This document shows, piece by piece, positions 1 to 64,000 of a stretch of DNA of 64,000 nucleotides. A model generated the notes under the pieces. The model searched no databases. It saw only the letters and a list, made by a program, of their open reading frames with translations, and was not told where the DNA came from. Numbering within the stretch: position 1 is the stretch's first letter; each line of letters starts with the position of its first letter. The DNA is taken from contig PHAT01000001.1 of NCBI GenBank assembly GCA_002840435.1, positions 656,979 to 720,978 of the forward strand, read 5' to 3'. Source of the DNA: Deltaproteobacteria bacterium HGW-Deltaproteobacteria-6 (lineage in GTDB: Bacteria; Desulfobacterota; Syntrophia; Syntrophales; Smithellaceae). Both the position numbers and the translations under genes were made by a program.

Positions 1-729
1 CAGAACCGCTTCCTTGCGCTCAATGACCTCGTTATAAACCATCTTCAGTGCCGGACTCTTGGTATAATTCTGATCGACCCCTTCTGTATTGCCTTTTACT
101 ACTTTATCGTGAAATTCGTTATCCTGCTCATCAAAAAGCATAATGGAACAGACTTCACCATCGACCAGTTTTAAGGCCAGTTCAGCTATTTTTTGAAAAA
201 TGGCATCATTATCCATGGGGGATCCTTCTATGGAATCGTAGATATACCCCTGTTTGGATAATTCATCTTTTTGATCACTATATTTGTTTTGTTCCAGAAC
301 ATTCTCTGAAGACTCGCCATGCGACATCTCTTTTTGCCGTAAATGGATGTCAACTTTGTAGAGCAGTTCATCAATATCGAAAGGTTTTGTCAGAAAATCA
401 ACGGCACCCTTCTTAATGGCGTTAACCGTCAGATCGGTAGTCGGATTTCCGGTAATCATAATCACCGTAGCTGCGGGATTGCGATCTCTAATCAAACGAA
501 GCAGTTCCATACCGCTCATTCCCGGCATCATAATATCGCTGATTACCAGATCGAAATCGTCTTCGTCGAATATGCGCAAGGCTTCCTTGCCATTCTCAGC
601 TTCCGATATCTGATATTGAGAGGATTGACTTAATGTTTCGACAATGAGATTTCGGGTAGGCAAATAGTCATCGACAACCAGTATTTTTTTCTGTCCCTGC
701 CTCTCTTCTGGTTGAACTTTTCTGACCAT
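1..729 (-). CDS. Response regulator with C-terminal GAF-like domain, truncated by the window edge
   Basis: The frame is open from the ATG at 729 to base 1, giving 243 codons with no stop, so the C-terminus lies outside the window. Residues about 15-130 form a CheY-like receiver: the acidic pair D20/D21, the phosphoacceptor D65 in VISDIMMPG, and the conserved lysine in FLTKPFD. From about residue 180 the sequence looks like the start of a GAF sensor domain (KIAELALKLVDGEVCSIMLFD). The output beyond it is unknown; an HD-GYP, GGDEF or kinase module would be typical but cannot be seen. The ribosome binding site lies inside a perfect small hairpin just before the ATG. The gene sits at the distal end of the flagellar cluster, so a motility-linked signalling role is inferred. 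Confidence 0.85.
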   Translation of the reverse strand, partial: MVRKVQPEERQGQKKILVVDDYLPTRNLIVETLSQSSQYQISEAENGKEALRIFDEDDFDLVISDIMMPGMSGMELLRLIRDRNPAATVIMITGNPTTDLTVNAIKKGAVDFLTKPFDIDELLYKVDIHLRQKEMSHGESSENVLEQNKYSDQKDELSKQGYIYDSIEGSPMDNDAIFQKIAELALKLVDGEVCSIMLFDEQDNEFHDKVVKGNTEGVDQNYTKSPALKMVYNEVIERKEAVL

Positions 730-732
730 TAA

Positions 733-745
733 AGGTGCTCCACCT
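733..745 (-). promoter_or_regulatory. Hairpin enclosing the Shine-Dalgarno of the receiver-GAF gene
   Basis: Read on the minus strand, AGGTGGAGCACCT is a perfect 5-bp stem (AGGTG/CACCT) with a GAG loop, ending three bases before the ATG at 729. The purine-rich ribosome binding site (GGTGGAG) is therefore partly paired. A GGA spanning the stem-loop junction resembles the core of CsrA targets, and csrA lies about 600 bases upstream on the same strand. Regulation by CsrA is inference only. Confidence 0.4.
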
Positions 746-826
746 CTGGATATTATATCTATTGAAATATTCAGGTTGATTTATTGTTTGTTCTTAATGA
801 AAGGACTTCCGGATAATTAGCATGCT

Positions 827-1042
827 TTAAATGCTTTTATCCTTCAGGATCACATCGCGAAGATTATAGCTTATCTTTTCCAATTCTTCCGATTTATTAG
901 CTTCCTTTACGGACAAAGATACGATATCCCGATATTGCCCATCTGCACTGTTTTCTTTGGGCGGATCGGATGAAATCCGAACTTTGCTTTGCCGGGTATA
1001 TGCGTTAAGTACACTATTAACTTGATAAGCTGTAACAGTCAT
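827..1042 (-). CDS. Small conserved-looking flagellar-locus protein, 71 aa, function unknown
   Basis: This is a complete 71-residue ORF lying between csrA and the receiver-GAF gene. It begins MTVTAYQVNSVLNAYTRQSK, an N-terminus I associate with small uncharacterised proteins at the end of deltaproteobacterial flagellar clusters. It has a charged, probably helical C-terminus (SLSVKEANKSEELEKI) that loosely recalls FlgM-type proteins. There is no signal peptide or membrane segment. A convincing sigma-28 promoter lies at 1077-1103, so it is probably a late (FliA-dependent) gene. It is not the main FlgM, which is at 6227-6535. I do not assign a function. Confidence 0.7.
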   Translation of the reverse strand: MTVTAYQVNSVLNAYTRQSKVRISSDPPKENSADGQYRDIVSLSVKEANKSEELEKISYNLRDVILKDKSI

Positions 1043-1076
1043 TTTTACCCTCTATAAAAGTCCTTCTGTTAACCGT

Positions 1077-1103
1077 ACATCGGCATTAGAGGATAAAACT
1101 TTA
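1077..1103 (-). promoter_or_regulatory. Sigma-28 (FliA) promoter for the 71-aa gene
   Basis: The minus strand reads TAAAGTTT, then 11 bases, then GCCGATGT. This compares with the enterobacterial FliA consensus TAAAGTTT-N11-GCCGATAA: all 8 bases match in the -35 and 6 of 8 in the -10, with exact spacing. It lies about 35 bases upstream of the ATG at 1042. It is the only strong sigma-28 match I found in the window. Confidence 0.8.
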
Positions 1104-1162
1104 GGCAAATATTCACGTATACAAGTTAAATGCTTGTTATTTATAAGTTATATTTTTTAAAA

Positions 1163-1339
1163 TTATTTACTATCTTTACTATTTTGATCAGTTTCGTGCA
1201 TTTCCTGCCGATGCACCGGCAGCTCTCGGGGCGCTTCCACTCCGACACGGACATATTTCCCTTTCACATCCAAAATGGTTACTTTTATATCATCGCCAAT
1301 AGTAATTGACTCGCCTTGTTTTCTCGTTAAAATCAGCAT
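1163..1339 (-). CDS. csrA: CsrA, carbon storage regulator / translational repressor
   Basis: This encodes a 58-aa RNA-binding dimer-forming protein that represses or stabilises mRNAs by binding GGA motifs near ribosome binding sites. The family signature is clear: [20 protein letters not shown] at the start and [15 protein letters not shown] in the binding strand. I chose the ATG at 1339 because MLIL is the invariant CsrA start and AGGAG sits just upstream; an upstream in-frame start would add six non-conserved residues. The C-terminal tail is charged ([10 protein letters not shown]). It follows flgL by 22 bases and is probably cotranscribed with the flgF unit. Many bacteria place fliW, encoding the CsrA antagonist, next to csrA; it is absent here. 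Confidence 0.97.
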
Positions 1340-1361
1340 TTTTCTCCTGAATATCAATCAA

Positions 1362-3824
1362 CTATAAGTAGTTCATTATCGTCATTTCACCAATTTTGGA
1401 AGCCATACTATACGACGCCTGCATTGCAATTTGTTTCATCTGAAATTCCGTGATCAGTTCTGTCAAATCAGCATTTTCCACATCAGCCAGACGGTTGGTT
1501 ATCTGTAGATCAAGTGATTTATGGTTACTGCTGGCTAATTCCAGTGAACTTCTTTTCGCACCCGAAAGAGTTTCAGCCTGGAGAACTTGCGTTTGCAAAT
1601 TCTGTAATTGTTCGTTTTGAGCGCTGACTAAGTCTGTATCGTGAGAACTCAAGGCATCTTTTAACGCATAGAGGGCGGCTATAAGGTCTACCCCTCCATT
1701 TTCGGCAGTAAAGGCCGAAGAACCAGTGATATTATAAGCAAGGCTGTTGCCCTTGCCGATTTGAACGGATATACTGTCATTATTGCCGCGATAGAAGCCG
1801 GCAGCATAAGCGTTCACAGTAAACACATCATTGGCCTTAAGATCAAGGGTGCCTGGCGTAAATGTCGCGGTGACTCCATCTCCCAGCTCAATCGTTTTGG
1901 CTTGGGTTGCGTTAAATGTACCTAAAGCCAAAGTACCGCCTGAAGGATTAGTAATCGTAAGTGTCAGCGCCAGATTGCTTGCTCCGGTCATATTATCCGT
2001 GACTGTTATTTTTCCAGCCGTATCGATAGTGGCTGTTACAGCGCCACTGAAAGTCGCTTCAATCTTGTCCAGTAAATCCTGCACGGTGCCTGTGGCAGCA
2101 TTGGTTATTATATAAGTATCCGTCGGCAGCCCTCCCACTGGGTTGCCGTCGTGATCCGTACCTGTAATGGCAATAGCAGTCCCATCCTTGACAATGGCCC
2201 CATCTATTTCATGCCAAATGGTCGAAGCTGTAATGGGTAATGACCCTGCCGTTTTAGCCACTGCGGCCTTGACTTCCTGAGCAGGAAAATTCGACTCTGA
2301 ATTCCAGGTTTTACCCCCATCCTGAGATACTTGATATGTTGTCGTAGCTAATGGACCATCCGCACTAATCTTTACAGCGTACGTCTTGTTTTGCGTGCCT
2401 GTATAAGTTCCAGCAGATGTGACTGTGCCGTTAAAAGTATTGGTAGAGGACGCAGAAGCATTGTCAAAACCGGTAGCAATCGTGCTGACCGTAAATGAAT
2501 CATTGGCAGCAAGATTATGACTTCCGGCGGTAAAGGTCATTTTTATTCCATCACCTAAATTTATTTGTGAGGAAAGACCTGTTTGAGTTGAACCCCAGGT
2601 TATGCCGCCATCGGCAGATATTTGATACGTTGCCGCCGCCAATGGTCCGCCGGAAATAATTCTTAAAGCATATGTTTTATTGTCTGTTCCCGTATACGTG
2701 CCACTTGATGTGACCGTCCCGTCAAAAGCGTTAACCGGTATTGTGATTGTGTTTTCAATACCGGCAGCAGTTGCATTCACTGAAAATCTATCACCAACGG
2801 CAATCATTGTTGCCCCTTCCGTAAAGGTCAGGTTCGCTCCATCGGTGCCTAAAGCTGTGGTGCCGTCACTGGCAACTATTTGATCCGTGGTCCAGCTTGC
2901 GCCATTGTCAGTGGAATAACGATACCTGATACTACCTGAAGCCACGGTGTCCGCAGTGGTAATATCTACAAGATATGTTTTGTCTGTTGTTGCCGTATAG
3001 GTGCCACTGGATGTAACCGCGCCATCAAAAGTATTAGCTGGCAACATGGTTGCATTGGCAATATTGGCCGCAGCCGTATTCACTGAAAATCTATCGCCGA
3101 CGGCAATCATTACTGCCCCTTCCGTAAAGGTCAGGTTCGCTCCATCGGCGCCTAAAGCGGTCGTGCCGTCACTGGCAACTATTTGATCCGTGGTCCAGCT
3201 TGCGCCATTGTCAGTAGAATAACGATACCTGATACTACCGGAAGCCACGGTGCCGGCAGCGGTAATATCCACAAGATATGTTTTGTCTGTTGCTCCAGTA
3301 TAAATACCGCCCGACGTGACCGTTCCGTCAAAATCATTTACTGGTGCCGCGGTAGGGACTCCATAACTTCCTACAGAAGCCGCCGAAAATGGCGCAATAT
3401 CAGTCCTTGATCCGCCAAACAGATAACTATCACCGTTTTTGACATTCATCAAAGATACGGCTTCATCGATTAACGCGGAAACCGTTGCCGCCGAAATATC
3501 CATCGTTTCCGCGGACCCGGTGCTGGCTTCAGAAATCGCAATAGATGCAGCATCTCCTGCCAATTTCTTAATGGAAGACAGAGCAGTTTCCGCCACAGAC
3601 AGTGAAATGTCAGCATCTGTTATATTGGTTTGATATTGTTGAATGGCATTGATTAGTGTCCGGTAATTAAGAATATCGTTTGTTCCGATGGGATCATCCG
3701 ATGGACGGTTAATCATTTTTTGCGTGGATAATTTTTCCATCAACTTGCCATAATCACTCTGAATAGTGAACATACTATTCGTGATCATATTAAATTTAAT
3801 AGATTCCGTTACTCTGTTGATCAT
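1362..3824 (-). CDS. flgL: FlgL, hook-filament junction protein with large repeat insert
   Basis: At 820 aa this is far longer than a usual FlgL (about 300-420 aa). The flagellin-like N-terminus (MINRVTESIKFNMITNSMF, then RPSDDPIGT) and the coiled C-terminus (NRLADVENADLTELITEFQMKQ to MTIMNYL) identify FlgL, the second junction protein between hook and filament. Residues about 160-680 are an insert of at least four tandem beta-type modules of about 97-101 aa, each opening with an FDGTVTS-GTYTG-KTY pattern. The fourth is interrupted by a roughly 110-residue extra segment. Modules 1 and 2 are nearly identical at DNA level. The ATG at 3824 has a GAGGT ribosome binding site. It lies directly after flgK. 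Confidence 0.93.
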   Translation of the reverse strand: MINRVTESIKFNMITNSMFTIQSDYGKLMEKLSTQKMINRPSDDPIGTNDILNYRTLINAIQQYQTNITDADISLSVAETALSSIKKLAGDAASIAISEASTGSAETMDISAATVSALIDEAVSLMNVKNGDSYLFGGSRTDIAPFSAASVGSYGVPTAAPVNDFDGTVTSGGIYTGATDKTYLVDITAAGTVASGSIRYRYSTDNGASWTTDQIVASDGTTALGADGANLTFTEGAVMIAVGDRFSVNTAAANIANATMLPANTFDGAVTSSGTYTATTDKTYLVDITTADTVASGSIRYRYSTDNGASWTTDQIVASDGTTALGTDGANLTFTEGATMIAVGDRFSVNATAAGIENTITIPVNAFDGTVTSSGTYTGTDNKTYALRIISGGPLAAATYQISADGGITWGSTQTGLSSQINLGDGIKMTFTAGSHNLAANDSFTVSTIATGFDNASASSTNTFNGTVTSAGTYTGTQNKTYAVKISADGPLATTTYQVSQDGGKTWNSESNFPAQEVKAAVAKTAGSLPITASTIWHEIDGAIVKDGTAIAITGTDHDGNPVGGLPTDTYIITNAATGTVQDLLDKIEATFSGAVTATIDTAGKITVTDNMTGASNLALTLTITNPSGGTLALGTFNATQAKTIELGDGVTATFTPGTLDLKANDVFTVNAYAAGFYRGNNDSISVQIGKGNSLAYNITGSSAFTAENGGVDLIAALYALKDALSSHDTDLVSAQNEQLQNLQTQVLQAETLSGAKRSSLELASSNHKSLDLQITNRLADVENADLTELITEFQMKQIAMQASYSMASKIGEMTIMNYL
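2400..3335 (-). repeat. In-frame tandem repeats inside flgL (period 303 bp, then 291 bp)
   Basis: Anchor motifs recur at about 2407, 2698, 3001 and 3304, giving periods of 291, 303 and 303 bases, all multiples of three. The copies covering about 2800-3000 and 3103-3303 are almost identical, with only a few substitutions per 60 bases. The third and fourth copies share the protein pattern but have diverged in DNA. This indicates recent duplication or homogenisation of the first two modules. Confidence 0.9.
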
Positions 3825-3845
3825 GCAAATTACCTCTTTTTGCCA

Positions 3846-5516
3846 CTAGCGTCCCAGATTAATTAATATGTCCATCAACTCGTTGACCGTTGAAGTCATT
3901 CTACCCGCAGCGCCGTAGGCCATTTGGTATTTGATCAAATTCATCATTTCTTCATCCAGAGACACACCGGAGAGTTGGTCCCTCTGATCAGTTTGCTGAT
4001 TGAGAATGGCTGTCATGCTTGTAAGAGATTGCGACGCATTATCAACATCCTGTCCCACACTTGCAATAAAGGCGTTAAAGTAACCGTCAATATTCGTTGT
4101 ATTGCCGCTTTTCGTCAGTTTGAATGTAATGGTTTCACCATTGCTCCAGGTGCCCGTAAGGTTTAATCTGATGTCAGCTTGAGCATCGTTATTCAAATCC
4201 AGCGTCACCATTCTATCATCAGCTGTCAATATGGCCATTGATGAATATCCGCCATTGCTTACGGTCCAATCTGACGCTGTTGAAGTCAGTCCCCGTGTCA
4301 ATGTTATAGTAGTTGAATCTTTATAAGTCTGGCCGATGTTGGTAATCTGTCCGGTTACCGTATGAGATGATGCGCCCATCTCGATTGAGGCATACATCTT
4401 ATCGCTTTGGATAGCGGTTATAGCGGTGGCGTTGTCACCGTCGGCATTAACTGTTGCCGAGGCGGCAATTTTTCTTGTATCAGCAACTATTTGAGCGCTT
4501 ACCTGCATATATTTTGCTTGTGCAGTTGATATAAAAAATGATTCTCCCGGATTGCCGTCCTGATCATAGCCGGATATATGCATTTCATTGACTTTATTGA
4601 TAATACTCGAAGCTGTTTGATTAAGTTGATCCAGATAAGATGGAATAGTATTGTCTCTAACTTCCAACAAACCGGCAAGTTTTCCTCCCGTAATTTGATC
4701 GTTGATCGACTCAGACGGATCTTCTTTAAAAACAATATCATACAAATTATTATTTCCCGTATTTCTCTTTACCTGCAATTCCCAACTCTTAAAACCTTCA
4801 ACCAGTGCTTTTCCGTTAGTCGGGAGGGAGATGTATAATGACCCATCACTCTTTTCCATATAATTGATATCAATCATACCACTGATCTTCTTTAACAGTT
4901 CTGCTCTTTTATCCCTGATTGAGGAGGCGCTTGTTCCCGCGCTTTCAGCGCTGACGATACTCTTATTGTATTCAGCTATTAGCTGTAAGTCACTGTTCAG
5001 GATGGATACTGTATCCGCGATACTATCATTCGCCGCGATCTGAACATTTTCAATATCTTCTGCCCGTTGATTAAATATGTAAGCCAGATTTTGTCCTGTT
5101 GAGACAACTGTATCTCTTTTGGATATGCTGGAGGGTTCAACGGATAGATTACCCCAGGCATTGAGAAATTCACTCAATGCATCGTTAATTCCGCCGCCGT
5201 TATTTTCATTCAGGATACCCTCAATGCTGCTCAGCGAATCCTGTTGAGCGGTATAGTTTTCCACTGAAGATTGCTGCGCGATAATTTGAGATTCAAGAAA
5301 GCGATCGTATATTCTTTCAACATCGGCAATGCGAACACCAATTTGTTCCTGTGCGGATGAAGCATCCTTTGTTCCGACTGATTCAAACATCGGACGAAGT
5401 CTGGAATAACCGGGCGTATTAACATTGGCAATATTAGCGCCGGTCACATTAATTGCCGTCAGATTGCTCAACAGAGCTTCTTTTGCCGTATATAGAACTC
5501 GACTAATGTCCGCCAT
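3846..5516 (-). CDS. flgK: FlgK, hook-associated protein 1
   Basis: This 556-aa protein is the first hook-filament junction protein, exported through the flagellar apparatus and assembled on the hook tip. The N-terminus (ALLSNLTAINVTGANIANVNTPGYSR) carries the rod/hook family motif, and the C-terminus (LSGVSLDEEMMNLIKYQMAYGAAGRM, then MDILINLGR) is the typical FlgK terminal helix. Length is normal for the family (about 450-630). A GGAGG site lies 8 bases before the ATG. The start follows the flgN stop by three bases, so the chaperone and its substrate are probably coupled, and flgL follows at once. Confidence 0.97.
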   Translation of the reverse strand: MADISRVLYTAKEALLSNLTAINVTGANIANVNTPGYSRLRPMFESVGTKDASSAQEQIGVRIADVERIYDRFLESQIIAQQSSVENYTAQQDSLSSIEGILNENNGGGINDALSEFLNAWGNLSVEPSSISKRDTVVSTGQNLAYIFNQRAEDIENVQIAANDSIADTVSILNSDLQLIAEYNKSIVSAESAGTSASSIRDKRAELLKKISGMIDINYMEKSDGSLYISLPTNGKALVEGFKSWELQVKRNTGNNNLYDIVFKEDPSESINDQITGGKLAGLLEVRDNTIPSYLDQLNQTASSIINKVNEMHISGYDQDGNPGESFFISTAQAKYMQVSAQIVADTRKIAASATVNADGDNATAITAIQSDKMYASIEMGASSHTVTGQITNIGQTYKDSTTITLTRGLTSTASDWTVSNGGYSSMAILTADDRMVTLDLNNDAQADIRLNLTGTWSNGETITFKLTKSGNTTNIDGYFNAFIASVGQDVDNASQSLTSMTAILNQQTDQRDQLSGVSLDEEMMNLIKYQMAYGAAGRMTSTVNELMDILINLGR

Positions 5517-5519
5517 GAT

Positions 5520-6071
5520 CTAGCCCTCCGTCCTCAGAAATCTGCCATTGTTGCTGATTTCATCAATCTTACCCGTGCCGAGATATACACCGGACCGGTC
5601 AATCAGAGAGGAGATAAAGTCAAGTGATCCATTAATATTATTAATGGATGTATCTAATAAATATTTATTTTCATCATTCATTCTATTGATATCCCGCGCA
5701 ATGCTCAAGAGATCGCTTTTAAGATTTTCAATGTCCTGCCTTTGTTCAATTACAGCATAATTAGCCAATGACATTAATTTAATTTCACTATCGTCTATAT
5801 CGAGATTACGGGCGATTTTCTTTAAGACATTGGTGCGAACCTCTTCCAAAATCCTTGATTTGAGGATGATGTTTTCCTTTACGGCATTGTTTTCATTGAT
5901 TATGGCTAGTGCTGCTGATTTCATGAGCATCTCTTTTTCGCAAATTAAATAATCTCTTAACTCGCGATAAATCGACAACTCTTTTCTTAAAACATCAATC
6001 AACGATGTGAACAACCCCTCGCCAGCCGAGTCTTCCAGACAGTTAGCCACAGTGTTATATTGTGATAACAT
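5520..6071 (-). CDS. flgN: FlgN-like export chaperone for FlgK/FlgL
   Basis: This 183-aa, almost wholly helical cytoplasmic protein fits the FlgN family: low sequence conservation, coiled N-terminal helices (LIDVLRKELSIYRELRDYLICEKEMLMK) and a position directly before flgK and flgL, whose products FlgN binds before export. I placed the start at the ATG at 6071 because AAGGA lies 7 bases upstream. An in-frame TTG at 6104 is possible but lacks a good site. Assignment relies on fold-type and context more than on motifs. FliT-like or other chaperones are the alternative. Confidence 0.75.
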   Translation of the reverse strand: MLSQYNTVANCLEDSAGEGLFTSLIDVLRKELSIYRELRDYLICEKEMLMKSAALAIINENNAVKENIILKSRILEEVRTNVLKKIARNLDIDDSEIKLMSLANYAVIEQRQDIENLKSDLLSIARDINRMNDENKYLLDTSINNINGSLDFISSLIDRSGVYLGTGKIDEISNNGRFLRTEG

Positions 6072-6226
6072 TATAATATCCTTATTTAATATTAGTTGGC
6101 ACAATGGACGTGTATCCGTTGGAACAGATGACAGACAAGATATAATTGCTTAATTGCTTGTCCGCCGGGAGGAAGATCTTAATTAAGATGATGATATTTT
6201 ACAGGAATGATCATTTGCCTGATTTT

Positions 6227-6535
6227 CTACGCAAATAGATCAACAATTGATTCTCCCACCATCTTATTGGCAATCTGCTCTCCGCTCACGTTGTATGTGC
6301 CGTTATCTACCTGCGCCTTAATTTCCCGCACTTTTTCTTCGCGCACGTCAGGTACCTTGGACACTTCAACCTTTGCTTGCTGAATATCTTTTGCCATGGT
6401 GGACAGATCAACTGTTTCTTCCGGTTTCACTGCTGCAGAGCCAGCCTGCTTATCAACTGCTGCTGTAACATTTTCATTGCGTTGATATTGCTGGATCACC
6501 TGAGCATTTACATCTTTAATATCCGAAACATTCAT
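6227..6535 (-). CDS. flgM: FlgM, anti-sigma-28 factor
   Basis: This encodes a 102-aa protein that holds FliA inactive until the hook is complete and FlgM itself is exported. The C-terminal sigma-binding half is recognisable: VDLSTMAKDIQQAKVEVSKVPDVREEKVREIKAQVDNGTYNVSGEQIANKMV matches the FlgM pattern of a serine-rich start, a proline-containing linker, and an IA..M helix. The N-terminal half is polar and probably disordered, as required for export. The start at 6535 is set by a strong AAGGAGAGG site. It sits between flgJ and flgN, with its target fliA encoded in the window at 15253. Confidence 0.93.
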   Translation of the reverse strand: MNVSDIKDVNAQVIQQYQRNENVTAAVDKQAGSAAVKPEETVDLSTMAKDIQQAKVEVSKVPDVREEKVREIKAQVDNGTYNVSGEQIANKMVGESIVDLFA

Positions 6536-6587
6536 GAAACCTCTCCTTAGTTGTTGTCTTATGCACCATATCGGCAAAATTGAGATA

Positions 6588-6935
6588 TTACTTTAATTTG
6601 TTTTTTACCTCCTTTAACATTTCCCCGGTGTTTGTTTTTGTAAGCTGCTCGTATAGAACTCTCTGCAATCCCAAACCATCACCTTTCGCTGAAATATTCT
6701 CAGCAAGTTTTTGATCGATAATCATTGTATAAGTACCCTTACCATAATTGTTCAGCCCGTTTTTATTCTCGGGAATTGTCTTACGCATGGTTTTCAGCAA
6801 CTGATAGGTAAAAATCGATTCAAAATCAGCGCAGGCTTTTTTCAATTTTTTCAGTTCTTCCTCACTGTACCTTGCGGAGGTAACCTTTTCAGTCGTTTGC
6901 GGTTGAACAGTCGTATTGTTGATTGGAGATGTCAT
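6588..6935 (-). CDS. flgJ: FlgJ-type rod-binding protein (rod cap domain only)
   Basis: This 115-aa protein matches the N-terminal rod-binding domain of FlgJ: LKKACADFESIFTYQLLKTMRKTIPENK, then TYTMIIDQKLAENISAKGDGLGLQRVLYEQL. It caps the growing rod in the periplasm. The C-terminal muramidase domain of enterobacterial FlgJ is absent, as is usual outside gamma- and betaproteobacteria, so the cell-wall hydrolase must be a separate gene not seen here. AAGGTGG precedes the ATG. It lies after flgI and before flgM. Confidence 0.92.
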   Translation of the reverse strand: MTSPINNTTVQPQTTEKVTSARYSEEELKKLKKACADFESIFTYQLLKTMRKTIPENKNGLNNYGKGTYTMIIDQKLAENISAKGDGLGLQRVLYEQLTKTNTGEMLKEVKNKLK

Positions 6936-6954
6936 TTCGTTCCACCTTCACGGA

Positions 6955-8178
6955 TTAAATAATTTTGATATCGGCTTGAAGGGCTCCGGCCGCCTTAATC
7001 GACTGCAGAATGGTAATCAGATCGCGAGGTGAAACACCAATCGCATTCAAAGCCCTGACCACATCAAAAATAGTTACAGTTTGCGGGACAAGCATTAATT
7101 GTCTTTTCTCTTCCGCAATTCCCACTGTTGTTTGTGTTGTCACAACCGTTTGTCCTCCCGGTGCAATCGTTGTTCCCGGGGAAGCAGGAACTGGAGGACG
7201 ACCGGCCTGGGCACGAACTGCGTCAGCGCGGTCGGCAAGAGCTCTACCACCCGCACGCGGCGCGGGGGCAAACGGTAACGGTTGGGAGACCTTCATGTCC
7301 TCTTTGATCTGGATGCTCAAATTGCCGTGAGCAACCGCAACGGTGGAAATGCGCACATTTTCACCCATAACGACTGTGCCTGTTTTCTCATTGAGGATGA
7401 CTACGGCAGGCGCATCAACCGGAACATCCAGCGACTCAATATAATAGACCATTTCAGATAAAGATCCGGCAAAAGAAGCATTGGCTTTCACGCTGACGGA
7501 AAAAGCATCCAGCTGCTTTGCTTCGACAAAATCTAATGCTTTATTAATAGCGGATGTCATGCGGGTCGCCGTGGTAAAATCCGGTTGCTGCAAATTGATC
7601 ATTAAAACCCGTTTTGCATCAAAATCGTAAGCGAGTTCTTTTTCCACGGTCGCGCCGCTGGCGATTCTCCCTACCCTTGTGTGATTTTTAACTACGCTGC
7701 CAGCCGCACCGCCGGCAGAATATCCGCCCAGTGATATCGCTCCCTGGGCAACAGCATAAACCTCGCCGTCGGCGCCTCGCAATGGTGTCATTAACAGCGT
7801 TCCGCCCTGAAGACTTTTCGCCGACCCGACGGAGGAAACCATCACATCAATCTTTGAACCATTTTTGACAAATGGAGGTAATGTCGCAGTTACCATGACT
7901 GCGGCAATATTAACGGCTTTCAGGGCGGCGGTTTTGTCTTTCATCGAAATCCCCTGACGGTTCATGATACTGGCCAGTGATGCGGCGGTGTATAGATTTT
8001 TTGCCAGGTCGTCACCGGTTCCGGCCAATCCCACAATTACGCCGTAACCGATCAGTTGGTTCTCACGCACGCCGCCGATGGTCGATATATCCTTGATCCG
8101 TGCGGCAAACGCAACACTCGTCCAGACACAAATGATAATCATTGCAAGGAGGCTGATGCTTAACTGTTGTCTTTTCAT
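6955..8178 (-). CDS. flgI: FlgI, flagellar P-ring protein
   Basis: This 407-aa periplasmic protein forms the P-ring around the rod in peptidoglycan. A signal peptide (LLAMIIICVWTSVAFA) is followed by the conserved RIKDISTIGGVRENQLIGYGVIVGLAGTGD. The C-terminus (VVRALNAIGVSPRDLITILQSIKAAGALQADIKII) is also typical. Between SQPLPFAP and GGQTVVTTQT, where most FlgI proteins have only a few residues, there is an extra Ala/Pro/Arg-rich segment of about 35 residues (about 303-338). It is encoded by a locally GC-rich stretch near 7160-7270. The ATG has a GGAGA site. FlgI chaperoning is expected from FlgA, two genes upstream. Confidence 0.97.
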   Translation of the reverse strand: MKRQQLSISLLAMIIICVWTSVAFAARIKDISTIGGVRENQLIGYGVIVGLAGTGDDLAKNLYTAASLASIMNRQGISMKDKTAALKAVNIAAVMVTATLPPFVKNGSKIDVMVSSVGSAKSLQGGTLLMTPLRGADGEVYAVAQGAISLGGYSAGGAAGSVVKNHTRVGRIASGATVEKELAYDFDAKRVLMINLQQPDFTTATRMTSAINKALDFVEAKQLDAFSVSVKANASFAGSLSEMVYYIESLDVPVDAPAVVILNEKTGTVVMGENVRISTVAVAHGNLSIQIKEDMKVSQPLPFAPAPRAGGRALADRADAVRAQAGRPPVPASPGTTIAPGGQTVVTTQTTVGIAEEKRQLMLVPQTVTIFDVVRALNAIGVSPRDLITILQSIKAAGALQADIKII

Positions 8179-8205
8179 ATTGTTCTCCGAATATCGTTTT
8201 CCCTT

Positions 8206-8907
8206 TTAGAAAGGCCAGACCCAATCCACAAGACGAGTCATCCACCCCGGTCTCATTTTGTCATTGATGACGCCTTCACCGGTGTAGACAATGCGGGCGT
8301 CTGATATGTATTGCGAAGCAATGGTATTTTCAGGGGTGATATCCTCAGGTCTGATGATACCGCCGATGATCAGGTACTGATCCTCCGCATTGATCGTTAC
8401 CTGACGTCTGCCTTCGATCAGCAGATTGCCATTATCCAAGACACGAATCACCCTGGCACTGATTTTAGCAATCAAAGTGTTGTTGCGGCTCGTATCGCCT
8501 GATCCTTTTAAAGCGTTTGCGGTTGTTCCACCCAGGCCTATTTTGCCTCCCATGCTGGCGTTGTTGCCGATAATTGCATTTTCAATACCTAAAAAAGATG
8601 TGATCGAAGCATCAGTCGAGGTATCACGGCTGGTAGCAGTAGAGGCCTTGTTTCCGCCTGAAGCCGCTTCCGCAACGATGATCGTGACGATATCATTGAC
8701 GTATCTTGCCTTTTTATCGGTAAATATCATGTTTTTGTCACTTTCACCGCGCCAGATGGAGCCAGGGGCCGGAGCCGGCTGTCTGATCTGCTGAATCGGT
8801 GTTTCCATAACGTCTGGACGAACAACTTCTTTCGGCGGCACACATCCGGTTATTAAAAACACGACAGTGGCGACCGACAAAATTAATATTGAATATTGTT
8901 TTTTCAT
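8206..8907 (-). CDS. flgH: FlgH, flagellar L-ring lipoprotein
   Basis: This 233-aa outer-membrane lipoprotein forms the L-ring. The signal peptide ends in a lipobox (FLITGC, Cys22), and the conserved body includes [32 protein letters not shown] and, near the C-terminus, [30 protein letters not shown]. The presence of FlgH, FlgI and FlgA together shows a Gram-negative envelope with outer membrane. GAGGT precedes the ATG. It sits between flgA and flgI in the flgF unit. Confidence 0.97.
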
Positions 8908-8921
8908 ATATACCTCTAACC

Positions 8922-9644
8922 CTAAAAATCGATCTGAACCTTAGCCTGACCAACCACTCGGGCGTGAATAACTTTATTGGAACTGAGATTGCGCACTTTC
9001 ACCAGCGCATCTTCAGCGCCGTCTTCTTCCGCCACACCATTCATCATCATTTTCATTACGCCATTATCCAGAATCACTTGCACCATTTTCCCTTTTCTCA
9101 CCGGCATGGCGCTTTTGAGCATACTGCGTGTAATTTGCATATTAGGACGAACACTCACAACAATGGTTTTCCCGATGGCTTCATCCAATGACGCTAAGGC
9201 ATTCATGGGAATGTTTTTCACCCATTTTTTTTGCACAGTCACATCATTGTCCGACAGGATGGCGTCTCTGGAGATGTTATTGCGGCTGATCACAAATTCA
9301 CGCAATACTTCTATTCTGACACGAACAGGCACTTCTTTGAAAAAGATATTATTAACGAAAATGCGAACATTGAAAGATGTATCGCCAATGTATTCTTCTC
9401 TGGATCTGCTTTCAATGCGCAATGTCACCTTACCGTTGACATTCTCTACATTTGGAAGACCGGAAAGAAGCTCAATGCGAACGTTTTCGGCTGGCCAGAG
9501 CATATTATTATCAATGTGCTGACGGATTTCATGCATCAATATTTTTTCATCGACCTGCTTGCAGAAAGCGGATGTCGGACCGATAAGAGCCAGAAAGCAA
9601 ATCATCAAAGTGCAAGCCAGAATTTTTCCGTTCAGTCTAATCAT
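8922..9644 (-). CDS. flgA: FlgA, P-ring assembly chaperone
   Basis: This 240-aa periplasmic protein has an N-terminal signal sequence ([21 protein letters not shown]) and the SAF/ChapFlgA C-terminal domain: [54 protein letters not shown] and [17 protein letters not shown]. It assists FlgI polymerisation into the P-ring. GTG at 9647 and ATG at 9644 are adjacent in frame. I took the ATG, with an AGAGG site inside the end of flgG. It nearly abuts flgG, so translation is probably coupled. Confidence 0.95.
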
Positions 9645-9647
9645 CAC

Positions 9648-10433
9648 TTACGACCTCTTGAGGCTGTTGATTATCCCCAGCATACTGTCGGCGGTCTGAA
9701 TCGCCTTGGAGTTGATTTCATAAGCACGCTGTCCGACAATCATCCGCACCATTTCATCAACCACGTTGACGTTGGACATTTCCAGAAAACTCTGTGAAAC
9801 GGTTCCTATCCCGTTTTCTCCGGGATTGCCCGTAATCGCATCGCCGGAGGCCACCGATTTGGCAAAGAGATTTCTGCCGACACTGCTAAGCCCGGCGGGA
9901 TTAACAAACGTCGCCAATTCCAGCCTGCCTGTGGCCAGCGGGTTGCCTTCTTTATCCGCAGCCGTCCAGGTACCGCCGGTATCCATCGTAAAAGAAACCG
10001 TTGCGGTCGGGACGGTGATGTTCGGAAGCAGTTTCAGACCTTCAGAATTTACAACCGCACCGTCTTTATCCAGCTTGAAGTTGCCGGCTCGCGTATAATA
10101 AGTAGTCCCGTTATCATCAATCTGGAAAAAACCATCTTTTTCAATAGCCCAATCAAATTGATTACCCGTTTGCTGATGGTCACCCTCTGTAAAGAGTTTC
10201 TGAGTGGACATGGGCTTGACGCCCATGCCGACTTCAAGGCCGGTGGGCAACTGACTGCCCTGAGTGGTTTCTGATCCGGACTTGCTGTAGATTTGATACA
10301 TGAGATCCTGAAAATCAGCCCGGGCTTTCTTAAAGCCCACCGTACTAACATTGGCCAGGTTGTTGGCAACAACATCCTGCTCGATTTGCTGGGCCACCAT
10401 TCCGGTTGCCGCTGTCCATAATGATCGGATCAT
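9648..10433 (-). CDS. flgG: FlgG, distal rod protein
   Basis: This 261-aa protein matches FlgG closely: MIRSLWTAATGMVAQQIEQDVVANNLANVSTVGFKKARADFQDLMYQ at the start and LEMSNVNVVDEMVRMIVGQRAYEINSKAIQTADSMLGIINSLKR at the end. It forms the drive-shaft part of the rod that passes the P and L rings. Length is the family norm (about 260). AAAGGAGAG precedes the ATG at 10433. It follows flgF by 12 bases. Confidence 0.98.
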   Translation of the reverse strand: MIRSLWTAATGMVAQQIEQDVVANNLANVSTVGFKKARADFQDLMYQIYSKSGSETTQGSQLPTGLEVGMGVKPMSTQKLFTEGDHQQTGNQFDWAIEKDGFFQIDDNGTTYYTRAGNFKLDKDGAVVNSEGLKLLPNITVPTATVSFTMDTGGTWTAADKEGNPLATGRLELATFVNPAGLSSVGRNLFAKSVASGDAITGNPGENGIGTVSQSFLEMSNVNVVDEMVRMIVGQRAYEINSKAIQTADSMLGIINSLKRS

Positions 10434-10445
10434 TATTCTCTCCTT

Positions 10446-11159
10446 TTAAATCAATTTTCCTATTCTGCTGGTGGAAATCTTGTCTAAATCCTGCAATGTC
10501 AAAATCATCTTCTGGTATGTTTCAAAAGTCCGCTGAATTTCCATCATATCCGTCATTTCCCGAATGGCATTGACGTTGGATAATTCAACGTATCCGGATG
10601 ATACTCTGTATTCTTTGGCATTCTGCAGACCTGCCTTGTTATTATCGATAAAACCGCCATTCGTCGAACGAGTCAAAAACTGAGGGTTCTCAAAAGAGGA
10701 TATTTTTAATTTCCCGGCCAGCGCTTCATCTGCATAAATGGAACCTTGCTGATCAATGTCAATTTTGCTGCCATTAATAATAATTTTTCCGGACTCTCCC
10801 AAAACATACTCGCCGGACTGCGTTACCAGTTCATTATTTTTATTGAGAACAAAACTGCCGTTGCGCGTATAAGTCTCACCCTGATTAGTCTCAATCGTAA
10901 AGAACCCATCGCCTTCAATAGCGATATCCAGAACATTTCCGGTAACCCTCAATGTGCCTTGCGAGAAATCCATCTTTGAAACGGTGGCTCCCAGTTCAAC
11001 CAGAGCTCCCTGTTGAACTTCTTTACCTTTCATGGAGAAATACATATGCTCTGCTTTGAATCCGGACGTGGAAGCGTTGGCAATATTATTTGTCACATAA
11101 TCCAGCTGCGAAAGTTTTCTTGCGCCGGCTCTGGCAATGTCCGTTACATTATAAAGCAT
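10446..11159 (-). CDS. flgF: FlgF, proximal rod protein
   Basis: This 237-aa rod protein is a paralogue of FlgG: LDYVTNNIANASTSGFKAEHMYFSMKG near the N-terminus and SNVNAIREMTDMMEIQRTFETYQKMILTLQDLD near the C-terminus. The start at 11159 (MLYNVTDIAR) is supported by a GAGGGAG site and by the sigma-54 promoter at 11190-11205, which lies inside the longer in-frame extension. That rules out the ATG at 11258. It is the first gene of the flgF-to-csrA unit. Confidence 0.95.
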   Translation of the reverse strand: MLYNVTDIARAGARKLSQLDYVTNNIANASTSGFKAEHMYFSMKGKEVQQGALVELGATVSKMDFSQGTLRVTGNVLDIAIEGDGFFTIETNQGETYTRNGSFVLNKNNELVTQSGEYVLGESGKIIINGSKIDIDQQGSIYADEALAGKLKISSFENPQFLTRSTNGGFIDNNKAGLQNAKEYRVSSGYVELSNVNAIREMTDMMEIQRTFETYQKMILTLQDLDKISTSRIGKLI

Positions 11160-11189
11160 CCTGGTTCTCCCTCTTTTCTGACTCATTAA

Positions 11190-11205
11190 AGCAAGCGATG
11201 TGCCA
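11190..11205 (-). promoter_or_regulatory. Sigma-54 promoter of the flgF operon
   Basis: The minus strand reads TGGCACATCGCTTGCT, a full match to the -24/-12 consensus TGGCAC-N5-TTGCW, with exactly 10 bases between GG and GC. The predicted transcript starts about 20 bases before the flgF ATG at 11159. It needs RpoN and an enhancer-binding activator such as the FlrC-like protein at 37355-38764. Confidence 0.9.
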
Positions 11206-11411
11206 TATAATATCCATGCCTGTTTTAGATGTTTTTTCAGATCAGCGTTTCCATGCATGTATTCATTTTTACTAATATATTAGAATTATTTTTAACATCG
11301 TGACCATTAAAACAGAATGCTTCGATTAACCAGCATGAGATGAACAACATCGGTAATCAGGCAATTTTTTACCGCAGGGAATTTTTTTCCGGGACAGGTT
11401 AAATGACGATT

Positions 11412-11711
11412 TTACGGCTGTTTATTGGTACGTTCATTTTCGTTGAGGGAATAAACAAAGGCCAGAATTTCCGCGACGGCCCGGTAGAGTTCAACCGGAA
11501 TTTCCGAACCGACTTTGAGTTTGCTCAACACCTGGATCAGATCGGGATCATTTTTTATCGGAATACCCTGCTCCCGGGCTACTTCGATTATTTTCTCAGC
11601 AATCGTCCCTTTGCCGCTGGCCGTTATGGCAGGCGCATTTCTCTTCTCTGAGTCATACTGAATGGCCGCGGCCATCTTGGTGAGCTGTTTTTTTTCTTTG
11701 CTGTCTTTCAT
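11412..11711 (-). CDS. flhX: FlhX, FlhB C-terminal-domain homologue
   Basis: This 99-aa protein resembles only the cytoplasmic export-switch domain of FlhB. It contains AAAIQYDSEKRNAPAITASGKG, IAEKIIEVAREQGIPIKNDPDLIQVL and VELYRAVAEILAFVYSLN, which parallel the end of the FlhB at 20172. The FlhB self-cleavage site NPTH is replaced by NAPA, so no cleavage is expected. Such proteins (FlhX/FlhB2) can partly stand in for the FlhB C-terminal fragment in other bacteria; that role here is inferred. It follows the second FliK-like gene by 9 bases, a known association. Confidence 0.88.
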   Translation of the reverse strand: MKDSKEKKQLTKMAAAIQYDSEKRNAPAITASGKGTIAEKIIEVAREQGIPIKNDPDLIQVLSKLKVGSEIPVELYRAVAEILAFVYSLNENERTNKQP

Positions 11712-11720
11712 ATTTTGTCT

Positions 11721-12884
11721 TTAAGCAAAATGATTAACCAAATCCAGCGAACCCAATAATTGCTGTTCGATAAATTCAGTTTTTCTAAGCTTCAGTTCGG
11801 ATGCCTTTAAACAATCGATCTGGTCGATTCCGTAACCAATATCACCCAGCGCCTTTTTCAGCTGGTCGGCCGATGCGGCAAGCAGTAATTTTACCTCTTC
11901 ACTTTCACATTTAATGAGGCAACGAATACGGCCTTCACGCACAGATGCGTTAATATTAATTTCCCCCAGGTAATCCAGATTCAGAAAGATCACAACGTTG
12001 CAGGCTGAATATTTTTTGGCGCCGGCTGCGTGTTTATCATCGGGGGTTATGAAAATATCCGCCTGACGCAAAGTCTCTCCCGCAGCGACAGGAATTTGGA
12101 GATATAGTCCGGATTCATTTTGCTGGAAAACGACATTGACCGCCTGCCTGGCTTCAATCGTTTTAAGAGCCTCCGAGGTAAAGGAAGAGAGATTCATCAA
12201 TTTTGCCGCAATCTGCGTATCAAGTTTCGTGATATCCTTGAGCGTTTCCGTTAACGCTGCCGATAAATTTAACAAAGAAGCCTTTAAATTCTCCACAAGT
12301 ATAGGCGTTTTGCCGTCCTTTGAAGAAAGCGAAGCAATCCTGCTCAAATCATTTTCCAGAAAAAGGCCGAACTGAGAAATAAAATCCTTTACAAACAACG
12401 GATTTATTTTGGTCTGCGATGAAAAAATAATATTGTTAAAAAGCTTCATCAAGGCGTCAATTTTGGGGGGGGACATCACCTGCGATAAATTAACCGATTT
12501 AAGGTTGGCGGAAAATTCGTCAACTTTATTCAGGAGCATGATCAACGAGTCAGGATTAACATGCCATTGCAGCAATCTTTCATTCACTTTGGCGTCAGTA
12601 CTTTGTTTCTGTGTATCGATAACATTTAAAATAATCTGCGGCTGAACGCTCTGGACTTTAACCTGAAGTTTTTCTCCCACATTTAAAGAAATATCGCTTT
12701 TGGCCACAATGGGACCACCATCTTTCATCGCCATGAGATATTGATTGGCCGATTGCTTTTCAATAACGCTGACGGTCAGAGTCTCTCCCGGCACCAGATT
12801 GGGTAAGGGATGGTTATTTCTTGCGGTTTCAGCAGTTTTATTTATAGTGATAGGTGTGTTTGAATTAACAGGAAGGACAGCCAT
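11721..12884 (-). CDS. Second FliK-like protein (Flg_hook C-terminal domain)
   Basis: This 387-aa protein has an N-terminal beta-rich segment (VPGETLTVSVIEKQSANQYLMAMKDG, then LNVGEKLQVKVQSVQPQIIL) and a C-terminal region matching the hook-length-control fold (VVIFLNLDYLGEININASVREGRIRCLIKCESEEVKLLLAASADQLKKALGDIGYGI). It is distinct from the main FliK at 28371-30134. Genes of this type usually lie next to flhX, as here, so a role in the export specificity switch is inferred. The start overlaps the stop of the DUF2802-like gene by one base. Confidence 0.75.
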   Translation of the reverse strand: MAVLPVNSNTPITINKTAETARNNHPLPNLVPGETLTVSVIEKQSANQYLMAMKDGGPIVAKSDISLNVGEKLQVKVQSVQPQIILNVIDTQKQSTDAKVNERLLQWHVNPDSLIMLLNKVDEFSANLKSVNLSQVMSPPKIDALMKLFNNIIFSSQTKINPLFVKDFISQFGLFLENDLSRIASLSSKDGKTPILVENLKASLLNLSAALTETLKDITKLDTQIAAKLMNLSSFTSEALKTIEARQAVNVVFQQNESGLYLQIPVAAGETLRQADIFITPDDKHAAGAKKYSACNVVIFLNLDYLGEININASVREGRIRCLIKCESEEVKLLLAASADQLKKALGDIGYGIDQIDCLKASELKLRKTEFIEQQLLGSLDLVNHFA

Positions 12885-13348
12885 CAGGCATTCTCATTTT
12901 TGACCCTGTAAAGATCGACAATTAATCCGACTTCCGGTTCGGTGAAACCGGTGGCTTCGGCTACATTTGCTTCCGAACAGCCTTTCCTGATCATTTGAAT
13001 AACCTGTTCATACTTGTCCTGAGGAACGTAAGCGGCCCGCTTCCCTGCGGCATCGGCTTCAACGCTCTCTGATTTCGCCAGCAACGTTTTAACTCTTTGT
13101 TCTTTGAGGTCCAGCTCCAGTGCGATTTCTTTGAGCGCCAGACGGCTCTGCTCCAGAGCCCGGAGAAAGTTTTCAGATGCCGCCTGTGATTCGGCTGTAA
13201 TTGTTTTGAGTTCCCTCATCATCGCTTCATGAGATTTCATCAGAGGCTTTTTCAGATTGACATTCACACGCCACAGAAGGACGATAATCGACACCAGCAA
13301 AGCCAGGTCAATGAATAATTGCAGGAATAAGGGTTTTGATATTTCCAT
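12884..13348 (-). CDS. DUF2802-like membrane-anchored protein
   Basis: This 154-aa protein has one N-terminal membrane segment (FLQLFIDLALLVSIIVLLW), a long charged coiled coil and a C-terminal helix-turn-helix-like tail (YEQVIQMIRKGCSEANVAEATGFTEPEVGLIVDLYR). This layout matches the DUF2802 family found in flagellar and chemotaxis clusters of gammaproteobacteria and others. Its function is unknown. The start at 13348 (MEISKP) comes one base after the stop of the preceding gene, which suggests coupling. An in-frame extension to 13396 would overlap that gene and adds no conserved sequence. Confidence 0.7.
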   Translation of the reverse strand: MEISKPLFLQLFIDLALLVSIIVLLWRVNVNLKKPLMKSHEAMMRELKTITAESQAASENFLRALEQSRLALKEIALELDLKEQRVKTLLAKSESVEADAAGKRAAYVPQDKYEQVIQMIRKGCSEANVAEATGFTEPEVGLIVDLYRVKNENA

Positions 13349-13349
13349 T

Positions 13350-13661
13350 TTATACTTTGATGTTAATGAGACTGCCCTCTTCCGACGATTCATCATTTTC
13401 GTCTCTCAGAGGTTCTGCGTGACGAGGAGCATGCTGGCCTGCGCCTTTTTGCTTGTCCTCTTTTTCCTGTCTTCTCCTGATTTTTGCCTTTTCCGCTTCT
13501 TCAAATTGCCTGATCTTCTCTTGTGCCAAACGATCTTCTTCCGACAATTTCAGCTGAAAATACCTCTGCTGCATATCGGCGTGCTGCTGCTGGATCTGCT
13601 GAATTTTCTCCGTGGACGATGTTTGCAATATGGATTGTTGAACATCTATAGCTCTTACCAT
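13350..13661 (-). CDS. Small charged protein of the flagellar export operon, function unknown
   Basis: This is a 103-aa hydrophilic protein: an N-terminal MVRAIDVQQSILQTSSTEKIQQIQQQ followed by a Lys/Glu/Arg-rich helix (EEAEKAKIRRRQEKEDKQK) and an acidic tail. It has no membrane segment or known motif. GGGGAGG lies just before the ATG, so it is probably well translated. The same position, before the DUF2802-like and FliK-like genes, is often held by a similar small protein in deltaproteobacterial flagellar operons as far as I recall. It may bind a partner through its coiled coil. Confidence 0.7.
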   Translation of the reverse strand: MVRAIDVQQSILQTSSTEKIQQIQQQHADMQQRYFQLKLSEEDRLAQEKIRQFEEAEKAKIRRRQEKEDKQKGAGQHAPRHAEPLRDENDESSEEGSLINIKV

Positions 13662-13755
13662 TTATTGTCCTCCCCGCTTCAGTTAAAACATATTGAAATC
13701 GGGACTTCTTTTTCATAACATCGTCAAAAAAACAGAATTACTTAAATATCCTCTC

Positions 13756-14541
13756 TCAACCGGCGGAAACGCGATAGGGCATGGTTATGGAAATCGTGTT
13801 GCTGTCTTCTTTCGTTGAAAATTGAATCCCCGCAGAATATTGTTTCAACATTACAAGCGCCATCAGGAATCCTTTTTCCATTTTTACATCCGCTATGTCC
13901 AAATTGTCACCTTGAAAGTATTGAGCAATAAAATTGCTGACATCTTCCGGCACAGCATCACCGGAATACTTTATCAATATCAAAATATTTTCATGATTAT
14001 GATGAGTTGTCAGAGATAATTCTTTAATTTCACTCTTTAAAGCCCGGGTCATGGCGAAACGGATTAACCGCCAGAAAGCCAGAGATAATTCCGCAGTATT
14101 CCCTTTGATATCAAGACAATCGCTGTCAAATTGCATATTTTTTGTTATTTCATGCTTAAATTCCAGATAAAAATTCGCAAAACGCATTTCCGCCGCCAGC
14201 AACTGAGAAATATTAATGCGATCCTTTCCTTTAGCCGCCAGAGCGTAAAATTTCCCGGACGCATCACGGAACATTTCAAAAAAAGACTCGGATTCCTTGT
14301 TGACGGAACGAATATCGTTTTTAATACGCTGCAATTCATCTTGCAGACCGGCTGCGGTTTCGGGGTACTGTTCGTTAATTTTTCTTACGGTGTCATCAAT
14401 ACGCCTCTGCAGCAATTTTGAACGCCCCATGATTCCATTTAACGGATTGGCAAAATTATGCAGCACTCCCGGCATAAGTTCATGAATAAATGTGGATGTA
14501 AAATCAGCTTCCAATGCTTTATACGTTTCGCTTTTTTCCAT
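13756..14541 (-). CDS. Histidine-kinase-like protein with degenerate ATPase domain
   Basis: This 261-aa cytoplasmic protein contains an H-box-like motif, LHNFANPLNGIMGRSKLLQRR (His28), as in HisKA dimerisation domains. The later half resembles a histidine-kinase ATPase fold (IKGNTAELSLAFWRLIRFAM, ILILIKYSGDAVPED, GFLMALVMLKQYSAGIQFSTKEDSNTISITMPY). The N-box asparagine and the glycine-rich G1/G2 boxes are not recognisable, so ATP binding is doubtful. There is no sensor domain and no adjacent regulator. CGGAGA precedes the ATG. It lies between the second fliL and the small charged gene, so a scaffold or phosphotransfer role in motility is possible. Confidence 0.72.
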   Translation of the reverse strand: MEKSETYKALEADFTSTFIHELMPGVLHNFANPLNGIMGRSKLLQRRIDDTVRKINEQYPETAAGLQDELQRIKNDIRSVNKESESFFEMFRDASGKFYALAAKGKDRINISQLLAAEMRFANFYLEFKHEITKNMQFDSDCLDIKGNTAELSLAFWRLIRFAMTRALKSEIKELSLTTHHNHENILILIKYSGDAVPEDVSNFIAQYFQGDNLDIADVKMEKGFLMALVMLKQYSAGIQFSTKEDSNTISITMPYRVSAG

Positions 14542-14598
14542 TCTTTTCTCCGGTTTTTATACTACGCATCAGATATGAAAGAAGTCAATTGATAATGA

Positions 14599-15237
14599 TT
14601 ACATAATAAAATAATTCATAAAATATACATTTTTCACGGAACCCTTGCCCAGTATTTTCTCCAGTTCCGACGTCAATTCTTTTTTCATTTTCTTACGTTC
14701 TTCCACAGATCTCAGGGCGACAACGCTTCTGCTTTGGGCTGCTTTGTAAATTATATCACGAACACTTGTGTTATTTTCCAATTGATCCAAATTAATTTTA
14801 CCGTCAACGTCAAAAGCCACGTCACACATGAGAACGTAATTATTGCCTTTTGAATCCTTCAGGTCGATCATGAAATCTTTAAGATAAACGATCCTCCATG
14901 CTTCGGAGGCAACGGCGGCGAGGTTAACGGCATTCTGATTTAAATTGGTTTTGTCCAGTAATTGTTGTTCGGTCGCCTGGTAGTTTTTTTTACCGGTTGC
15001 CGGCGTTTGATGGACGGGGGAAACGGTATCCATCAAATAAAAGATCAGAACCCCGACGACGATCAGAACAATCAGGATAATCGGCCCAAAAATTATCAGC
15101 AGTTTATTGAATGCCCACTTTCCACCGCTTCCGCCTGTGTCTTCAATTTCATGGTCAGGGGCATTCTGCTGATCAACGGACATCTCAATTTCTATGCCGG
15201 GAAGATCTTCCAATATATCTAATTTTGCCTTTTTCAT
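14599..15237 (-). CDS. Second FliL-like basal-body protein
   Basis: This 212-aa protein has a single membrane segment (LLIIFGPIILIVLIVVGVLIFYLM) after an acidic cytoplasmic N-terminus. Its periplasmic FliL-type domain contains VYLKDFMIDLKDSKGNNYVLMCDVAFDVD, VRDIIYKAAQSRSVVALRSVEERKKMKKELTSELEKIL and VKNVYFMNYFIM. FliL surrounds the stator units. A second copy exists at 25327-25854 with little sequence identity, so the two may act at different stages or as a heteromer. It directly follows fliA. Confidence 0.88.
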   Translation of the reverse strand: MKKAKLDILEDLPGIEIEMSVDQQNAPDHEIEDTGGSGGKWAFNKLLIIFGPIILIVLIVVGVLIFYLMDTVSPVHQTPATGKKNYQATEQQLLDKTNLNQNAVNLAAVASEAWRIVYLKDFMIDLKDSKGNNYVLMCDVAFDVDGKINLDQLENNTSVRDIIYKAAQSRSVVALRSVEERKKMKKELTSELEKILGKGSVKNVYFMNYFIM

Positions 15238-15252
15238 CGAATGAACCTTTTT

Positions 15253-16014
15253 CTACCTGGCAAACTTAATGGTGCTGCGCAAGCGTAAAACGGCCTGGGC
15301 ATGGAGCTGGCAGACGCGCGATTCCGTTAATTCCATCACCCGGCCCGCTTCTTTCATGGTCAGTTCTTCATAATAGTAAAGCGATAAAACGAGTTTTTCT
15401 CTGGGGGGCAATTGATCAATGGCCTGCTTCAACTTGTCTTTAAATTCCATGTCCACCAGCATGGTCAGAGGATTGCCTTCATTAATGCCGGCTAAAACAT
15501 CTTCACGACCGTATTTCTCAAGATAATCCGGCGGCAGATCTTCCGTTGATATCATGGAAACACATCTGGCTTCATCAAGCAGTATAAAATATTCGTCCAG
15601 AGAAATACCTAACTGTGCCGCAATCTCCGTTTCGTCAGGCATTCTTCCCAGTGTTTTTTTAAGCGCATTCATGGCGCTTTCAATTTTATTATCCTTGCTT
15701 CTGGTCGCCCGGGGAACCCAGTCTTTCGCCCTCAACTCATCGAGCACCGCCCCACGGATGCGAAAACTTGCATAGGTTTCAAATTGAACATTTCTGGTTT
15801 TGTCATATTTTTCAAGCGCGGACATCAACCCCATAATTCCGACATTGATAAGATCTTCTTTATCCGCTGCGTCGATCGGCAATTTAGCTGCCAGTCTTCC
15901 AACAATATTCTTCACCAGCGGCGCATATCGCATAATAAGGTCATTACGCTGCTGCTTATGCGCGATTTTTGTCAATGATGCTTTCCCAGAAGAATTTAAT
16001 GCTCCCGTTTTCAT
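15253..16014 (-). CDS. fliA: FliA, flagellar sigma-28 factor
   Basis: This 253-aa protein has the sigma-28 regions: region 2 (LIMRYAPLVKNIVGRLAAKL, EDLINVGIMGLMSALEKYDKTRNVQFETYASFRIRGAVLDELR, DWVPRATR) and region 4 (LPPREKLVLSLYYYEELTMKEAGRVMELTESRVCQLHAQAVLRLR). It directs late flagellar transcription and is restrained by FlgM (6227-6535). I chose the ATG at 16014, giving the usual length. The frame opens further to 16137, but that extension lies wholly inside fleN and has no sigma features. The chosen start still overlaps fleN by 59 bases. Confidence 0.95.
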   Translation of the reverse strand: MKTGALNSSGKASLTKIAHKQQRNDLIMRYAPLVKNIVGRLAAKLPIDAADKEDLINVGIMGLMSALEKYDKTRNVQFETYASFRIRGAVLDELRAKDWVPRATRSKDNKIESAMNALKKTLGRMPDETEIAAQLGISLDEYFILLDEARCVSMISTEDLPPDYLEKYGREDVLAGINEGNPLTMLVDMEFKDKLKQAIDQLPPREKLVLSLYYYEELTMKEAGRVMELTESRVCQLHAQAVLRLRSTIKFAR

Positions 16015-16873
16015 ACTCTTCCAAATTCTCCGCGGAGATTTTTTCGGATATTTTTGCCAGACACCGCGCGGCCGGACATTGGGGATACAGTTCAGCCACC
16101 AGTGTTTGTTTCCTGACGGATTCTCTAACTTTGTCATCTAATACGATATGGCCTAAATATTCAATAGTTAAATTCAGAAAATGATCCGTCGCGTTACTGA
16201 GCCTTGTATAAATTTCCTTGGCTTCGGCTGCGTTATGAACCATATTAACAATCATTCGGAATCGTCTTTTGGCGTGTCGCTGATAAAGTACTTTAATCAG
16301 AGCATAGGCATCGGTCATCGCGGTCGGTTCAGGTGTGGTCACAACGATTATTTCTTTAGCCGCCATATTGAAATACATGACATTTGAGGAAATGCCGGCG
16401 CCCGTATCAATCAGCATGAAATCCAAAGAGTCGTTGAGGGTGTTTAATTCATCTATCAGAGTCAGTTTCTGTCCGCGGGAAAGATCCGTCATTTCTGGAA
16501 TTCCGGAGGCGGAAGGCAATATTTTTATTCCTCTGGGACCCTTGATAATGGCTTCCGTCAGTGTTTTTTCGCCGTTTAACACATGATAAAGATTGTATGG
16601 AGAATTGATCCCAAGAACAACATCAATGTTAGCCAATCCCGCATCAGCGTCCAGGATCAGCGTCCTTTTTTTGTGCCCCGCGAGCAGATAGGCCAGGTTG
16701 GCTGTTATGTTGGTTTTTCCCACGCCGCCTTTGCCGCTGGTCACTGATATAACACGGGTGTCATGGCGACGCGTTGCATAAGCGCCCGGTTTGACGGGGG
16801 CTCCTTCCCGATTATCCGGATGTATTTCTTTCTTCTTTATTTCCCGAAGGGTTGCTGCCTGATCCACGGTCAT
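15956..16873 (-). CDS. flhG: FleN/FlhG, MinD-like ATPase controlling flagellar number
   Basis: This 305-aa protein carries the deviant Walker A motif (SVTSGKGGVGKTNITANLAYLLA), DADAGLANIDVVLG, and LIDTGAGISSNVMYF. It antagonises FlhF and, in polar flagellates, the FleQ/FlrA master regulator. The start at 16873 is set by AAGGAG. An ATG at 16891 lacks a site. It follows flhF and precedes fliA, the classical flhA-flhF-fleN-fliA order. The presence of the FlhF/FleN pair suggests a controlled, probably polar, flagellar placement; this is inference. Confidence 0.95.
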   Translation of the reverse strand: MTVDQAATLREIKKKEIHPDNREGAPVKPGAYATRRHDTRVISVTSGKGGVGKTNITANLAYLLAGHKKRTLILDADAGLANIDVVLGINSPYNLYHVLNGEKTLTEAIIKGPRGIKILPSASGIPEMTDLSRGQKLTLIDELNTLNDSLDFMLIDTGAGISSNVMYFNMAAKEIIVVTTPEPTAMTDAYALIKVLYQRHAKRRFRMIVNMVHNAAEAKEIYTRLSNATDHFLNLTIEYLGHIVLDDKVRESVRKQTLVAELYPQCPAARCLAKISEKISAENLEEYENGSIKFFWESIIDKNRA

Positions 16874-16918
16874 AACACTCCTTACTTCCATTTACATAAT
16901 GTTTTATCCACATACCGC

Positions 16919-18079
16919 TCAATGCGCGGCGCATCTTAGCATTAAATCCGCCATCCTGGCCGGCGTGACTTCCTCAATATCCTGGGGGACATTCTGCCCG
17001 CAGGTGAGATAAGTAACCGGCTTTTTCGTGCTGGAAAGAACATCATAAAGCCTGCCGAATCTTCTGGATTCATCAATTTTAGTGACAATCAGATGATCAA
17101 TCCGGAATCTGGAATACCCCGTGACAATGTTGTCAAGGTGATCTTCACTGCCTGTGGCGTTAATCAGTAAATTCTTTTCAATCCGTTGATCGGAAATCGT
17201 TTCTTCTATCTTGTTAAGATATCCGTCATCCGGTCGCGCGCGGCCCGGCGTATCCACGAGAATAATGTCCTTGTCGGCAAGAACCCGCAAAGCCTTTTCA
17301 AACGTCTCGCGTGTAGAAGCCTTCTCCATCCGCAGACCCATTATTTTGGCGTAGGTTTCCAATTGTTCAGCGGCGGCAATGCGATAATTATCTGTAGTTA
17401 TCAGGCCGACATTCATTTTTTTCATAATCGAATACCGTGCGGCCAGTTTTGCCAGCGTTGTCGTCTTTCCCACACCCGTGGGGCCAATAAACATCTTAAT
17501 ACGCGTTTCTGCCCCTGTTTCGGGAAGAGCGGGCAAAGAACCAATAATATGCTTTTCCGCTAATTTCAGGGCGTCCGCTTCACTCGATTGTGCAGGCCAG
17601 GACGCCGCCTGATTCATCGCTTCCACGATACGGCAGGAACTGGATTGCGAAAAGCCGTTGCCCAGCAAATGCAGATACACCTTCCGGTTCAGATCCTGGG
17701 GAGCCTTGCCCTTTCTCATTCCCAGAATATCAAAGAATGAATTCATCGTTTCCTTCATCTCGGCCAGCTCCGAGTTGAGGGAGTTTTGTTCATGCAAGTT
17801 TTTGATGGATTCTCTGATTTCCTTAAGCTCGGCGCGGAAAAAAGCAAAGACATCCTCATGAGGATTCAGGTCGCGAACTTCGGAGGCATCAGCTTTTCCG
17901 ATCGGAGTTTTATGGGGAACCTGTATATTTTCATCACGTGCCGCCATGACTTCAAATGCCTCTTTTCTTCCGCTTCCGATCTTCCTCGCGGATAAAATAA
18001 CGGCATCCGGCCCCAGATCATTTTTGATCTTCGTCATGGCTTCGCTCATGGATGCTACTTCGTATCGTTTCACTTGCAT
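16919..18079 (-). CDS. flhF: FlhF, SRP-type GTPase for flagellar placement
   Basis: This 386-aa protein has an N-terminal B domain (MQVKRYEVASMSEAMTKIKNDLGPDAVILSARKIG) and a C-terminal NG GTPase domain with GPTGVGKTTTLAKLAAR, DTPGRARPDDG and VTKIDESRRFGRLYDVL. FlhF sets the site and number of flagella. The start at 18079 coincides with the family's usual MQVKRY beginning and overlaps no more than the end of flhA; the stop of flhA lies five bases upstream. The longer frame to 18121 is antisense-free but overlaps flhA. Confidence 0.95.
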   Translation of the reverse strand: MQVKRYEVASMSEAMTKIKNDLGPDAVILSARKIGSGRKEAFEVMAARDENIQVPHKTPIGKADASEVRDLNPHEDVFAFFRAELKEIRESIKNLHEQNSLNSELAEMKETMNSFFDILGMRKGKAPQDLNRKVYLHLLGNGFSQSSSCRIVEAMNQAASWPAQSSEADALKLAEKHIIGSLPALPETGAETRIKMFIGPTGVGKTTTLAKLAARYSIMKKMNVGLITTDNYRIAAAEQLETYAKIMGLRMEKASTRETFEKALRVLADKDIILVDTPGRARPDDGYLNKIEETISDQRIEKNLLINATGSEDHLDNIVTGYSRFRIDHLIVTKIDESRRFGRLYDVLSSTKKPVTYLTCGQNVPQDIEEVTPARMADLMLRCAAH

Positions 18080-18083
18080 AGGA

Positions 18084-20165
18084 TCACTCGACCATTCCCA
18101 GAGATTTAATATTGGCTTCACGGGCTATTTCATTGTGCGCCAGAAACACCAGATTGGGATAAAATTTTTCCAGAATCTTACGAAAATGAATTCGTGTATT
18201 GGGTGAACATAAAACAATCGGCTGCAGGCCGCTCGCTGCAAATGCACTGATCATTTTTTGCAGATTACTGACTATCTTTTTGACGAGATTAGGATCAGGA
18301 GAGACAAACGACTCGTGTTCCGTATGTTGAATGGAACGGCTGATCTTGTCTTCAATGTCGGGGGACATGATCATGACCGTGATATTGCCCTCTCTGTCCT
18401 GATACTGCTTGGTAATCGCCCGCCCCAAAGCCTGCCTCACATAGCCGGTAAGAATATCCGCATTTTTTGTCATGGCAATATACTCACCCATCGTTTCAAT
18501 AATCGTTAACAAATCGCGGATGGAAATTCGTTCACGCAGGAGACGCTGCAAAACACGGAGAAGGAGATTGATCGGAATAACTTTGGGAACGATCTCCTTG
18601 ACAACGCGCGGATACAGCTGTTCCAGATTATCGACCAGAGATTGAACTTCCTGGCGTCCCATCAACTCATCGGCGTAAGTTTTGGTCAGTTCCGTCAGAT
18701 GGGTGGTCATGACTGTGGCCGGATCAACCACGACATAACCTTTGGCCATGATGGCATCTTTATCTCTATCTGAAACCCACATCGCGGGCAGACCAAAAGC
18801 CGGCTCCTTGGTGGGAATTCCCTTGATCTTCATGTTTTTTTCATCGGTAGAAATGACCAAATGATGCCCCATCATTACGGAGCCGTGAGCAACTTCGATG
18901 CCTTTGAGCAACACAGTATATTCATCCGGCTTTAATTTCAGATTATCCCGGATATGAATCGCCGGCATAATGAAACCCATTTCATTGGCCAGTTGACGGC
19001 GAAGGGCCTTAATCCTCTGCAACAATTCCCCACCCTGCGACGCATCAACCATCGGAATCAGCGCATACCCTACTTCGAGGCCCATGGCATCAAGCGGCGC
19101 AATGGCATCCACCGGTTCCGCAGCCTCCGGTGCTTCCATTTCTTTTGTTTCTTCTTCAAGCTTTTTCGCGGCGATGCTTTTCACTACCCGATAAGCGACA
19201 AACGCGATAATCGCGGCAACGATTAAAAATGATATTTTAGGCATGCCTGGAATCAGCGCAAAAACAAATAAGAGGATGGCTGCCGTAGCAATAGCTCTCG
19301 GCTGAGTGAATACCTGAGCTTTCACTTCATCCCCCAGTTCAGTGGCTGTTGCCGTTCTGGTCACCAGAATACCAGCTGCTGTGGATACGATCAAAGCGGG
19401 CACTTGCGTCACCAGACCGTCACCAACCGTCAGCAACGTATAATTTCGCGCGGCATCCACCACCGGCATGCCCATTTGCAACACGCCGATAATCAAACCG
19501 CCGATGATATTCACAAAAACAATCAGAATACCCGCGACCGCATCGCCGCGGACAAATTTACTTGCGCCGTCCATGGCGCCGTAAAAGTTTGCTTCCTGCT
19601 CAATCTCAATACGTCTGCGCCTTGCGTCGGTATCCGAAATTAAACCTGCATTCAAGTCCGCGTCGATACTCATTTGCTTGCCGGGCATTGCGTCTAGAGT
19701 AAAACGCGCCGATACTTCGGCTACCCGGGTTGCGCCCTTGGTAATGACCACAAAATTGATGAGCACTAAAACCATGAAAACGATTAAACCAACGACATAA
19801 TTTCCGCCGACCACAAAGGTTCCAAACGCCTGAATGACCTGACCGGCTGCGCTTGTGCCTTCAGAGCCATGCAGGAGAATCAAGCGCGTTGAGGCAACAT
19901 TGAGAGAAAGACGCAACAGGGTTACAATTAACAAGACTGATGGAAATACTGAAAACTGCAATGGTTTTAAAACATACATGGACATCAGAAGAATAATAAT
20001 GGAAAGCGCCAAGCTCAGCGATAAAAGAATATCGAGTAAAAAAGTGGGGATCGGAATAATCATCACCATGAGAATGGCGACAACAGCCATCGCGATCATG
20101 GCGGAATTCGATGTCGCCGAATCCATGAATGTACTTCTACCGGTTATCCCTTGTGCGTCAGCCAT
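18084..20165 (-). CDS. flhA: FlhA, export gate protein
   Basis: This 693-aa inner-membrane protein has about eight N-terminal membrane helices and a large cytoplasmic domain that receives chaperone-substrate complexes. Conserved FHIPEP-region sequence is visible (GATRVAEVSARFTLDAMPGKQMSIDADLNAGLI, then EANFYGAMDGASKFVRGDAVAGI), and the C-terminal domain contains LLRVLQRLLRERISIRDLLTIIETMGEY. Length is the family norm. It lies between flhB and flhF with spacings of under 10 bases. Confidence 0.98.
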   Translation of the reverse strand: MADAQGITGRSTFMDSATSNSAMIAMAVVAILMVMIIPIPTFLLDILLSLSLALSIIILLMSMYVLKPLQFSVFPSVLLIVTLLRLSLNVASTRLILLHGSEGTSAAGQVIQAFGTFVVGGNYVVGLIVFMVLVLINFVVITKGATRVAEVSARFTLDAMPGKQMSIDADLNAGLISDTDARRRRIEIEQEANFYGAMDGASKFVRGDAVAGILIVFVNIIGGLIIGVLQMGMPVVDAARNYTLLTVGDGLVTQVPALIVSTAAGILVTRTATATELGDEVKAQVFTQPRAIATAAILLFVFALIPGMPKISFLIVAAIIAFVAYRVVKSIAAKKLEEETKEMEAPEAAEPVDAIAPLDAMGLEVGYALIPMVDASQGGELLQRIKALRRQLANEMGFIMPAIHIRDNLKLKPDEYTVLLKGIEVAHGSVMMGHHLVISTDEKNMKIKGIPTKEPAFGLPAMWVSDRDKDAIMAKGYVVVDPATVMTTHLTELTKTYADELMGRQEVQSLVDNLEQLYPRVVKEIVPKVIPINLLLRVLQRLLRERISIRDLLTIIETMGEYIAMTKNADILTGYVRQALGRAITKQYQDREGNITVMIMSPDIEDKISRSIQHTEHESFVSPDPNLVKKIVSNLQKMISAFAASGLQPIVLCSPNTRIHFRKILEKFYPNLVFLAHNEIAREANIKSLGMVE

Positions 20166-20171
20166 TGTTTA

Positions 20172-21245
20172 TTATCCAAATATCTTTATTTTCTTTTGTT
20201 CGTAAACAAATGCCAGAACTTCCGCGACCGCCTTGTAAAGATCTTCCGGCACAGCATTGTTCACTTTAACAATCTTATACAATACCTGTGCCAGAGGCTT
20301 ATTTTCAATGATGAGAACATCATTTTCCTGCGCAATATTTCGAATCTTCTCCGCAATAAAATCCGCTCCTTTCGCCACGACAATCGGCGCCTGCATATCT
20401 GCCGGATTATATTGAATAGCAACCGCCAGATGGGTCGGGTTGGTAATAACCACGTCCGCCTTAGGCACTTCGGCCATCATCCGTTTCTGCGCCATTTCTC
20501 TCTGAATCCGGCGGATTCTGGCTTTTATCATCGGATCGCCTTCCGTATTCTTGTATTCATCCTTGATTTCCTGTTTGGTCATGCGAATGCTCTTTTCAAA
20601 TTCCCAGCGTTGATAGGCGTAGTCGAGTATCGCCAGAAAGACCAGAACAACTGTCATGTAAAGTAGTATTTTAAAGCAGATGCCGCCTATATAACTGAAC
20701 ATACCCCAGGCAGACTGATCCGCCAGCGGCATCAAATGATCGAATTCATTTCGAATAATAATGTAGGCCACCCCGCCGATAATACTGATCTTCAGGATGC
20801 CCTTGAAAAGCTCCGCTATGGAACGGATTGAAAACAGCCTCTTGAATCCTTTGGCGGGGCTGATTTTGTCAAATTTTGGTTGAAGGGATTCCGAAGAAAA
20901 CATAAAACCGATTTGCAGAACATTTCCCAGAATGGCGGCAATCAGAACTGCGATTAAAAGGGGAAATAGTATTCCAAACCCTTTAAATATATAGCTGGTC
21001 ATGATTGCCGTCACACTATCCTGCGTCAGATTGACCTGTCCGGCTTCACGAAACCCGACCGTCATGATATCCATCGTCTTTAAAACAAGGGTGGAACCGC
21101 CAAAGTAAAAAAACAGGAGACCGGCGACCAGGATACTGACTGAAATCACTTCCTGGGAACGGGCTACCTGGCCTTTCTCACGACTTTCTTCGCGCCGCTT
21201 ACCTGTGGCTTGCTCGGTTCGTTCCTGATCATCATTTTCGGCCAT
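20172..21245 (-). CDS. flhB: FlhB, export gate and substrate-specificity switch
   Basis: This 357-aa protein has four membrane helices and a cytoplasmic domain with the autocleavage site NPTH (DVVITNPTHLAVAIQY). Cleavage there changes export from rod/hook to filament substrates, together with FliK. The N-terminus (AENDDQERTEQATGKRREESREKGQVARSQEV) is typical. TGGAG lies just before the ATG. The C-terminal end resembles FlhX at 11412. A 170-base spacer separates it from fliR, the only sizeable gap in this export-gene run. Confidence 0.98.
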   Translation of the reverse strand: MAENDDQERTEQATGKRREESREKGQVARSQEVISVSILVAGLLFFYFGGSTLVLKTMDIMTVGFREAGQVNLTQDSVTAIMTSYIFKGFGILFPLLIAVLIAAILGNVLQIGFMFSSESLQPKFDKISPAKGFKRLFSIRSIAELFKGILKISIIGGVAYIIIRNEFDHLMPLADQSAWGMFSYIGGICFKILLYMTVVLVFLAILDYAYQRWEFEKSIRMTKQEIKDEYKNTEGDPMIKARIRRIQREMAQKRMMAEVPKADVVITNPTHLAVAIQYNPADMQAPIVVAKGADFIAEKIRNIAQENDVLIIENKPLAQVLYKIVKVNNAVPEDLYKAVAEVLAFVYEQKKIKIFG

Positions 21246-21415
21246 TGCGACTCCAACAATTAAATCCCGTTAATGCGGGACGAGTATTCATTCTCTACAG
21301 CTTGCTGTCATTCATTTCATGCCTCGACAGCTTGCCGAGAGTTGGTTGCTTGACAGATGCGTCAATATTTCGTTATGCATTACCTGTTTGTCCAACCCGC
21401 ATATCCCGGCAACCC
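21246..21415. repeat. Hairpin-rich spacer between fliR and flhB
   Basis: This spacer has no supported gene. It contains short perfect inverted repeats, ACAGC-TT-GCTGT and CTCG-(9)-CGAG, a repeated GACAGCTTGC-type word and two facing CCCGC/GCGGG elements near its ends. The neighbouring genes are otherwise tightly packed. It looks like a small non-autonomous repeat or an mRNA-processing element, but no terminal repeat or target duplication is certain. Confidence 0.4.
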
Positions 21416-22195
21416 TCACATCAAACGCATCATCGTAACAATTTTACCTTCCAGGCTGATGAAAATAGCCTGTGTTATGTGAACGAAGAGAGGCGCCGTG
21501 ATGCCTAAAAAAATGAGACCAAGGGAGATCTGTAAAGGAAAACCGACGATGAAAATATTCATCTGCGGTACGGTGCGCGCCATAACACCTAACCCCACAT
21601 TGGTAAAGATCATTACCGCCATAATCGGAGCGGATATTTTCAGGGCGATCACGAATATATCTCTGGACGTATCAAAAATAAACTGCATGAGCTGACCCGA
21701 AAAATGAAAGCTCAGGGGAGCAAGTAAAGCGTAACTCTGAATAATAGCCTGAAAAAACAAATGATGGGCATTGACGGTGAGAAACACCAGCATGGCAATC
21801 AGATACTGCAATTCGGTGATGACGGACGACATTTGGGAGGTCATGGGATCAATCACATTGGCGACCGAAAAACCCATTTGAAAACCGATGATGTCGCCCG
21901 CCATTCTAATGCCTGCAAAAACCAGTCTGGCGACAAAACCGATCGTCACACCGATCAGCACTTCTCCAATCATGCGAAAGATCAGCTCTATAAAATGTAA
22001 TTGATTGATCGATGGGATCTGAGAGGCCACCAGAGGAAAGATGATCAGAGAAACAATAATGGACAGGGCGGCTTTGACTTTAGCCGGAACGGTTGCTTCA
22101 GAAATCACCGGTATGGTGACAATAATGGCGCTGACCCGGAGTAACACCAAAACAAAAGCATTGAAATGCTCTGCGGACAGGAAAGGCAAACTCAT
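21416..22195 (-). CDS. fliR: FliR, export gate membrane protein
   Basis: This 259-aa protein has about six hydrophobic segments. Family motifs are clear: VLLRVSAIIVTIPVISEATVPAKVKAALS, EVLIGVTIGFVARLVFAGIRMAGDIIGFQMGFSVANVIDP, and a C-terminal hydrophobic run. It forms the FliPQR channel with the neighbouring gene products. TGGAG precedes the ATG at 22195. It follows fliQ by 50 bases. Confidence 0.97.
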   Translation of the reverse strand: MSLPFLSAEHFNAFVLVLLRVSAIIVTIPVISEATVPAKVKAALSIIVSLIIFPLVASQIPSINQLHFIELIFRMIGEVLIGVTIGFVARLVFAGIRMAGDIIGFQMGFSVANVIDPMTSQMSSVITELQYLIAMLVFLTVNAHHLFFQAIIQSYALLAPLSFHFSGQLMQFIFDTSRDIFVIALKISAPIMAVMIFTNVGLGVMARTVPQMNIFIVGFPLQISLGLIFLGITAPLFVHITQAIFISLEGKIVTMMRLM

Positions 22196-22245
22196 TTAAA
22201 TGTTCTCCATCTTCATCGCTGATCATTATGTCCGGCAAATCTTCC

Positions 22246-22515
22246 TCACTTGATATACAAAGGAATATTGATAAATAAATTCTGCGTATAAGTGATCATC
22301 ATCCCCATCATCCAGGGAAGCGCCGCGATCAGCGTTATCAAAACGGCCACAATCTTGGGCACGAAGACCAGCGTCATTTCCTGAATCTGAGTGACGGCTT
22401 GAAACAAACTAATCAAAACGCCAACCACCAATCCGACAATCAACATGGGCGCTGCAACCAGCAGCGTAATCTTGATCGTTTCCGCCATTAATCCGATAAT
22501 AGTATCAGGCGTCAT
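22246..22515 (-). CDS. fliQ: FliQ, export gate membrane protein
   Basis: This 89-aa protein with two membrane helices has the family pattern MTPDTIIGLMAETIKITLLVAAPMLIVGLVVGVLISLFQAVTQIQEMTLVFVPKI. It is part of the FliPQR export channel. AAGGA precedes the ATG. A 118-base gap separates it from fliP; that gap contains a small hairpin (CCGTTA/TAACGG near 22615) but no gene or promoter I can support. Confidence 0.97.
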   Translation of the reverse strand: MTPDTIIGLMAETIKITLLVAAPMLIVGLVVGVLISLFQAVTQIQEMTLVFVPKIVAVLITLIAALPWMMGMMITYTQNLFINIPLYIK

Positions 22516-22633
22516 TTTCTTTTTCCTTATCTAAGCCGTTGTTCAATAATAACTGTAACATTTTAATATCATAACCGGCATCAGGGGCCGTAACGAAATG
22601 GATGGAAATGGAACCGTTATTTCTTAACGGCTC

Positions 22634-23407
22634 CTAATGAAAGCTTTGCACCAAAGAGCCGACAATCAAATGCCAGCCATCTACCAGCACGAACAACAGC
22701 AGCTTGAACGGGAGACTTACCATAATGGGCGGCAGCATCATCATGCCCATGGACAGCAAGACGCTTGCCACCACCATATCCAGGATTAAAAAAGGCAAAT
22801 AAATCATAAAGCCTATCTGAAACGCCGTTTTCAATTCGCTGATTACAAATGCCGGGATCAAAGTGGTAAGCGTTACATCTTCAGGTTTGGAAGGCCGCGG
22901 CTCCTTGGCAATTTTAATAAATAACGCCAGATCTTTTTCCCGCACCTGTTTCAGCATAAATTCTTTGACCGGAACAACAGCCCTGGTCATCGCCACTTCT
23001 CCGGAAATCTGATCCGCATAATATGGTTTGAGCGCTTCGGTGTTGACGCGATTGATTACGGGAGACATGATGAAGAAAGTTAAAAACAACGACAAACCGA
23101 CGATGACCTGATTGGGCGGCATCTGTTGCGTACCCAACGCCGTCCGGATAAGCGATAAAACAATGATGATCCGCGTAAAAGACGTGACCAAAAGCAGGAT
23201 GGCCGGCGCCAGGGACAGGATTGTTAATAAAATCACCAGTTGAATCAGTGATTGTACTTTCTCCGGTTCGGTTGTTCCCCCGTTTAATGTTAAATTGACA
23301 TTAGGCAGTGCAAAGGGTTGAGCAGCGGAAGCAAGCAGCGGCACAAGCATGGAAAAAATCACCAGCCCCAATGTTAAACCCGTTATAGTCAGCAGTGTTT
23401 TTTTCAT
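22634..23407 (-). CDS. fliP: FliP, export gate membrane protein
   Basis: This 257-aa protein has a cleavable signal-like N-terminus (TLGLVIFSMLVPLLASAA) and family motifs LLVTSFTRIIIVLSLIRTALGTQQMPPNQVIVGLSLFLTFFIM and FQIGFMIYLPFLILDMVVASVLLSMGMMMLPP. It forms the export pore with FliQ and FliR. The ATG overlaps the fliO stop by four bases (ATGA), which indicates coupled translation. Confidence 0.98.
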   Translation of the reverse strand: MKKTLLTITGLTLGLVIFSMLVPLLASAAQPFALPNVNLTLNGGTTEPEKVQSLIQLVILLTILSLAPAILLLVTSFTRIIIVLSLIRTALGTQQMPPNQVIVGLSLFLTFFIMSPVINRVNTEALKPYYADQISGEVAMTRAVVPVKEFMLKQVREKDLALFIKIAKEPRPSKPEDVTLTTLIPAFVISELKTAFQIGFMIYLPFLILDMVVASVLLSMGMMMLPPIMVSLPFKLLLFVLVDGWHLIVGSLVQSFH

Positions 23408-23805
23408 TTTGCGGACTTACCCGTTTTTTTCCCGGCGGATAAATTGGCCATGGAGAGCAATCTTGCAATTTTTTCTCCGCTGAAAGGACTGGCCGGCGGT
23501 TGACTTCGCTGCGACTTGATTTTCGCGATGGCCAGCGGATCATCGATACGGGCAAGGGGCGTCATCTGCTGACCGGTAATCCCCACAACAATTATCTGGT
23601 CCAAAACTTCGACCAGAACAATGCTGGATTTAGGACCCAGGTACCGTGATGATAAGACATTAATCAGAGCTTGATTGTCGACGGACGGCGCCTGGCGCTG
23701 CATGAAATTTCTGATGAAATACATGACACCGATTAGAAGCCCCAGGACAATCGCCAGAGCAAAAATCATTTTCAGAAATGAAGACAGAAGTGAAATATTG
23801 TCCAT
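23404..23805 (-). CDS. fliO: FliO, export gate assembly protein
   Basis: This 133-aa protein has one N-terminal membrane segment (MIFALAIVLGLLIGVMYFIRNF) and a small cytoplasmic domain with LSSRYLGPKSSIVLVEVLDQIIVVGITGQQMTPLARI, the FliO pattern. It helps FliP oligomerise. The C-terminal tail is basic (SAGKKTGKSAK). It lies between fliN and fliP, overlapping fliP by four bases. Confidence 0.93.
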   Translation of the reverse strand: MDNISLLSSFLKMIFALAIVLGLLIGVMYFIRNFMQRQAPSVDNQALINVLSSRYLGPKSSIVLVEVLDQIIVVGITGQQMTPLARIDDPLAIAKIKSQRSQPPASPFSGEKIARLLSMANLSAGKKTGKSAK

Positions 23806-23816
23806 GGAAGACTCTC

Positions 23817-24272
23817 TTATCCTAATTTATTGACACGTTCAGCCGGAGAAACAATATCCGTCAGACGCACACCGAATTTTTCATTCACCACAACCACTTC
23901 GCCACGGGCAATCAACCGCTGATTAACATAAATATCCATCGGTTCACCAGCCAGTTTGGAAAGTTCCAGAACAGAACCCTGCCCGAGCTGAAGAAGCTCG
24001 CTGATGAGCATTTTGCTTCTTCCGAGCTCCGCAGTCAGGGTCAGCGGAATATCCATTATGAAGTCCAGATTGAAATTGGTCTTCCCTTCCGGCTTTGTTC
24101 TCTGCAATTCTTCGAAATGGACATTGGATATTTCTGTTTTAGGTCCGGCGGGGTGAGCAGATTGTTCCATCTCATCCTTGACATCGTCCCAGCTGATATT
24201 GTCATCCGCCGGAGCCGGTTCTTTTGCAGAACCTACGCCCTTCATCAATTCATCAATTTCATTCTGTTCCAT
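23817..24272 (-). CDS. fliN: FliN, C-ring switch protein
   Basis: This 151-aa protein has the SpoA/FliN domain at the C-terminus: LDFIMDIPLTLTAELGRSKMLISELLQLGQGSVLELSKLAGEPMDIYVNQRLIARGEVVVVNEKFGVRLTDIVSP. The N-terminal extension starts with EIDELMKGVG, resembling the CheY-binding peptide of FliM and FliN proteins. It overlaps the 3' end of fliM by 14 bases. It builds the base of the rotor C-ring with FliM and FliG. Confidence 0.97.
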   Translation of the reverse strand: MEQNEIDELMKGVGSAKEPAPADDNISWDDVKDEMEQSAHPAGPKTEISNVHFEELQRTKPEGKTNFNLDFIMDIPLTLTAELGRSKMLISELLQLGQGSVLELSKLAGEPMDIYVNQRLIARGEVVVVNEKFGVRLTDIVSPAERVNKLG

Positions 24273-25260
24273 ATTCTACATCCTCTTTTCCCGTAATGAC
24301 CTGTGAAACCTGCACGGCTTGATTACCTTTAAATATCCCCGGAAACCCCTTGTATTTGATAATTCCCTCAATAAAAACATCCAGTGGATCGGATGCATAA
24401 TGATCCAGTTGGATAACATCACCTTTCTTCAGGTTGATAATATCCTTCCCCAGAATCGATACACGTCCCAGCTCCACCATGATATCAACATAGGATTTCA
24501 TCAGACCGCCTTTAAAGCGGTTGGACCATGTCTTGTCCACTTCCAGTTGTTCGCTTTGAAAACCGGCTGAAAGCTTTTCCTTAATCGGTTCAAGCATCGA
24601 ATAAGGAATGCAGATGGATATGACGCCCGAAGTGTACTCCACTTCCAGTTCAAAATTCATCACCACCACCACATCGGTGGGGGGAACTATCTGGGCAAAC
24701 TGAGGATTAATCTCCGCCCGTTGGTAGGTAATATTCAGATCAATCAATGGTTTCCAGCATTTTTCAAGATCCGAAAGTGCGTTCAACACAATTTTTTTAA
24801 TCAGATTATTTTCAATCGCCGTGAATTCACGCCCCTCAATCTTAAAAGATTCCGTACCGGTGCCGCCGAAAATAATATCCACCAGCGTGAATATTATTTT
24901 AGACTCCACGACAAAAATCGCATTGCCCCTCATGGGGTCCATTCGGAAAAGATGGAGGCTGGTGGGCACAGGCAGCGTCTTCAAAAATTCACCGAATTTT
25001 ATCATATCAGCTGAAACGGCTGTAACTGAAATAACCTTGCGCAAAATGGAAGATAAAGTGGCCCGGAAAGTCCGGGCATACTTTTCATTGGTCATTTCCA
25101 AAGTCGGCATGCGACCCCGGATAATTCTGTCCTGACTGGTCAGATCGTAGGGAATAATCCCGCCAGGCTCGTGATACTGCTCCGCTTCCGTCTCGATTTC
25201 ACCGCCGGAAATCCCTCGAAGCAGGGCATCAACTTCTTCTTGCGAAAGGATGTTAGTCAT
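24259..25260 (-). CDS. fliM: FliM, C-ring switch protein binding CheY-P
   Basis: This 333-aa protein opens with the CheY-binding peptide LSQEEVDALLRGISGG. A middle CheC-like domain (ALNALSDLEKCWKPL region, DVVVVMNFELEV) follows, and a C-terminal SpoA domain contains VDIMVELGRVSILGKDIINLKKGDVIQLDHYASDPLDVFIEGIIKYKGFPGIF. It receives the chemotaxis signal and switches rotation direction. It is preceded by fliL with a 66-base gap and followed by the overlapping fliN. Confidence 0.98.
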   Translation of the reverse strand: MTNILSQEEVDALLRGISGGEIETEAEQYHEPGGIIPYDLTSQDRIIRGRMPTLEMTNEKYARTFRATLSSILRKVISVTAVSADMIKFGEFLKTLPVPTSLHLFRMDPMRGNAIFVVESKIIFTLVDIIFGGTGTESFKIEGREFTAIENNLIKKIVLNALSDLEKCWKPLIDLNITYQRAEINPQFAQIVPPTDVVVVMNFELEVEYTSGVISICIPYSMLEPIKEKLSAGFQSEQLEVDKTWSNRFKGGLMKSYVDIMVELGRVSILGKDIINLKKGDVIQLDHYASDPLDVFIEGIIKYKGFPGIFKGNQAVQVSQVITGKEDVEYGTE

Positions 25261-25326
25261 GAAACCTCATCTTCATTGCTGTCATTAAGTCCAGATGAAA
25301 CCGGTATGACGCTGGAATCATCTGAC

Positions 25327-25854
25327 TTACTGAATGACAAATTCCGTAAAATATACTTTAAGCACTTTACCGTTTTTGACATTCATGTTCATCCGCATGG
25401 CTATTTCATCGCGCAGACGCTGCTTGCCATATGGATCAATCATTTCCTTGTAAGTTTTCGAAGATAATAAATCCAGAATGGTGTCCCTCAGTTTAGGCGT
25501 CAGGAGTTTCATTTCTTCGAGCATTATTTTATCCGATAACTCCAACTGCATGACCACCTTCAAATATCGTTCCCCTTCATTATCGATTAAATTAACGATA
25601 AAGGGATCCATCGGCCAGAAGACGCTGACTTGAGGTTTTTCCTGGGCGACGGTTTTTTTTTCGCCCGTCACCGCCTTGGCTTTGAAGAAAAAGAAATAGG
25701 CCGCACCGCCGCCGCCGGCCAATAAAACAACTACAACTGCGATAATGATGATCAGTTTTAACTTCGATCCTTTTTGCTCAGGTTGCGATTCCGAATTTTC
25801 ATCATTTTCTTCTTCATCTGTGACATTTTTTTTCGTCTTTTCCGCAGCAGCCAT
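25327..25854 (-). CDS. fliL: FliL, stator-associated basal-body protein
   Basis: This 175-aa protein has an acidic N-terminus, one membrane segment (LKLIIIIAVVVVLLAGGGGAAYFFFF) and a periplasmic domain with VNLIDNEGERYLKVVMQLELSD, LTPKLRDTILDLLSSKTYKEM and LKVYFTEFVIQ. I chose the ATG at 25854 (MAAAEK) because the GGAGAGAGG before it is a good site that overlaps the upstream ATG at 25866. It is the first gene of the long fliL-to-flhX unit and is driven by the sigma-54 promoter at 25897-25912. Confidence 0.96.
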   Translation of the reverse strand: MAAAEKTKKNVTDEEENDENSESQPEQKGSKLKLIIIIAVVVVLLAGGGGAAYFFFFKAKAVTGEKKTVAQEKPQVSVFWPMDPFIVNLIDNEGERYLKVVMQLELSDKIMLEEMKLLTPKLRDTILDLLSSKTYKEMIDPYGKQRLRDEIAMRMNMNVKNGKVLKVYFTEFVIQ

Positions 25855-25896
25855 ACCTCTCTCCATTAAATTAGATTTTTACGTAACCGGTTAATT

Positions 25897-25912
25897 AGCA
25901 AAGAGCATACCA
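25897..25912 (-). promoter_or_regulatory. Sigma-54 promoter of the fliL operon
   Basis: The minus strand reads TGGTATGCTCTTTGCT, with GG and GC separated by exactly 10 bases and the TTGCT -12 box intact. The -24 box has TGGTAT rather than TGGCAC. It lies about 43 bases upstream of the fliL ATG. The rest of the 25855-26034 gap shows no gene. Confidence 0.85.
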
Positions 25913-26034
25913 TCTCTAGCGCCCTTACGCCTATTAGCTGTTTATGTTATAATACAGAGACTTACAATGAAGGTAAATATGAAATTGGACTTCCGAATTA
26001 ATTTTTTTTGACAGAAAGTCAAATATTTGACGAA

Positions 26035-26080
26035 GGCAAATAAAATGAGCGGGGCACGTTCCTCAGAACATGCCCCGCTC
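26035..26080 (-). terminator. Intrinsic terminator after flgE
   Basis: The arms GAGCGGGGCA and TGCCCCGCTC pair perfectly. They continue, after one mismatch, into a further four-base GTTC/GAAC stem closed by a CTCA loop (26047-26080). On the minus strand the hairpin is followed by ATTTTATTT. It lies about 19 bases beyond the flgE stop and ends the fliK-flgD-flgE transcript. Confidence 0.9.
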
Positions 26081-26098
26081 ATTGCATATTACGGGTTA

Positions 26099-27670
26099 CT
26101 ATCTTTTCAGATTCATCAACTCCTGCATAATGGTATCCTGAGTGGTCACCACGCGTGCGCTGGCTTGATAAGCTTTTTGTGACGTAATCATTTTAATGAA
26201 TTCTGTGGCGATATCCGTATTGGACATTTCCAGTGTGTTGGGTGTAAGGGCTCCCATTCCGGATGTACCCGGCGTATTTTGAATGGGGGAACCGGAGGTA
26301 ACGGTTTCACCAAACAGATTCGATCCCAATTTATTCAAGCCCCACGGATTGGTAAATTTAGATAAGACCAGCTGAGCGAGTTCAGTTGTCTGCCCATTGG
26401 TGAAAAAAGCGCTGATGATGCCGTCCTGACCGATAGACAATGTCTTTAACTGACCGGAAGCATAACCATCGGCCGTGACGGCACGGATAACTGATGCCGA
26501 GGAATACTGCGTAATTTCCAGAGCGTCATCACCGAGCATATCCCAATTCACGTCGCCGTTCACACCAATTGTCGCATTACCGTCAAGTGCAATAGCGGAT
26601 AAGTCAATCGTAATATCGCGTTTTCCTACCGATTGCGTATTAACGATTGCAAAAGTCAGTGAACCGGGATTAGAATCAAAAGTGGCTGACGTACCAGAAA
26701 AAGTAATGTCTGCATTATCCGATCCGTCCAAGCTAATCTTAACTGTCTGCTCACCTCCTGTTATTGATGAAGTTATCGTCGCATAGGGATAATCGGTAAG
26801 TGCTCCTAGAGTCCAGGCAGAACCGGCAGTAGCTGCACGTGACACAACTACGCTTGCCGAATGATGGACCATTCCCGGACGGTCAAGACTGTAGTTTGTG
26901 CCAACCTCGCTAACCAAGGCTGCGGTTCCTGTGGGTGCTGCAGGCAGCGTTCCCGTGTATGTCGCATACAATTTTCCATTGCTATCAAAGATTAATCCCT
27001 GTGCAATATCCAGGACCGCTCCATTTCCGTCAAGCGAAGCTTCAAGTCCCCAATACCCACCAACCGTCGATGTGTATCCTGTTCGGGTAAAAGTTGTATT
27101 TAAAGTATGGCTGGCGCCCAGTGAATCGTAAACCGTTTGCGTTGTATTATATTGACCATTTCTGGCTGTCGCCGCATTTAAATTGGCTCCCAGTGAGATG
27201 GTTGCGGTTGCAGTGGGTTCGGATTGTGCACCCAGCAGATTGATATCTCCGAGTGCGCCGGGTACACCGTTGGTTATAATTTTCCCCTGAACTTTATAAT
27301 TATTGACGTCCACCAGCATGTTGGAGGAATTCAGGTGAAACGCACCGGCGCGCGTGTAATAGGTCGCGCCTTCATCATCATTAACCATGAAGAAACCGTC
27401 TCCGTCAATCGCCACGTCGGTGGCGTTTCCTGTGGACTCGAATGACCCGGAACCAAACTGTGTCTGAACTTCCGTAACGGCAACACCGCGTCCAACCTGC
27501 ATGCTTCCGCCGGCGCCTCCGGAAATACTCTGACTTAAAACATCGGCGAAATACGTCGTGCCGGATTTAAAACCAACCGTGTTTACATTGGCCAGATTGT
27601 TGGCAATGACATCCAGTTCCTTGGAACTGGCGTTCAAACCTGAAATTCCCGCCCATAGCGCGCTACCCAT
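26099..27670 (-). CDS. flgE: FlgE, flagellar hook protein
   Basis: This 523-aa protein has the conserved start MGSALWAGISGLNASSKELDVIANNLANVNTVGFKSG and end LEMSNTDIATEFIKMITSQKAYQASARVVTTQDTIMQELMNLKR. It forms the universal joint of the flagellum. Residues 130-400 are the surface-exposed, variable D1/D2-type domains, including DLDGNGAVLDI-like beta sequence and a Ser/Thr-rich stretch. AGAGGAGG lies just before the ATG. It follows flgD by 26 bases. Confidence 0.97.
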   Translation of the reverse strand: MGSALWAGISGLNASSKELDVIANNLANVNTVGFKSGTTYFADVLSQSISGGAGGSMQVGRGVAVTEVQTQFGSGSFESTGNATDVAIDGDGFFMVNDDEGATYYTRAGAFHLNSSNMLVDVNNYKVQGKIITNGVPGALGDINLLGAQSEPTATATISLGANLNAATARNGQYNTTQTVYDSLGASHTLNTTFTRTGYTSTVGGYWGLEASLDGNGAVLDIAQGLIFDSNGKLYATYTGTLPAAPTGTAALVSEVGTNYSLDRPGMVHHSASVVVSRAATAGSAWTLGALTDYPYATITSSITGGEQTVKISLDGSDNADITFSGTSATFDSNPGSLTFAIVNTQSVGKRDITIDLSAIALDGNATIGVNGDVNWDMLGDDALEITQYSSASVIRAVTADGYASGQLKTLSIGQDGIISAFFTNGQTTELAQLVLSKFTNPWGLNKLGSNLFGETVTSGSPIQNTPGTSGMGALTPNTLEMSNTDIATEFIKMITSQKAYQASARVVTTQDTIMQELMNLKR

Positions 27671-27696
27671 AATATCTTCCTCCTCTATCCTGAATA

Positions 27697-28356
27697 TTAA
27701 ATTGTTGTTTTATTAATCGTTGCAACATCCGAAAATGCCACTTGCTGTCCGTTGATCGTCAAGTAGGATTTCCCGTCTTTAAAAGAGACTCCCGTTATCT
27801 GGCCGGAAATCATTTTATTGACCGTCACCTCGGCGCCGCTGCGATCTACGGCACTGACTTCATACGTATAATTTCCCGGGCTCTGGCTGCCGGAATTCCA
27901 GATTGTGCTTTGGAGCCCTGTTTTTTGTGAACCTATCTTCACGGAATCCACCAATGCGCCATTGCTGTTGTATATCTTGACGGTGCCGCTTTGAATATCG
28001 GAAGGCAGCTGGTAAGTTATTTTTGTCGAAGAACCGCTGACCGTAATGACGTTTCCAGCAGCCGTCGCTTCACTGCCGATGAGATTGGCCATTTGTGCAT
28101 TGCTGAAACTGCCGAGGTAGGTCGGCAAAGTACTCATGACATCATTGAGATTCTGCAGCTGCTCCAGAGAAGAAAATTGCGCGAGTTGAGCCACAAAGGC
28201 CGTACCATCCATGGGATTGAGAGGATCCTGATTTTGCAGCTGGGCAATCATCATTTTCATGAATGAATCCTTGCCCAGTGTATTTTTTGACGTGCTTTTC
28301 GCACTGGTTGCGGTTGCCGTTGCGGCGTTTATTGCATTTGTTACGGTTGTGGTCAT
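27697..28356 (-). CDS. flgD: FlgD, hook-cap protein
   Basis: This 219-aa protein acts as the scaffold for hook assembly. The N-terminal motif GKDSFMKMMIAQLQNQDPLNPMDGTAFVAQLAQFSSLEQL is diagnostic. The C-terminal half has the FlgD Ig/tudor pattern (GTVKIYNSNGALVDSVKIG, WNSGSQSPGNYTYEVSAVDRSGAEV, ISGQITGVSFKDGKSYLTING). The start at 28356 is supported by AAGGAG. The frame runs on to 28404 without a site and overlaps fliK. Confidence 0.97.
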   Translation of the reverse strand: MTTTVTNAINAATATATSAKSTSKNTLGKDSFMKMMIAQLQNQDPLNPMDGTAFVAQLAQFSSLEQLQNLNDVMSTLPTYLGSFSNAQMANLIGSEATAAGNVITVSGSSTKITYQLPSDIQSGTVKIYNSNGALVDSVKIGSQKTGLQSTIWNSGSQSPGNYTYEVSAVDRSGAEVTVNKMISGQITGVSFKDGKSYLTINGQQVAFSDVATINKTTI

Positions 28357-28370
28357 TATCTTACTCCTTC

Positions 28371-30134
28371 CTAAGCAAATATACTGATGTTTCCCGAACG
28401 CCATGTGGCCTGATTCACCGGCGTGGCAATGGGCGTCACGGTTGTCCGGTCTGTCCGGGTATTTGGATTATATGTTTCTCCTGCTTCATTATGCTGTTTG
28501 GTTGACTGCTCCTGATGAAATGCCTGCTGATTGAAGCCTTGCTGATACTGCTCGCGACGATCCTGCATCATTACATCACAACGTTCTATGGTCAGCCCCT
28601 GACTTTGCAAAGACCCTTTCAGTGAATCGAGATTTCCGGAAAGTATTTTCTGGACATCCTGATTGTCAGCAGTCAACATAACCTTGACTGCGCCGTTTCG
28701 AACCATAACATCCATCTCCAGGGTTCCGAGAGAAGGAGGAGCCAGGGTGATTTTTATCCGGCCCCCCTCACTGGCCAGACTTTCATTAAACGCAGCCGCC
28801 ACACGATTAATAATCTGAGCGGGTGAAATATCACTCGTCGCAGTTTTCTCCGCACTGACGCCGGACAAATTCAATGAGTTTAGAGAACTCATGTCGATAT
28901 TTTTTTCGGTTGAAGCCGTTTTGCTTCTAAACTCCGTTTTAAATTTATCGATTACACCGGTGGATTCAGGCATTGCAGCAGTTACTTTACCGGTATTTTT
29001 TTGCGTTTCATTAACGACTGCGGATGCCTGTTTTTCGGCAAGAGAGGCTTCCGCTCGAATGGAGAGTTTTTTCCTGACATCCTCTCCTGTCTGATTTTGA
29101 ATATTTTGAGGGATCGGATTCTCCTCTTCTGTTTTCATGTTATCAGAAATGTTCAGAAGGTTTTTATTTTCCTGAACCGCTGCAGCACCGGGGTTTACTT
29201 TAGCGCTCTCATTCTCTCCGGGCGCCTTTCCCGCTGCAGATATTATTTCTTCCGGATTTTTAAATTTTATTGTTTTATCGTTTTTTTCGCTAACCGCCTT
29301 TTTATGCACATCCGCATACTCATTTTGATTATTTTCGCGCTTATCCGTATCGAATGTTTTGCCTGGCTGGTCTTCCCGTAACAGTTGACGACCGGCGTCG
29401 CTATTGGTTTGAGGTAATGAATTTTCCTGGATGACTTTTGGTATGGGTGCTTTATCCGGTCTTTCGACCGATACACTCTCTTCTGCTGTTTCATGAACAG
29501 ACATTGCGCCTGTCTGTATTTCTTTCAATGAAACCGATTGACCCTGGAGCGGAGTCTCGTCTGACTTACTCTTCGTCTTCAATTCACCGGTCATATCCGG
29601 CTGTATTGTTTTCGCGTCAGCAGTCAATGCTGCTGCTTTTGAGATTAGAATTCCTTTTTCGTTTTCAACCATAGCCAGTGTTGTCTGATCCGGATTGCCG
29701 TCAATCTCTTCTTTTAAAATACCGGTTATTCCTCCTGCCGCAAGCCACGCAGTAATTGATTCTTCAGAAATATCATTTTCGGCTGCAACAGGTTCTTCCA
29801 TTTTCCCGAAATTAGCCAATAAGGCCAAACCCGATATAATTTCACCTGAAGATGCCTCATCCTCCTTCAGTAGTTTTTCCAATGCTGCGGACAGCTCCTG
29901 ATTTGCCATTAACTCCGTTTGGCTTCCCTGGCTGTCCGGTTGCATCAGGGCAGCCAATTTCTGCTGCAGAACCTGCAAAAAAACGTTCCCGTCTTCAGCG
30001 CTATTACCTAAGGCATCTGCTTTATCCTCTTTGGCCGCCGACTTATCCAAACCGGCTTTCTTGACCATTTGCAGCAGCTTGCCAATATTAATTTCCGGTT
30101 TCACGTCAGCAGTTGTTCCAACAGAAATATCCAT
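28371..30134 (-). CDS. fliK: FliK, hook-length control protein
   Basis: This 587-aa secreted ruler protein has a long, polar, repetitive N-terminal and middle region (rich in Lys, Glu, Asn and Gln) and the Flg_hook domain near the C-terminus: GGRIKITLAPPSLGTLEMDVMVRNGAVKVMLTADNQDVQKILSGNLDSLKGSLQSQGL. It measures hook length and triggers the FlhB switch. The start at 30134 has GAGGAC upstream and lies just downstream of the sigma-54 promoter. The frame to 30197 would include the promoter and is rejected. Confidence 0.95.
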   Translation of the reverse strand: MDISVGTTADVKPEINIGKLLQMVKKAGLDKSAAKEDKADALGNSAEDGNVFLQVLQQKLAALMQPDSQGSQTELMANQELSAALEKLLKEDEASSGEIISGLALLANFGKMEEPVAAENDISEESITAWLAAGGITGILKEEIDGNPDQTTLAMVENEKGILISKAAALTADAKTIQPDMTGELKTKSKSDETPLQGQSVSLKEIQTGAMSVHETAEESVSVERPDKAPIPKVIQENSLPQTNSDAGRQLLREDQPGKTFDTDKRENNQNEYADVHKKAVSEKNDKTIKFKNPEEIISAAGKAPGENESAKVNPGAAAVQENKNLLNISDNMKTEEENPIPQNIQNQTGEDVRKKLSIRAEASLAEKQASAVVNETQKNTGKVTAAMPESTGVIDKFKTEFRSKTASTEKNIDMSSLNSLNLSGVSAEKTATSDISPAQIINRVAAAFNESLASEGGRIKITLAPPSLGTLEMDVMVRNGAVKVMLTADNQDVQKILSGNLDSLKGSLQSQGLTIERCDVMMQDRREQYQQGFNQQAFHQEQSTKQHNEAGETYNPNTRTDRTTVTPIATPVNQATWRSGNISIFA

Positions 30135-30166
30135 ACTGTCCTCACGTCTATTTTTATACTCATGAG

Positions 30167-30182
30167 AGCAAGAGATATGCCA
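30167..30182 (-). promoter_or_regulatory. Sigma-54 promoter of the fliK-flgD-flgE operon
   Basis: The minus strand reads TGGCATATCTCTTGCT: TGGCAT, five bases, TTGCT, with 10 bases between GG and GC. It is 33 bases upstream of the fliK ATG. The 30135-30462 gap otherwise holds only the inverted-repeat element and a terminator. Confidence 0.88.
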
Positions 30183-30296
30183 GCGCATGGACTCCATTTT
30201 TTGCTTATATTTACAAGTAGTTATAAATTTATGTTTTTAGATTTGGCTGTTGATCGGGAAAAATGTTCCTATTGCACAGGGCAAAGAATGTAGGGG

Positions 30297-30460
30297 AAGA
30301 AGGTTCAACACCTGAAGGTGGCATGCGGTTCACGGTTCACGGTTCAGGGTTCAACGGTTAAAAGAAATTATGGATTTCTACGAAATTCCATAAAAAAAGG
30401 CCAAGCAACCTATAGTGCCTGGCCTCTGCCGCATACCACCGTCAGGTGGTGAACCTTCTT
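30297..30460. repeat. 164-bp inverted-repeat (MITE-like) element after motE
   Basis: The left arm (30297-30328) and the reverse complement of the right arm (30429-30460) match at 29 of 32 positions, starting AAGAAGGTTCA and ending ATGCGG. Between them lie a short tandem array of GGTTCACG-like units (30328-30358) and an intrinsic terminator reading on the minus strand. No transposase is present. The right arm abuts the motE stop codon. It looks like a non-autonomous element that now supplies the 3' end of the flgB operon; that origin is inference. Confidence 0.65.
30392..30425 (-). terminator. Intrinsic terminator of the flgB-motE operon
   Basis: On the minus strand AGGCCAGGCA pairs with TGCTTGGCCT (one G-T pair) around an eight-base loop, followed directly by seven T. 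It lies 38 bases after the motE stop, inside the inverted-repeat element at 30297-30460. Confidence 0.88.
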
Positions 30461-30462
30461 TT

Positions 30463-31101
30463 TTACAACCCGCCGCTGCGTGTGATTTCTTTCGTAATTT
30501 CCACAGCCTTTTGCGGACTGATATAAGCCCATAGCGCTCCGGCCTTGTCTTTTTTCATATTCATCGTGATTCCCGCGGCTGTTTTTGTATCGAGTTTCTC
30601 CATCATGGGGCCTGCTTTGGCCGGCGGTGTAGCATCATAAACTTTGGCCATTTCCTTGTATCGTTTGACATCTTCTTCCCGGGCAGAGTCCAGCTGAGTC
30701 GCAAGTTTTTCCTCCTGAGCTTTCAGGATGGCCATTTTTTCCGTGATATCCTTGCGCATCGCAATCAATCTTTGTTCATCTGCCCGTAAAGCGTTTTCCC
30801 TGTTATCGAGTTCACTCTTTTTTGCGGCCAGCGCCTGGGCTAAATCTCTTTGCTGAAACAAGATGTCTTCCATGGCATCTTTTACCACCGGTGGATTAGT
30901 CAATACGGTTGCTGCTTTCTTATTCACCGAAGGATTGGATGAGCCCTTTTCCGAAGCCGTTTTGGATTGTGCCAGCGCCGAACTTGTCATGGTGGTATCC
31001 GTTGATATATTGAACATTTGCAAAACACCAAAATACGATACCACCTTGATGAGAATCAAAACCGCAATAAATATCTGAGCAACAATTATGATCTTTTTCA
31101 T
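30463..31101 (-). CDS. motE: MotE-like flagellar membrane protein
   Basis: This 212-aa protein has one N-terminal membrane segment (IIIVAQIFIAVLILIKVVSYFGVL), a central coiled coil (QQRDLAQALAAKKSELDNRENALRADEQRLIAMR) and a C-terminal MgtE-N-like domain (YDATPPAKAGPMMEKLDTKTAAGITMNMKKDKAGALWAYI). This matches the MotE family, known from alpha- and deltaproteobacterial flagellar loci, where it aids MotC or stator stability. It overlaps fliJ by four bases. Its exact role here is inferred from family membership. Confidence 0.85.
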   Translation of the reverse strand: MKKIIIVAQIFIAVLILIKVVSYFGVLQMFNISTDTTMTSSALAQSKTASEKGSSNPSVNKKAATVLTNPPVVKDAMEDILFQQRDLAQALAAKKSELDNRENALRADEQRLIAMRKDITEKMAILKAQEEKLATQLDSAREEDVKRYKEMAKVYDATPPAKAGPMMEKLDTKTAAGITMNMKKDKAGALWAYISPQKAVEITKEITRSGGL

Positions 31102-31538
31102 GTATCTCTCCTGCCAAATTTCAGCACGGACATTTCGTCCGATATTTTTTGTTCCAATTCGTTAAGATTTTTTCGATATTCTTCGGCATGCTTGTCTTTC
31201 AAGTTTTCCATGACCTTTCTGTTTTTTACCGCTTCCATTAATTCCTGTCTTTTCTTCTCCACTTTTTCTTCGGCCTGATGAATAATATTTTTTCTTTCTT
31301 TTTCTTTTAACCGGATATTCTCAATATAAGTGACCAGCGCCGTAATATCTTCAACCCGGATCATCGCATTCTGCATGCTTCGTAAATCGTTCATTAATTC
31401 ATTTCGTTCAACGATCAATGCTTTTAATGCCGCCTCCTGCTCCGCCAGGTAACGCTTCAGGTCTGAAAACTCATTGAGGATTTTTTCCTCTATATTCAGC
31501 CGGTATTCAAGAACAGACTGCAGTTTAAATTTAAACAT
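31098..31538 (-). CDS. fliJ: FliJ, export ATPase stalk protein
   Basis: This 146-aa, fully helical, charged protein (FKFKLQSVLEYRLNIEEKILNEFSDLKRYLAEQEAALKAL) has the long antiparallel coiled-coil pattern of FliJ, the stalk that inserts into the FliI hexamer and contacts FlhA. It lies between fliI and motE, with the last four bases overlapping motE. Sequence conservation in the family is low, so position carries much of the call. Confidence 0.93.
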   Translation of the reverse strand: MFKFKLQSVLEYRLNIEEKILNEFSDLKRYLAEQEAALKALIVERNELMNDLRSMQNAMIRVEDITALVTYIENIRLKEKERKNIIHQAEEKVEKKRQELMEAVKNRKVMENLKDKHAEEYRKNLNELEQKISDEMSVLKFGRRDT

Positions 31539-31543
31539 ATTCT

Positions 31544-32872
31544 TTATTCTTTAAACAACTCCAGCAACTGCTTTTTCGCCTGCACAAAATCAATCTTCTC
31601 ATCAATATTCTGACGTAAATATGCATTGACTTTTTCCACCATCCGGATGGCGTAATCGATGCCCGGATTTGATCCGCTGACATAAGCGCCGATGTTGATG
31701 ATGTCTTCCGCCTTTTTATGCGTGGCAATGATATTCATCAGATCGTTGGCTTTTGTTTTCTGGTCGGCATCCACAATATCAATCATGACGCGGCTGATGC
31801 TTTGCAGGACATCAATTGCCGGATAATGGTTCTTATTGGCCAGAGCGCGCGAAAGCGATATATGACCGTCAAGAATGGAACGCGCCGCATCCGATATCGG
31901 CTCATTGAAATCATCGCCCTCGACTAAAATAGTGTAGAGACCGGTGATGCTGCCTACCCCTTCAACGATGCCGGATCTCTCCAGAAGTTTCGGCAACAGG
32001 CTGAAGACGGAGGGCGTATAACCTTTTGTTGTCGGGGGTTCGCCCACGGAAAGACCGACTTCTCTTTGCGCCATGGCAAAACGGGTCAGCGAATCGACCA
32101 TCAAGAGGACATCGTTCCCCTGATCGCGGAAATATTCCGAAACTGCCGTGGCCACATACGCTGCTCTCATACGAATAAGGGGATGCATATCCGATGCCGC
32201 GACGACAACAACGGACCGTGCCAGACCTTCCTCGCCCAGATTTTTTTCCAGAAACTCCCGAACTTCCCTGCCCCGCTCTCCAATCAAGCCGATGACATTG
32301 ACGTCGGCTTTGGTATTGCGCGCGATCATACCCATCAGAACGCTCTTGCCAACACCCGATCCGGCGAATATCCCCATTCTCTGTCCCTTCCCGCAGGTGA
32401 AGAGGCCGTTTAACGCCCTGATTCCCAAATCCATGGGGTCTTTTATCCGTCCCCGATCCAGGGGGTTGATGGGTTCCGCGTAGATAGGGTATTCGTCTTC
32501 GAAATGGATGGGCCCTTTGTTGTCGATGGGATTTCCCAGCCCGTTAATCACCCGGCCCAAGAGTCCCTTTCCCACACCGATGCCGGCCTTGTGGCTCATG
32601 GACAGGATTTTACATCCGGGCCCCAGGCCCTGAATACTTTCCAGCGGCATTAAAAGCACCCGGCCGTTTTTAAAACCGACAACTTCAGCTTCAACCGGTT
32701 TGTCACTGTTTAACGGTATGATACCGCAGACTTCACCAATGGATGCGGCAGGTCCATTGCCCTGCACCATCAAACCGATGATTTCACTCACCTTGCCGTT
32801 TACCCGAATCGGATTTATCCTGTTTAAAATATTTTCATACCTGGAGAGATCGATGACCGGTTCGTTCATCAT
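31544..32872 (-). CDS. fliI: FliI, flagellum-specific export ATPase
   Basis: This 442-aa protein is homologous to the F1 beta subunit. Walker A is GIFAGSGVGKSVLMG, Walker B is DVLLMVDSLTRFA, and the segments GERGREVREFLEK and SVFSLLPKLLERSG are typical. It energises delivery of export substrates with FliH and FliJ. The start codon is one of two adjacent ATGs at 32872 and 32869. It follows fliH by 16 bases. Confidence 0.98.
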   Translation of the reverse strand: MMNEPVIDLSRYENILNRINPIRVNGKVSEIIGLMVQGNGPAASIGEVCGIIPLNSDKPVEAEVVGFKNGRVLLMPLESIQGLGPGCKILSMSHKAGIGVGKGLLGRVINGLGNPIDNKGPIHFEDEYPIYAEPINPLDRGRIKDPMDLGIRALNGLFTCGKGQRMGIFAGSGVGKSVLMGMIARNTKADVNVIGLIGERGREVREFLEKNLGEEGLARSVVVVAASDMHPLIRMRAAYVATAVSEYFRDQGNDVLLMVDSLTRFAMAQREVGLSVGEPPTTKGYTPSVFSLLPKLLERSGIVEGVGSITGLYTILVEGDDFNEPISDAARSILDGHISLSRALANKNHYPAIDVLQSISRVMIDIVDADQKTKANDLMNIIATHKKAEDIINIGAYVSGSNPGIDYAIRMVEKVNAYLRQNIDEKIDFVQAKKQLLELFKE

Positions 32873-32888
32873 TTTTTACCTGAAACGA

Positions 32889-33569
32889 TTATTTTATGTG
32901 CAGCAAGGCTGTCTTGATTTCCTTCAGTTGATTTTCCAGACGTGCATCAACTTCGCCAAACATGGTTTCCACAACAGCGCCGCCTCTTTTGACGGAGGAA
33001 TCTTCTTCAAATACCATATTGCGAATCCCTTCGAAGGACTGAAGAAAATCTTTTTTCACTTCCATCATATAACGGAAATCCTGCGGGTTGAGGTGGATTT
33101 TCATACCATCCGTCTCCGCAATATTTTTCAGCGCCCCCTTCAGAACTTCCAGAATGATTTCCTTGCGAGTCGAGACTTCCTGTTGAAGGATTTTTTCGGC
33201 AATGGCTATGGCCAGTTTGACCATTTGCTCTTCGCCTTTTTGCAGGATATCTTTTTTGATTTGCGGAATTGTCTTCGTTGCCGTCGTCAGAACGTCCAAC
33301 TTCGCCGCAACATTTTTATCCTGAGATTTTAAACCTTCCGCATATCCTTTTCCATACGCATCCTGCTGGAGCTTCTTGATATGGCTTTCCGTGACCTGAA
33401 CCATCTTTTCCTCAGGCGCCTGCTCTTTATGCAGTCCTGAACCTGCAGGGGGTTTCCCTTTTTGATTGCCGGTTGCTGAAGTATTTTTCACAGCACCGGA
33501 AAGAGGAACAGCTTTGCCGGAATTGACGATTTCATCAGCCTTGATCACGTTCCGCTTATACGAATCCAT
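32889..33569 (-). CDS. fliH: FliH, export ATPase regulator
   Basis: This 226-aa protein has the FliH layout: a Gly/Pro-rich N-terminal segment (AVPLSGAVKNTSATGNQKGKPPAGSG), a coiled coil (SHIKKLQQDAYGKGYAEGLKSQDK) and a C-terminal domain like the V-ATPase E subunit (LAIAIAEKILQQEVSTRKEIILEVLKGALKNIAETDGMKIHLNPQDF). It binds FliI and FliN. Start choice is uncertain: 33569 (MDSYKRN) overlaps fliG by 14 bases, and 33578 and 33596 are also in frame. Confidence 0.93.
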   Translation of the reverse strand: MDSYKRNVIKADEIVNSGKAVPLSGAVKNTSATGNQKGKPPAGSGLHKEQAPEEKMVQVTESHIKKLQQDAYGKGYAEGLKSQDKNVAAKLDVLTTATKTIPQIKKDILQKGEEQMVKLAIAIAEKILQQEVSTRKEIILEVLKGALKNIAETDGMKIHLNPQDFRYMMEVKKDFLQSFEGIRNMVFEEDSSVKRGGAVVETMFGEVDARLENQLKEIKTALLHIK

Positions 33570-34548
33570 CCTTTTCATCACCACGCAGAATGACAATCCT
33601 GCCTTCCGATTCTAGTTTTTTCGTTGTTTCGACAATTTTCCGCTGACTGGTTTCAACTTCCGAAATCCGGATCGGGGGCATGAGCGAAATCTCTTCACGA
33701 AGCATTTCGGCTCCGCGTTTGGACATGTTTTTGAATATCTTTTCGCGCTGACCTTCATCAACCATTTTCAGTGCGCGGGACAGGTCTTCGGCACTGACAT
33801 CTTTCATCAATTCCTGTAATGATTTGTCGTCGAGTTTCAAAACATCTTCAAAGCTGAACATGAAGTTACGGATTTGCGAGGCCAATTCCGGATCGGAATC
33901 CTCCAGAGATGTCATAATGGCATTTTCCGTCGAACGGTTCATCCGGTTTAATATATCGGCAATGACCTGCACGCCGCCCATTTGCATATCCGATGAATTT
34001 CCGATGATCAGTTCTTTTTCCAGCGTTTTGGCTACTTCGTCGATAAACTCGCGGGGAACACTCTTGAGGGTCGCCATACGTTTGGTAATTTCATACTGAA
34101 TAGCCGGTGAAAAATGTTCCAGAACTTCCGCAGCCTTTTCCGGCTTTAAATGCACTAAAATTAGCGCGATGGTTTGGGGATGTTCCGTCCGGGTAAATTC
34201 CGCCATGACCTTGGGATCAATCTCATGAAGCTTTTCAATAATTGGATTATCAAAAGAAGAACTGTCGACCTCGCCGATAATGGTCTGTGCGTCTTTTTCA
34301 CCCAATGCTTTGATCATCAGATTTTTCGATGCACCGTCGCGGACGCTGATCATTCCGCCTTGTTCCTTGGCCATGGTGCAGAATTCCTTTGCAACCGCAC
34401 TAACGGTTTCCGCTGGAATGTTGGATACTCTTCCCATTTGCTTGCCTAAACGGCGAATTTCGGACGGCCGTAAATTTTTCATCACACTGGCCGCCAGATC
34501 TTCATCCAAGGATAAAAGCAATATGGCTGCTTTTTCTTCTCCTGTCAT
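33556..34548 (-). CDS. fliG: FliG, rotor switch protein
   Basis: This 330-aa protein has all three FliG domains: KAAILLLSLDEDLAASVMKNLRPSEIRRLGKQMG (FliF binding), EHPQTIALILVHLKPEKAAEVLEHF with MGGVQVIADILNRMNRSTENAIMTSLEDSDPELASQI, and a C-terminal torque domain (MFSFEDVLKLDDKSLQELMKDVSAEDLSRALKMV) with the charged residues that meet MotA. Length is standard. It follows fliF and overlaps fliH slightly. Confidence 0.98.
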   Translation of the reverse strand: MTGEEKAAILLLSLDEDLAASVMKNLRPSEIRRLGKQMGRVSNIPAETVSAVAKEFCTMAKEQGGMISVRDGASKNLMIKALGEKDAQTIIGEVDSSSFDNPIIEKLHEIDPKVMAEFTRTEHPQTIALILVHLKPEKAAEVLEHFSPAIQYEITKRMATLKSVPREFIDEVAKTLEKELIIGNSSDMQMGGVQVIADILNRMNRSTENAIMTSLEDSDPELASQIRNFMFSFEDVLKLDDKSLQELMKDVSAEDLSRALKMVDEGQREKIFKNMSKRGAEMLREEISLMPPIRISEVETSQRKIVETTKKLESEGRIVILRGDEKDGFV

Positions 34549-34586
34549 TTTTTCCTCAATAAATTGTGATTACGTCGTCCGTAGAA

Positions 34587-36125
34587 TTATTTTATCCAGT
34601 TTCGCAGAATGTCTGCAAATTGTTTGGCATCGGCCCGCGCCATTTCTTTGGTCATTTCGGCTTCCGTCATGATCTGGTCACTCCCGGTTGGGTGCATAAT
34701 CTCTGCCGCCTGGCGCGCATATTCAGCCGCCGCTCCTCCGGCCGGAAGAGGCGCTTGGGCCATGGGGCGGACCGGAGCACCGCTCATCACACTCTTGAGT
34801 AACGGACGAAGAACAAACAAGACAATGAAAGCTATCAGTCCAAAAATACCGATATATTTCAAGACCGGAGAGAAAGTTTCAATATTTTCCTTTAATGTGG
34901 CAGATTCCGATTCTTCAGCTTCGACTCTCCTGAAAGGCATATTGGTCACAACGACCTGATCTCCGCGTTGTGTGTTAATACCGGCTGACTTGCGCACAAG
35001 GTCTTCCAAAGATTCAATTTCATTTTTGGTGAGCGCCTGATAAACCTCTTCATTTTTTTCATTTTTCTTGTATTTACCGTCCACCAGAACGGCGATCGAA
35101 AGCTTTTTGGTTTCGCCCACCGGCATTACTGTTTTGCTGACAACTTTATTGATTTCATAATTGATGATTTCGTCGAGTTTTTCCTTTTTCGGATTATCGG
35201 AAACAGCTCCCGCAGTTGTCACTGCGTTTTCCTTTTCCGAGTTCCTTTGGGTGCTGCGAACAACCTGCGCTTCGGGGTTATAGCTTTCCTCCGTTTTCTC
35301 CATAATGCGAAAATCGAGCTCTGCCGTCACCCGGACAGCGGCTTTTCCCTGTCCTACAACATTTTCCAGCATGCTTTGGATGCGCGCCGCCAAGTCTTTT
35401 TCCATATTCCGCTGATAATCGCTTTGCTGTGCAGTCAGTTTGGAAAGTTTGTTGTCGTTTTGTTTAACGGAAAGGATGGCACCACGCGAATCAACGACCA
35501 TCACGTCTTCCGGATTCATCCCTTCGATAGAACTGGCCACCAGGTGAACAATGCCGTCAATTTGCGCCGGGCGAAGGCCTTTGCCCGATTTCAGCCGTAA
35601 CGTGACCGAGGCGGTCGGTTTTTTTTGTTGTTCTGTAAAAATAGAATCTTTGGGAAGAGCAATATGCACACGACTGGATTGAATTTCATCCAGCCCGTTA
35701 ATTGTCCGGGATAACTCGCCCTGCAAGGCGCGACGGTAATTGAGCTGTTGTTCGAATTCCGTCGCCCCCAGTGTTTTATTGTCGAATATTTCAAAGCCGA
35801 CGCCGCCACCCTGCGGCAGTCCCGCAGCAGCAAGCTCCAGACGCAATTCCGACACTTTTTCTGCCGGCACTGAAATAGCGCCGCCCGATGAAGATACTTT
35901 ATAGGGAATTTTCTTTTCGCTCAGCTTGCTGACGATATGTCCGGCGTCTTCGCTGGACAGATTTGAAAAGAGCACTCGGTATTCTATCTGCGTCGTCAGA
36001 TAAACCAGTAATACAATGCTGGCTGCCGTAACCAGCAAAACCATGATAATGGATATTTTTTTACCCGAGCTTAACGCGTCGAAACCGCTCCAGAACTTTG
36101 ATAATGATTGAAAAATTGAATCCAT
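34587..36125 (-). CDS. fliF: FliF, MS-ring protein
   Basis: This 512-aa inner-membrane protein has an N-terminal membrane helix (ISIIMVLLVTAASIVLLVYLT), the YscJ-like domain (YRVLFSNLSSEDAGHIVSKLSEKKIPYKV, then AALPQGG-type loop and RALQGELSRTINGLDEIQSSRVHIALPKDSIF), a second membrane helix near residue 430 (YIGIFGLIAFIVLFVLRPLL) and the C-terminal FliG-binding tail (EMTKEMARADAKQFADILRNWIK). It is the base on which the rotor and export gate assemble. Confidence 0.98.
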   Translation of the reverse strand: MDSIFQSLSKFWSGFDALSSGKKISIIMVLLVTAASIVLLVYLTTQIEYRVLFSNLSSEDAGHIVSKLSEKKIPYKVSSSGGAISVPAEKVSELRLELAAAGLPQGGGVGFEIFDNKTLGATEFEQQLNYRRALQGELSRTINGLDEIQSSRVHIALPKDSIFTEQQKKPTASVTLRLKSGKGLRPAQIDGIVHLVASSIEGMNPEDVMVVDSRGAILSVKQNDNKLSKLTAQQSDYQRNMEKDLAARIQSMLENVVGQGKAAVRVTAELDFRIMEKTEESYNPEAQVVRSTQRNSEKENAVTTAGAVSDNPKKEKLDEIINYEINKVVSKTVMPVGETKKLSIAVLVDGKYKKNEKNEEVYQALTKNEIESLEDLVRKSAGINTQRGDQVVVTNMPFRRVEAEESESATLKENIETFSPVLKYIGIFGLIAFIVLFVLRPLLKSVMSGAPVRPMAQAPLPAGGAAAEYARQAAEIMHPTGSDQIMTEAEMTKEMARADAKQFADILRNWIK

Positions 36126-36154
36126 AATGTCATCCCGTTAATTAAAAGGGTAAC

Positions 36155-36472
36155 TTAAACCTGCATCCGCATGACTTCCTGATAGGCGTCAAGAATCTTG
36201 TTGCGAACCTGCATCATGACCTGGAAAGAAATTCCGGCTTTTTCCAACGCGATCATTGCGTCATGTATGGACCCTGCATCCTCCAGTTGCACGTTGGCAA
36301 TGGCTTTATCCGCATCATTTTGCAGGTTATTGATATCCTGAATGGCATCTTTCAGGACCGCACCGAATGACGTGCCTTCCGTCGATTTGTCGCTTTCGGC
36401 TTTTTTCGGTTCAATGCCTCCAAGCGGTCTGAGCGGGTCGACGCTGCTGCGAATAAACATATCTTCTGTCAT
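36155..36472 (-). CDS. fliE: FliE, MS-ring/rod junction protein
   Basis: This 105-aa protein has the FliE signature at its end: DAGSIHDAMIALEKAGISFQVMMQVRNKILDAYQEVMRMQV, preceded by SFGAVLKDAIQDINNLQNDADKAIANV. It joins the rod to the MS ring. The start at 36472 (MTEDMF) has a GGAG site eight bases away and gives the standard length of about 104. The in-frame ATG at 36490 lies within that site. Confidence 0.96.
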   Translation of the reverse strand: MTEDMFIRSSVDPLRPLGGIEPKKAESDKSTEGTSFGAVLKDAIQDINNLQNDADKAIANVQLEDAGSIHDAMIALEKAGISFQVMMQVRNKILDAYQEVMRMQV

Positions 36473-36499
36473 AACTTTGACTCCATCCAATACTTAATA

Positions 36500-36925
36500 T
36501 TATTTACCGATATCCATGGCTTTCATCGCCATGTTCTTTGTTGCGTCAATAACCGTCGCATTGGCTTCATAAGCGCGGGCGGCGGTGATCATTTCCGTCA
36601 TTTCCACCATCAGACTGACATTGGGCAGCGTCACAAAACCATCTTTATTCGCATCGGGATGCGCGGGGTCATAAATGGTTTTTAATCCTTCCCTGTCTTC
36701 TGTAATCTTATCCACTTTTACTGCGTTTAGAGCTTTTTTTAAATTCGAATCAAAGTCTTTTTCCAACGGATCTGCAGCAAACGACATAATCTTTCTTTTA
36801 TAAGGGCCGCCTTCCGGCGTACTGGTGCTCATCACGTTAGCAATGTTGCTGGATACCACATCCATTTTTTTCCGCTGCGCGGAAAGTCCACTGCCTGCAA
36901 TTTTAAATGCTGTAAAATCTTCCAT
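36500..36925 (-). CDS. flgC: FlgC, proximal rod protein
   Basis: This 141-aa protein shows the FlgC pattern: FTAFKIAGSGLSAQRKKMDVVSSNIANVMSTSTPEGGPYKRK, and VSLMVEMTEMITAARAYEANATVIDATKNMAMKAMDIG at the C-terminus. It forms part of the proximal rod in the periplasm. It begins directly after the flgB stop. Confidence 0.98.
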   Translation of the reverse strand: MEDFTAFKIAGSGLSAQRKKMDVVSSNIANVMSTSTPEGGPYKRKIMSFAADPLEKDFDSNLKKALNAVKVDKITEDREGLKTIYDPAHPDANKDGFVTLPNVSLMVEMTEMITAARAYEANATVIDATKNMAMKAMDIGK

Positions 36926-37306
36926 TTACTTCGCCTCCGTCAACACGTTTTTAATGCCTCTGAATTTACGCGCCAGAAGTTCTGCAGTAAAATTGTACAT
37001 TAAATTATTTTCTGCAAGGTTGGCCATCTCGTGATCAAGATCAACCTTATCGTCAGAAGTTACCTGTTTGAAATCATTTTTGGAAATTTCGTCCCGGGTG
37101 TTAGGAAAATGTTTCTCATGGGTTTGATTCAGTTTGATCCTGACATCCATGGCATTTTTAAGGTCTTCTTTAAAAACCAGGTCGGTCGGCTTGTAATCCG
37201 GAGTATCCAAGTTTGCGATATTAGAAGCAATGTGCTTATTGCGATCCGAACGGTAACCCAACAGGGTACCCAGCATATTAAAGGTTTTTCCGAATAATGG
37301 CTCCAT
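36926..37306 (-). CDS. flgB: FlgB, proximal rod protein
   Basis: This 126-aa protein matches FlgB: LLGYRSDRNKHIASNIANLDTPDYKPTDLVFKEDL and VDLDHEMANLAENNLMYNFTAELLARKFRGIKNVL. It is the first rod component and the first gene of the nine-gene flgB-to-motE unit, 27 bases downstream of a sigma-54 promoter. Confidence 0.98.
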   Translation of the reverse strand: MEPLFGKTFNMLGTLLGYRSDRNKHIASNIANLDTPDYKPTDLVFKEDLKNAMDVRIKLNQTHEKHFPNTRDEISKNDFKQVTSDDKVDLDHEMANLAENNLMYNFTAELLARKFRGIKNVLTEAK

Positions 37307-37332
37307 GTCCTAATCCTTCCAGCTATTTAATA

Positions 37333-37348
37333 AGCAAATCGCATACCA
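37333..37348 (-). promoter_or_regulatory. Sigma-54 promoter of the flgB operon
   Basis: The minus strand reads TGGTATGCGATTTGCT, with 10 bases between GG and GC and an intact TTGCT box. It is placed in the 48-base gap between the flrC-like stop and flgB. The predicted start site is about 16 bases before the flgB ATG. Its -24 box matches that of the fliL promoter (TGGTATG). Confidence 0.87.
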
Positions 37349-37354
37349 GACTGA

Positions 37355-38764
37355 TCAGTCATCAGTGTTAACATCTTTTATTCCATATTCATTTAATTTA
37401 TTGCGCATCGTACGGACACTAATGCCCAATATTTTTGACGCTTTTGTTTTATTCCAGTTTACTTTATTTAATGTGTCAAATATCATGTTTTTTTCCATTT
37501 CATACAAAGTACTGCTTTTATCATCGTCAATATTCTGACTAAGCTTCTCTTCATGCTCTTGCGGTATCGCTTGTCGATTTGTCGTCCCTCCATCTTTTTC
37601 TAAAAACAGATTGGACGGCATGATCTGATCGTTTTGACAAATTAAGACGGCCCTCTCGATAACATTTTCCAGTTCCCGGACATTGCCCGGCCAGGAATAA
37701 GCCATAAGCGATGATTTGGCCTCAGCGGTCAAGATCGGTTCTTTCTTTTCATTGACTTCACTGTATTTTTTTATGAAATGTTCCGCAAGGATAATAATGT
37801 CGCCGTTTCTTTCTCTGAGCGGCGGCACAATCACCGGAATCACGTTTAATCGATAATACAGGTCACTGCGAAACGTCTTCTGCAGAATACGGTTTTGCAG
37901 ATCGGCATTGGTAGTGGCAATGATCCGCACATCAACCGCTACCGGCATTTTGCCGCCCAGCCGGTCAACTTCCGATTCTTGAATAACTCTGAGCAGTTTT
38001 GCCTGTAGCTGAATATCCATTTCCGATATTTCATCCAACAGAAGCGTCCCGCCGTCGGCCAGTTCAAATTTGCCGATTTTTTTTACTGTTGCGCCGGTAA
38101 ACGCTCCTTTTTCATAACCAAACATCTCGCTTTCCAGAAGCTGGGCGGGGATGGCTGCACAATTTACGGCAACAAAAGGCATCTGCCGGCGATTGCTGTG
38201 ACGATAGACAAAGCGAGCAAATAGTTCCTTCCCCGTACCGCTTTCCCCCTGGATGAGGACACTGGATTTACTTTTAGCAATACTTTTGAGCATATCCAAA
38301 AGTCCCAGAATTTTTGTATCCTGCGTGATAATTTCCTTATGGGGATAAATGTTCCCCTCTGTTTCTTCTTCATTTTTATCCGATTTTAATTGAACATTGG
38401 CCGCCAGCACGTTTTTGACGGCAAACTCCAGATCATCAAGTGAAAAAGGCTTCATGATAAACTCGGAAGCGCCCTCTTTCATTGCCTCGACAGCTGTATT
38501 GACCGTCCCATATGCCGTAATCAGGATTACGGGTGTCTCCGGTGATATCCTTTTGACTCCTCTCAGCACATCCATACCGCTCATTTTAGGCATGCGCATG
38601 TCTGTGACGACACCGGCAAACCGGCCGTTCTTGAATTTGACCAGGGCGTCCGCGCCATTTTCGGCAGTTTCCACTTCATAACCGCAACTGCTCAAAGACT
38701 CATAGAGTGCCATTCTCATGGATGAATCATCATCGACAATCAACAATCTTTCCGCATTTGGCAT
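37355..38764 (-). CDS. flrC: FlrC-like sigma-54-dependent response regulator
   Basis: This 469-aa NtrC-type activator has a receiver domain (LIVDDDSSMRMALYESL; phosphoacceptor in GVVTDMRMPKMSG; KPFSL), an AAA+ domain with Walker [13 protein letters not shown] and the sigma-54 contact loop GAFTGA, and a C-terminal Fis-type helix-turn-helix (NWNKTKASKILGISVRTMRNKLNEYGI). It lies directly after its probable kinase and before flgB, with no gap at the kinase junction. It is the natural activator of the sigma-54 promoters in this window, by analogy with FlrC/FleR. FlgR is an alternative name. Confidence 0.9.
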   Translation of the reverse strand: MPNAERLLIVDDDSSMRMALYESLSSCGYEVETAENGADALVKFKNGRFAGVVTDMRMPKMSGMDVLRGVKRISPETPVILITAYGTVNTAVEAMKEGASEFIMKPFSLDDLEFAVKNVLAANVQLKSDKNEEETEGNIYPHKEIITQDTKILGLLDMLKSIAKSKSSVLIQGESGTGKELFARFVYRHSNRRQMPFVAVNCAAIPAQLLESEMFGYEKGAFTGATVKKIGKFELADGGTLLLDEISEMDIQLQAKLLRVIQESEVDRLGGKMPVAVDVRIIATTNADLQNRILQKTFRSDLYYRLNVIPVIVPPLRERNGDIIILAEHFIKKYSEVNEKKEPILTAEAKSSLMAYSWPGNVRELENVIERAVLICQNDQIMPSNLFLEKDGGTTNRQAIPQEHEEKLSQNIDDDKSSTLYEMEKNMIFDTLNKVNWNKTKASKILGISVRTMRNKLNEYGIKDVNTDD

Positions 38765-40000
38765 TTAGACATTCTCCATTGCTGTTTCAGCATCCTGCAC
38801 GGCAGGTAAACTGACATTAACGATCATACCACCTTCGGCCGCATTCTCTACGAATATCGAACCATTGTGCTCACTGATAATGTTGTGAACAATAGCCAGT
38901 CCCAGGCCTGAACCGCCTTCTTTTGTGCTGAAGAAAGGATCAAATATTCTGGTAATGTCGCTAGCGGGGATTCCTGGTCCGGCATCTTGAAAAATAATCT
39001 CGACAATTTTCTCGCTGGTTTCGAGAAAACTCTTGGGAGCAAGTTTTGTCACAATAATCAATTTCCCGCCATCCGGCATAGCCTGCTGCGCGTTAAGAAT
39101 GATGTTGAGGAATACTTGTTTGATCATTTCGGCATCGGCAAAAATCAGGATATCGTCCTCCGCCAGATGAACTAAAACCTCAACACCCGCCTGTTCGATG
39201 ATCTGTTCGGAAAAATCAATAACGTCTTTCAGGATTTGATGCAACCGGATTACTTTCATTTGCGGCGAGGGTCTGCGGGTAAATAAAAGAAGATTGGATA
39301 TTTTATTATCTACATTCTTCACAGAGGAAATGATCTGCAAAACGCGTTCCCGGTCTTTCGCTTCCGCCAGATTCTTTAAAAGTAAAGAAGCAAATAATTC
39401 GATGCTGCCCAGAGGGTTGCGCACTTCATGAGCAATGTTTGCGGCCATTTCACCCATGGCGGCGAATTTTTCGGTTCGTTTCGCCATCTCTTCAAGTTTT
39501 TCAATTCGCGTCATATCACGCAGAATAAAGACATTGCCGATTACCGAGCCTGCAGGCGATTTAAAAGGAGAACAGAAGATTTCGAGCGTTCGCCCGTTTA
39601 TTTTGACTTTATGACCTGATTCTCCCTTGAAATATTCAGACAAATTGATCGTCTGCCAGTCGCTGACAGGCATCGATTCAAATAAAATACTGATATGCCG
39701 CCCGCTTACATCCGACTGCCGGACATCCGTAAAAGCTTCGGCACATGAATTAAGCGTCTGAATCCGCCCTTCCAGGTCGGTCACGATTACGCCGTTGATC
39801 AGACTTTCCAGAATATTCTGTAAATAATTCTTCGTTTGTTCTTTTTCCTCGATCGTTTTCAAAAGCTCGGCATTCTTATCTTCAAGCTCCTGATTGAGAG
39901 ACGCGAATCTTTCTTCCAGACGCGCATAAGCTCGTTCCAGTTCAGCGGTTGCTTTATTAAAGCTTTCAAATGTTTTCTGTAGTAAAGATAGATCCTGCAT
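38765..40000 (-). CDS. flrB: FlrB-like sensor histidine kinase with PAS domain
   Basis: This 411-aa protein has no membrane segment. It begins with a coiled coil (ATAELERAYARLEERFASLNQELEDKNAELLKT), then a PAS domain (ILESLINGVIVTDLEGRIQTLNSCAEAFTDV), an H-box (AANIAHEVRNPLGSIELFASLL), and an ATPase domain with N-box (IKQVFLNIILNAQQAMPDGG), DAGPGIP and GGSGLGLAIVHNII. The intact motifs predict an active cytosolic kinase phosphorylating the adjacent FlrC-like regulator. In FlrB/FleS systems the input is linked to basal-body completion; that is inferred here. Confidence 0.9.
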   Translation of the reverse strand: MQDLSLLQKTFESFNKATAELERAYARLEERFASLNQELEDKNAELLKTIEEKEQTKNYLQNILESLINGVIVTDLEGRIQTLNSCAEAFTDVRQSDVSGRHISILFESMPVSDWQTINLSEYFKGESGHKVKINGRTLEIFCSPFKSPAGSVIGNVFILRDMTRIEKLEEMAKRTEKFAAMGEMAANIAHEVRNPLGSIELFASLLLKNLAEAKDRERVLQIISSVKNVDNKISNLLLFTRRPSPQMKVIRLHQILKDVIDFSEQIIEQAGVEVLVHLAEDDILIFADAEMIKQVFLNIILNAQQAMPDGGKLIIVTKLAPKSFLETSEKIVEIIFQDAGPGIPASDITRIFDPFFSTKEGGSGLGLAIVHNIISEHNGSIFVENAAEGGMIVNVSLPAVQDAETAMENV

Positions 40001-40018
40001 TCTGTTATCCTGTCGCCA

Positions 40019-42769
40019 TCATTTTTTTACGGTATTGCCGTATTTTTCCCACCACTTGGAATCGGCTATATAAAAATCAACCGCCTTTGTCCAGAAACCT
40101 TCCGGTCCTGAGGCAACTTTCATTTGTGCGAATATATTTTGCGCCTGATCAGTTTTATTCATTTTTAAGTAGATTTCCCCCATAAGAAATTGTGACCATA
40201 ACTTTAATTCCTTATCCGTTGTAGAGGCCAGAGCTTTATTGTACATATCAAGCCCGCCTGCCAGATTGTTGCTTTTCAAATACAAATCTCCGATTTCTTT
40301 GTAAGTGATCCCCGTGCTGGCCTTTTTCTGTTTTTCCTCGTTCAGATATTTGGCGGCCGTCAGATAATTTTGCAGGGCCTGAGCATTGTCCTTTCGCTCA
40401 TTAAGCGAACGCGCATAATTGGCATAAATCAGCCCCGGATCGGAAAGTTCATGGCCGGATCGTAAAACGGCAGCATAATTGGCAACAGCCTGATCATATT
40501 CCTGTTTGCGATAAGCGATCTCAGCAAGATATTTTTGTATCTCCGTCATCATTTTGCTTTTTTTAACGGATGTTTTTGCAGCCAGTACGTTGAGGTTCTT
40601 TTGAGCATCATCATATTTCCCCTGAATGATCAGGCCTTCAGCAATATCCATCGACACCTTATTCCTGATATTTTCATCTCCTGCAACATTCAGATAGCGG
40701 GTCAGGATACTCAAATAGTCATCCGTAAAACCGAGTTCTTTCAAGCTGAGCGCTATTTTATTGACTTGAGGGTACTCATCTGCCTGCAAGGCGACAGCGC
40801 CGTAAGATTTGAAATAGACATAAGCTACGGCAAGATAATCTTTCCTGGCATAATATTCATCAATAAGCGCGCTCGATGCGGTTTTCAATCCTTGTGCGGC
40901 ATCGGCAACTTTTTTACTTTGCGGATATTGACGGAGAAAATCGAGATAAACATCAGCCGCCCTTCGCCCCTGTCCTTTTTTAACCAGAGTGGCTGCTTTT
41001 TGCAGCATGGCTTCTTCGCCAATATCCCCTGTGGCATTTTTCATGATTAATGTATCATAAGTATCCATCGGATCTCTATAATAATGGATATGATTTAAAA
41101 AACGAAATACTTTAATACCCGGCTTCTCAACACCCATGGACGCCATGGCCAGCATACTTTCATTAGCCTCTTTTGTGTCGGGGTATTTTTCAATCACCCG
41201 GTCATAAACAGCCAGAGCCGGTGATAATTGGCCGGACTGCCGATAGGCGGAGGCGAGCAGCATCAATACTTCTTTTATTTTTTCATCATTAGGATAAAGA
41301 TTTGCATAGGCGGAAAATGCATTGATGGCTTCGTCGAAACGTCTTAAGGATATCTTATGAAATCCGTAATCCAGTACGAGTTCTTTAGGCATTGCCGCTA
41401 TGCTCGGCCATTTTTTCTGTGCTTCGCGAAACCAGACTTCGGCATTTGCGGATTGTTTTGCTTTATAAAAAGAGTGAGCAATTAAATAAAAAGATTTCTT
41501 GGCATTCACCCCTCCGCGATATTTCATCAGATAGCGGATCAAAGACTCTGAAGCCTGACTATACTTTCCGTCCGTGTAATAGATTTGACCGATATTAAAA
41601 TAGGCCTCCGGTGCATAAGGCGAGTCCGGATATTTAGCAATCAGATTTTGATATTGTCTGGTCGCCTCCGGATAGTATTTGATATGCTCATATGTTTTAG
41701 CCAACCGGTAATAGGTTAAAGCGTTTTCTTTTCGCGGATCCGGGAAATTTGCAAGCGTGTTCTTATAAAATTCCGCAGCAATCAACATGTTTTCCTTGCT
41801 TCCTTCTTTGCCCAGCCAGTAATGGCAATCCGCCATGTGACGCAGGGCCCGTTGCCCCCATTCCTTGCCTGTATCATTGCGTGAAATGAATTCTTTAAAC
41901 GTGGTCAGGGCCTGATTATATTTCTTTTCTTTCAATTCATCCAGTGCCTTGTTGTACAGAGCCGATTCCGAGCGGGGTTCCATAATATCTTTTTCATCGG
42001 GCTCTTTAAAGACCTCATCCTTTGATTTCTCGGCATCCACCAATTTGGGCGGCGGCGGCATTAATTTTTCATTTCCCATGATGAGCGCCTTAAAAGCTTC
42101 TTTTTTTTGAGGCGCCGTCTTTTTTGCTTCATCACCAGTCTGTTGACGATTCGAAGCTGCCTTGAAAGTTTCTTTTTTACTGAATTGCTTTTGTTTTGAT
42201 TCCGGCCGTGCCGTCTCTTGCCCCGTTTCTGCCTTATAATACCCCGCGTCGATGGCTTCCTGTTCAGATCGAAATAATATTCGGTGATATGTTTTGACTT
42301 TATTGTAAAAAGGCATGCCCGGCAAATGATAACGTTTGGATGTTTTATTGCCGACAACCACCACAGACGAAGAGGAGGAGCGTGTTCGGTCTGGTTCTTT
42401 TAAACGCACCGCTTTTACCGCAGTCTCGGATTTTATCCGGGGGAGGAGATGGATGAAAACCTTGTCTATTTGATTTTTACGTTTCATTTCCTCCGCGGCT
42501 GCGGCAGCTTTTTGCCTGGTTTCGTATTTTCCTGAATATACGCGATACCACTTACCACTTCCCGGAACATCGGCTTCACTCACGAATGCAGCAAAGCCTT
42601 GTGAACGCAGTTTACTCAGGTCGATTTCTGCCTGGTCAAGTGTTTTGTATGACGCTAAATGAATGGAATATATTGCAGCACTGACCGGACCGGCCCAGAT
42701 CATGGTCAGGCAACACGATATCATGAATAAAAATATTTCTTTAATAAAAGTGTCTTTCTTACATCCCAT
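40019..42769 (-). CDS. Secreted SPOR- and TPR-repeat protein of the flagellar regulon
   Basis: This 916-aa protein has a signal sequence (IKEIFLFMISCCLTMIWAGPVSAA), then a SPOR domain (YSIHLASYKTLDQAEIDLSKLRSQGFAAFV, GKWYRVYSGKYETRQKAAAAAEEMK), a polar linker to about residue 260, and a long run of tetratricopeptide repeats (ALYNKALDELKEKKYNQALTTFKEFI and many more) to the C-terminus. SPOR domains bind denuded septal peptidoglycan glycans, so envelope localisation in the periplasm is likely. It is the first gene of a sigma-54 unit with the flrBC-like genes. Similar TPR proteins accompany flagellar regulators in deltaproteobacteria, but the function is unknown. GTG at 42775 is an alternative start. 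Confidence 0.85.
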   Translation of the reverse strand: MGCKKDTFIKEIFLFMISCCLTMIWAGPVSAAIYSIHLASYKTLDQAEIDLSKLRSQGFAAFVSEADVPGSGKWYRVYSGKYETRQKAAAAAEEMKRKNQIDKVFIHLLPRIKSETAVKAVRLKEPDRTRSSSSSVVVVGNKTSKRYHLPGMPFYNKVKTYHRILFRSEQEAIDAGYYKAETGQETARPESKQKQFSKKETFKAASNRQQTGDEAKKTAPQKKEAFKALIMGNEKLMPPPPKLVDAEKSKDEVFKEPDEKDIMEPRSESALYNKALDELKEKKYNQALTTFKEFISRNDTGKEWGQRALRHMADCHYWLGKEGSKENMLIAAEFYKNTLANFPDPRKENALTYYRLAKTYEHIKYYPEATRQYQNLIAKYPDSPYAPEAYFNIGQIYYTDGKYSQASESLIRYLMKYRGGVNAKKSFYLIAHSFYKAKQSANAEVWFREAQKKWPSIAAMPKELVLDYGFHKISLRRFDEAINAFSAYANLYPNDEKIKEVLMLLASAYRQSGQLSPALAVYDRVIEKYPDTKEANESMLAMASMGVEKPGIKVFRFLNHIHYYRDPMDTYDTLIMKNATGDIGEEAMLQKAATLVKKGQGRRAADVYLDFLRQYPQSKKVADAAQGLKTASSALIDEYYARKDYLAVAYVYFKSYGAVALQADEYPQVNKIALSLKELGFTDDYLSILTRYLNVAGDENIRNKVSMDIAEGLIIQGKYDDAQKNLNVLAAKTSVKKSKMMTEIQKYLAEIAYRKQEYDQAVANYAAVLRSGHELSDPGLIYANYARSLNERKDNAQALQNYLTAAKYLNEEKQKKASTGITYKEIGDLYLKSNNLAGGLDMYNKALASTTDKELKLWSQFLMGEIYLKMNKTDQAQNIFAQMKVASGPEGFWTKAVDFYIADSKWWEKYGNTVKK

Positions 42770-42813
42770 TTTCACGTCTCTTCAAAAGAAAAAAACATTT
42801 TTTTATTAAGAAT

Positions 42814-42829
42814 AGCAATTTACATACCA
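42814..42829 (-). promoter_or_regulatory. Sigma-54 promoter of the SPOR/TPR-flrBC unit
   Basis: The minus strand reads TGGTATGTAAATTGCT: GG and GC are 10 bases apart and TTGCT is intact. It lies 45 bases before the ATG at 42769. If real, the activator's own operon is sigma-54 dependent, allowing feedback control. Confidence 0.8.
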
Positions 42830-43020
42830 TAAGATTTCTCCAATGTTTTCTTGCACAAATATTAAAAAAAACAGGAAAGACATCTCCTGATCTGTTATTA
42901 TTCTGTCAAATAGCCAGCTTTGCAGTCAAGATATTGACACGAGTACCGATATATAACCTGATAGGGCAGAGAATGCCGGCGGAGTTGCTGTATTTACAGG
43001 ATGTGTAATAATTTTAAATG

Positions 43021-43036
43021 TGGCACCTGACTTGCA
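43021..43036 (+). promoter_or_regulatory. Sigma-54 promoter of the pilZ-motA-motB operon
   Basis: TGGCACCTGACTTGCA is a full match to TGGCAC-N5-TTGCA with 10 bases between GG and GC. The predicted start site is about 30 bases before the ATG at 43079, which has a GGGAG site. It is the strongest sigma-54 match in the window together with the flgF promoter. Confidence 0.92.
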
Positions 43037-43078
43037 TTATTTAACGAAAATTATCACTTTTTTTCCCAGGGAGCAACG

Positions 43079-43624
43079 ATGAGTGACATGAATACGGACC
43101 GGGACGGCACTGACGACAAAAGAGAATATTCAAGAGTTGATGCCCATATACCCTTTGAATATAAGCTGATTAAGCTTGAGCAGAGAGACGCGGTCCGTTC
43201 TCGATTAGCGGGTGAATCAATTCTTGCGGAGTATAAGTCATTGCCGAATCCTGATGATCAATTAATGGCACAATGGCTTCAATCCATTAATTCCAAGCTT
43301 GACGAAATTATCCGCATGATGACTCTTCATCAAGACGGGTTTAACCGTCTGAATATTACGAAAGTAAACATCAGCGGCGGTGGAATGAGCTTTAACACGC
43401 ATGAATCTTTTGCAACGGGTGATGTTCTGGAAATAAAAGTCCTGCTCGGCATGCAAAAAACGATTGCGCTCTTTTTATATGGTGAAGTTGTGGAAGTTTC
43501 CAAACCTCATCCGGACTATAACTTATCCGTCCAATTCATCAATATTGACGATTTCATCCGTGACGAAATTACTCGCTTCGTCTTTGAAACGGAAAGGGAA
43601 ATCCTGCGGGAAAGAAGGAGGTAA
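43079..43624 (+). CDS. PilZ-domain c-di-GMP-binding protein upstream of motAB
   Basis: This 181-aa protein has the two c-di-GMP contact motifs of PilZ: RxxxR as REYSR (15-19) and NxSxxG as NISGGG (97-102), followed by the beta-barrel (DVLEIKVLLGMQKTIALFLYGEVVEV). About 77 residues lie between the motifs instead of the usual 20-30. They include a helical segment (QLMAQWLQSINSKLDEIIRMM) likely to oligomerise. It has no YcgR N-terminal domain. As the first gene of the stator operon it may act as a c-di-GMP brake on MotA/MotB, by analogy with YcgR; this is inference. Confidence 0.85.
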   Translation: MSDMNTDRDGTDDKREYSRVDAHIPFEYKLIKLEQRDAVRSRLAGESILAEYKSLPNPDDQLMAQWLQSINSKLDEIIRMMTLHQDGFNRLNITKVNISGGGMSFNTHESFATGDVLEIKVLLGMQKTIALFLYGEVVEVSKPHPDYNLSVQFINIDDFIRDEITRFVFETEREILRERRR

Positions 43625-43636
43625 ATCCCTTAACTC

Positions 43637-44497
43637 ATGATTCCTATTATCGGTTTTGTCATTGTTACGGTTTGCGTCATTGGCGGCTATCTTCTCGAAG
43701 GCGGGAATCTTTCCGTTATTTTTCAGCCTGTTGAACTGATGATTATCGGTGGCGCGGCGCTCGGCGGTTTTTTCGTTGCCTCACCTATGAAAGTGATCAA
43801 GGCAACCGGGGCTTCTGTTGCCCGTATTTTCACGAACAAACCTTATGCCAAAAAAGATTATATTGAAGTTCTCCTGATGATCAACGGCATATTTTATAAA
43901 ATCCGTCAGCAAGGGCTTGTGTCCATCGAATCGGACGTAGATGATCCTGTGCAAAGTCCGCTTTTTTCCCCGTACCCCCAGATTTTAAAAAATCATGCAG
44001 TCATCAGTCTGATCACGGACACGCTGCGTACGGTTATGACCACCACTATTGCACCCCATGAACTGGAAGCCCTCATTGATCAGGAATTGGAAGCTTATCA
44101 CGAAGAAGCCCTGGCTCCCGCTCACAGCGTCGCTACTGTAGCCGACGGTTTGCCGGGACTGGGCATTGTCGCCGCCGTTATGGGGGTTGTTCTCACCATG
44201 GGCAAGATCAAGGAGCCGCCCGAAGTCCTGGGGGCCAGCATCGGCGCGGCGCTGGTCGGAACGTTTACCGGCGTTTTGCTGTGTTATGGTTACGTCGGCC
44301 CGATGGCGAAAAATATGGAGTTTATCGCCAACGAAGATTTGCAATACCTTAATGTGGTCAAAGTGGCGCTCCTGGCTTTCATCGGCGGCGGCGCTGCGCC
44401 GAAAGTAGCTGTGGAATTCGGCCGGCGTGTTATACCGGCTGAGGCAAAACCATCTTTTATTGAAATGGAAGACGCGCTGCGTGCGGCCAAAAAATAA
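43637..44497 (+). CDS. motA: MotA, stator ion-channel subunit
   Basis: This 286-aa inner-membrane protein has four membrane segments: at the N-terminus (IIGFVIVTVCVIGGYLLEGG), at about 30-50, and the pair near 175-225 containing SVATVADGLPGLGIVAAVMGVVLTM. The cytoplasmic loop between them contacts FliG. The GGAGG element ends 15 bases before the ATG, further than usual, and an in-frame stop directly upstream excludes earlier starts. That may lower expression relative to pilZ. Length matches H+-type MotA (about 280-295). Confidence 0.97.
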   Translation: MIPIIGFVIVTVCVIGGYLLEGGNLSVIFQPVELMIIGGAALGGFFVASPMKVIKATGASVARIFTNKPYAKKDYIEVLLMINGIFYKIRQQGLVSIESDVDDPVQSPLFSPYPQILKNHAVISLITDTLRTVMTTTIAPHELEALIDQELEAYHEEALAPAHSVATVADGLPGLGIVAAVMGVVLTMGKIKEPPEVLGASIGAALVGTFTGVLLCYGYVGPMAKNMEFIANEDLQYLNVVKVALLAFIGGGAAPKVAVEFGRRVIPAEAKPSFIEMEDALRAAKK

Positions 44498-44534
44498 GAT
44501 TGATATTCATTTTCCAGAGGAAATGATCACCTGA

Positions 44535-45359
44535 ATGGAAGAACGTCATCAGCAAATCATCATTAAGAAGGTAAAGAAGAAACAGGCCGGAGGCGCGCAT
44601 GGCGGATCCTGGAAAGTCGCCTATGCCGATTTTGTCACAGCCATGATGGCCTTCTTTCTTCTGCTGTGGCTGCTCAGCATGGTTTCCGACGTAAAAAGAG
44701 CGGCACTTTCAGAATATTTCCGCCATTACAGTGTATTTCAGGAGAGCGGTTCATCGGCCATAAAAACCAAAGATTCAAACGTAACCGATCCAAGATTTGT
44801 AAATGATGTCGGCAACGAATCCCTCAAAGCGCCTTATAGTAACGCCCGCGGAAAAGGTGAAACGGAATTCAGAAAGAAAATCAAAAAAAATGTCACCGTC
44901 AATGATGAAGAAATTGTGAAAAAAATTCGCACGTCGATTGATGATAAAATGGCGGGAATCAGAGACCAAATCCTTGTGGACGTGATTGAAGGCGGTATAC
45001 GAATCCAGGTTATCGATACGGAGGGGTCGATGATGTTTCCGCTGGGATCAGATAAGCCGACCCCGAAAGCCAGAGAAATCCTGAAACTGGTTGCCGATAA
45101 TATTAATGAAATACCGGGGAAAGTAGTGGTGGAAGGTCATACAGATTCCGCGCCTTTTAAAGGCGGGCAAATTACCAACTGGGAGTTGTCTACTGCCCGT
45201 GCTTCCGCCGCCCGGCGTGTTCTGGAAGAAAGCGGTACGCCGTCTAATCGCATTGCCCGTGTTGTCGGTTATGCCGATCAGGAATTGCTGCTGCCGCTGG
45301 ACTCCCGCGATCAGCGCAACCGCCGGATCAGCGTCATCGTCCTCCAATCGAAAGAGTGA
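44535..45359 (+). CDS. motB: MotB, stator subunit anchoring to peptidoglycan
   Basis: This 274-aa protein begins with a basic cytoplasmic tail (IIIKKVKKKQAGGAHGGSWKVAYADFVTAMMAFFLLLWLLSMV). The aspartate in YADFVTAM is the essential ion-binding residue of the single membrane helix. A periplasmic OmpA-like domain (VVVEGHTDSAPFKGGQITNWELSTARASAARRVL, then DQRNRRISVIVL) anchors the stator to the cell wall. Its stop codon is one base from the convergent cheX stop, with no terminator between. Confidence 0.97.
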   Translation: MEERHQQIIIKKVKKKQAGGAHGGSWKVAYADFVTAMMAFFLLLWLLSMVSDVKRAALSEYFRHYSVFQESGSSAIKTKDSNVTDPRFVNDVGNESLKAPYSNARGKGETEFRKKIKKNVTVNDEEIVKKIRTSIDDKMAGIRDQILVDVIEGGIRIQVIDTEGSMMFPLGSDKPTPKAREILKLVADNINEIPGKVVVEGHTDSAPFKGGQITNWELSTARASAARRVLEESGTPSNRIARVVGYADQELLLPLDSRDQRNRRISVIVLQSKE

Positions 45360-45360
45360 A

Positions 45361-45822
45361 CTATTCCGACAGGCACACATCCACAACAAACGTCCCTTCA
45401 TCAATTTCAAAGGGAATAATCAAACTCGGCCCGCCCATCACATGAGAAATGGAGTGATTCTTTCCTGAAACAACCGTAGGAATGGCCGCCTGAATGTAAA
45501 AACCTTCCGCTTCCAGATTTTTCCGTGCAACACCGGAAATCATATTCGTAATTTCGCCTACGGCGTCCTTGATATCACTATTCATCGTTGTAATATTTTC
45601 TCCCAGCATATTGGAGACAATTTTAAAAATCGCCCCTTCACTAAAGCTAAGAGCCAGCGAACCGGTGGCCGATCCGGTCAGTCCGATAATGCCCGAGATG
45701 TCTCCTTTGGCCAGATTATCCATTTTCAGATATGGCTTTCCCGCGCGTGGTTCGACAAACGCCATAGTTTTTAATACGTTGGTGGTTCCTTCTAAAAAAG
45801 GATTAATAAATTTAACGTTCAT
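45361..45822 (-). CDS. cheX: CheX, CheY-P phosphatase
   Basis: This 153-aa protein matches CheX, with the phosphatase motif ExxN in VGEITNMISGVARKNLEAEGF and the flanking LALSFSEGAIFKIVSNMLGE. It dephosphorylates CheY-P. The start at 45822 (MNVKFINPF) has AAGGGG upstream. The frame to 45852 adds no conserved residues. It is the last gene of the chemotaxis unit and follows cheY. Confidence 0.9.
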   Translation of the reverse strand: MNVKFINPFLEGTTNVLKTMAFVEPRAGKPYLKMDNLAKGDISGIIGLTGSATGSLALSFSEGAIFKIVSNMLGENITTMNSDIKDAVGEITNMISGVARKNLEAEGFYIQAAIPTVVSGKNHSISHVMGGPSLIIPFEIDEGTFVVDVCLSE

Positions 45823-45861
45823 ATATTCCCCTTCTTGGTTGTTTCCCAGCATAATCGTTGA

Positions 45862-46251
45862 TTACTTATTAATGCTTTCCATGATTTTTTTTATTTTTTC
45901 ATTGAGCACTTCAGCCGTAAAAGGTTTAACAATATAATTATTGACGCCCGCCTTGACCGCTGCAACCACGTTGTCCTGAAGCGCCTCTGCCGTTACCATA
46001 AGAAATGGCGTTTTGGCCAGTTCCTCGTCTGCACGCACGGCTTTGAGTAATTCCAAACCCGTCATGTTCGGCATATTCCAGTCGGAGACAATCACATCAA
46101 TTTTCTGTGACTTGAGCGCTTTGAGCGCCATAACGCCGTCTTCCGCTTCCACAATATCTTCATATCCGACCTGTTTCAAGAGATTGCGAACCACTTTTCT
46201 CATGGTAGCAAAATCATCAACGATCAAAACCTTAATATTCTTTTCATTCAT
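45862..46251 (-). CDS. cheY: CheY, chemotaxis response regulator
   Basis: This 129-aa single-domain receiver matches classical CheY: VLIVDDFATMRKVVRNLLKQVGYEDIVEAEDGVMALKAL, phosphoacceptor aspartate in VSDWNMPNMTGLELL, VTAEA and the KPFTAE lysine. It carries the signal from CheA to FliM (24259-25260). It lies between cheA and cheX. Confidence 0.97.
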   Translation of the reverse strand: MNEKNIKVLIVDDFATMRKVVRNLLKQVGYEDIVEAEDGVMALKALKSQKIDVIVSDWNMPNMTGLELLKAVRADEELAKTPFLMVTAEALQDNVVAAVKAGVNNYIVKPFTAEVLNEKIKKIMESINK

Positions 46252-46302
46252 ATATTACCTCACTAAATTTATTTATCAATTTCACTGAATCTTAGAATTC
46301 AG

Positions 46303-48519
46303 TTAACGTTCCTGAGCCAGCTCAAACAACCCTTCCGTATCAATAATTAAGCCAATGCGGCCATTACCCAGAATTGCGCCGCCGGCTAATCCCTTGATAT
46401 TTTTTAACCCTTCCCCGAGGCCCTTGACTACGACTTCCGCCTTGCCGATAATTTTGTCGACCATTAAACACCTTGATCCGCTTTCACTATCGACAACAAC
46501 AACAATAGCATCCCAGGGTTCCTTATGCTCCGGCTCAATATCAAATAAATCATACATGCGAATCAGAGGCATCAGTTGTCCCATCGCGTTTATCATTTCA
46601 CCGCGGCCTACCACACTGGTGTAACTTGCACGCGTCGGGCGCAAAGCCTGGCGGATGGATATCGTGGGGAGGATATAGCTTTCGGTACCCACTTTTACAA
46701 TCATGCCGTCAATAATGGCCAGTGTCAGGGGGAAGCGCGTAATGAAGGTTGTTCCTTCACCGATCGTACTTTCGATTTCTATTTTACCGCGCAGTTTTTC
46801 CACGGCACGCTTGACGACATCCATACCGACACCGCGCCCGGATACGTCTGTTACTTTTGCCGCAGTGGATAAACCCGGCATAAAAATAAGCTTGAAGATT
46901 TCCTGATCACTGAGGTTTTCATCCGTCTGGATGATGCCTGATTTAATGGCCTTGTTAATAATTTTTTGTTTGTCCAGTCCTTTACCGTCATCGGCAATTT
47001 CTATCACGATGTTTCCGCCGCGATGATAAGCCTTCAGGGTAATCATTCCTTTTTCTGATTTCCCCGCTTTGATTCTATCTTCCGTCGTTTCCAGACCATG
47101 ATCTACTGAATTCCGGATCATGTGCACCAGCGGATTATAGATTTCATCAACCATGTTGCGATCGATTTCCGTATCTTCACCCACCAGTTCCACTGAAACA
47201 TTTTTCCCCGCATTCTTGGCCAAATCCCGAACCAAACGGGACATGCGCTGAAACGTCTGCTTGATGGGAATCATTCTCAGACTGGTGGATACACGCTGCA
47301 AGGCTGAGGTAATCCGGAAAAACTGAGAAATATCCCGGGTCAGTCTTTTGTCGGCATTAACCTGATTTTTCAGATCCTGGGAAATCATCGACTGGGTAAT
47401 CACCAGTTCGCCGACCATATCAATTAAATCATCCAGTTTATTGGTATCCACGCGGATCGTGGTTAAATCCGTGACCTGATCAACCTGTTTGCGCAATGCC
47501 TGTGATACCTGTTTGGGTTTGACGATGCCTTCTTCAATGAGAGTCTGACCGATTTTTTTATCCGGTGATGATGCATTTGCTTTCAGCGTCTGTTCCAGTT
47601 TTTCCTTGGAAATAATACCGTCATCCACCAGAATATCGCCGATTTTTTTACTGCCGGCTTCCGTATCAAAACCTTGCTCGATTCTGTGGATTCTGGTTGT
47701 CAGCGCGGGAATATCCAAATCAGCCGGCTCCTCTGTTTTCCCCTCCAGAACGTCCCGGAGTTGTCCAATTAATGTTTTCAGGACATCCGCACCATCCAGG
47801 ACGACATCAATTAAAGGGGGCGTAACGGATATTTCACCATTACGGGTTTTGTCCAAAAGGCTTTCCAGATTGTGCGCCAGAGAACGGATTTTTTCCAGAT
47901 TTAGAAAACTGGCTACCCCCTTGATGGAATGGAAAGGACGAAAAATGGCGTTAATATAATCTTTGTTTTCCGGTTCATTTTCCAGATTAAGAATATTGAT
48001 TTCAATCTCTTCGATATATTCCAGGCCTTCAGCAATGAAGTCACGGGTAAGCGATTCATCCTGTATCTCGATTTTATCGCTGCTTTCCGGTTTATTTTCA
48101 CTGGCCGCCTCCCTGATCTGATCCGGTTGATTTTCCGAATCATTGGAAACACTTGCCACACTGGCCACACCGGCCAGCGCACTGCTTTTGACAAGAAATT
48201 CCTGGATATTGCCGTCGTACTTACCCGTATTATTGTAGCTGTCGGCGATCTCCTGCATCAGGTGAATTCCGCTCTCCAACAGGCTTGCAGCCGTGTCTTT
48301 GTCGTCAATTCCGCCTAAAATGGTTTTTTCCAGGATCTGGGTCAGGCTGGACGCACAACTTCTTATGGGAGTGATTTTGAGTTTTTTCGCCTCATCCATA
48401 ATCAGTTCAAGATGATTAAGCAACTTGCCTGCCATTGGAATATCCACATCTTTGGTATCCATAAAAAGATATTCCTGGGCCAATGTGTTTAAAAGTTTAA
48501 TCAAATTTTCATAATCCAT
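46303..48519 (-). CDS. cheA: CheA, chemotaxis histidine kinase with MshEN-like insert
   Basis: This 738-aa protein (ATG at 48519; an in-frame GTG at 48525 overlaps cheB by four bases) has a Hpt domain with the phosphorylated His in FRPFHSIKG (about residue 197). An N-terminal helical segment of about 110 residues looks like a Hpt domain that lacks the histidine. Instead of the P2 CheY-binding domain, residues about 291-345 carry two tandem motifs (KKIGDILVDDGIISKEKL, KKIGQTLIEEGIVKPKQV) resembling the MshEN fold. The P3-P4 kinase core (HMIRNSVDHGLE, DDGKGLD, GRGVGMDVV) and a CheW-like P5 domain follow. Confidence 0.96.
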   Translation of the reverse strand: MDYENLIKLLNTLAQEYLFMDTKDVDIPMAGKLLNHLELIMDEAKKLKITPIRSCASSLTQILEKTILGGIDDKDTAASLLESGIHLMQEIADSYNNTGKYDGNIQEFLVKSSALAGVASVASVSNDSENQPDQIREAASENKPESSDKIEIQDESLTRDFIAEGLEYIEEIEINILNLENEPENKDYINAIFRPFHSIKGVASFLNLEKIRSLAHNLESLLDKTRNGEISVTPPLIDVVLDGADVLKTLIGQLRDVLEGKTEEPADLDIPALTTRIHRIEQGFDTEAGSKKIGDILVDDGIISKEKLEQTLKANASSPDKKIGQTLIEEGIVKPKQVSQALRKQVDQVTDLTTIRVDTNKLDDLIDMVGELVITQSMISQDLKNQVNADKRLTRDISQFFRITSALQRVSTSLRMIPIKQTFQRMSRLVRDLAKNAGKNVSVELVGEDTEIDRNMVDEIYNPLVHMIRNSVDHGLETTEDRIKAGKSEKGMITLKAYHRGGNIVIEIADDGKGLDKQKIINKAIKSGIIQTDENLSDQEIFKLIFMPGLSTAAKVTDVSGRGVGMDVVKRAVEKLRGKIEIESTIGEGTTFITRFPLTLAIIDGMIVKVGTESYILPTISIRQALRPTRASYTSVVGRGEMINAMGQLMPLIRMYDLFDIEPEHKEPWDAIVVVVDSESGSRCLMVDKIIGKAEVVVKGLGEGLKNIKGLAGGAILGNGRIGLIIDTEGLFELAQER

Positions 48520-48521
48520 AA

Positions 48522-50071
<1,550 letters not shown>

Positions 50072-50476
50072 CTTTCCCGACTCCTATGACTTCGTAAAGA
50101 ACCTTTTTGATTTCTTCCGGCAAAAAGGGTTTCTTGATAAAACCTTTCGCCCCGCGGGCAAAAGCTTCCTTCATTCGCTGATCAGAGCCTTCCGTCGTGA
50201 TCATGATCACCGGGATTTCTTTCAAGGTCTCGTTTTTTGCCAATAGTTCAAGAAATTCGAGACCATTGACTTCCGGCATGTTTATATCGGAAATGATCAC
50301 ATCCACCCAGTTGTGGGCAAGCAGCTCCATAGCCTCTCTTCCATTTTCCGCTTCCAGGCAGTTATCCATCTGAAACCCGGATATGGTTACAATTTTTTTA
50401 ATAACCGCCCGAATAGAATTGGAATCATCCACGATTAAAACATTAAATGACATAATGTCACCTTCCCTTAATATGA

Positions 50477-51328
50477 CTATACAATACTAATGAGTTCTTT
50501 GGCACTATTTAAATCGTCCGACAACATCACCATACTTTTTTCCAAATCCTTCATTCTCAAATTAAATTTCTTGAGCAATTCTCCTACCGCGCGCTGGGCC
50601 AGGCCTTCCACGGCGCTGCCGATCCCCATCATCAAGCACGCTTCATCTGCCATGTAAACAATCCATGGCATGACTTTATCTTCCTTTTCCAGCAGATCCG
50701 GCCGGTGATGATAAGAAATTGCGTCTCGAATTTCTATCGGAAAATTCCAGTGTTCGGCAATTTTCCCGCCCAGATCCGCATGATTGATCCCCAGAACCGT
50801 TTCCTCCGCTTCCAGAAAGGACATGTGGTGTTCGGATACAAGCATCACGATTTTTTTCATTTCATCACGGACAAACTCGCCCATAATGATTTTACCCACA
50901 TCATGCAGAAGTGCCGCTGTATAAAGTGTCGTATTCTCATCGCCGGTAATCTTCTTTGACAAGATCTGCGACATTAAAGCCACAGCCACGGAATGCTCCC
51001 ACAAATCCGTCGCTTTATCGTAATAACCGGATGAACCTTTTTTATAATATTTGGAAATGCCGGCCGTCTGAATCGCCCGCAGAAGATTTTTCTGCCCCAG
51101 GTACATGACGGCATCGTTGATTGTGCTGATTTTATGTTGAGAACCGAAATAAGATGAGTTGGCCATCTTCAGAATATTTGCCGTTATGGAAGGATCATAT
51201 TTAACAACATTGGCAACCTGCAGAACGGAGTAGTCAGGCTTGCTGAGCAATTGAGCAACTTTGTTGCCTGTCGCAGGAAATGCCGGAATGGTATCAATTG
51301 ATTTCAGGATACGTTTGACTGCATTCAT
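50477..51328 (-). CDS. HDOD-domain protein
   Basis: This 283-aa protein is an HDOD module: SIDTIPAFPATGNKVAQLLSKPDYSVLQVANVVKYDPSITANILKMANSSYFG, SINDAVMYLGQKNLLRAIQTAGI, ALLHDVGKIIMGEFV and HADLGGKIAEHWNFP. Here an HDVGK motif is present, as in some HDOD proteins with HD-like remnants. HDOD proteins act as signalling scaffolds linked to cyclic nucleotides or motility. It overlaps cheD by four bases (ATGA), so it is part of the chemotaxis unit. Confidence 0.9.
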   Translation of the reverse strand: MNAVKRILKSIDTIPAFPATGNKVAQLLSKPDYSVLQVANVVKYDPSITANILKMANSSYFGSQHKISTINDAVMYLGQKNLLRAIQTAGISKYYKKGSSGYYDKATDLWEHSVAVALMSQILSKKITGDENTTLYTAALLHDVGKIIMGEFVRDEMKKIVMLVSEHHMSFLEAEETVLGINHADLGGKIAEHWNFPIEIRDAISYHHRPDLLEKEDKVMPWIVYMADEACLMMGIGSAVEGLAQRAVGELLKKFNLRMKDLEKSMVMLSDDLNSAKELISIV

Positions 51329-51807
51329 AGTTCTTTCATTTCACCTCCAGAGGTTCGAACAAAAGTTTTCCCCGTAGCCATTTCCAGACGAACGGTACGA
51401 TTATGATTCGCGCCCGTATCTTCGGCATTAACCATGACATTATTTTTCCAGAATATTTTTCTCATAGCCATGATATTTTTCTGGCCGATACGAAAAAAAT
51501 TAGTGTCATCCAGAATACTTGCTCCTCCGGCCACTTTAACAATCATTCGTTTCTTTTCCGCCCCCAAAGCATAACAGGCTTTAAACAACGATGGAATGCC
51601 CGTATCGGCAAACATCGCAGGATTATCTTTAGCCTTCCTCTCGTCGAGATTAGAATCCGGCAGCATGTAATGCAACAGTCCTCCGACTTTGGCAAACGGA
51701 TCATACACAGCAATGCCGATGCATGAACCCAACGCATACGTAATAATTACGTCGTTCATACCATTACTGACCTTAATATCAGATATTCCGACAATTAAAT
51801 CGCTCAT
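51325..51807 (-). CDS. cheD: CheD, chemoreceptor glutamine deamidase
   Basis: This 160-aa protein matches CheD, with catalytic Cys in ALGSCIGIAVYDP, His in GGLLHYMLPDS and the conserved KVAGGASIL and NTGANHNRTVRLEMATGKTFVR-type segments (here DTGANHNR). It deamidates receptors and is allosterically linked to CheX/CheC-type phosphatases. It follows cheR by two bases. Confidence 0.96.
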   Translation of the reverse strand: MSDLIVGISDIKVSNGMNDVIITYALGSCIGIAVYDPFAKVGGLLHYMLPDSNLDERKAKDNPAMFADTGIPSLFKACYALGAEKKRMIVKVAGGASILDDTNFFRIGQKNIMAMRKIFWKNNVMVNAEDTGANHNRTVRLEMATGKTFVRTSGGEMKEL

Positions 51808-51809
51808 AA

Positions 51810-52643
51810 TTATTTTAAATAAACGCTCGGTTCAACATAGTTAAATTGATGCTTTAAACCGGTTAAGCTTTCCGAATGACCGACAAAAAAATATCCACCA
51901 CTTTTCAGAGAATCGTAGAACTTGTTTACCAGAACATTCTGAGTTTTTTTATCAAAATAAATCATTACATTACGACAGAAAATAATATCGTATGTATCTT
52001 GGATATGAAAACTTTCCATCAGATTGAAACGTTTGAATGTGATCATTTTTTTCAGATCACTTTTAATACGGACATATCCTTCAGACTGCCCTGTTCCGAC
52101 TTGAAAATACTTTTTCAAAATAGGCGGTGCAATTCCTTTTGTCCTATCCTGAGCATAAATACCGGCTTCGGCAACCCGTAGTACCTTTGTGGAAATATCC
52201 GTTGCCAGAATGGAGGTTTCCAGGTGTTTTTGCCCAATGGTTTCCGCAACCGTAATCGCCAGCGTATAGGGTTCTTCTCCGGTCGAACATCCCGCGGACC
52301 AGATTTTGAAGCTATTTTGAGATCCCCGGTGTCCGGATTTTTCCAGAACGGACATCAAAATGTGGCGAAGTCTTACGAAATGGCTTTCCTCGCGGAAAAA
52401 AGACGTTAAGTTTGTTGAGATGGAGTCAATCATCGAGATCAACTCCTCCGTACCCTGCTCGGTTGTAACATAATGGTAATAATCGGTAAAGGATTTATAG
52501 CCGCCTGCCCGAAGTCGTTTGCTCAAACGCGCTTTGACCAGCTCCTTCTTACCTTCGTGCAGAAAAATTCCGCATTGTTCATAAACGAGACGACTTATTT
52601 TTTCGAAGTCGCTGCTTTTCAATTCAAAGGTATTCATGGACAT
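51810..52643 (-). CDS. cheR: CheR, chemoreceptor methyltransferase
   Basis: This 277-aa protein has the CheR N-terminal helical domain (FEKISRLVYEQCGIFLHEGKKELVKARLSKRLR) and the SAM-binding domain with WSAGCSTGEEPYT, ATDISTKVLRVAEAG and IIFCRNVMIYFD. The start is uncertain; 52643 has AAAGGG at a fair distance, and in-frame codons at 52679, 52667 and 52637 are alternatives. It is the first gene of the nine-gene chemotaxis unit, but I found no convincing sigma-54 or sigma-28 promoter before it. Confidence 0.95.
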   Translation of the reverse strand: MSMNTFELKSSDFEKISRLVYEQCGIFLHEGKKELVKARLSKRLRAGGYKSFTDYYHYVTTEQGTEELISMIDSISTNLTSFFREESHFVRLRHILMSVLEKSGHRGSQNSFKIWSAGCSTGEEPYTLAITVAETIGQKHLETSILATDISTKVLRVAEAGIYAQDRTKGIAPPILKKYFQVGTGQSEGYVRIKSDLKKMITFKRFNLMESFHIQDTYDIIFCRNVMIYFDKKTQNVLVNKFYDSLKSGGYFFVGHSESLTGLKHQFNYVEPSVYLK

Positions 52644-53096
52644 GGATGAGCACACCCTTTTAATCATTTTCACTGTCATTTTTTAAAATGGCAGTTTAAT
52701 ATTTACTTTATTACATCTTTTGAACTGGAACAATTATTAATCGATAGGAATTTAAATTAAAGAAACTGATTTTTTTCACACCCATCATTAATTAACAATT
52801 TTTGCAAGCTTATAACATTGATTTCCGATATGCAATTATTTTACGCAATGAATACAAATATAATGATTATATGATAATTCATTTTTACATTCGGCAAAAA
52901 AACAGAATACTTGAAAATTTCAGAGCAATTTGTAAATAAATGTCGGTTTTATGACGGAGATTATCAGCTGCCAACTTAAATGTTTATATTTTGACGCTTT
53001 CTCTCACTTTACTGTTGTGTTTTATGTGCTTTTATTTTAATATGCGTCAAATTTATAACGAACAAAGATTGTCTAAATCCAACCACAGGAATTCAT
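52644..53096. other. AT-rich divergent intergenic region, no gene seen
   Basis: This region of about 450 bases between cheR (minus) and the NtrC-type regulator (plus) is strongly AT-rich and has no supportable ORF. It must carry promoters for both genes, but I see no clear -24/-12 or sigma-28 element. A near match on the minus strand at about 52803-52818 (TGTTATAAGCTTGCA) lacks the GG of the -24 box. Confidence 0.6.
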
Positions 53097-54488
53097 ATGA
53101 CAAACGGAAAAATTCTCGTTGCCGATGATAATGAACAAAGCAGGGAAACACTCAAAGAAATACTGACCGAAGAAGGTTATAAAGTCAAAACCGTCAATGA
53201 TGGACAGGAAGGGATTAAAGCTTTCCTTGAAGATGCATACGACTTAATCATCACAGACCTGCGCATGCCAAAGGTGGACGGCCTGGAATTTCTCAAATAC
53301 ATTAAAAAAGCCAACCCTGACTGTATTGTTATCATGATTACCGGACACGCCACGGTTAATGCCGCCGTTTCCGCCATGCAAATGGGCGCTTTCGATTTTA
53401 TATCCAAACCCATTAAAGATGACCTGGTCAAGTTATCCGTTAATCGCGCCATAAATTTTGCCAAGCTTCGCGATGAAAATGCTTCGTTGAAAGAAAACCT
53501 CAAGGAAAGACAGGATTTTAATAAAATCATCGGTTACAGTGACTGCATGAAAAAAGTTTTTGACACGATTGAGAAGGTGTCTAATTCCGACAGTACCGTG
53601 CTGATCACCGGTGAGAGCGGAACCGGCAAGGAACTGGTCGCCCGGGAGATTCATTTCAAGAGCGACCGTAAGAATCAACCGATCATCCCGGTTAACTGCG
53701 GCGCCATACCGGAAGACCTGCTCGAAAGTGAACTCTTCGGCCACGAAAAAGGTGCTTTTACCGGCGCGATCCGCAACCGCATAGGTCGATTTGAACTGGC
53801 TCAGGGCGGCACGATATTTCTCGATGAAATAGGCGATATGAGCCCCTCCCTTCAGGTGAAAGTTCTGCGTGTCATACAGGAAAAGCAGTTTGAACGGATT
53901 GGAGGCGTTAAAACCATCAACGTTGATATCCGCATTATCACCGCCACCAACCAAAATCTGGAAAAGGCAGTAGCTGACAAGCATTTCCGAGAGGATCTTT
54001 TCTACCGGATTAACGTTATTCCCATTAACCTGCCGCCTTTACGTGAACGCGGTTCTGATATCCAGATTCTCGCCAATCATTTTTTAGTGCATTTTAATAA
54101 GCTCAAAAAGAAAAATATTGAGCGCATCACGCCCGAGGCTATCAATCATTTGATGCGCTATAACTGGCCCGGCAATGTGCGGGAGCTGCAGAATTTGATC
54201 GAAATGCTTGTGGTCATGAAGGAGGAAGGCGAAATCTCTGTTGACGATTTGCCCGCGAAAATTCGCAACACTCCCAGTGGAAATGTCGGTTCAGGAACCA
54301 TCATATTTTCTGAAGATGGCATTGACTTCAATGATCATGTCAGCCGTCTGGAGAAAGAGCTTCTGCTCAAAGCGCTGAAAATGAGCGGTGGCGTCAAAAA
54401 CCGTGCAGCCAAACTGCTCAACCTCAATCGCACCACCCTGGTGGAAAAACTAAAGCGGTTAAATATCGCCAACGACTGGGTGGATTAA
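53097..54488 (+). CDS. Sigma-54-dependent response regulator with FleQ-like DNA-binding domain
   Basis: This 463-aa activator has an intact receiver ([18 protein letters not shown]; phosphoacceptor in [20 protein letters not shown]), an AAA+ domain with [13 protein letters not shown], the sigma-54 loop GAFTGA, and ARG-finger region residues. Its C-terminal helix-turn-helix ([27 protein letters not shown]) is of the FleQ/FlrA/FgrM type, which uses the RTTLVEKL recognition helix. Unlike FleQ and FlrA it keeps a phosphorylatable aspartate. It stands alone with no partner kinase, at the end of the motility island, and could be the top-level flagellar regulator; that is inference. Confidence 0.88.
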
Positions 54489-54587
54489 CCCACATAAACA
54501 TTTCTGAGTCATGTTCCGCCTAGAATCAGGTGTCTGTTTTAGAACGGGGCCGAAACCGGTTCAGCCTTGCCCGATTATTTTCCAAGG

Positions 54588-55943
54588 TCAAGTCCGTCGC
54601 ATCTCCTGAAAGTGGTGATTGGGCTTCAAACCGGCGGCGTCGGAAGAAAAATCGTTCTTGATTCTGTTCACAAAATACATCTCCACCGATCCTTTATTTT
54701 TCGCCATGACTTGTCCGCGTGCTTCAGTTTCAAAATAATCTTTAACCCGGACATATGTCGATGCGGAAATGTTGATCCGGCCCCTCTCGCCCGACGATTC
54801 CATACGGCTGGCCACGTTAACCGAATCACCCCAGACATCATAGACAAATTTCTTTTCACCCACAACACCGGCCATCAAAGGTCCGGTATTGATTCCAATT
54901 CGAATTTCAAATACCGGACGCCCTTTATCCGCTTTTTCTCTATTGATTTTTTCGATCAATGACTGAAACTCCAGAGCGCCGAGGACCGCATCAATTTCAT
55001 GGGTCTTATTGGCTGCAGGCACCCCTCCCGCAAACATATAGGCGTCACCGATTGTTTTAAGTTTTTCCAGACCGTATTGGTCCATCACCCGGTCAAAGCG
55101 GGAAAACACTTCATCGAGTTCTCTGACCAGTTGATCAGGAGTGAGTTTTTCCGTAATTTTAGTAAAACCAACAATATCTGTAAAAACAATTGTTGCGGAT
55201 TCGTAAAAGACGGGCTTTACAAACCCATCATCCTTGAGTTCCTTCGCAACGGCAGGAGGCAGAATATTTAAAAGCAGCCTGTCAATTTTTTCTTTGTCGG
55301 ATCTTAATTCCCCGCTTTGCTGTTCTATTTTTTTTGATTTCAGCCAGCTTGCATAGCGCATATTATCGAGGAGATAAATGAACAAAATGGTGACAAAGCT
55401 GGCGCTCAGCAAGTTATGCAGACTGTATCTTGCACTCATCGCTTCAAAAGACATCCCTTTGAGAAAACCGACCATGAAAAATGTGGCCAGAGACGCGGCC
55501 AGAATCATCAGAGCCGTTCGCCTTTCAGCCGGTGCGACGGCCAGCAGGGTCAGGACAAAGATGTTCCCCCCCATATAAACCGGATCGGCATTGGTCAAAG
55601 CGGTGATCAGACCGCAGGATATCACCAGGTAGGCGCCGATCATATGAACAAACAGCAAGTTGCGCTCGGGAAATTTCCGGGACATATAAAGAATAAAAAT
55701 TGTCAGACTGACCAGAGACAGCCCGATGCGGATCACAGGAAGAAGCGGTTCCTCCGGATGCAGATGTCCGTCCAGGGGAATATAGGGCAGCCAGGCAAAA
55801 GTTGTTGTGAGTGAAACAAAAAAGAGAATCCGGCCGCACTGATAATTTAATTCTTTGGAAAAAGTCTGAGGATACTCCGCGCGTTCGCTTTCAAAAACGG
55901 CGGAAGCCCTTAATCGTCGCAGTAAGTATCGTATAACGTCCAC
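54588..55943 (-). CDS. Membrane-bound class III adenylate/guanylate cyclase
   Basis: This 451-aa protein has about six hydrophobic N-terminal segments (residues 30-200), a linker and a cyclase catalytic domain: metal-binding Asp in IVFTDIVGFT, second Asp in LEKLKTIGDAYM with the purine-specifying Lys, and the transition-state Asn/Arg in VWGDSVNVASRME. These support an active enzyme, more likely an adenylate than guanylate cyclase. It starts with GTG behind AAGGCGG. The C-terminal 25 residues after the fold are polar. It lies downstream of the hydrolase genes with a 138-base gap and converges on the 53097 regulator. Confidence 0.92.
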   Translation of the reverse strand: MDVIRYLLRRLRASAVFESERAEYPQTFSKELNYQCGRILFFVSLTTTFAWLPYIPLDGHLHPEEPLLPVIRIGLSLVSLTIFILYMSRKFPERNLLFVHMIGAYLVISCGLITALTNADPVYMGGNIFVLTLLAVAPAERRTALMILAASLATFFMVGFLKGMSFEAMSARYSLHNLLSASFVTILFIYLLDNMRYASWLKSKKIEQQSGELRSDKEKIDRLLLNILPPAVAKELKDDGFVKPVFYESATIVFTDIVGFTKITEKLTPDQLVRELDEVFSRFDRVMDQYGLEKLKTIGDAYMFAGGVPAANKTHEIDAVLGALEFQSLIEKINREKADKGRPVFEIRIGINTGPLMAGVVGEKKFVYDVWGDSVNVASRMESSGERGRINISASTYVRVKDYFETEARGQVMAKNKGSVEMYFVNRIKNDFSSDAAGLKPNHHFQEMRRT

Positions 55944-56081
55944 ATTATCCGCCTTCTTTGTTTTCTCCCAGCTCGCAGAAACATATCCGGGGTATGGAGC
56001 CTAATCCTTTTATTGCTTTCCTCCGCCTCTTTGTTACCCTGTTGGAAATGAACGTGATCTGATAAAATCCGGCAAGATCAG

Positions 56082-56927
56082 TCATGGCTTGCAACTTAGC
56101 AATCGAATCCTTTTTTCAAGCCATTGGTGAATATCTTCAAGCACCTTATCCTTTTCCGGTTCGTTCATGATTTCGTGATAAAGGCCGTCGTAAATTTTAA
56201 GTTCTTTATCTTTTGATGAGATGTTTTCATAAAAATAAGCAGATAAATCGTGAGGAACAATCTGATCGTCTCCACCATGCAGAATCAGGCAGGCAGAGGT
56301 ATAGGCGGCGTGGTTGTCCATCAGCCAGCGAGCCCCGCGAATCAATGCTTCGCTCATCAATTTTGTGGTAAATTCTTTGAGATTAAGCGGATCATTCCGG
56401 TAATCCCGCACAACAGCGGGATCACGGGAGACCTTATCGTCCAGGCTATTGGGAATGGGCGCGCGGGGTGACGCACTGAAATCAATTCCTTCCAAACCGG
56501 CCAACATGGGTTGAATCATGCTTGCCGCCCCGGAAAGCACCTGACCGGACAGACGACCGGGATATTTTATGGAGTACGCCGCAGCGATGAAACCACCCAG
56601 ACTGTGCCCCAGCATAAAAACGGGAAGTTTCGGATTTTCCCGATTCACCAGCTCAACCACCTTTTCAGTATCATCGATGAATTCATTGAAATCGTCCACG
56701 TAACCGCGCTCGCCTCCTGAACGTCCATGTCCGCGATTGTCGAAGCGATAGACTGAATAACCGCAGGCATTGAACCGGGACGCCACGTAATTGTAACGTT
56801 CGGAGTGTTCACAGAGTCCATGGACAATAATAACGGCTGCCCTGGAACCCTCCACGATGTTCCTGGAAACATAAAGTTCCACAGCGTCTCCGGCTTTCAG
56901 CCGACTCTCTTGAAAGCTTGCTTCCAT
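56082..56927 (-). CDS. Alpha/beta hydrolase, monoacylglycerol-lipase-like
   Basis: This 281-aa hydrolase has the oxyanion segment IIVHGLCEHSERY, NRGHGRSGG, the nucleophile elbow GHSLGG, and a plausible Asp-His pair (LILHGGDDQIVPHD, then GLYHEIMNEPEKD). The lysophospholipase/monoglyceride-lipase family (Hydrolase_4) fits best. The start at 56927 has GGGAG at the right spacing; the frame extending to 57014 overlaps the upstream gene. It is probably cotranscribed with the cyclase-family gene. The substrate is not predictable. Confidence 0.9.
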   Translation of the reverse strand: MEASFQESRLKAGDAVELYVSRNIVEGSRAAVIIVHGLCEHSERYNYVASRFNACGYSVYRFDNRGHGRSGGERGYVDDFNEFIDDTEKVVELVNRENPKLPVFMLGHSLGGFIAAAYSIKYPGRLSGQVLSGAASMIQPMLAGLEGIDFSASPRAPIPNSLDDKVSRDPAVVRDYRNDPLNLKEFTTKLMSEALIRGARWLMDNHAAYTSACLILHGGDDQIVPHDLSAYFYENISSKDKELKIYDGLYHEIMNEPEKDKVLEDIHQWLEKRIRLLSCKP

Positions 56928-56955
56928 CAGAGGCTCCCTTCTAAATACGACTTCA

Positions 56956-57594
56956 TCATACGATGGTTTCCGGTCCGCGGACGATAACCCGGCAGGGAGA
57001 ACCGCTGACACCAACCAGTCTCAGCGGCAAAACAAATATTTCACCGTTGCCGGAAATACCACGTGCCTCCTTCTGCTCCAGATCTTCTACAAGAAATTTT
57101 GCCGCTTCGGCTACGAGCCGCTGAAAAGCAAAAGGCTCGTCATTATCAATTTCAATATTTCCGGAAAGCACCAGCAGCGCGGCGTCCAGGAAAAGAATTT
57201 TCTGCATCGCTTCAACGGATAGCTTTGCAGACTGATTTTCAGGAGTTCTTAAAAAAATAATCTTCTCATGATGGTAGGTTTTCAGTGATTCAGTTATGTA
57301 GGATAGAGATGAAACGGGAGGTAGGTCCAGTAAATAATAATTTCCAATGAGTTGATCAGGCGACAAAGCCTCCAAGAAGTCGCCATTTTCCAGAAAATGC
57401 GCCGGAGCATCAATGTGCGTTCCGCTTTGTGTCCCCATCGACAGCCGGCTGACGCAAAAGCCCTCTTTGGCTATGGAACTCCAGCCCCCAAACTCCAGCG
57501 GCGGATCGGAATATTTTCCTCTTGAATAGGGAATGAAAGACGCATCCAACGGTTTTGTCAAATCGATGATGGTGTTTCGTTGATTTTCGCGCAA
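56956..57594 (-). CDS. Cyclase-family metal-dependent hydrolase (kynurenine-formamidase fold)
   Basis: This 212-aa protein has the metal-binding signature SGTHIDAPAHF, preceded by DLTKPLDASF and followed by YYLLDLPP and LVGVSGSPCRVI-type segments. This is the cyclase/formamidase family (PF04199), which includes KynB and isatin hydrolase. I propose a TTG start at 57594 because GGAGGGG lies just upstream. The frame is open from a GTG at 57669, but the extra 25 residues are not family-like. There are no tryptophan-degradation genes nearby, so the substrate is unknown. Confidence 0.85.
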   Translation of the reverse strand: MRENQRNTIIDLTKPLDASFIPYSRGKYSDPPLEFGGWSSIAKEGFCVSRLSMGTQSGTHIDAPAHFLENGDFLEALSPDQLIGNYYLLDLPPVSSLSYITESLKTYHHEKIIFLRTPENQSAKLSVEAMQKILFLDAALLVLSGNIEIDNDEPFAFQRLVAEAAKFLVEDLEQKEARGISGNGEIFVLPLRLVGVSGSPCRVIVRGPETIV

Positions 57595-57712
57595 GTACCC
57601 CTCCCGCCAAAAATCATAAATGAATATTATTTCAGACTCTTCCTCTTTACATAATGCCCGGTCCTGCACGTCACACCGGGCAAACGCCGGGCTCCGCGCT
57701 CCGCGCTTCGCA

Positions 57713-59746
57713 CTATGCTTTATTATATTCTCCGAAAATCATCGTAAAGACAGCGCGTCCCTGTGTGGCGGAACGCAGGTCCGTGGAATAACCAAACATC
57801 GCTTTGAGCGGCACCTTGGCTTTGATTTCAGAAACCGGTCCCTTGGGATTAACCGCCTGAATTTCACCCCGGCGGGCATTGATATCGCCGATGACATCGC
57901 CCATAAACTCGCTGGGAGTGATAATATCCACCGTCATGATCGGTTCCAGCATAACGGGATCGGCGGCAAGGCAACCGTCACGAAACGCAGTGGCCGCCGC
58001 AATTTTGTAACCCTGTGCGGAAGATTCACCGTCGCGGTAAGCGCCGCCGATTAACCTGACGCCAACATCGATCACCGGGTAGCTGTTGAGAACGCCGCTC
58101 ATCATCGCTTCCCGGATGCCTTCTTCTATCGCTTCATGGTATTCGACGGGGATCATCTCCCCGGGCAGTTGATTAACAATTTCGTTTCCCGTACCTCGTT
58201 TCCGGGGAACAATTTCAATGCGTACCTGTCCAAAATGCCTTTTCTCACCCAATTCCTTTTCAAAGATACTCTCAATTTCAAAAGGCTTCTGAATCGTTTC
58301 CCGATAAACAACACGCGGCCTGCCGACATTAACACGGGCATTAAATTCGCGAAGCAGACGATCCACAATAATCTCCAGATGCAGTTCGCCCATGCCGGAA
58401 ATCACAGTCTGTGCTGTCTCGTCATCGTACTTAACGCGCAACGTCGGATCTTCATCGGTCAGTTTGACCAGCGCCTGTGCCAGCTTTTCCTGATCGGCCG
58501 GCGTCTTGGCTTCAATAGCCTGGCTGATGACCGGCTCATAAAATTCCATTTGCTCCAGTATGATCGGATGGGCCTCATCGCAAAGAGTATCGCCGGTGGT
58601 TGTTTCCTTCAATCCCAGCACAGCGACAAGTTCTCCCGCCGACGCCTTATCAATTCTTTCCCGCTTATTGGAATGCATCTGTAAAAGGCGGGCAATTTTT
58701 TCCTTCTTCTTTTTAACGACGTTGTATACCTCGCCATTGGCGAAAATCTGTCCGGAATAAATGCGCAGATAGGTAAGTTTGCGGCCTTCATCAAGCTGAA
58801 TTTTAAAAGCCAGCGCCGCCAGCGGTTCTTTATCCGAACTATGGCGAATCTCTTCCTGTTTTGTTTTCGGGTTGATGCCTTTGACGGGAGGGACATCTTC
58901 CGGTGACGGAAGATAATTTACAACAGCATCCAGTATGGGCTGGATGCCCTTATTGCGAAGCGCTGCGCCGCACATGACCGGAACGATTTTTAAAGCGATT
59001 GTTGACCTGCGCAACGCCGTGTTAATTTGCGCAACTGATAATTCCTCGCCGGCCAGATATAGATCCGCCAGATCGTCGTCACAGTCCGCCAGTGTTTCAA
59101 TCATTTTTTCGCGTTCATCCGCCACGGCTTCCGCAAACTCTTCAGGTATCTCAGTCGTCGTATATTCAGCGCCCTGAGAGCTCTCATCCCAAATCAACAT
59201 TTTCCGGTTAATCAAATCAATGATCCCGCGAAATGTATCTTCGCTGCCTACCGGAATTTGAACAGGCACGGGAATCGAGTGGAAACGTTCGCGCATCATT
59301 TTAACGACATGAAAATAATCGGCACCGATACGGTCCATCTTGTTGACGAAAGCGATTTTGGGAACGCCATATTTATCCGCCTGATGCCAGACGGTTTCCG
59401 ACTGCGGCTCGACGCCCGCAACGGCGCAAAACACGACAACTGCGCCATCCAGCACGCGCAGGGACCGCTCCACTTCAATCGTAAAATCTACGTGTCCGGG
59501 GGTGTCAATAATATGAATTTCGGAATTTTTCCAGGTACAGGTGGTCACCGCGGACGTAATGGTGATGCCTCTTTCCTGTTCCTGAGGCATCCAGTCCATA
59601 ACGGCTTCCCCGTCGTGCACTTCACCTATTTTATAGGACTTGCCTGTATAAAACAGGATTCTCTCACTGACGGTTGTTTTTCCCGCATCAATATGAGCGA
59701 CAATACCAATATTGCGAGTACGTGATATTTTGGATTTCGGTGCCAT
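57713..59746 (-). CDS. fusA: EF-G paralogue, translation elongation factor
   Basis: This 677-aa GTPase has the EF-G G-domain ([81 protein letters not shown]) and domains II-V to the C-terminus ([35 protein letters not shown]). It catalyses ribosomal translocation or a related step. It lies apart from the str operon: no rpsL, rpsG or tuf is adjacent. It is also slightly short (690-700 aa is usual), so it is probably a second EF-G rather than the sole copy. The start follows the GerMN gene by seven bases. Confidence 0.92.
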
Positions 59747-59753
59747 AACAGTA

Positions 59754-60377
59754 TCAGTTTTTCTCTTCTTTAACCGGCGTGTAAAGATCGGAATCCGGTC
59801 TGAAAGGATGAAGGGTGGAAATATGTCCTTTAATCGAAGGCAATTCTTTTCCGTCGACCAGTATTTTCACGGCTTTAATGTCGGAAATATTGGAAGTTAA
59901 TGTATTCGTCAGTGAATAGATGGTGGCCATCTCGGCCGTGGAACCGCCCGGATGAGACTTGATCAGATTATTGCTGAAGTTAACCTGCGCCACGCCCTCT
60001 TTATCCATCTTTACATCCTTGAGCGTAACATTGGCCGGAAAGGTATTGACATTGCCCGTTTTGGAGCCAGCCAGCAGAGCTTTGACAACTTCTTTTGCCT
60101 GTTCAGCCGCATCGTCTGATTTAAAAATATAGCGTTTCTCGGCTACCAGAAAGCGTTCCTGAGCGTCTGAAAAATAGATTTCAGCAATCTTTTTCTCTTT
60201 CTTTTTTAGGGCTTCCATATCCACCGGCGGAAATAGAGCATTAAATAAAATGACAAAGAAAAGAACTAATAATAAGACGACACCGCTGATGATCGCAACC
60301 AGATAAATTACTCGAGTGGATTTTTTTTTCTTCCGGTCTTTAAAATCTTCAGACCGGCGCTGCTTTTTTGTGGACAT
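59754..60377 (-). CDS. GerMN-domain membrane-anchored protein
   Basis: This 207-aa protein has a basic N-terminus, one membrane segment ([27 protein letters not shown]) and an extracytoplasmic domain with [85 protein letters not shown], the GerMN pattern. Such domains occur in spore germination proteins and in envelope proteins of non-spore-formers. Its function here is unknown. AGAGGAG precedes the ATG. A good sigma-70 promoter lies at 60410-60438. Confidence 0.85.
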
Positions 60378-60409
60378 ATTTATTGGCTCCTCTTGGGAAA
60401 AACTGCGAC

Positions 60410-60438
60410 AATCTAGGGTATTTTTCTTTCACTGTCAA
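60410..60438 (-). promoter_or_regulatory. Sigma-70 promoter of the GerMN-fusA unit
   Basis: On the minus strand TTGACA is followed by 17 bases and TAGATT. The -35 is perfect and the -10 matches TATAAT at 4 of 6. The start site would lie about 25 bases before the GerMN ATG, so the GerMN, EF-G and hydrolase genes may form one transcript. Confidence 0.65.
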
Positions 60439-60508
60439 GCACAACAAACTGTGTCTGCTCAAGAACTTTCTCCTTCCGTAAAGCATCCATTATTTTTTCA
60501 TCCCAGTG

Positions 60509-60542
60509 AAAAAAACAGCCCGCGGAATAACACACGGGCTGT
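60509..60542 (-). terminator. Intrinsic terminator after the rubrerythrin gene
   Basis: On the minus strand ACAGCCCG pairs with CGGGCTGT around a 12-base loop, followed by seven T. It is about 31 bases after the rubrerythrin stop. Confidence 0.88.
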
Positions 60543-60573
60543 CGGATAGTCTGTCTTACCGGATAACCGGCTG

Positions 60574-61152
60574 CTAATAATTCTCGGCTAATGATTCATA
60601 ATACGCCTGCGGATGTTTGCAGGCCGGACATTCCTTAGGTGCTTCAGGACCTTCATATACATAACCACAATTGATGCAATGCCATTTGGTTGTCTCTTTT
60701 TTCTGAAACACTTCGCTGTTGACGATATTTTCGACAAGCTTACGATATCTTTTTTCATGAAACATCTCGACTTTGGAAATCTGTTCGAAGGAACGCGCTA
60801 CTTCCGGGAATCCTTCCTCAATGGCAACTTTGGCTGCCTGGGCGTAAAGGATTGTCCATTCCATATTTTCACCGGCGGCGGCCGCTTCCAGATTGCTTTT
60901 CGTATCGGCAATAACACCTGCCGGAAAAGCCGCCGTAATTTCAACTTCACCACCCTCGAGGTATTTAAAGAAAATTTTGGCGTGTTCTTTTTCATTTTCC
61001 GCAGTTTCCAGAAAGAATCGGGAAATCTGTTCATATCCTTCTTTTTTCGCGGCACTCGCAAAAAATGTATAGCGATTTCTTGCCTGTGACTCACCGGCAA
61101 AAGCCGCCAGTAGATTTTTTTCTGTTTTCGTTCCTTTAATCGATTTAGCCAT
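60574..61152 (-). CDS. rbr: Rubrerythrin, peroxide-reducing diiron protein
   Basis: This 192-aa protein has the ferritin-like diiron domain (LLAAFAGESQARNRYTFFA, FLETAENEKEHAKIFFKYL, EEGFPEVARSFEQISKVEMFHEKRYRKLVE) and a C-terminal rubredoxin-type iron site, CINCGYVYEGPEAPKECPACKHP. It reduces hydrogen peroxide in anaerobes. This supports an anaerobic or microaerobic host. It follows the flavin reductase gene by 63 bases and ends in a strong terminator. Confidence 0.97.
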   Translation of the reverse strand: MAKSIKGTKTEKNLLAAFAGESQARNRYTFFASAAKKEGYEQISRFFLETAENEKEHAKIFFKYLEGGEVEITAAFPAGVIADTKSNLEAAAAGENMEWTILYAQAAKVAIEEGFPEVARSFEQISKVEMFHEKRYRKLVENIVNSEVFQKKETTKWHCINCGYVYEGPEAPKECPACKHPQAYYESLAENY

Positions 61153-61215
61153 CCTTATGTCTCCTTTCCTTGCTGTTTCCTGTTAATTAATATTTCTCCA
61201 AAAGATTATCAATGG

Positions 61216-61785
61216 TTATTTCAGTTTTTTGCCCGCATCAAAAGCTTTTCCCAGATATTTTCCGATGCCGTGGTAATCACGCTTTTCCGGAACGTAAACA
61301 ACCGGATCGATTTTTAAAATATCCGGCAATCCGCCATCGCCCAACATCGATTCATCGACCTTCACATCCAGTATTTCACCGATAAAATGCGTATGAATGC
61401 CGACATCGGTTTGCCCGATCAGTTTACATTCAACAATCATGGGAAATTCTTGAATATACGGAGCATCAACCTTATCGCTTTTTACGGCGTTTATTTTTGC
61501 CGCTGCAAATTTATCAACACTCCTACCGGATACGATGCCACAATAATCCGCAATCATCACCTGTGCAGATGAAGGGATATTAACTGTAAAAGCCTGGCGA
61601 TCGATAATATTTTCATACGTGTACCTTGATTTTCTGAGTGAAATGGCCACAGCGGGAGGCTTTGAGCTGCACACGCCTCCCCAGGCCACAGTTGCCGCAT
61701 CCGGCTTTCCTTCTTTATCATACGTGCCGATAACCCAGACGGGCGTGGGATAAACAAGCGTTAAAGCGCCGAAAGATTTCTTCAT
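61216..61785 (-). CDS. Flavin reductase-like FMN-binding protein
   Basis: This 189-aa protein fits the flavin-reductase-like family: YPTPVWVIGTYDKEGKPDAATVAWGGVCSSKPPAVAISLRKSRYTYENI, AFTVNIPS, and VECKLIGQTDVGIHTHFIGEILDV. It likely transfers electrons through FMN and may serve rubrerythrin, which is next downstream; that partnership is inferred from adjacency. A possible sigma-70 promoter lies at 61841-61868. Confidence 0.9.
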   Translation of the reverse strand: MKKSFGALTLVYPTPVWVIGTYDKEGKPDAATVAWGGVCSSKPPAVAISLRKSRYTYENIIDRQAFTVNIPSSAQVMIADYCGIVSGRSVDKFAAAKINAVKSDKVDAPYIQEFPMIVECKLIGQTDVGIHTHFIGEILDVKVDESMLGDGGLPDILKIDPVVYVPEKRDYHGIGKYLGKAFDAGKKLK

Positions 61786-61840
61786 GGCATTTCCCCTTCA
61801 CTGAAATGAATATTGATACGTTTGATATTTAGCGTTTTTA

Positions 61841-61868
61841 TATTTAACAATAAAAGCTCTAATGTCAA
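61841..61868 (-). promoter_or_regulatory. Possible sigma-70 promoter of the flavin reductase gene
   Basis: The minus strand has a perfect TTGACA, then 16 bases, then TAAATA in an AT-rich stretch, about 55 bases upstream of the ATG at 61785. The -10 box is weak. Confidence 0.4.
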
Positions 61869-61979
61869 ATTTCATTAAAATTTAGTTAATTTTTAAAGCA
61901 TATTGTAGTATGTAAAAGACGTTGTTGATAGTATATTTCTTTAGAACAACATTATTCATCATGAGGAGGAACCAAAGTT

Positions 61980-62156
61980 ATGACAACAGTAATGCCGGAA
62001 GGTGAAAATATTCAGAAAGCAATTAAATGGATTTCTGCCAACAGAGAGGATAATGCCGCTCAGCCGCTGTATGTGTTGGTGGAAAAGGCTGTGTTTAAAT
62101 TTGATTTATCCCCTAAGGATAGTGAATTCCTGATCGGATTTTTCAGCAAGAAATAG
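61980..62156 (+). CDS. 58-aa conserved-looking protein, function unknown
   Basis: A complete small ORF begins MTTVMPEGENIQKAIKWIS and ends DSEFLIGFFSKK. A strong GAGGAGG lies 10 bases before the ATG, and a perfect hairpin follows the stop. I recall similar proteins of about 60 residues (PEGEN..KA..WIS ... LSP.D..FL..F) scattered in deltaproteobacteria, often as lone genes, but I cannot confirm this without a search. It is probably a small cytosolic helical protein. It stands alone on the plus strand between two minus-strand genes. Confidence 0.7.
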   Translation: MTTVMPEGENIQKAIKWISANREDNAAQPLYVLVEKAVFKFDLSPKDSEFLIGFFSKK

Positions 62157-62193
62157 CACAAGCGTTCAAGGGTACTTGACCAGCCAAACTTAA

Positions 62194-62230
62194 GGCCGAA
62201 TGCCGATAATTTTCGTATCGGCATTCGGCC
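62194..62230. terminator. Perfect hairpin between convergent genes (bidirectional terminator)
   Basis: GGCCGAATGCCGATA pairs perfectly with TATCGGCATTCGGCC, a 15-bp stem with a 7-base loop. It sits between the ends of the small plus-strand gene (62156) and the minus-strand HIBCH-like gene (62234). Neither side has a long T run, so termination strength is uncertain. Confidence 0.65.
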
Positions 62231-62233
62231 CGG

Positions 62234-63286
62234 TCATGGAATGAATTTATCTTTATCAACCTTGTCAATGCTATCCGGCATCCATTTCGGCTGATCATCC
62301 CGGTCAACAAGTCTTGCCCGGACTCCCTCAATATAATCAGGCTGCCGTGTAATAAATTTAGCGGCTTTCAGCTCCGTGGCAAATACATCCGCAATCGATC
62401 GCCTTTCATTATACCGCAATAATTGTAATGTCAGCACCAGAGCGGTGGGTGATCGTTCGGCAATGCTTGCAAATACCTCCCTGCAGTGATCCTCCTGTTC
62501 GTGACACTGCGATAACGGCTCCAGAATTTCCCGGATATCGGTCTTCCCCGCAAAATATTTTTCCACCCATGCGTCCATATCATGATTGACAGGAATATTA
62601 AAATCCAGGAATCCGGAAATCTTCATTAACAGCTTCGCCTGCATCTCCTTCTTATCGTTTTCCGGCTTCAGTTCTTCATTTTCCAGCAGGTCAATCAGCC
62701 GGGGAATTTGCTCTGATTTCATGAAATGCGTGGCAAAACCCAGCCGCACGCATTCGCTGCCGATCATGTCATAACCGGTCAATCCCAGATATTCGGGATA
62801 ACCTCTGGGACAGCGCCTGAACATCCAACCGGTTGAACCGACGTCCGGAAAAAAACCAATCCGGGTTTCAGGCATGGCCATTCTTGTCCGCGGGGTCGCA
62901 ATACTGATTCCGGCTCCTGCGGCAATGCCTAACCCCCCGCCCATCGTGATGCCGTCGGCTACCACAATGACCGGTTTGGGAAAAAGATGGATTCTCAAAT
63001 CCAATCCGTATTCCTTGCGGAAGAAGGAATCTACTTTATCAAATTGATTGCTGCTTCCCAGTCTGGCCAGCTCTTTGACATCCCCCCCTGCGCAAAATCC
63101 TTTGGGGCTCGTGCTGTAAAACAAGACAAACCGGCATTCCTCATCGGCGGCGGCTTCAGAAAGCAAGCCATCAATCCTGTCGATCATCTCTTCACTGAGA
63201 CTGTTGATCGCGTCGGGACGATTTAAAATAACAGACAAGCCGGACTTGAACCGGCGTGATAATACATACTGATCATTTGTAATCAT
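62234..63286 (-). CDS. Enoyl-CoA hydratase/isomerase family protein, 3-hydroxyisobutyryl-CoA hydrolase-like
   Basis: This 350-aa crotonase-fold protein has an oxyanion site (GFCAGGDVKEL, then DGITMGGGLGIAAGA) and the conserved ETRIGFFPDVGSTGWMFRRCP segment with a Glu and Asp as in 3-hydroxyisobutyryl-CoA hydrolase. The length and C-terminal extension (ERSPTALVLTLQLLRYNERRSIADVFATELKAA) fit that branch rather than simple hydratases (about 260 aa). It may act in branched-chain or other acyl-CoA breakdown. No pathway partners are in the window. Confidence 0.88.
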   Translation of the reverse strand: MITNDQYVLSRRFKSGLSVILNRPDAINSLSEEMIDRIDGLLSEAAADEECRFVLFYSTSPKGFCAGGDVKELARLGSSNQFDKVDSFFRKEYGLDLRIHLFPKPVIVVADGITMGGGLGIAAGAGISIATPRTRMAMPETRIGFFPDVGSTGWMFRRCPRGYPEYLGLTGYDMIGSECVRLGFATHFMKSEQIPRLIDLLENEELKPENDKKEMQAKLLMKISGFLDFNIPVNHDMDAWVEKYFAGKTDIREILEPLSQCHEQEDHCREVFASIAERSPTALVLTLQLLRYNERRSIADVFATELKAAKFITRQPDYIEGVRARLVDRDDQPKWMPDSIDKVDKDKFIP

Positions 63287-63476
63287 ATCTTCATCACTCA
63301 GATATTTGTTAACAAAAAATATGGGGGCAACGCCACGATCTGATGAGCGGATAGTCAGAATATGTAAGACCGCCGGTGATATCCTTCAGGGTGTTTGTTT
63401 CAGCGGGCAGAGTAAATTAAATCCATCCTGTTCCAATTTACCGGGAACGAGAGACAACGGATTACAAAAGATACTT
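63287..63476. other. Intergenic stretch without supported genes
   Basis: These 190 bases between the HIBCH-like gene and the decayed mscL show no ORF with family features. A plus-strand frame of 151 codons starting at 63306 runs across this region and antisense to mscL; it is treated as spurious. Confidence 0.5.
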
Positions 63477-63844
63477 TTATTCTTTCAGCAAATCCCGGAT
63501 TTTCATAAGCAGTGCCTGATCCTTCGTCGGCGCTGCCGCTTCTTCTTTTTTACTCGTCATCATGATGCCCGGAAAATTGACCATAAAAACTTACAAAGCC
63601 GGCGCCACTCCCAGAAAGTTGACAATTTCTCCACTAAACAGCCCATAGGGAACTTCCTTGACGTTAATCACCCACTTCCATACCCGATAGCCCCGCTCGC
63701 CCGGCATGATAACACTGATCATCGGCATCAGAATGTGCTTGACGCAGGAATCAATGATTGACCAAATGCCGCGTCGATAATAACACCGATAGCCGGATCA
63801 ATCACATTGCCTTTCAATGAAAATTTTTTAACTCGCCCAGCCAT
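63477..63844 (-). pseudogene. mscL: Decayed mscL, large-conductance mechanosensitive channel
   Basis: The frame from the ATG at 63844 reads MAGRVKKFSLKGNVIDPAIGVIIDAAFG, clearly the MscL start (FALKGNVVDLAVGVIIGAAFG in intact proteins), with L-to-P and G-to-D changes. A one-base frameshift then follows near 63760. After the shift, IIDSCVKHILMPMISVIMPG, VINVKEVPYGLFSGEIVNFLGVA and the C-terminal KKEEAAAPTKDQALLMKIRDLLKE continue the family. An in-frame TAA interrupts the second membrane helix near 63588-63590. Two disruptions plus helix-breaking prolines mark a nonfunctional gene. Confidence 0.85.
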
Positions 63845-63898
63845 GATGATGCTTTTCTTATCTTGGCATCCATATATTATCCCTTCGCCACATTGAGA

Positions 63899-64000
63899 CT
63901 ACTTGATTCTGGACATTTCTTCGTAAATCTTTAAATCAATCACGCTGAAAAAGCTGTCATACTGATCCTTATTCAGCAGGCGGCGCATTTCCCAGCCTTT
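63899..64000 (-). CDS. C-terminal end of an unidentified protein, cut by the window edge
   Basis: A minus-strand frame enters at base 64000 and stops at a TAG at 63899, giving 33 residues: a helical tail with WEMRRLLNKDQYDSFFSVIDL and a final EMSRIK. There is no recognisable motif, and too little is visible for a family call. It lies upstream of the decayed mscL. Confidence 0.45.
   Translation of the reverse strand, partial: KGWEMRRLLNKDQYDSFFSVIDLKIYEEMSRIK

What the first reader, a model, noticed from the sequence alone, without database searches (positions are those of the whole stretch)
1362..3824. FlgL expanded to 820 aa by tandem, recently duplicated domains
At least four beta-type modules of about 100 residues are inserted in FlgL, doubling its length. 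Modules 1 and 2 are almost identical in DNA (period 303 bp), so copy number may be changing now. The modules would project from the hook-filament junction as a short collar of surface domains, perhaps adhesive or phage-exposed. Junction proteins are rarely expanded this way; flagellin and hook proteins more often are.
Basis: partly seen in the sequence, partly recalled or inferred. Interest (0 to 1): 0.7.

Follow-up and report, generated by a model that had tools for sequence, protein, structure and literature searches.

The report
Flagellar junction protein with repeated domains
A protein that joins the hook and filament of a bacterial flagellum has four tandem copies of its own outer domain, the last copy carrying a further domain related to one in the flagellar cap protein; this shows how flagellar proteins swap and multiply surface parts, but similarly long junction proteins were already known.

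Summary
ORF 1362-3824 (-) is FlgL, 820 aa, with four ~100-residue Asp-box modules; modules 1 and 2 repeat with a 303-bp period. They are 85% identical in DNA, not 'almost identical' (93.5% in a 216-nt core, 60-67% at the ends).

The modules are extra copies of FlgL's native D2 outer domain: of 53 distinct FlgLs kept from the order, 5 have none, 35 one, 10 two and 3 four. Module trees group mainly by position across species, so the four-module array looks older than this species. Only module 1 looks young: its middle resembles a copy of module 2 (gene conversion, inferred). Nothing shows copy number changing now.

Module 4 is interrupted by a ~120-aa domain homologous to one in the cap protein FliD of related families. 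A third domain is shared between FlgK and relatives' FlgL. No FliD was detected in nine flagellated genomes of the host's family.

Expanded FlgL is already known (750-950 aa in Campylobacter). Adhesive or phage-facing roles have no evidence here. I rate it a new variant of a known kind, of moderate interest for the domain exchange among FlgL, FliD and FlgK.

The parts
1362..3824 (-). flgL (HAP3), 820 aa
   Evidence: predicted D0/D1 aligns with solved FlgLs at Z about 20-22
3366..3824 (-). N-terminal D0-D1 helices, residues 1-153
   Evidence: Pfam Flagellin_N; model helices H2-34, H48-102, H105-126
3030..3332 (-). module 1 (D2 copy 1), residues 165-265, in the phase of the 303-bp repeat; the profile match starts at residue 156
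2727..3029 (-). module 2 (D2 copy 2), residues 266-366
2436..2726 (-). module 3 (D2 copy 3), residues 367-463
   Evidence: groups with the third modules of G027 and G031, support 100/98
2259..2435 (-). module 4 (D2 copy 4), first half, residues 464-522
   Evidence: aligned
1890..2258 (-). nested domain inside module 4 (D3-like), about residues 523-645, homologous to a FliD domain of related families
   Evidence: boundaries approximate, from alignment A3
1788..1889 (-). module 4, second half, residues 646-679
1362..1787 (-). return to D1 and C-terminal D1-D0 helices, residues 680-820 and stop
   Evidence: Flagellin_C below cut-off; TIGR02550 second stretch; model helix 730-812
3078..3293 (-). 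high-identity tract in module 1 shared with module 2 (recipient side of the proposed gene conversion)
   Evidence: 202/216 nt identical, flanks 26/39 and 29/48
2775..2990 (-). matching tract in module 2 (proposed donor)
3846..5516 (-). flgK, upstream partner gene
   Evidence: TIGR02492 315.5 bits, FlgK_D1
4101..4349 (-). 'TLTRG' domain of FlgK, also present in FlgL of six relatives but missing from this FlgL
   Evidence: E 7.5e-15 to a profile made from the six FlgL copies

Best explanation
This is a genuine FlgL whose single native outer domain (D2, a beta sandwich that leaves the D1 helical rod at residue ~155 and returns at ~680) has been multiplied to four tandem copies. The last copy carries a nested D3-like domain of the kind found in the cap protein FliD of related families. 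Shown by sequence: the native-D2 identity of the modules, the sharing of the array by position with two other genomes, and the homology of the nested domain to FliD. Inferred: copies arose by unequal recombination; module 1 was later overwritten in its middle by module 2 (gene conversion); the nested domain moved from FliD to FlgL, since it is more widespread and diverse in FliD. By analogy with solved junctions (11 FlgL per ring), the array would give a ring of 44 D2 and 11 D3 domains on the outside of the junction. The most likely role is mechanical and steric, thickening and bracing the junction as proposed for the single D2 of Xanthomonas FlgL, with surface variation as a by-product. That functional step is not tested; I put it at about 0.35 on its own, and the confidence below is for the anatomy and its origin.
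For: Family: TIGR02550 above cut-off; D0/D1 of the model aligns with solved FlgLs (5yti Z 21.6, rmsd 2.1, 213 residues). Native D2: a module profile, seeded with 12 modules of 8 of these proteins, hits 48 of 53 distinct FlgLs; the first hit starts at residue 148-162 in 47 of the 48 (L084 is the exception), and 35 of 53 have exactly one copy. Array age: M3 groups with third modules (100/98), M4 with the last modules of the family and the single module of G012 (98/91), M1+M2 inside the position-2 clade (96/93); AU tests reject the four window modules as one clade (p 8.6e-4) and M1 with the position-1 modules (p 2.3e-5). Conversion: 32 of 46 differences between M1 and M2 fall in the 87 flanking nt; the first 20 residues of M1 match position-1 modules of G027 18/20 and G031 16/20 but M2 only 12/20. 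Nested domain: in 11 of 59 genomes, the own included; in the 5 f1 genomes it lies in the FlgL frame, and 4 of the 6 others, tested by Pfam, are FliD. The FliD copy of G044 is 89/123 identical to a FlgL copy of G027 while their FlgL N-terminal cores are 71/147. Fold: module 4 with insert modelled at pLDDT 90.6; module matches FlgK D2 of Burkholderia (4ut1, Z 8.1, 2.5 A, 83 residues), insert matches 9gsx_A of the C. jejuni junction (Z 8.2, 2.6 A, 119 residues). The D2 module is also in a FlgK of G089 (E 5.2e-31; frame confirmed as FlgK_D1).
Against: Module fold matches at Z about 8 are near the level seen for unrelated models (note), so the D2 assignment rests mainly on sequence and position. 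The module tree has 102 columns, 25 of 63 inner branches open, and a bootstrap that had not settled; the AU groups were named after seeing the tree. Gene conversion and loss-plus-duplication are hard to tell apart, the flank/core split was chosen after looking, and the head of M2 does not resemble the position-2 heads (12/20 and 9/20). In the genus, FlgL of G012 (closest core, 81%) has one module and G009/G018 none, so the array was lost repeatedly or regained; fourfold sites of M2+M3 against G031 are more alike (41/62) than the rest of the gene (45/117; p 0.0005, post hoc), which hints at exchange between genera instead of plain descent. The window's own nested copy is only 60/123 identical to the G044 FliD copy, and the clade joining them is not strongly supported (86/89). 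No functional data.
Confidence: 0.75

Rival explanations
1. Adhesive or glycan-binding collar: the Asp-box modules bind carbohydrate or surfaces.
For: Asp-box motif in each module, Pfam BNR above cut-off; the module profile matches sialidases in the PDB.
Against: The listed matches cover roughly 18 to 56 of 101 profile positions around the motif; no propeller in Pfam or in the model; Foldseek lectin hits have probability 0.21 or less and TM about 0.12; the strict Asp box is also in 33 of 35 one-module FlgLs of the order.
Confidence: 0.1
2. The outer domains, above all the FliD-type domain, partly replace a missing cap: this lineage lost FliD and kept one of its domains in FlgL.
For: FliD_C found in 0 of 9 flagellated f1 genomes and in 3 of 3 sister-family genomes; no FliD_N over cut-off in the same 9; the domain sits in FlgL only in f1, and in FliD in the four other genomes tested.
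Against: 7 of the 9 have sub-threshold FliD_N matches (E 0.06-0.4), which is chance level (10 of 14 control genomes ring too) but does not exclude a diverged FliD; 4 of the 9 have FlgL without the domain; FliD is also absent in Phaeobacter inhibens (PMC11974857, figure legend) and FliD_C does not ring in the Caulobacter control, so cap loss needs no such substitute.
Confidence: 0.1
3. Neutral expansion: D2 copies accumulate because the outer surface tolerates them; no specific role.
For: Copy number 0, 1 or 4 within one genus.
Against: Open frame kept over more than 500 residues of outer domains, Asp box kept in all four modules, and grouping by position across genera.
Confidence: 0.25
4. Contingency array: module number changes within the species now.
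For: M1/M2 similarity.
Against: Longest exact run 53 nt; tract fourfold identity 25/31; array shared by position with other genera. No second genome of the species was available.
Confidence: 0.06

Closest known systems
Campylobacter / Helicobacter type long FlgL (NCBIfam PRK08412, PDB 9GSX)
   Same: FlgL of 750-950 aa (PMC5691160 passage) with a bulky D2 (PMC12221982 section 12); 9gsx_A is the second-ranked Foldseek match of the full model; the nested domain matches PRK08412 positions 396-484 and 9gsx_A in structure. The PDB file calls 9gsx_A 'Flagellin'; I take it as FlgL because it has 11 chains of 750 aa in a complex made without flagellin genes
   Different: PRK08412 cut-off (749 bits) far from reached (62.2 bits); whether its outer domains are tandem copies was not examined; C. 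jejuni has FliD, none was detected in f1
Xanthomonas FlgL with one D2 (PDB 5ZJ0, 5ZIZ)
   Same: D0-D1 core and one outer beta-sandwich D2 inserted in the D1 rod (PMC6155364 passages)
   Different: one D2 against four plus a nested domain
FlgK D2-D3 of Burkholderia pseudomallei (PDB 4UT1) and FliD D2-D3
   Same: beta-rich outer domains; module aligns with 4ut1 336-421 at Z 8.1, and module plus insert spans FliD D2-D3
   Different: different axial proteins; FliD D2-D3 alignments have rmsd about 10 A, so the two domains are set at a different angle or only partly alike
Variable outer domains of flagellin
   Same: surface domains that vary while the core is kept (PMC8306008 passages)
   Different: here in a junction protein present in 11 copies per flagellum (PMC12221982 passages), not thousands

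Membership tests
FlgL / HAP3 (TIGR02550) | profile score above curated cut-off | tested here: met
   171.5 against 127.2 bits
FlgL / HAP3 (TIGR02550) | D0-D1 helical termini of FlgL/flagellin type | tested here: met
   Flagellin_N; 5yti Z 21.6, 5ziy_A 21.1, 5zj0 20.6, 2d4x 20.5, 7c7z_A 20.0
FlgL / HAP3 (TIGR02550) | gene next to flgK | tested here: met
   flgK 3846-5516 directly upstream
FlgL / HAP3 (TIGR02550) | 11-subunit ring between FlgK and filament | not testable with these tools
   known for Salmonella and C. jejuni (PMC12221982)
native FlgL D2 domain (the modules) | same place in the chain and same sequence family as the single D2 of ordinary relatives | tested here: met
   48 of 53 FlgLs hit, first hit at residue 148-162 in 47; 8 of the 53 gave the seeds
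native FlgL D2 domain (the modules) | beta-sandwich fold of FlgL/FlgK D2 | tested here: inconclusive
   4ut1 Z 8.1, 2.5 A over 83 residues, close to background Z
Campylobacter-type FlgL (PRK08412) | NCBIfam cut-off | tested here: not met
   E 2.7e-17 but 62.2 bits against 749
BNR/Asp-box sialidase-like propeller | Asp-box motif | tested here: met
BNR/Asp-box sialidase-like propeller | propeller or catalytic domain | tested here: not met
   no such domain in Pfam; the model shows separate small beta domains
FliD outer domain (the nested domain) | significant sequence homology with a domain inside FliD | tested here: met
   profile E 9.7e-62 for G044 FliD and hits in 6 other frames of FliD type; 4 of these 7 frames tested with Pfam, all FliD_C, the other 3 named by eye

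The most novel reading that the evidence does not exclude
In the ancestor of this family the filament part was replaced by a FlbT/FlaF-type, FliD-less one, and a surface domain of the lost cap protein survived by moving into FlgL's outer domain, where the FlgL ring, thickened by D2 duplication, now helps seat the first flagellins in place of a cap.
Probability: 0.08. Interest if true: 0.75.

Novelty: new variant of a known kind. Interest (0 to 1): 0.42.

Why it matters
It gives a case in which junction and cap proteins (FlgL, FlgK, FliD) share a small pool of outer domains that are duplicated, nested, probably converted, and lost, with copy number 0, 1 or 4 inside one genus. That makes outer-domain evolution of the junction testable with ordinary comparative genomics, and raises the question of how filaments start in a lineage without a detectable FliD.

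Tried and rejected
Assembly artefact: rejected because exact shared runs are at most 53 nt and other genomes have the same plan. Phage origin of the modules: no match to M3 in 50,697 phage records; PHROG hits only at E 0.009 (M1) and 0.047 (nested domain), none for M3. Sialidase or lectin reading; the first 35 rows are lectins of low probability, while 9gsx_A (rank 37) has probability 1.00. Second copy of the nested domain elsewhere in the window's genome: none at E up to 10. Horizontal exchange of M2-M3 between genera: suggestive, not pursued. M1/M2 conversion younger than the split from G012: not significant (p 0.056). A typed pattern search gave nothing. Literature: searches listed no paper on tandem D2 copies in FlgL or on FlgL-FliD domain exchange, and one search found none holding its three terms (listings and abstract starts only; most subscription papers are not held), so 'not in print' is not claimed.

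Rows dropped: the 53 FlgLs are distinct sequences passing both end profiles, from loci; loci were capped at 30 a call, so not every genome with a match is represented. L087 (G083), L082, L023 and the truncated L019 match the N-terminal profile but not the C-terminal one and were not counted. In one search the row named L161_FliD is the window's own FlgL (a labelling slip) and is ignored. L084 was left out of the module tree.

Full report
Observation. The ORF at 1362-3824 on the minus strand is an intact 820-aa FlgL directly downstream of flgK (3846-5516). The 303-bp tandem repeat is real (86% matches, 2.1 copies; 300 nt at 84%). A module profile finds four copies in the protein, at residues 156-255, 256-356, 356-453 and a split one that begins at 454-512 and ends at 678. 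Each has one Asp box. Modules 1 and 2 differ at 46 of 303 nt; 32 of these lie in the 87 flanking nt and 14 in the 216-nt core.

What the modules are. I collected FlgLs from the same genus, family and order. A TIGR02550 match at E 0.001 or better was found in 5 of 20 genomes of the genus, 9 of 51 of the family and 58 of 140 of the order (genomes at least 80% complete); over the family's cut-off 5, 8 and 53. Of 53 distinct FlgLs kept (dropped rows are in Tried and rejected), 5 have no module, 35 one, 10 two and 3 four (the window, G027 at 1057 aa and G031 at 917 aa). The usual ~400-aa FlgL of the order has one module at the same place, residue ~155 on. So the modules are copies of the native D2 domain. 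In the genus the counts are 4 (window), 1 (G012), 1 (G006), 0 (G009) and 0 (G018), while the core tree makes the genus one clade with G012 as sister of the window.

How the array evolved. In the module tree (102 columns, 25 of 63 inner branches open, bootstrap not settled) modules group by position across genomes: M3 with the third modules of G027 and G031 (100/98); M4 with the last modules of the family and the single module of G012 (98/91); M1 and M2 together (100/99) inside the position-2 group (96/93). Holding M1 with the position-1 modules is rejected (p-AU 2.3e-5), and so is one clade of all four window modules (p-AU 8.6e-4) (groups named after seeing the tree). The first 20 residues of M1, however, resemble position-1 modules (18/20 with G027, 16/20 with G031) more than M2 (12/20); against this neat picture, the head of M2 is no closer to position-2 heads (12/20, 9/20). 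The simplest reading is an old four-module array in which the middle of M1 was overwritten by M2. Fourfold-site identity is 25/31 in that tract, against 21/33 and 10/19 between the FlgL ends of the window and its nearest relative G012; the pooled difference is not significant (p 0.056), so the event may be about as old as that split, and it is not current. Fourfold sites of M2 and M3 are also more alike between the window and G031 (41/62) than the rest of the gene (45/117, p 0.0005; post hoc; the same contrast is p 0.07 for G027 and p 0.77 between G027 and G031), a hint of exchange between genera.

The nested domain. About 120 residues interrupt module 4 after its Asp box (alignment). The same insertion is present in the last module of G022, G023, G027 and G031, and a second time in module 1 of G027 (its two copies are 84% identical). 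A search of 59 genomes, the own included, found it in 11: five f1 genomes, always in the FlgL frame, and six from other families in frames of 578-1185 aa. Four of these six were tested with Pfam and all have FliD_C, three of them FliD_N too (the fourth is cut at its start). A profile of the FlgL copies finds it in seven frames of FliD type at E down to 9.7e-62, once to three times per protein (three of the seven named by eye). The nearest FliD copy is that of G044, the row next to f1 in the FlgL tree. It is 89/123 identical to one copy of G027 although the N-terminal FlgL cores of the two are only 71/147; to the window's copy it is 60/123. In a small tree it falls with the FlgL copies, without strong support (86/89). 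Homology is shown; the direction FliD to FlgL is inferred from the wider spread and diversity on the FliD side.

A third shared domain. Six relatives' FlgLs (G006, G012, G022, G023, G027, G031) carry a ~100-aa domain ('TLTRG', my label) after D2; a profile of it finds the frames upstream of flgL in those genomes, FlgK by place and start, and the window's FlgK (E 7.5e-15), and weakly the window's hook protein (E 4.9e-6; Pfam FlgE_D2 and rod domains). The window's FlgL lacks it. The D2 module itself also occurs in a FlgK of G089 (L070; E 5.2e-31; FlgK_D1 at 3.1e-60). FlgL, FlgK and FliD thus draw on one pool of outer domains.

Structure. The full model (pLDDT 73.7, pTM 0.47) aligns over D0/D1 with solved FlgLs (Z 19-22); the two best Foldseek matches are a Geovibrio flagellum chain (9au6_A) and 9gsx_A of the Campylobacter junction complex. 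Module 4 with its insert is modelled well (pLDDT 90.6, pTM 0.80). The module part matches FlgK D2 (4ut1, Z 8.1) and the insert matches 9gsx_A (Z 8.2), flagellin and FliD outer domains. These Z values are close to background, so they support the sequence evidence and do not replace it. The PDB file calls 9gsx_A 'Flagellin'; I read it as C. jejuni FlgL (11 chains, 750 aa, complex from a flaA flaB deletion; PMC12221982, section 12). Foldseek alone put lectins first with probability 0.21 or less and TM about 0.12; I discount them. Sialidase matches of the module profile cover roughly 18 to 56 of 101 positions around the Asp box (60 of 82 rows shown).

Mechanism. [quoted passage not shown] For Xanthomonas FlgL, D2 was proposed to reinforce contacts between FlgL subunits (PMC6155364, passages). 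I take bracing or shielding of the junction as the likeliest role, but this step is inference only.

Known and new. Long FlgL is known: 750-950 residues in Campylobacter and relatives, 410 in Burkholderia, 317 in Salmonella (PMC5691160, passage), and C. jejuni FlgL has a bulky D2 in the 2025 structure (PMC12221982, section 12). What I did not find in the held papers (listings and abstract starts) is tandem duplication of D2 with grouping by position, or the FliD-type domain in FlgL. Hence 'new variant of a known kind'.

Side result. The nine flagellated f1 genomes have no FliD_C match (3 of 3 sister-family genomes positive) and no FliD_N over cut-off (7 of the 9 have matches at E 0.06-0.4, a level at which 10 of 14 control genomes ring too). 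Seven of nine have FlbT, one as a piece at a contig end (G012), and 0 of 3 sister-family genomes do. The window's genome has flagellin, FlbT and two FlaF genes together. In the control genomes Caulobacter rings for FlbT and not for FliD_C, and FliD is reported absent in Phaeobacter inhibens, which has flbT and flaF (PMC11974857, figure legend and table). The two genomes with module-less FlgL (G009, G018) have no Flagellin_N match but FlgL itself and no FlbT; G012 also shows only FlgL, probably for want of the rest of that contig.

Noticed in passing
G000 and eight other flagellated f1 genomes: No FliD (cap) gene detected in 9 of 9 at the curated cut-offs, while 3 of 3 sister-family genomes have it; 7 of 9 have the regulator FlbT, known from Caulobacter.
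   Followed up: partly
L160 4080-7367 (window's genome, contig C5): Filament locus: flagellin 445 aa, a 141-aa protein without Pfam match, FlbT and two FlaF genes in a row, on another contig than flgK-flgL.
   Followed up: partly
L105 4593-6888 (G009); L103 (G018): Module-less 295-aa FlgL in two genomes with no other Flagellin_N match; FlgK of G009 is 461 aa, 95 aa shorter than the window's. Perhaps a hook and junction without filament, or a missed flagellin.
   Followed up: no
window 26099-27670: Hook protein FlgE (FlgE_D2) carries a weak match (E 4.9e-6) to the outer domain shared by FlgK and FlgL.
   Followed up: no
window about 1230-1340 (-): A csrA-like start ([17 protein letters not shown]..., read by eye) follows flgL directly; name recalled, not searched.
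   Followed up: no
L095 9575-11973 (G027): Two TPR-like proteins with very similar C-terminal halves (by eye) sit on the other strand between flgL and a flagellin-like gene.
   Followed up: no
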